From Bacteroidota bacterium (GTDB lineage Bacteria; Bacteroidota; Bacteroidia; Chitinophagales; LD1): a stretch of 12,754 nt of DNA. Where the stretch lies: the NCBI GenBank assembly GCA_018267355.1, contig JAFDYP010000460.1, positions 1-12,754 on the forward strand. Reading direction: 5' to 3'. How positions within the stretch are numbered: the stretch's first letter is position 1; every line of letters starts with the position of its first letter. The notes beneath the pieces were generated by a model. It saw only the letters and a program-made list of their open reading frames with translations. It was not told where the DNA came from and did not search any database. Below are positions 1-12,754 of this stretch, piece by piece. A program made the position numbers and the translations under genes.

Positions 1-1063
1 CGAGCTGATTGATAGTATAAGGTAGCGTTTTCTTACTGAAGACATTCGTGAGTTCTGTCTTCAGTTGTTCGCCTTTGGCATCGAGGTCTGTGTAGATGCG
101 CGGGGTCTCGTCGAGCACTTTCAGCGTGGCGAGGCCGGCTCTCATGGCCAGAGGATTGCCGCTGAGGGTGCCCGCCTGATAGACAGTGCCGAGTGGCGCT
201 ATCATACTCATAATATCGCGGCGACCACCAAAAGCCCCAACCGGCAGGCCACCACCTATCACCTTACCAAAGGTCACGAGGTCTGCCCATACATTCAGCC
301 GCTGCTGTGCGCCACCTGCTGCGAGGCGGAAGCCTGTCATGACTTCGTCAAATATCAGGACAATGCCGTGCTTGGTACACAGCTCACGCATCAGCTCCAG
401 GTATCCGGGTAGTGGTGGCACGCAGCCCATATTGCCAGCTACCGGCTCTACTATGATGGCGGCGAGCTCGGCCTTGTTTTGCTCTATGCAATCTGAAAGT
501 GCCTGCTGGTCATTGAAGGCGAGCACCAGCGTATCGTCAGATACCACTGTGGGGATGCCGCCTTCCTGCCTGATGCCGAGTGTGGCTACACCGCTGCCAG
601 CTTTCTTCAGAAAAGGATCTGCATGCCCGTGGTAGTGCCCCTCAAACTTGATCACCTTAGCCCTGCCAGTGAAGCCGCGCGCGAGCCTCAGGGCACTCAT
701 GCAGGCCTCGGTGCCGCTATTGACCATGCGCACGAGGTCTATATTGGGCACCATCTTTTTGATCTGACGGGCTATGTCTATCTCGGTAGCCGTGGGTGCG
801 CCAAAAGAGAAAGCAGTATTCACTTGCTCAACTACTGCGGCCTGCACCTCTGGGTGACCGTGGCCGAGTATCATCGGGCCCCAGCTATTGATATAGTCGA
901 TATACTGATTGCCATCGACATCATACATATAGGCACCCTGCGCGCGCTGCATAAAAATGGGCGTACCACCCACCTGGCGAAAGGCGCGCACAGGAGAGTT
1001 GACCCCGCCCGGTATATGCGCCTGCGCCTGCTCAAAGAGTTCTTTGCTCTTGTTAATATTCAT
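1..1063 (-). CDS. hemL: Glutamate-1-semialdehyde 2,1-aminomutase, C-terminus off the window
   Basis: This PLP enzyme moves the amino group of glutamate-1-semialdehyde to give 5-aminolevulinate, the second step of the C5 heme pathway, in the cytoplasm. Translating the minus strand from the ATG at 1063 gives [20 protein letters not shown], then family signatures: [17 protein letters not shown] and [12 protein letters not shown] in the first half, and [18 protein letters not shown] carrying the PLP-binding lysine, K267 by my count. About 354 codons are present; the family is about 430 residues long, so roughly 75 C-terminal residues lie beyond the left edge. The start shares one base with the hemB stop (TAATG), so it is the last visible gene of the hem operon and probably translationally coupled. 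Whether more genes follow cannot be seen. No frameshift was found. Identification is secure. Confidence 0.96.
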
Positions 1064-2031
1064 TATAACGATTGTAGATATTGCTTTGCAAAATAAGTAG
1101 CGATCAGATCTGCGCCTGCACGCTTGATAGCAATGAGAGACTCACGCACGGCGGCTTCTTCATTCAGCCAGCCATTGGCGGCAGCGGCTTTGATCATGGC
1201 GTACTCGCCGCTGACCTGATAGGCGGCTACCGGTACATTCACTTCATTCTTTACGTCCCGTATGATATCTAGGTAGGCGCCGGCTGGCTTTACCATCACG
1301 ATATCTGCGCCCTCGGCTATGTCATCGTTCACTTCTTTGAGCGCCTCACGCCTGTTTCGCGGGTCCATCTGGTAGCTCTTCTTGTCTCCAAACCCCGGGG
1401 CACTATCCAGTGCATCGCGGAAGGGACCGTAGAAGCAGGATGCATACTTGGCGCTGTAGGAGAGGATGCCGGTCTTGGTCAGGTGGCTCTGCTCCAGTGC
1501 TGTGCGTATCGCCCCTACCCGTCCATCCATCATATCAGATGGCGCTACTATATCTGCACCATAGGTGGCGTGCAGCACACTCATCTCGCTCAGGACGGCT
1601 ACCGTTTCATCATTGATGATCTCCTGCCCACGCACGAGGCCATCATGCCCGTGCGGAGAGAACGGGTCCAGCGCTACATCGGTCATCACGCACATCTCGG
1701 GGCTGGAGTCCTTCACCGTTTTGATAGCGCGTATCATGAGACCGTCTTTATTCAGTGCTTCGGAGCAGCGGTCATCTTTCAGGTGGTCAGGTACTTTGAC
1801 AAAAAGCAATACAGCTCTGATACCGAGATGCCATAGTGCTTTGATCTCTGCGTGCAATGTGTCCAGACTGAGCCGGTAGTAGCCGGGCATGGAGCTGATC
1901 TCCTCCCTGACATCTGTGCCATCCGTCACAAATAGCGGCACAATAAAATCATGCGGCTGCAAAATGGTCTCAGCCACCAGCTCGCGTATAGCGCTGCTCT
2001 GTCTCAGTGTCCTGTTTCTTCTCTGCATCAT
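1063..2031 (-). CDS. hemB: Delta-aminolevulinic acid dehydratase (porphobilinogen synthase), Mg-type
   Basis: HemB condenses two 5-aminolevulinate molecules into porphobilinogen. The 322-residue length is normal. The two active-site lysines are K195 in [17 protein letters not shown] and K248 in [17 protein letters not shown]. The metal-site segment reads [14 protein letters not shown] (118-131), with Asp/Ala where zinc enzymes carry a three-cysteine cluster. By family knowledge this is the non-zinc, magnesium-dependent class, as in Pseudomonas. The ATG at 2031 overlaps the hemF stop by 4 nt (ATGA), which supports this start; a second Met follows directly. The stop shares a base with hemL. The order hemF-hemB-hemL puts early-step enzymes at the 3' end of the operon. 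Confidence 0.97.
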
Positions 2032-2936
2032 ATCCAGTCTTTGGGTGATAGTAGTATTTGCTGCAGCCGTGCTTCTTCGCCGCCCGGCAGCGGCTGGTAG
2101 TCATACTCAAAGCGTACTTCCGGCGGCAGGCTCATCAGTATGCTCTCCGTGCGGCCATTGCTTTTCAGGCCAAAGATAGTGCCGCGGTCGTGTATGAGAT
2201 TAAACTCCACATAGCGGCCCCTGCGTATCAGCTGCCAGTGTTTCTGCGCATCAGTGTAGGTGAGGCGCATCCTGAGCTCTACGATAGGCAGGTAGGCATC
2301 TATAAAGGCCTTACCGTTTGACTGCGCGAACTGCAACAGCGTGCCTGCCTGCAAAGCAGCCGATGGACGCAGGTGATCATAGAAGATGCCACCTATACCG
2401 CGGCGCTCATTGCCCCTGTGCGTATTGACAAAGTAGTCGTCGCATTGCTTTTTGAAAAGCGGATACCATACCGGGTCAAACTGGTCACAGCTGCTTTTAT
2501 GCACCAGATGAAAGTGAACAGCATCTTCATCAAAAAGATAGCAAGGCGTCAGATCTGCGCCACCGCCAAACCAGCAGTCAGTCACCGCGCCTGCCTCATT
2601 GTAGACTTCAAAGTATCGATAGTTAGCATGGACCGTGGGCACCATGGGGCTGTGTGGATGGATCACCAACGAGAGGCCGCAGGCGAAGAAGCGAGCGCCA
2701 TCTATTTTCAATTGTGTACGGATGCCATCGGTCATGTCTCCATAGACCTCAGAGATATTGACGCCCCCTTTTTCAAAAACATTGCCACCAGCTATCACAC
2801 GTGTCGTGCCGCCACCACCGCCGTGGCGCTCCCAGAGATCCTCGCGAAACTGCGCATGGCCATCTACCTGCTCTATGCGCCGGCAGATCTGGTCCTGCAG
2901 CTGACTGATCCACGATACAAATTCTTCCCGCTTCAT
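2028..2936 (-). CDS. hemF: Oxygen-dependent coproporphyrinogen III oxidase
   Basis: HemF oxidatively decarboxylates two propionates of coproporphyrinogen III to vinyl groups, using O2, to give protoporphyrinogen IX. The 302-residue protein matches the family end to end: a Gly-rich [13 protein letters not shown] (39-51), VHANYRYFE (102-110), [13 protein letters not shown] (123-135) and [17 protein letters not shown] (173-189). H93, H103, H141 or H143, and H173 correspond to the conserved histidines of the family. It is unrelated to the radical-SAM anaerobic enzyme HemN, so an oxygen-using lifestyle is implied. It is coupled on both sides by 4-nt ATGA overlaps, with hemE upstream and hemB downstream, which fixes its start at 2936. 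Confidence 0.97.
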
Positions 2937-3964
2937 ACTGTGTATTCTTTTACAGCATCTACGAAGGCCTTTGCATTATCTACCGGCACGTGCGGCAGGA
3001 TGCCATGGCCGAGATTGGCTATATAGCGCTGCGGGCCAAAATCGTTTATCATCTTAGTGACATCCTTCTTGATCTGTGCAGGAGTAGTCAGTAGTTTGAT
3101 AGGATCAAAATTGCCTTGCACAGTCAGTTTACTACCGGTCAGTATCCTGGCATACTTAGGACTGATAGTCCAGTCGACGCCCACGGCAGCAGCGCTCGTC
3201 TCTGCCAGCTGCGGTAGCGCGTACCAGCTACCCTTAGGGAAAAGAATGACAGGGCACAGCGGTGAGATGGCATCTGCTATCTGTCTCAGGTATGGCAGTG
3301 CATACAGATCAAAATCTGCCGGCGCCAGCATACCGCTCCAGCTATCAAATACCTGTATACAGTCAGCGCCTGCAGCTACCTGCGCTCTGAGGTATGAGAT
3401 GGTGGCGTCAGTGATCTTTTGCAGTAATGCATGAGCCAAATGCGGCTGTGAAAAGCAGAACTGCTTTGCCTTATCAAAGTTCTTGCTGCCTTTGCCTTCT
3501 ACCATATAGCAGAGGATGGTGAACGGCGCACCAGCGAAGCCGATAAGCGGCACGCGGCCATTGAGTGCTTTCTTCGTCATAGAGATAGCCTGGCAGACGT
3601 AGTCGAGGCGCTCTGCTGCGCCCTCTACCTGCAGCCGGTCTATATCCGCTTGTGTACTGATCGTGTCAGGCAGGATGGGACCTTTGTTTTCCTCCAGTAG
3701 TACTTTGACGCCGAGTGCCTGAGGTATCACCAGTATATCTGAGAAAATAATAGCAGCATCAGGGCCGATGATATCTATAGGCTGTAGCGTGATCTCGCAG
3801 GCCAGCTCGGGGGTCTCCACGCGGGTGAAGAAGTCGTATTTAGCACGCAGTGTCATGTACTCTGGCAGGTAGCGACCTGCCTGGCGCATCATCCATACGG
3901 GTGGGCGCTCTACGGTCTCGCCACGCAATGCGCGCAGCAGGAGGTGTTGTGGTTTATCGGTCAT
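2933..3964 (-). CDS. hemE: Uroporphyrinogen III decarboxylase
   Basis: HemE removes four acetate carboxyls from uroporphyrinogen III to give coproporphyrinogen III; it needs no cofactor and is cytoplasmic. The 343-residue length is typical. [17 protein letters not shown] (20-36) carries the substrate-binding arginines R27 and R31. [14 protein letters not shown] contains the catalytic aspartate D76. [20 protein letters not shown] supplies the conserved tyrosine, and [16 protein letters not shown] is the C-terminal signature. The ATG at 3964 lies inside the end of hemD (11-bp overlap). The stop overlaps hemF by 4 nt. All expected motifs are intact. Confidence 0.97.
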
Positions 3965-4649
3965 GAGTATCTGAAGGGTGATAGTTTGATAATAAATGTA
4001 GCATCTGCTCTGGAGTGGGTGTGGCTGGCACGAGTAGGTTGATATCCGTGATTCGTTCGCGCAGATGTGAGGCGGTAGTCGGGCCTATGCAGCAGCAGAT
4101 ACTGGTTGATTTAATGACATTGTGCAGCAGGTAGCTGTCTACACCACTCGGACTGAAAAAAAGAATCATATCATAAGCGTCTGTGACCACGGGGCCAATG
4201 AGATCTGTACGGTAGACCTCCAGCGTATGATAGCTGATCCCGGCATCCGCCAGGCGTGTTCCGAGCGTATCCAGTGTGAGATTTCCCGTCAGATGGAGGA
4301 TGCTGTGTATTGCTTTGTTTTCCGTGATGAGTGCGGATAGTGACTCTGCATTATCTGCACTGGCAGTTGTATTGATACCATGCTGTGCCAGGGAGTCTTT
4401 TGTTTTGCCCGACAGGGCGTAGATCATTTTAGTCTGGCAAAGAGATGTGAGCCTGTCATCCTTCATTGCATGCTCTACTGCCTGGCTGCTGGTGAAGGCG
4501 ATAGCATCGTACTGTGTCGCATCTATATTAGTCGTATCACACGCTACAGGCGTGACGCGGAGCATCTCCACACAGGTGATCTCCAGGCCGCGCTGAGTGT
4601 AGGTGGCTATGAGCGCGTCGTCGAGCTTTTTAGTCGAGAGTACTTTCAT
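3954..4649 (-). CDS. hemD: Uroporphyrinogen III synthase
   Basis: HemD closes the linear tetrapyrrole hydroxymethylbilane with inversion of ring D to give uroporphyrinogen III. The family is very divergent in sequence, so the call rests on both motifs and position. Visible are the two half-domain signatures FTSSQAVEH (52-60) and [10 protein letters not shown] (164-173), the conserved VYRT tyrosine (Y146) and IGPTTASHL (188-196). The length of 231 residues is usual for a stand-alone HemD. It begins 20 bp inside hemC and ends 11 bp inside hemE. Lying directly between hemC and hemE, as is common in bacteria, makes the assignment firm despite weak sequence conservation. Confidence 0.92.
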
Positions 4650-5565
4650 CGCTCCAGTCTTTACAGCGTATCTCGTCCATCAGGCCTTCGGCTCCCGGCT
4701 GGACCAGCAGTGCCTCGGCAGCTGTGGTGCCGGCATCTGCTATCTGCGCCTGATCAAATACCCGTTCTACAAAATAAGCTCTGGTACCGTCGAAAGAATG
4801 CACGGCACCTTTGAAGTGTAAATCATCACCACTCATATAGGCATAGGCACTCACAGGCACCGAGCAGCCGCCCATCAGCCTGCGCAGGAACTGCCGCTCC
4901 GCGTGTGCTGCGGTCATTGTCGGTGTGTGATTGATCCTCGGCCAGGTAGTCGCGAGGCGCTGATCATCCAGACGCGACACGATGCCCACTACCCCCTGTG
5001 CAGGTGCAGGTATCATCCAGTCCAGCGTGATGGCCTCTGCCGGCAGCAGGCCCACGCGCTCGAGTCCTGCTTTGGCGAAGATGACGCCGTCCATGTCTGT
5101 ATTCTCTCCGTACTTGCGGAGGCGGGTTTGTACGTTGCCGCGGATGGATGTGGTGTTGTGATCCGGGTATTTCGCTTGCCATTGCGCTATGCGGCGGAGG
5201 CTACTGGTGGCTATGGTAAAAGATGAACCGTCCGTAAGTTTCGTTTTGTCTTTGACCAGCGCTACGTCCTCATGAGCACCGCGTGGCAGTACAGCAGAGA
5301 GAGTGAGGCCGGTAGCCAGTTGTGTCGGTACATCTTTCAGCGAGTGTACCGCTAGATCGGCAGTGCCCTCCAGCAGGGCGATGTCGAGTTGCCTGGTGAA
5401 AACGCCTGATACGCCCATGGCGTAGATAGGCTGTGTGAGGTGCGTATCGCCGGTGCTCTCGATAGGCACTAGTACGGATGTGATGCCGCAGCCGGCCAGT
5501 GCGCGCTGTACCTCCTCTGCCTGCCACAGTGCGAGCTGGCTGCTGCGCGTGGCGATCCTTATCAT
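4630..5565 (-). CDS. hemC: Porphobilinogen deaminase (hydroxymethylbilane synthase)
   Basis: HemC polymerises four porphobilinogens on a covalently held dipyrromethane primer to give hydroxymethylbilane. I chose the ATG at 5565, giving MIRIATRSSQLALWQAEEVQ and 311 residues, because this is where family homology starts; an in-frame GTG at 5580 would add five residues overlapping hemA. Signatures are AVHSLKDVPTQ with the catalytic aspartate (D78), ATSSLRRIAQ and SIRGNVQTRL for substrate binding, and RRLMGGCSVPV with C234, which should carry the dipyrromethane cofactor. It starts 7 nt after the hemA stop and ends 20 bp inside hemD. Confidence 0.97.
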   Translation of the reverse strand: MIRIATRSSQLALWQAEEVQRALAGCGITSVLVPIESTGDTHLTQPIYAMGVSGVFTRQLDIALLEGTADLAVHSLKDVPTQLATGLTLSAVLPRGAHEDVALVKDKTKLTDGSSFTIATSSLRRIAQWQAKYPDHNTTSIRGNVQTRLRKYGENTDMDGVIFAKAGLERVGLLPAEAITLDWMIPAPAQGVVGIVSRLDDQRLATTWPRINHTPTMTAAHAERQFLRRLMGGCSVPVSAYAYMSGDDLHFKGAVHSFDGTRAYFVERVFDQAQIADAGTTAAEALLVQPGAEGLMDEIRCKDWSDESTLD

Positions 5566-5572
5566 ACCGCTA

Positions 5573-6628
5573 TCAATCACAGCAAATGACCCAATCAGGT
5601 GAAACAGGTTTCTGCGTAGTAAACTCTATGCGGCGGCGCTGCCAGGCTATCAACTCAGAAATGTTTTCCTCGATGATCTTCTCGGCAAAGGGTACCTGGT
5701 TTTTGCGCTTGTCTATCGTCTCATTGATGATCTCTGAGAGCTGGTCTATGTCGTAGAGCCGCACACCCGGCAGGTCGCGGACCTCGGGGGCTACATTGCT
5801 CGGTACAGACATGTCAAAGATGAGGCGGATAGGCGTATCACGTATATCAGCGGCAGTGACCAGCGGGTGGTCTGCGCCTGTGGCTACCACCAGCACTTCA
5901 CTTTGGGTCAGTGCGGTGGGCAGGTCCTTTGACTGCGCGGCGAGGACATTGAACTCTCTGGCCAGTGAGGCCGCTTTCTCTTCATTGCGATTCACCAGCG
6001 TGACGGACACGTCACTGAGATAATGAGTCAGGTTTCTCAGGGTCAGTGTGCCTATTTTACCCAGGCCGTAGAGGGTGAGGCGCTGCAGCTGCTTCATTGT
6101 ATTTTCTTTGTGAAAGAGCTGCACCACCGCATACGAGGTAGAAGTAGTGCCATCAGAGAGGCTGGTGGTGCTGCGCACCTCCTTGGAGGTCTTGAGCGCA
6201 GTGGTCGTCAGCTTCTCCATCAGCCCGCTCACCATGCCGTATTCCTTGGCCTCGCCAAAAGCCTTCTTGAGCTGGCCTACGATCTCATAGTCACCTAGTA
6301 TCTGAGACTCAATGCCCGATGCCACGCGCAGCAGGTGCCGTATGGCGTCCACTCCCTTTTTGATAAAGATATACTCCGATATCTCCTGCTCAGATACCTG
6401 GCAGTGCGTGCGGAAAACATCTACCAACTGCTCAGGTGCGGGTGCCAGAGCATATATCTCAGTCCTATTGCAGGTAGATAAAATGAAGAAATCTCTGCCG
6501 GGATCACTGGCCGCCTCACCATATATAGCGCGGATGGCTGTAGTAGTGAGCGCAAATTTGCTCCTTATTTCCAACGACGTTTTCCTGTAGTTCACTCCGA
6601 TTATTGTTAGACAAATGTCATTTTCCAT
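5573..6628 (-). CDS. hemA: Glutamyl-tRNA reductase, short form
   Basis: HemA reduces glutamyl-tRNA(Glu) with NADPH to glutamate-1-semialdehyde, the committed step of the C5 pathway. The ATG at 6628 gives MENDICLTIIGVNYRKTSLE; a TTG ten codons upstream is less likely because it coincides with the candidate promoter. The catalytic domain has STCNRTEIYA with nucleophile C53 and GIESQILGDYEIVGQLKKA. The NADPH-binding domain has LYGLGKIG (186-193) and ATGADHPLV. The protein is only 351 residues, against about 410-430 usually. It stops soon after ISELIAWQRRR (323-333), so most of the C-terminal dimerisation domain is missing. hemC follows after 7 nt, leaving no room for a frameshifted remainder. 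It is the first gene of the operon. Confidence 0.95.
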   Translation of the reverse strand: MENDICLTIIGVNYRKTSLEIRSKFALTTTAIRAIYGEAASDPGRDFFILSTCNRTEIYALAPAPEQLVDVFRTHCQVSEQEISEYIFIKKGVDAIRHLLRVASGIESQILGDYEIVGQLKKAFGEAKEYGMVSGLMEKLTTTALKTSKEVRSTTSLSDGTTSTSYAVVQLFHKENTMKQLQRLTLYGLGKIGTLTLRNLTHYLSDVSVTLVNRNEEKAASLAREFNVLAAQSKDLPTALTQSEVLVVATGADHPLVTAADIRDTPIRLIFDMSVPSNVAPEVRDLPGVRLYDIDQLSEIINETIDKRKNQVPFAEKIIEENISELIAWQRRRIEFTTQKPVSPDWVICCD

Positions 6629-6655
6629 GTAAAGAGCTACGTCGATTTGTGGCCG

Positions 6656-6663
6656 CAAAGATT
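6656..6663 (-). promoter_or_regulatory. Candidate -7 box of the hem operon promoter
   Basis: Read on the minus strand, AATCTTTG followed by CGGCC matches the Bacteroidota -7 consensus TAnnTTTG at all but the first base. It would start transcription about 20 nt before the hemA ATG at 6628. No convincing -33 TTTG is seen at the usual distance upstream, so the call is tentative. Confidence 0.4.
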
Positions 6664-6690
6664 GATTTTAATAGCTCGATTTTCAGATAC

Positions 6691-6718
6691 TTGACGTTAA
6701 ATGACAATACTATGACAA
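6691..6718. promoter_or_regulatory. Three TGAC direct repeats at helical spacing between hemA and hemH
   Basis: TGAC occurs at 6692, 6702 and 6713, with the last two extended to TGACAA/TGACAAAA. The spacings of 10 and 11 bp put the motifs on one face of the helix. The block lies midway in the 142-bp divergent region, between the candidate promoters of hemA (6656-6663) and hemH (from 6735). That is where a shared regulator of both transcripts would bind. No known consensus such as Fur is recognised; the operator role is inference. Confidence 0.3.
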
Positions 6719-6734
6719 AACACTGCAGGCGTAT

Positions 6735-6770
6735 TTTGGTTATTACCGCTGATTGATAAACTTTCGCGCC
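6735..6770 (+). promoter_or_regulatory. Candidate hemH promoter with almost no leader
   Basis: A TTTG at 6735-6738 resembles the Bacteroidota -33 element. After 18 nt comes TAAACTTTCG (6757-6766), which is close to the -7 box TAnnTTTG, and the ATG follows 4 nt later. The 10-mer ACTTTCGCGC, one base and then ATG is repeated exactly in front of hemJ. The transcript would have a very short leader or none. Confidence 0.45.
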
Positions 6771-7823
6771 ATGTTGAATGAAACTACAGGCCTCATTATC
6801 CTCAATCTGGGGTCGCCTGATAGCCCCGGGCGGGGCGATGTGAATAGATACCTCCGGCAGTTTCTGATGGACGAAAGGGTGATAGATGCACCGGCGCTGA
6901 TCCGTACTATACTGGTGAAAGGGTATATCGTACCTATGCGGGCGGGCAACTCTGCCGAGGCCTACCGCTCTATCTGGACCAAAGAAGGCTCACCGCTGAA
7001 AGTGATCTCTGAGAAGTTTACAAATCTGGTGACAGACAGACTGGAGATGCCCGTGACCCTCGGTATGCGCTATGGAGCACCATCTACAGCCTACGCACTG
7101 CAAAAGCTACTAGAGAAAGCTCCGGCCATCAAAACCATACTCGTAGCCCCTATGTACCCACACTACGCCATGAGCAGCTACGAGACGGCCATAGAGCACC
7201 TGAAAGACGCTGTACGCGCCCAAGGAGTGGAGGCGCAGATCAAAGTACTGAAACCTTTCTACAATGATCCGCTATATATAGAAGCACTGGCTGCGAGTAT
7301 ACGCCCCTATCTGGAGCGCGGGGAGTATGATGGCTACCTCTTCAGCTATCATGGCCTGCCGGTGAGGCATCTGAAGAAATCTGACCCCACCAAGAAGCAC
7401 TGCTACATCACCGGGGACTGCTGCGATGTAGCCTCTGACGCCTGGCAGACATGCTATAAGCACCAGGTGAAGATCACCACCAAACTGGTGACTGAGAAGC
7501 TAGGCATGGAGCCAAACAAAATCCATCTGACCTTTCAGTCACGGCTGGCGGGGGATAAGTGGCTGCAGCCCTATACAGACACCGCCCTGCAGGAGCTGCC
7601 AAAGAATGGTACAAAGAAACTGCTGGCCTTGTGCCCTGCATTCGTAGCGGACTGCCTGGAGACGCTGGAGGAGATGGATATGCGCGGCCGCGAAGAGTTT
7701 ATGAGCAATGGTGGCGAGGTGTATGACCGTGTACCATGCCTCAATACGGATGCCGCCTGGGTAGATGCTTTTGCCACCTGGTGCGCGCAGCACGAGGGGG
7801 CGTATGCTTCGCTTTGGAAATAA
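6771..7823 (+). CDS. hemH: Ferrochelatase with an internal cysteine cluster
   Basis: HemH inserts Fe2+ into protoporphyrin IX to make protoheme, the terminal step. The ATG at 6771 gives MLNETTGLIILNLGSPDSP and 350 residues; a TTG six codons upstream would lie in the promoter. Motifs: LNLGSP near the N-terminus, MYPHYAMSS (128-136), the catalytic histidine H194 in SYHGLP, and CPAFVADCLETLEE (288-301) with the conserved acidic residues. Directly after the histidine lies C211-x5-CC-x9-C228, reminiscent of bacterial ferrochelatases with an internal [2Fe-2S] cluster; cluster binding here is inference. There are no membrane segments. It diverges from the hem operon and converges on hemJ, whose product makes its substrate. 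Confidence 0.96.
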   Translation: MLNETTGLIILNLGSPDSPGRGDVNRYLRQFLMDERVIDAPALIRTILVKGYIVPMRAGNSAEAYRSIWTKEGSPLKVISEKFTNLVTDRLEMPVTLGMRYGAPSTAYALQKLLEKAPAIKTILVAPMYPHYAMSSYETAIEHLKDAVRAQGVEAQIKVLKPFYNDPLYIEALAASIRPYLERGEYDGYLFSYHGLPVRHLKKSDPTKKHCYITGDCCDVASDAWQTCYKHQVKITTKLVTEKLGMEPNKIHLTFQSRLAGDKWLQPYTDTALQELPKNGTKKLLALCPAFVADCLETLEEMDMRGREEFMSNGGEVYDRVPCLNTDAAWVDAFATWCAQHEGAYASLWK

Positions 7824-7829
7824 AACTTT

Positions 7830-8357
7830 TTACTGTTTAGCGCGGATACTTTTGTAGAGCCTGATAGCGCTCATGAGGATGGCTATAAATAAGACCAGCC
7901 CTCCTAAAGCCCACAACACACTCAGGCCATCTTTGACCACTACCAGCATGACGATTGATAAGAGGAATATTGTGGCTACTTCATTCCATATACGCAGCTG
8001 CTGCGAGCTGTAGCGGAAGATGCCCGCCGCCTGCTGGCGGAAGATGGCGTGGAGACTAAAGTGATATGCATACAATCCAACTACAAAGCACAATTTGATC
8101 ACCAGCCAGGTGGGCAGCGAGCCATATAGTGTATACATCCACGTGCCGAATATGAGGGTAAGCACTGCCGATGGCCAGGTGATGCCATACCACAGGCGGC
8201 GCGTCATGAGGAGCAGCTGCTGCAGCAATATGCTGCGCTCCGGCTCGCTTTTTTCATTCGCCTCCGCGTTGTAAACAAACAGCCGGACGATGTAGAAAAG
8301 GCCGCTAAACCAGGTAACGATGAATATGATATGGAGTGCCTTTACGTATTGGTACAT
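7830..8357 (-). CDS. hemJ: HemJ-type protoporphyrinogen IX oxidase, membrane protein
   Basis: HemJ (UPF0093/CopD-like family) oxidises protoporphyrinogen IX to protoporphyrin IX in the cytoplasmic membrane, replacing HemG or HemY. The ATG at 8357 gives 175 residues beginning MYQYVKALHIIFIVTWFSGL; in-frame codons upstream encode nothing family-like. I see four hydrophobic segments, roughly 8-28, 60-78, 84-104 and 120-140. H9 in KALHIIFIVTWFSGLFYIVR and K88 in LPTWLVIKL match the His and Lys known to be essential in this family. Its location beside a complete hem set that lacks any other protoporphyrinogen oxidase supports the call. Only 6 bp separate its stop from the hemH stop, with no terminator hairpin visible between them. 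Confidence 0.92.
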   Translation of the reverse strand: MYQYVKALHIIFIVTWFSGLFYIVRLFVYNAEANEKSEPERSILLQQLLLMTRRLWYGITWPSAVLTLIFGTWMYTLYGSLPTWLVIKLCFVVGLYAYHFSLHAIFRQQAAGIFRYSSQQLRIWNEVATIFLLSIVMLVVVKDGLSVLWALGGLVLFIAILMSAIRLYKSIRAKQ

Positions 8358-8370
8358 CGCGCGAAAGTAA
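8358..8370 (-). promoter_or_regulatory. Candidate hemJ promoter abutting the start codon
   Basis: On the minus strand TTACTTTCGCGCG runs straight into the ATG. It shares ACTTTCGCGC plus the same 1-nt gap with the hemH start region. It resembles a -7 box TAnnTTTG with one change. No clear -33 box was found. Confidence 0.4.
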
Positions 8371-8486
8371 ATAAGGAAGTGAGATTTTCCCGTTTTAAAA
8401 TTCACCACCAGACATTCCTGACAGGGCTGTGGTATGATGAAAACTATTGAGCCAGTGTGCGCAAAGAGCATCAATTGGGATTCTCT

Positions 8487-8605
8487 GAGAAGGGCTTATT
8501 GTTCTGATTCAGCGGCTTAGGTGCTATACCCTGCCGCCGGGGGCAAAAACAAACCCTTGCGAAAAGCGAGACTCAAAAACATGAAGCCGCTATTAAAGCC
8601 TTCTC
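8487..8605. other. Branched inverted-repeat segment, possible structured RNA or repeat
   Basis: Two nested arms enclose two hairpins. GAGAAGG (8487-8493) plus CTT (8495-8497) pair with 8596-8598 and 8599-8605; AGCGGCTT (8511-8518) pairs with AAGCCGCT (8584-8591). Inside are TGCC/GGCA (8532-8535 with 8542-8545) and a hairpin at 8556-8570 whose 5-bp stem closes GAAAA. No gene is recognised. One minus-strand frame ends in an intact stretch reading FESRFSQGFVFAPGGRV, so a degenerate coding remnant or dispersed repeat is also possible. Confidence 0.35.
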
Positions 8606-8610
8606 TTAGA

Positions 8611-8836
8611 GGCCTGCCCTATGGTAGGCCGGGTTTGCAGGCTTAGCCTCCGGCCTTCCGATTTCCGGTGCAAAATATGATTGTCCGCAGCGGCTGCACC
8701 GCGCATCTTTGCCACCGATACGAGGACGACGTCTGCAGACACCGTGACCCTCTGACCAAACTTAAAGGATGGGTTCTGAATGTTGAGACAGCCCCTGCGC
8801 CTCGCGGCCGGGGGGGCGTTTCGTTTGGGGGGGGGG
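8611..8836. other. Intergenic segment with hairpin and G-tracts, no clear gene
   Basis: GGCCTGCC (8611-8618) and GGTAGGCC (8623-8630) form an 8-bp stem with one wobble around a 4-nt loop. GGCCGG (8627-8632) can instead pair with CCGGCC (8650-8655), giving alternative folds. The rest has a 7-G run (8810-8816) and a 10-G run (8827-8836). Short open frames exist on both strands, but they run into the GTAC array and resemble no family I know, so I do not call a gene. Confidence 0.4.
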
Positions 8837-8837
8837 T

Positions 8838-8908
8838 GTACCGTACCACTCAGGTGTACCACTGTACCGTACCACTCTAGTGTACCACATCTGTACCACA
8901 GGTGTACC
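8838..8908 (-). repeat. GGTAC array, truncated copy C
   Basis: Eight GTACC cores on the plus strand start at 8838, 8843, 8856, 8864, 8869, 8882, 8893 and 8904. The intervals 5, 13, 8, 5, 13, 11, 11 equal those of the first eight positions of copy B (11392-11502). The last three cores and the octamer tail of the full element are missing. The copy lies just beyond the ATPase terminator. Same orientation as copy B, opposite to copy A. Confidence 0.85.
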
Positions 8909-8912
8909 ACTC

Positions 8913-8964
8913 AAAAACTCCGGGGCCGCAGGCCGTAGCCACGCCACCGCGCCTGCTCCCGGAG
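8913..8964 (-). terminator. Intrinsic terminator of the ATPase gene
   Basis: On the minus strand CTCCGGG (8964-8958) pairs with CCCGGAG (8924-8918), and inside it GCAGGC (8956-8951) pairs with GCCTGC (8933-8928). The loop is 17 nt, and five T residues follow (8917-8913). It starts 14 nt after the ATPase stop codon, the expected place for a rho-independent terminator. Confidence 0.8.
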
Positions 8965-8978
8965 GGTAGTATGATGCA

Positions 8979-10406
8979 TCAGGCAGCCTGGGCAGGTGGC
9001 TCGGGCCGTTTCAGGTAGCGGGCTACGGTGGTGAGGGGTATGGTGAGCTGTGCGGCTATCTCACGCATGCTCTTGCCCTCGGCGTGCAGGTCCTTGACGG
9101 CGGCTACCTTGTCGCCCAGCTCCTTGTCGCGCATCTCGCGCAGGTGGTCACTCTCACGGGCATAGCCCATAAACTCAAAGCCCAGGAAGTTGTGCGGCTT
9201 TGTGATCTGGCAGAGGCATACATTGTCAGCCTCGTAGAGCTTCTCGCCCACCCGGTGCTTGAGCTGCTTGAGATACAGGATGCGCGGGTCGCGGTGGCTT
9301 TTGCCTATGGCAAAGATGCTGTCGCACAGATTGCTAAACTGCTTGGAGCCCTGCAGGTGGTTTTCCTCTATCGGGCGCGAGGTATCACGCTTGGGCGTGT
9401 GCGCTATGATCAGCATAGAGACCTTCATTTTCTTCTTCACCCTATTGAGCATCTCCATGATAGGGTAGGCGTCTTTGGCGCGCTCATTGTCACTGCGCAG
9501 GGCGGTGAGATTGTCTATGATCACCACCCGGACACCCGTCTGGCGGATGTGCATGGCTATCTGCGCGTAGAGGTATTTCTCAAAACTGCTGTAGCCCCAC
9601 TGGCGGTAGTCGTCTTCCATATTGATCTCGGCGCGGTAGAGCTGGCGGCTAAACCTGTACGGGTCTGTGTACTCATGCGTATAGCGCGCCTGAAACTGCT
9701 TGGCCGTGAGCTCAAAGTCAAAGTACAAGACCGGCTGCGCCTGCGCCTCCATGCGAAAGTCACCGATGGGCACACCGCGGCTGATACTGTCTGCTATCTG
9801 CACGGCCAGTATAGACTTGCCCAGATTAGTATCGGCAAAGAGGATACACAGGTCGCGCTCATACCAGAAGGCGTCAAAGAGCGCCTTTGGCTCTGGCTCA
9901 AGGGCCGCCTGGTCTACCCAGTCGTCCACCGCCTGCGTGTGAAAGAGTACACCCTCAGACTGGTGCTCATCGCCCTCCCTCTCTATGGCCTCGCGCAGGG
10001 CGGCCAGCCGGGCCATCTCCTGCGCCTCTGCGGACCGCAGTGCCAGGTCGTCCAGCAGCTTTTGGGGTACGAATGGCGCGGGCTGTGAGGTGTGGCGGTC
10101 TATATCGGCCAGTACCGTCTCTGGCGTCAGGGCGCTCTGCTGCGCAGCCTGCTCACGCGCTATCTGCTCGGCTATGTTCTTTTGCATCTCGGCGCCTACC
10201 AGGTCGGCGCGGTGCAGCAGCGGCTTGTCAGGCAGCCAGGGCGTCAGGCCATCACGCTCGGCCTGGGCGCGGAGGGCAGCCTGCTCCCGCTCTCTGACCT
10301 CAGTGAGCGTAGCGGAGGGGTTTTGCCAGTCCGGGATGATGACTTTAGATGATTTGGTCACGGGTGTCACACCCGGAGGCAGTGGCCTCTGATTTGGATT
10401 TTCCAT
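8979..10406 (-). CDS. RecA/RepA-like AAA ATPase with C-terminal helix-turn-helix
   Basis: The 475-residue protein has three parts. Residues 1-170 are hydrophilic and rich in Ala, Glu, Gln and Arg, probably partly coiled. A RecA-fold P-loop domain follows, with Walker A ADTNLGKS (191-198), YFDFEL (228-233), Walker B VVIIDN (294-299) and a sensor-like IIAHTPKR (333-340). A C-terminal helix-turn-helix (about 437-466, GKSMREIAAQLTIPLTTVARYLKR) could read DNA. The layout resembles RepA/DnaB-type hexameric ATPases of plasmids and integrative elements, but no primase, integrase or mobilisation gene is in the window, so replication is only a guess. The ATG at 10406 is preferred to a TTG at 10538, which would add a leader overlapping hairpins and the promoter. 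The gene is followed by a strong terminator and flanked by GGTAC arrays in opposite orientations. Confidence 0.85.
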   Translation of the reverse strand: MENPNQRPLPPGVTPVTKSSKVIIPDWQNPSATLTEVREREQAALRAQAERDGLTPWLPDKPLLHRADLVGAEMQKNIAEQIAREQAAQQSALTPETVLADIDRHTSQPAPFVPQKLLDDLALRSAEAQEMARLAALREAIEREGDEHQSEGVLFHTQAVDDWVDQAALEPEPKALFDAFWYERDLCILFADTNLGKSILAVQIADSISRGVPIGDFRMEAQAQPVLYFDFELTAKQFQARYTHEYTDPYRFSRQLYRAEINMEDDYRQWGYSSFEKYLYAQIAMHIRQTGVRVVIIDNLTALRSDNERAKDAYPIMEMLNRVKKKMKVSMLIIAHTPKRDTSRPIEENHLQGSKQFSNLCDSIFAIGKSHRDPRILYLKQLKHRVGEKLYEADNVCLCQITKPHNFLGFEFMGYARESDHLREMRDKELGDKVAAVKDLHAEGKSMREIAAQLTIPLTTVARYLKRPEPPAQAA

Positions 10407-10459
10407 AGGTAAAATATGGGGGTAAGTGATAAAAAATAAAAGAGCTGATACGGTAGGAG

Positions 10460-10510
10460 GGCAGCCCGCGCGCCGCTGCCAAAAGAGATATGGTAGCACC
10501 GTCACTACCA
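10460..10510 (-). promoter_or_regulatory. Two stem-loops in the ATPase leader
   Basis: Two perfect 6-bp stems lie in the roughly 114-nt leader. TGGTAG (10510-10505 on the minus strand) pairs with CTACCA (10496-10491) around 8 nt. GGCAGC (10480-10475) pairs with GCTGCC (10465-10460) around a GC-rich 9-nt loop. The second is followed 22-30 nt later by a T-rich stretch. They may be an attenuator or a protein site; no riboswitch class is recognised. Confidence 0.35.
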
Positions 10511-10526
10511 GCTTTGAAATGCGATG

Positions 10527-10534
10527 CAAATATA
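10527..10534 (-). promoter_or_regulatory. Bacteroidota-type -7 box for the ATPase gene
   Basis: Minus-strand TATATTTG matches TAnnTTTG perfectly. A TTTA stands 20 nt upstream, where TTTG is expected. Transcription would begin near 10520, about 114 nt before the ATG at 10406. The upstream sequence (10535-10562) is AT-rich, as expected of a promoter. Confidence 0.55.
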
Positions 10535-10648
10535 GCAAAATAAACGGTAATTTATAAATATAGCTACCGGGCGGGCACTGTCAGATCTTGCCGAAAAAGC
10601 CAAAACCCGCACTGCCATTGGCTTTGCTCTGTGAATAAGTCTTTGGAG

Positions 10649-10829
10649 GGATTTACAGAATTACGGATTTACGGAATTACAGATTGGCCCGGCGGCAGAG
10701 GTGTACCATGTGGTACAGTGGTACATGGTGGTACGGCAGAGTGGTACAGATGTGGTACAGGGGTGGTACACCTGAGTGGTACGGTACAGTGGTACAGTAA
10801 AGTGGTACGGTACACAAAAGCCGTCATTC
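10649..10829 (+). repeat. Composite GGTAC element, full copy A
   Basis: The element starts with four RGAWTTAC octamers (10649-10680), then AGATTGGCCCGGCGGCAGAGG. Eleven GGTAC cores follow at 10712, 10720, 10730, 10743, 10754, 10765, 10778, 10783, 10791, 10804 and 10809, and it closes with CAAAAGCCGTCATTCC. The intervals 8, 10, 13, 11, 11, 13, 5, 8, 13, 5 are the mirror image of copy B. Most non-adjacent cores are preceded by GT, giving GTGGTAC. The intervals are not multiples of three, so the array is not coding. Confidence 0.9.
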
Positions 10830-10983
10830 CGATAGCCTGTCATCACAAAAAATAAGCGCGGCCAGGCTGAGGAATCCCCTGAGGGCGAGGCGCTATTAGT
10901 CCTTGTGTGAGGGTGTACATCCTCTGTATTTATCGCTGGAAACCCCCTTCGGGATGACGCGCCTTCGGCTTTATTATTGATCC
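10830..10983. other. Intergenic segment between copy A and the GIY-YIG stop
   Basis: No gene is seen. AGCGC (10855-10859) can pair with GCGCT (10890-10894), next to a run of A at 10847-10852; read on the minus strand this is a weak terminator-like arrangement for the GIY-YIG gene. CCTTCGGGATGACG (10946-10959) recurs as a direct repeat at 11363-11376. Confidence 0.4.
10946..10959 (+). repeat. 14-bp direct repeat, left copy (right copy 11363-11376)
   Basis: CCTTCGGGATGACG occurs identically at 10946-10959 and 11363-11376, flanking the GIY-YIG gene. The right copy abuts the outer end of element B. At the outer end of copy A a related GCCGTCATTCC is found on the complementary strand. Confidence 0.6.
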
Positions 10984-11271
10984 TTAATAGAATCGTATAG
11001 ATCTGTCCAGAGAGGGTTTATAGAAAATGAGATCCAGCTTCTTACCTCTCCTCCATCCTTTTATCCGTTTTTCTTCTGATATAGCTTCTTCTATATGGTA
11101 AAAGTGATGATAGTAAACCAATATATCACAGTTATATTTTGCTGTAAAGCACTTTGGGTCGATACGATCTTTGTGCTGTGCAATACGGCTGGCTATATCT
11201 GCTGTGACACCTACATACAAAACTGTATGATGCCTGTTTGTCATAATGTATACTGAACCGCCGCGTTTCAT
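10984..11271 (-). CDS. Small GIY-YIG nuclease family protein
   Basis: The 95-residue protein is a minimal single-domain GIY-YIG nuclease of the UvrC N-terminal-like type. VYIMTNRHHTVLYVGVTADI supplies the two-strand GIY...YVG core at about residues 7-26. R28 in SRIAQHK is in the place of the catalytic arginine, and the glutamates of IEEAISEEKRIKGWRR include the likely metal ligand. Small stand-alone members like this are frequent in Bacteroidota genomes and their biological role is not settled. No DNA-binding domain is added. The gene lies alone between two inverted copies of the GGTAC element, about 155 bp from copy A and 110 bp from copy B. Its lower GC content than the neighbours hints at separate ancestry. 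Confidence 0.88.
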   Translation of the reverse strand: MKRGGSVYIMTNRHHTVLYVGVTADIASRIAQHKDRIDPKCFTAKYNCDILVYYHHFYHIEEAISEEKRIKGWRRGKKLDLIFYKPSLDRSIRFY

Positions 11272-11378
11272 GAGGACAAGATAAAAAGGTATCTATCATT
11301 TTTCATCTGTGAGTGAGGGGATCCCTCGGTTTTATCTCGCTTATATGTTATGGCTTGAAAAACCTTCGGGATGACGGC
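11272..11378. other. Intergenic segment upstream of the GIY-YIG gene
   Basis: This AT-rich stretch must hold the promoter of the GIY-YIG gene. On the minus strand TACCTTTT, about 20-30 nt before the ATG, resembles a -7 box with one change; it is weak. The palindrome GGGATCCC lies at about 11319-11326. No further gene was seen between here and the ACC deaminase-like stop at 11574; copy B fills most of that gap. Confidence 0.3.
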
Positions 11379-11562
11379 GCTCTTTTGGGGTGTACCGTAC
11401 CACTCCGGTGTACCACTGTACCGTACCACTCAGGTGTACCACACCTGTACCACTAGTGTGCCACCTTGCTGTACCATTCCGTACCACTGTACCATGTGGT
11501 ACACCCCCTCCTCTGCCGCCGGGCCAATCTGTAATTCCGTAAATCTGTAATTCTGTAAATCC
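11374..11562 (-). repeat. Composite GGTAC element, full copy B
   Basis: This is an inverted copy of element A. On the minus strand it has four RGAWTTAC octamers (11562-11531), the same AGATTGGCCCGGCGGCAGAGG block, and then GGTAC cores. Plus-strand GTACC starts are 11392, 11397, 11410, 11418, 11423, 11436, 11447, 11471, 11481 and 11489, plus a decayed GTGCC at 11458. An extra AGGGGG lies before the first core compared with copy A. It begins 12 bp beyond the stop codon of the PLP enzyme gene. Confidence 0.9.
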
Positions 11563-11573
11563 CCTTAAAACCA

Positions 11574-12467
11574 CTACCGGTACCCGCACAGTCCCTGTAG
11601 CCCTCCCGTATGCACCGCTATGATCCTCGTCCCTCTGGGGAAATAGCCCTTGCCGATCATATCGTAGAGGCCCATCAGCAGCTTGCCGGTGTAGACAGGC
11701 TCCAGCTGCACGAGGTGGTCGAGTTTAAATTTCTTGATGAAATCTATCAGCTCCGGCGTGACCCGCGCATAGCCGCCACAGTGATAGTCAAAGGTGATAT
11801 GCCAGTTGTCAAACGTCTGCTCCGTATAGTCTGAGACCAGCTGCGTGATGGCAGGGGTGAGGGTGTCCTTGCCCTTCAGTGCGGAGAAGCCTATGGCTTT
11901 GCGTTTGCCGTACAGGCCAGCTACGATACCCGCCAGCGTGCCGCCTGTGCCGGAGGCGGTGCAGATATAGTCATAGTCCTCTTTGATCTCATTCACCATC
12001 TCTATCACGCCGGGGAGGGCGAGGATATTGGTACCGCCCTCGGGTATGTGGTAGTGGCGGCCCAGCTGTAGGCGCAGGCTATCTATGCTGTCGGGGTCGT
12101 CTTTGTGGCGGTACTGCTCACGGTCCATCCAGAGGATGCGCATGCCATTCCTTGTAGCGGTGAGGAGCGTATCGGTAGGCGTATCTGTCGGCTCGCCGCG
12201 TATGATGCCTATGGTCTTAAATCCGAATAGCCGCCCCGCAGCCGCCGTAGCCGCGATATGATTGCTATACACCCCGCCAAAGGTCAGCAGCGTGTCATGG
12301 CCCTCCTCGCGCGCCCCTACGAGGTTGTAGCGCAGCTTGCGCCACTTATTGCCCTGTATCTCTGGGTGGGTCAGGTCGTCGCGCTTCAGCCATAGCTCTA
12401 CACCGCGCTCCGTGATGAGCGGCTCGCGGATGAGCTGTAGCGGCGTAGGAGCGGGTAGACCGGACAT
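11574..12467 (-). CDS. PLP enzyme of the ACC deaminase / D-cysteine desulfhydrase family
   Basis: This 297-residue fold-type II PLP enzyme would deaminate 1-aminocyclopropane-1-carboxylate to 2-oxobutyrate and ammonia, or cleave D-cysteine to pyruvate, H2S and ammonia. LKRDDLTHPEIQGNKWRKLR carries the PLP lysine K41. TFGGVYSNHIAATAAAG holds the family serine. ASGTGGTLAGI is the phosphate-binding glycine loop, and the C-terminal AVHTGGLQG has HTGG, which I associate more with D-cysteine desulfhydrase-like members than with true ACC deaminases. Substrate therefore stays open. The ATG at 12467 follows a promoter-like box by 5 nt. Its upstream region and first 22 bases recur inverted at the window edge. 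Confidence 0.88.
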   Translation of the reverse strand: MSGLPAPTPLQLIREPLITERGVELWLKRDDLTHPEIQGNKWRKLRYNLVGAREEGHDTLLTFGGVYSNHIAATAAAGRLFGFKTIGIIRGEPTDTPTDTLLTATRNGMRILWMDREQYRHKDDPDSIDSLRLQLGRHYHIPEGGTNILALPGVIEMVNEIKEDYDYICTASGTGGTLAGIVAGLYGKRKAIGFSALKGKDTLTPAITQLVSDYTEQTFDNWHITFDYHCGGYARVTPELIDFIKKFKLDHLVQLEPVYTGKLLMGLYDMIGKGYFPRGTRIIAVHTGGLQGLCGYR

Positions 12468-12514
12468 GGGTGCATAGGTAGGGATTTTTGAGATTTACAG
12501 AATTACTGATTTAC
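12446..12514 (+). repeat. Left arm of a perfect 69-bp inverted repeat
   Basis: The sequence 12446-12514 equals the reverse complement of 12686-12754 without a mismatch. The arm holds the first 22 bases of the PLP enzyme gene, its start and promoter box, and three RGAWTTAC-type octamers (12491-12514). Inside the arms the similarity fades over the next octamers. Confidence 0.97.
12473..12480 (-). promoter_or_regulatory. Candidate -7 box directly before the PLP enzyme gene
   Basis: Minus-strand TACCTATG followed by CACCC and ATG is one base away from TAnnTTTG, with the same near-leaderless placement as hemH and hemJ. The identical box occurs in the inverted copy at 12720-12727 on the plus strand. 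Confidence 0.4.
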
Positions 12515-12685
12515 AGATGTACGGATTGCAATGCATATTGACTCTCCAATCCACCCTGAAGTGAGGCTTAGAAGTCATGTTGCACTCGTATTCAAGTCTC
12601 CCTTTAGGTCACGGATCCCGATGTAGTCGGGAGAGATTTAGAGGATTGTATTACCGTTTGTTTCATTCTGTAAATCCGTAATTCC
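12515..12685. other. Spacer between the inverted arms
   Basis: The 171-bp spacer has no gene. Further diverged octamers border both arms (12515-12527, and 12665-12685 on the opposite strand). A perfect hairpin TCCCGA-TGTAG-TCGGGA lies at 12616-12632. The remainder is unremarkable. Confidence 0.5.
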
Positions 12686-12754
12686 GTAAATCAGTAATTC
12701 TGTAAATCTCAAAAATCCCTACCTATGCACCCATGTCCGGTCTACCCGCTCCTA
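12686..12754 (-). repeat. Right arm of the 69-bp inverted repeat, cut by the window edge
   Basis: This is the reverse-complement partner of 12446-12514. It runs to the last base of the window, so its true length is unknown. Confidence 0.97.
12733..12754 (+). CDS. First codons of a second PLP enzyme copy, partial
   Basis: ATG at 12733 opens MSGLPAP, identical at the DNA level to the start of the gene at 12467, but on the plus strand. Only 22 bases are visible. It is either a divergent duplicate gene or a fold-back artefact of assembly. Confidence 0.5.

Follow-up and report, generated by a model that had tools for sequence, protein, structure and literature searches.

What are the short, irregularly spaced GGTAC repeats that surround a helicase-like gene in a Bacteroidota contig, and which protein, if any, reads them? 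The stretch analysed here (the window) is 12,754 nucleotides long and is the whole contig of a genome assembly that is 77% complete. Haem-synthesis genes occupy positions 1-8470 (Pfam) and are followed, in order, by array C, a gene for a helicase-like ATPase, array A, a GIY-YIG gene, array B and a gene for a PLP-dependent enzyme (Table 1). Pfam searches of the 12 main ORFs matched only haem-synthesis, helicase, GIY-YIG and PLP-enzyme families, and an Rfam search over positions 8380-12754 gave no match. The window contains 56 copies of GGTAC; 200 dinucleotide shuffles averaged 18.1 (sd 4.5, maximum 31), and none reached 56.

Table 1. Coordinates of the arrays and neighbouring features in the window
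Feature	Position	Strand	Description
Array C	8836..8912	-	8 GGTAC cores, mostly GTGGTACA, single direction; ~70 nt beyond helicase stop
Helicase-like ATPase gene	8979..10406	-	475 aa counted from the ATG used; AAA_25 core and C-terminal HTH (Pfam, structure model, fold search)
Helicase HTH	9009..9128	-	Residues 427-466 (secondary structure of model)
Recognition helix LTTVARYLK	9009-9035	-	Residues 458-466 (model, covariation)
Flank of array A	10648..10701	+	54 nt: ATTTAC-type repeat of 8/16 nt, plus GGCCCGGCGGCAGAGG
Array A	10700..10815	+	11 direct GGTAC cores and inverted head core TGTACCATGTGGTACA (10702-10717); upstream of helicase gene
Small GIY-YIG protein gene	10984..11271	-	95 aa, between A and B (Pfam)
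Array B	11390..11505	-	10 exact cores, 1 degenerate (GGCAC) and inverted head core
Flank of array B	11510..11563	-	54 nt, copy of 10648-10701
PLP-dependent enzyme gene	11574-12467		Pfam

The original prediction, made by eye, held that arrays A and B share the same ten core intervals and that C retains the last seven. The intervals in A are 8, 10, 13, 11, 11, 13, 5, 8, 13 and 5; B repeats them only if its degenerate GGCAC is counted as a core, and C, with eight cores, does keep the last seven. The predicted contrast between 1 difference in 55 core bases and about 15 in 47 spacer bases was reproduced on recounting A and B (1/55 vs 15/47; Fisher p = 3.8e-5), and the cores were also the slower part in the A-C (0/40 vs 10/31; p = 9.6e-5) and B-C (1/40 vs 6/31; p = 0.038) comparisons. 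The 54-nt flanks of A and B are 98% identical (flank vs spacer divergence, p = 4e-5). Because this flank is common to both arrays, A and B are copies of a larger unit in which the spacers are the fast part. The same pattern could arise in a functionless young tandem repeat, if the core were common to all units and exchange between units shuffled only the spacers; the internal periodicity of 26 nt and 13 nt and the clustering of A-B spacer differences in runs agree with such an origin. We nevertheless regard it as extremely unlikely, since related helicases in other species adjoin homologous arrays with other cores that match their helices, as described below.

Selection had been proposed to act on both GGTAC and its spacing. 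The first half of this proposal stands, in that the cores behave as the conserved, protein-target-like part of the arrays, but exact spacing is not supported as a general rule, as relatives' arrays are spaced otherwise. The layout may therefore reflect the common descent of A, B and C. Searching the six remaining genus genomes recovered no GGTAC array of the window layout, only scattered triplets with at most two overlapping; homologous arrays in the genus carry other cores, so that a GGTAC search there would miss them. A CRISPR array was rejected on the 5-nt cores, the 0-8 nt spacers and the absence of a cas family from the 12 ORFs, and an integron cassette array on the absence of an integrase from the same ORFs.

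Between arrays C and A lies the gene for a helicase of the DnaB/RepA/T7-gp4 type, which has a RecA-type fold and a C-terminal HTH. Its structure model matched 1olo, 1g8y, 1q57 and 2q6t (RSF1010 RepA / T7 gp4 / DnaB hexameric helicases), and the RecA-type ATPase core that characterizes this family is present, with G196, K197, S198 and further core residues invariant across 34 aligned sequences. The window protein and three homologs from its genus share 69-81% pairwise identity, with dN/dS of 0.19-0.30. Searches with the HTH gave 8vd6 (CAP REPEAT by name), in an alignment that took the form of a five-fold internal repeat, together with a weak match to an IS21-type transposase.

We searched a one-genome-per-species contig collection for homologs of this helicase and found 465 related stretches, of which 80 were kept; viral contigs gave a further 18. 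The kept stretches are mostly labelled Bacteroidota, and the seven others (Acidobacteria, three; Azovibrio, two; Bacillota and Bacteriovoracaceae, one each) may reflect binning error or transfer. From a set of 104 distinct homologs, five truncated or misaligned sequences were dropped before the covariation test. An array was called behind the helicase gene in 89 of the 99 usable homologs, at least seven of these calls (L126, L145, L146, L161, L162, L199 and L214) being doubtful by eye but retained, and ten homologs had no called array. Five or more motif copies were present in 64 of 97 downstream stretches, compared with 2 of 485 shuffled stretches and 28 of 515 random windows from the same loci. 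Copies occur in both orientations in 83 of the 89 homologs, neighbours of the same orientation are most often 9 nt apart from start to start (217 of 343 pairs), and the commonest form has three copies each way at this spacing (18/89). The window arrays, with their direct, non-palindromic cores, are spaced unlike those of relatives.

The core sequence differs between homologs, forming what we call dialects: TGTACCAC in the window and TGTTCCAC, TGTCCCAC, TGTTCAC, TGTAACA and GTCCG... elsewhere. Within the genus, G004 (SZAS-59) has TGTTCCAC arrays, and in G005 (UBA1941) TGTTCCAC/TGTTTCAC arrays adjoin both a related helicase and the related PLP-enzyme gene, while a second helicase has TGTCCCA-type arrays on either side. 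The half-sites of ParB parS are TGTTTCAC/TGTTCCAC. The TGTTYCAC dialect resembles these halves but the other dialects do not, and a ParB/parS reading was dropped when they appeared.

The inverted arms of the arrays might instead act as RNA, forming a hairpin at the mRNA 3' end that terminates or stabilizes the transcript. Four palindromic relatives indeed fold far better than their shuffles (z = -5.4, -6.7, -3.3 and -8.1). However, all six strands of A, B and C fold ordinarily (z = -1.15, 0.72, -0.29, -1.10, 0.92 and 1.90) and their cores are conserved nonetheless, so that a hairpin is unsupported in the window; nor would a hairpin make the motif track a protein helix. We judge an RNA role to be very unlikely.

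Across the 89 homologs, similarity of the array motif correlates with identity of the HTH recognition helix after ATPase-core identity is removed (partial r = 0.631), a value obtained with a crude measure, 5-mer similarity, on homologs that are not independent, and with FKVK-type helices kept in the set although MAFFT misaligned them. None of 2000 permutations reached the observed value (maximum 0.137), and the best of 231 nine-residue windows of the ATPase core gave 0.217. A scan of the C-terminal region peaked on PLTTVARYL/LTTVARYLK (0.635/0.632), and the remainder of the HTH added no signal once the helix was accounted for (-0.033). This combination is predicted by direct reading of the DNA by the helix and not by co-inheritance of adjacent DNA alone. 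Helix position 6 follows a simple correspondence, Arg going with YCA (10/11), Lys with CAC (24/25) and Asn or Ile with CAA (3/4), with L212 and L174 as exceptions. The window pair (Arg, TGTACCA), which is not among the homologs counted for the rule, agrees with it. Base contacts of this type of helix are known in resolvases.

A held-out set comprised 23 homologs, or 21 after removal of two duplicates: 19 from a scan of the class, in which 21 of 395 genomes matched, and two from plasmid records. The array search, which here extended back into the final 100 nt of the gene, found an array in 16 of the 21 and none in the other five. For 13 of these 16 the array of the nearest helix was a better-than-average predictor of the held-out one (mean 0.437 vs 0.060; matched by none of 5000 random predictors), the misses being L269, L279 and L290. 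By eye and post hoc, the L269 pair (helix KSTVNRIIQ, motif TGTCCCA) agrees with other KST/KTT helices.

Array motif and recognition helix thus vary together across the homologs compared, and because the motif shifts in step with the DNA-reading helix, the arrays look like docking sites for the helicase. On this sequence evidence we predict, with high confidence, that the helicase HTH is the reader of the array motif. Binding could serve regulation alone, the HTH occupying the array as an operator of its own operon or of neighbouring genes without any role in replication. The helix-motif covariation is compatible with any form of binding, the array abuts the helicase gene and in many cases separates it from the primase gene, and the position of array A upstream of the window helicase makes an operator-only role more possible. 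On the other hand, in 74 of 89 homologs the array begins no more than 20 nt behind the helicase stop codon, away from the promoter, arrays are also found at unrelated genes, and a hexameric-helicase fold would be odd for a repressor. We therefore consider a purely regulatory function improbable.

The usual neighbour of helicase and array is a DUF6371 protein. By sequence it has no meaningful match in the PDB, but it models as a DnaG/T7-type primase, and fold search returned primases, making this its likely role. Tn4555-type mobilizable elements (PMC5704250, PMC13183296) are among the closest known systems; the Tn4555 gene block given in PMC13183296 includes, in order, genes for an excisionase, an AAA family ATPase, DUF6371 and CfxA. 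Bacteroides records with this content, which we infer from their genes to be of Tn4555 type, carry a homologous helicase with a TGTCCCA array inside the end of its gene. A Prevotella paper mentions primase-family genes on mobilizable transposons, together with an unrelated 188-bp repeat (PMC4755523). The window differs from Tn4555-type elements in that none of its 12 main ORFs encodes an integrase, an excisionase, a mobilization protein or DUF6371 (Pfam; the contig ends close by, so that more distant genes are out of view), and no primase gene adjoins its helicase.

Our preferred explanation, which we hold to be probable from these comparisons of sequence, is that the arrays are cognate binding arrays of the neighbouring helicase and descend from a helicase-array-primase module, origin-like in character, that belongs to Tn4555-type mobilizable elements of Bacteroidota. 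Each HTH would bind one core, and several helicase subunits, probably a hexamer judging by the RepA/DnaB/T7 gp4 fold, would be gathered on an array. In mobile elements the complete module of helicase, array and primase would then load helicase and primase, so that the array would be a loading site or a replication origin akin to those with iterons; this origin function goes a step beyond binding itself, and we lean only slightly towards it. In the window lineage the helicase gene and arrays would now be chromosomal, with the primase gene elsewhere in the genome and the arrays multiplied between genes. More tentatively, such chromosomal arrays might act as docking sites and, being repeats, as points of exchange.

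Arrays are indeed dispersed among chromosomal genes, both in the window's genus and in genomes of Mucilaginibacter and of one member of the Chitinophagaceae. With a single pattern for each genome, G003 has seven array sites and G051 about 19, where the reversed-pattern controls matched 0 and 5 times. A TGTTCAC pattern matched 4 of 30 family genomes, and these are the four genus members with the helicase. The other three genus members, which lack the helicase and are 73-96% complete, gave no match, nor did this exact pattern match five helicase-bearing family genomes from outside the genus. Some arrays are orphans for which no matching helicase was found (TGTTCAC in G004 and G005, TTYCAC in G003 and G000).

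The arrays might accordingly be mobile intergenic repeats of the REP/RAYT kind, spread by the neighbouring protein or another agent, with the helicase as resident driver. Their dispersal and their presence on either side of the helicase gene in the genus are consistent with this, and the dialect tracks the driver and orphans persist much as in the REP/RAYT account of PMC3686654. A Y1 transposase gene of REP-associated type lies near one array in G003 (L079:5246-5800). Against this reading, the helicase has a RecA-type fold and not that of a Y1 transposase, and six of ten genomes checked (G042, G043, G044, G046, G047 and G048) have a single full array site. The parallel is attractive, but spread of the REP/RAYT kind is unlikely in our estimation.

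Gene order around the arrays is variable. The PLP-enzyme gene directly follows gene F18 in G004, F18 and three arrays in G005, and F5 and one array in G003; in the window it follows the UPF0093 gene and the entire C-helicase-A-GIY-YIG-B block. At the F5-F11 locus the helicase has opposite orientations in G004 and G005, and the genes between arrays differ. These synteny differences indicate that arrays sit at rearrangement junctions, where genes may be exchanged either by ordinary homology or via the helicase. Of 16 single-gene slots, chosen by eye among 55 array-bounded ORFs, ten matched PADLOC defence models; in a control of 30 non-slot ORFs, picked by hand from 75 drawn at random out of 404, 20 families were each matched by one member, a count by family that gives no total of matching members. 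A bolder and rather doubtful extension of our explanation is that arrays scattered over the chromosome are read by the helicase, each helicase having its own dialect, and that they border exchangeable gene slots, many with one antiphage-type gene, whose contents undergo swapping, inversion or copying at the arrays. If true, the dispersed arrays would be a helicase-driven counterpart of REP/RAYT and integron cassettes, widespread and unrecognized, with a specificity readable from the helix.

With these results, what seemed a curious repeat becomes a protein-DNA pairing open to testing, of which the related stretches of the one-genome-per-species collection supply many natural variants, and which offers a natural residue-to-base code for an HTH. 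They also point to where Tn4555-type mobilizable elements are likely to have their origin or loading site, give DUF6371 a likely primase role, and suggest that short arrays may be a route for the exchange of accessory genes in the chromosomes of some Bacteroidota.

Several known systems share parts of this arrangement. RSF1010 RepA, T7 gp4 and DnaB belong to the same helicase fold class and are likewise paired with a primase. RSF1010 leaves iteron binding to another protein, RepC, whereas the window-type helicase carries its own C-terminal HTH beside its own array. As with iterons, the repeats adjoin the replication gene in relatives; in the window they flank the helicase gene on both sides. 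REPs occur in hundreds of copies, far more than the arrays described here. According to the REP/RAYT study (PMC3686654), repeats flank the driver gene, the repeat class shifts with the driver, and orphans are left after driver loss; flanking repeats, dialects and orphans are all seen for the helicase arrays, but here the driver is a helicase-type ATPase and not a Y1 transposase, and none of the 12 ORFs of the window is a REP-associated Y1 transposase gene flanked by repeats. In Vibrio, the account of PLE RepA (PMC8263062) describes origin repeats of three ~30-bp semi-palindromic iterons, RepA types that pair with cognate origins, and a nuclease that has borrowed this specificity. The predicted likeness lies in origin repeats read by a replication protein; the difference lies in the cores of 6-8 nt and the helicase fold found here. 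Our searches of the open-licence PMC literature gave no account of such arrays or of a helix-array code. The hexameric helicase, the primase, iterons and Tn4555 are known parts; what is new, so far as those searches show, is an HTH carried by the helicase itself, with a recognition helix that varies together with the dialect of the adjoining array, and the scattering of such arrays over chromosomes.

Short repeats of the ATTTACRG/AATTACRG family, which occur at four places in the window (see table), matched at E<=0.001 in the window's own genome and in five of the six other genomes of its genus; G006 gave no match at this threshold. Two of the matched genus genomes do not encode the helicase.

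The 82-nt inverted repeat runs up to the contig end and copies the start of the PLP-enzyme gene, and may be either an assembly fold-back or a genuine inverted copy. The direct repeat CCTTCGGGATGACG, one copy of which falls within 10901-10984, is perhaps part of the insertion unit of the GIY-YIG gene.

Repeat features of the window
Feature	Window positions	Description
Inverted repeat	12446-12527 and 12673-12754	82 nt, 96%
ATTTACRG/AATTACRG repeats	10648-10686, 11525-11563, 12492-12528, 12665-12708	8/16-nt family
Direct repeat CCTTCGGGATGACG	10946-10959 and 11363-11376	either side of the GIY-YIG gene

Other elements lie near arrays of the genus. A second palindromic array type with GGAAAC cores (L076:6846-6886 and L080:5675-5715) is found about 250 nt or less from TGTTYCAC arrays in genomes G005 and G003, and in G003 about 230 nt separate a REP-associated tyrosine transposase gene (L079:5246-5800) from a TGTTCAC array.

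Helicase homologues at L289, L291, L295 and L296 have open frames of 676-699 aa that probably include an extra domain and share 35-37% identity with the helicase of the window. TGTCC/GTCCC arrays are present at L291, L295 and L296, three of these four loci.

Structure modelling predicts that the DUF6371 (PF19898) protein usually neighbouring the helicase (L149:5060-6163 and relatives) is a TOPRIM primase of the DnaG/T7 type, with a Zn ribbon preceding the primase part. At L123, L124, L143, L165, L178, L186, L191, L194, L198 and L073, an antiphage-type single gene is bounded on one side by the array of the helicase and on the other by the following array with that motif. The antiphage types among such array-bounded genes are GajA/OLD-like, TIR, SIR2-like, Fic, PDC-S31 and DzbB-like.
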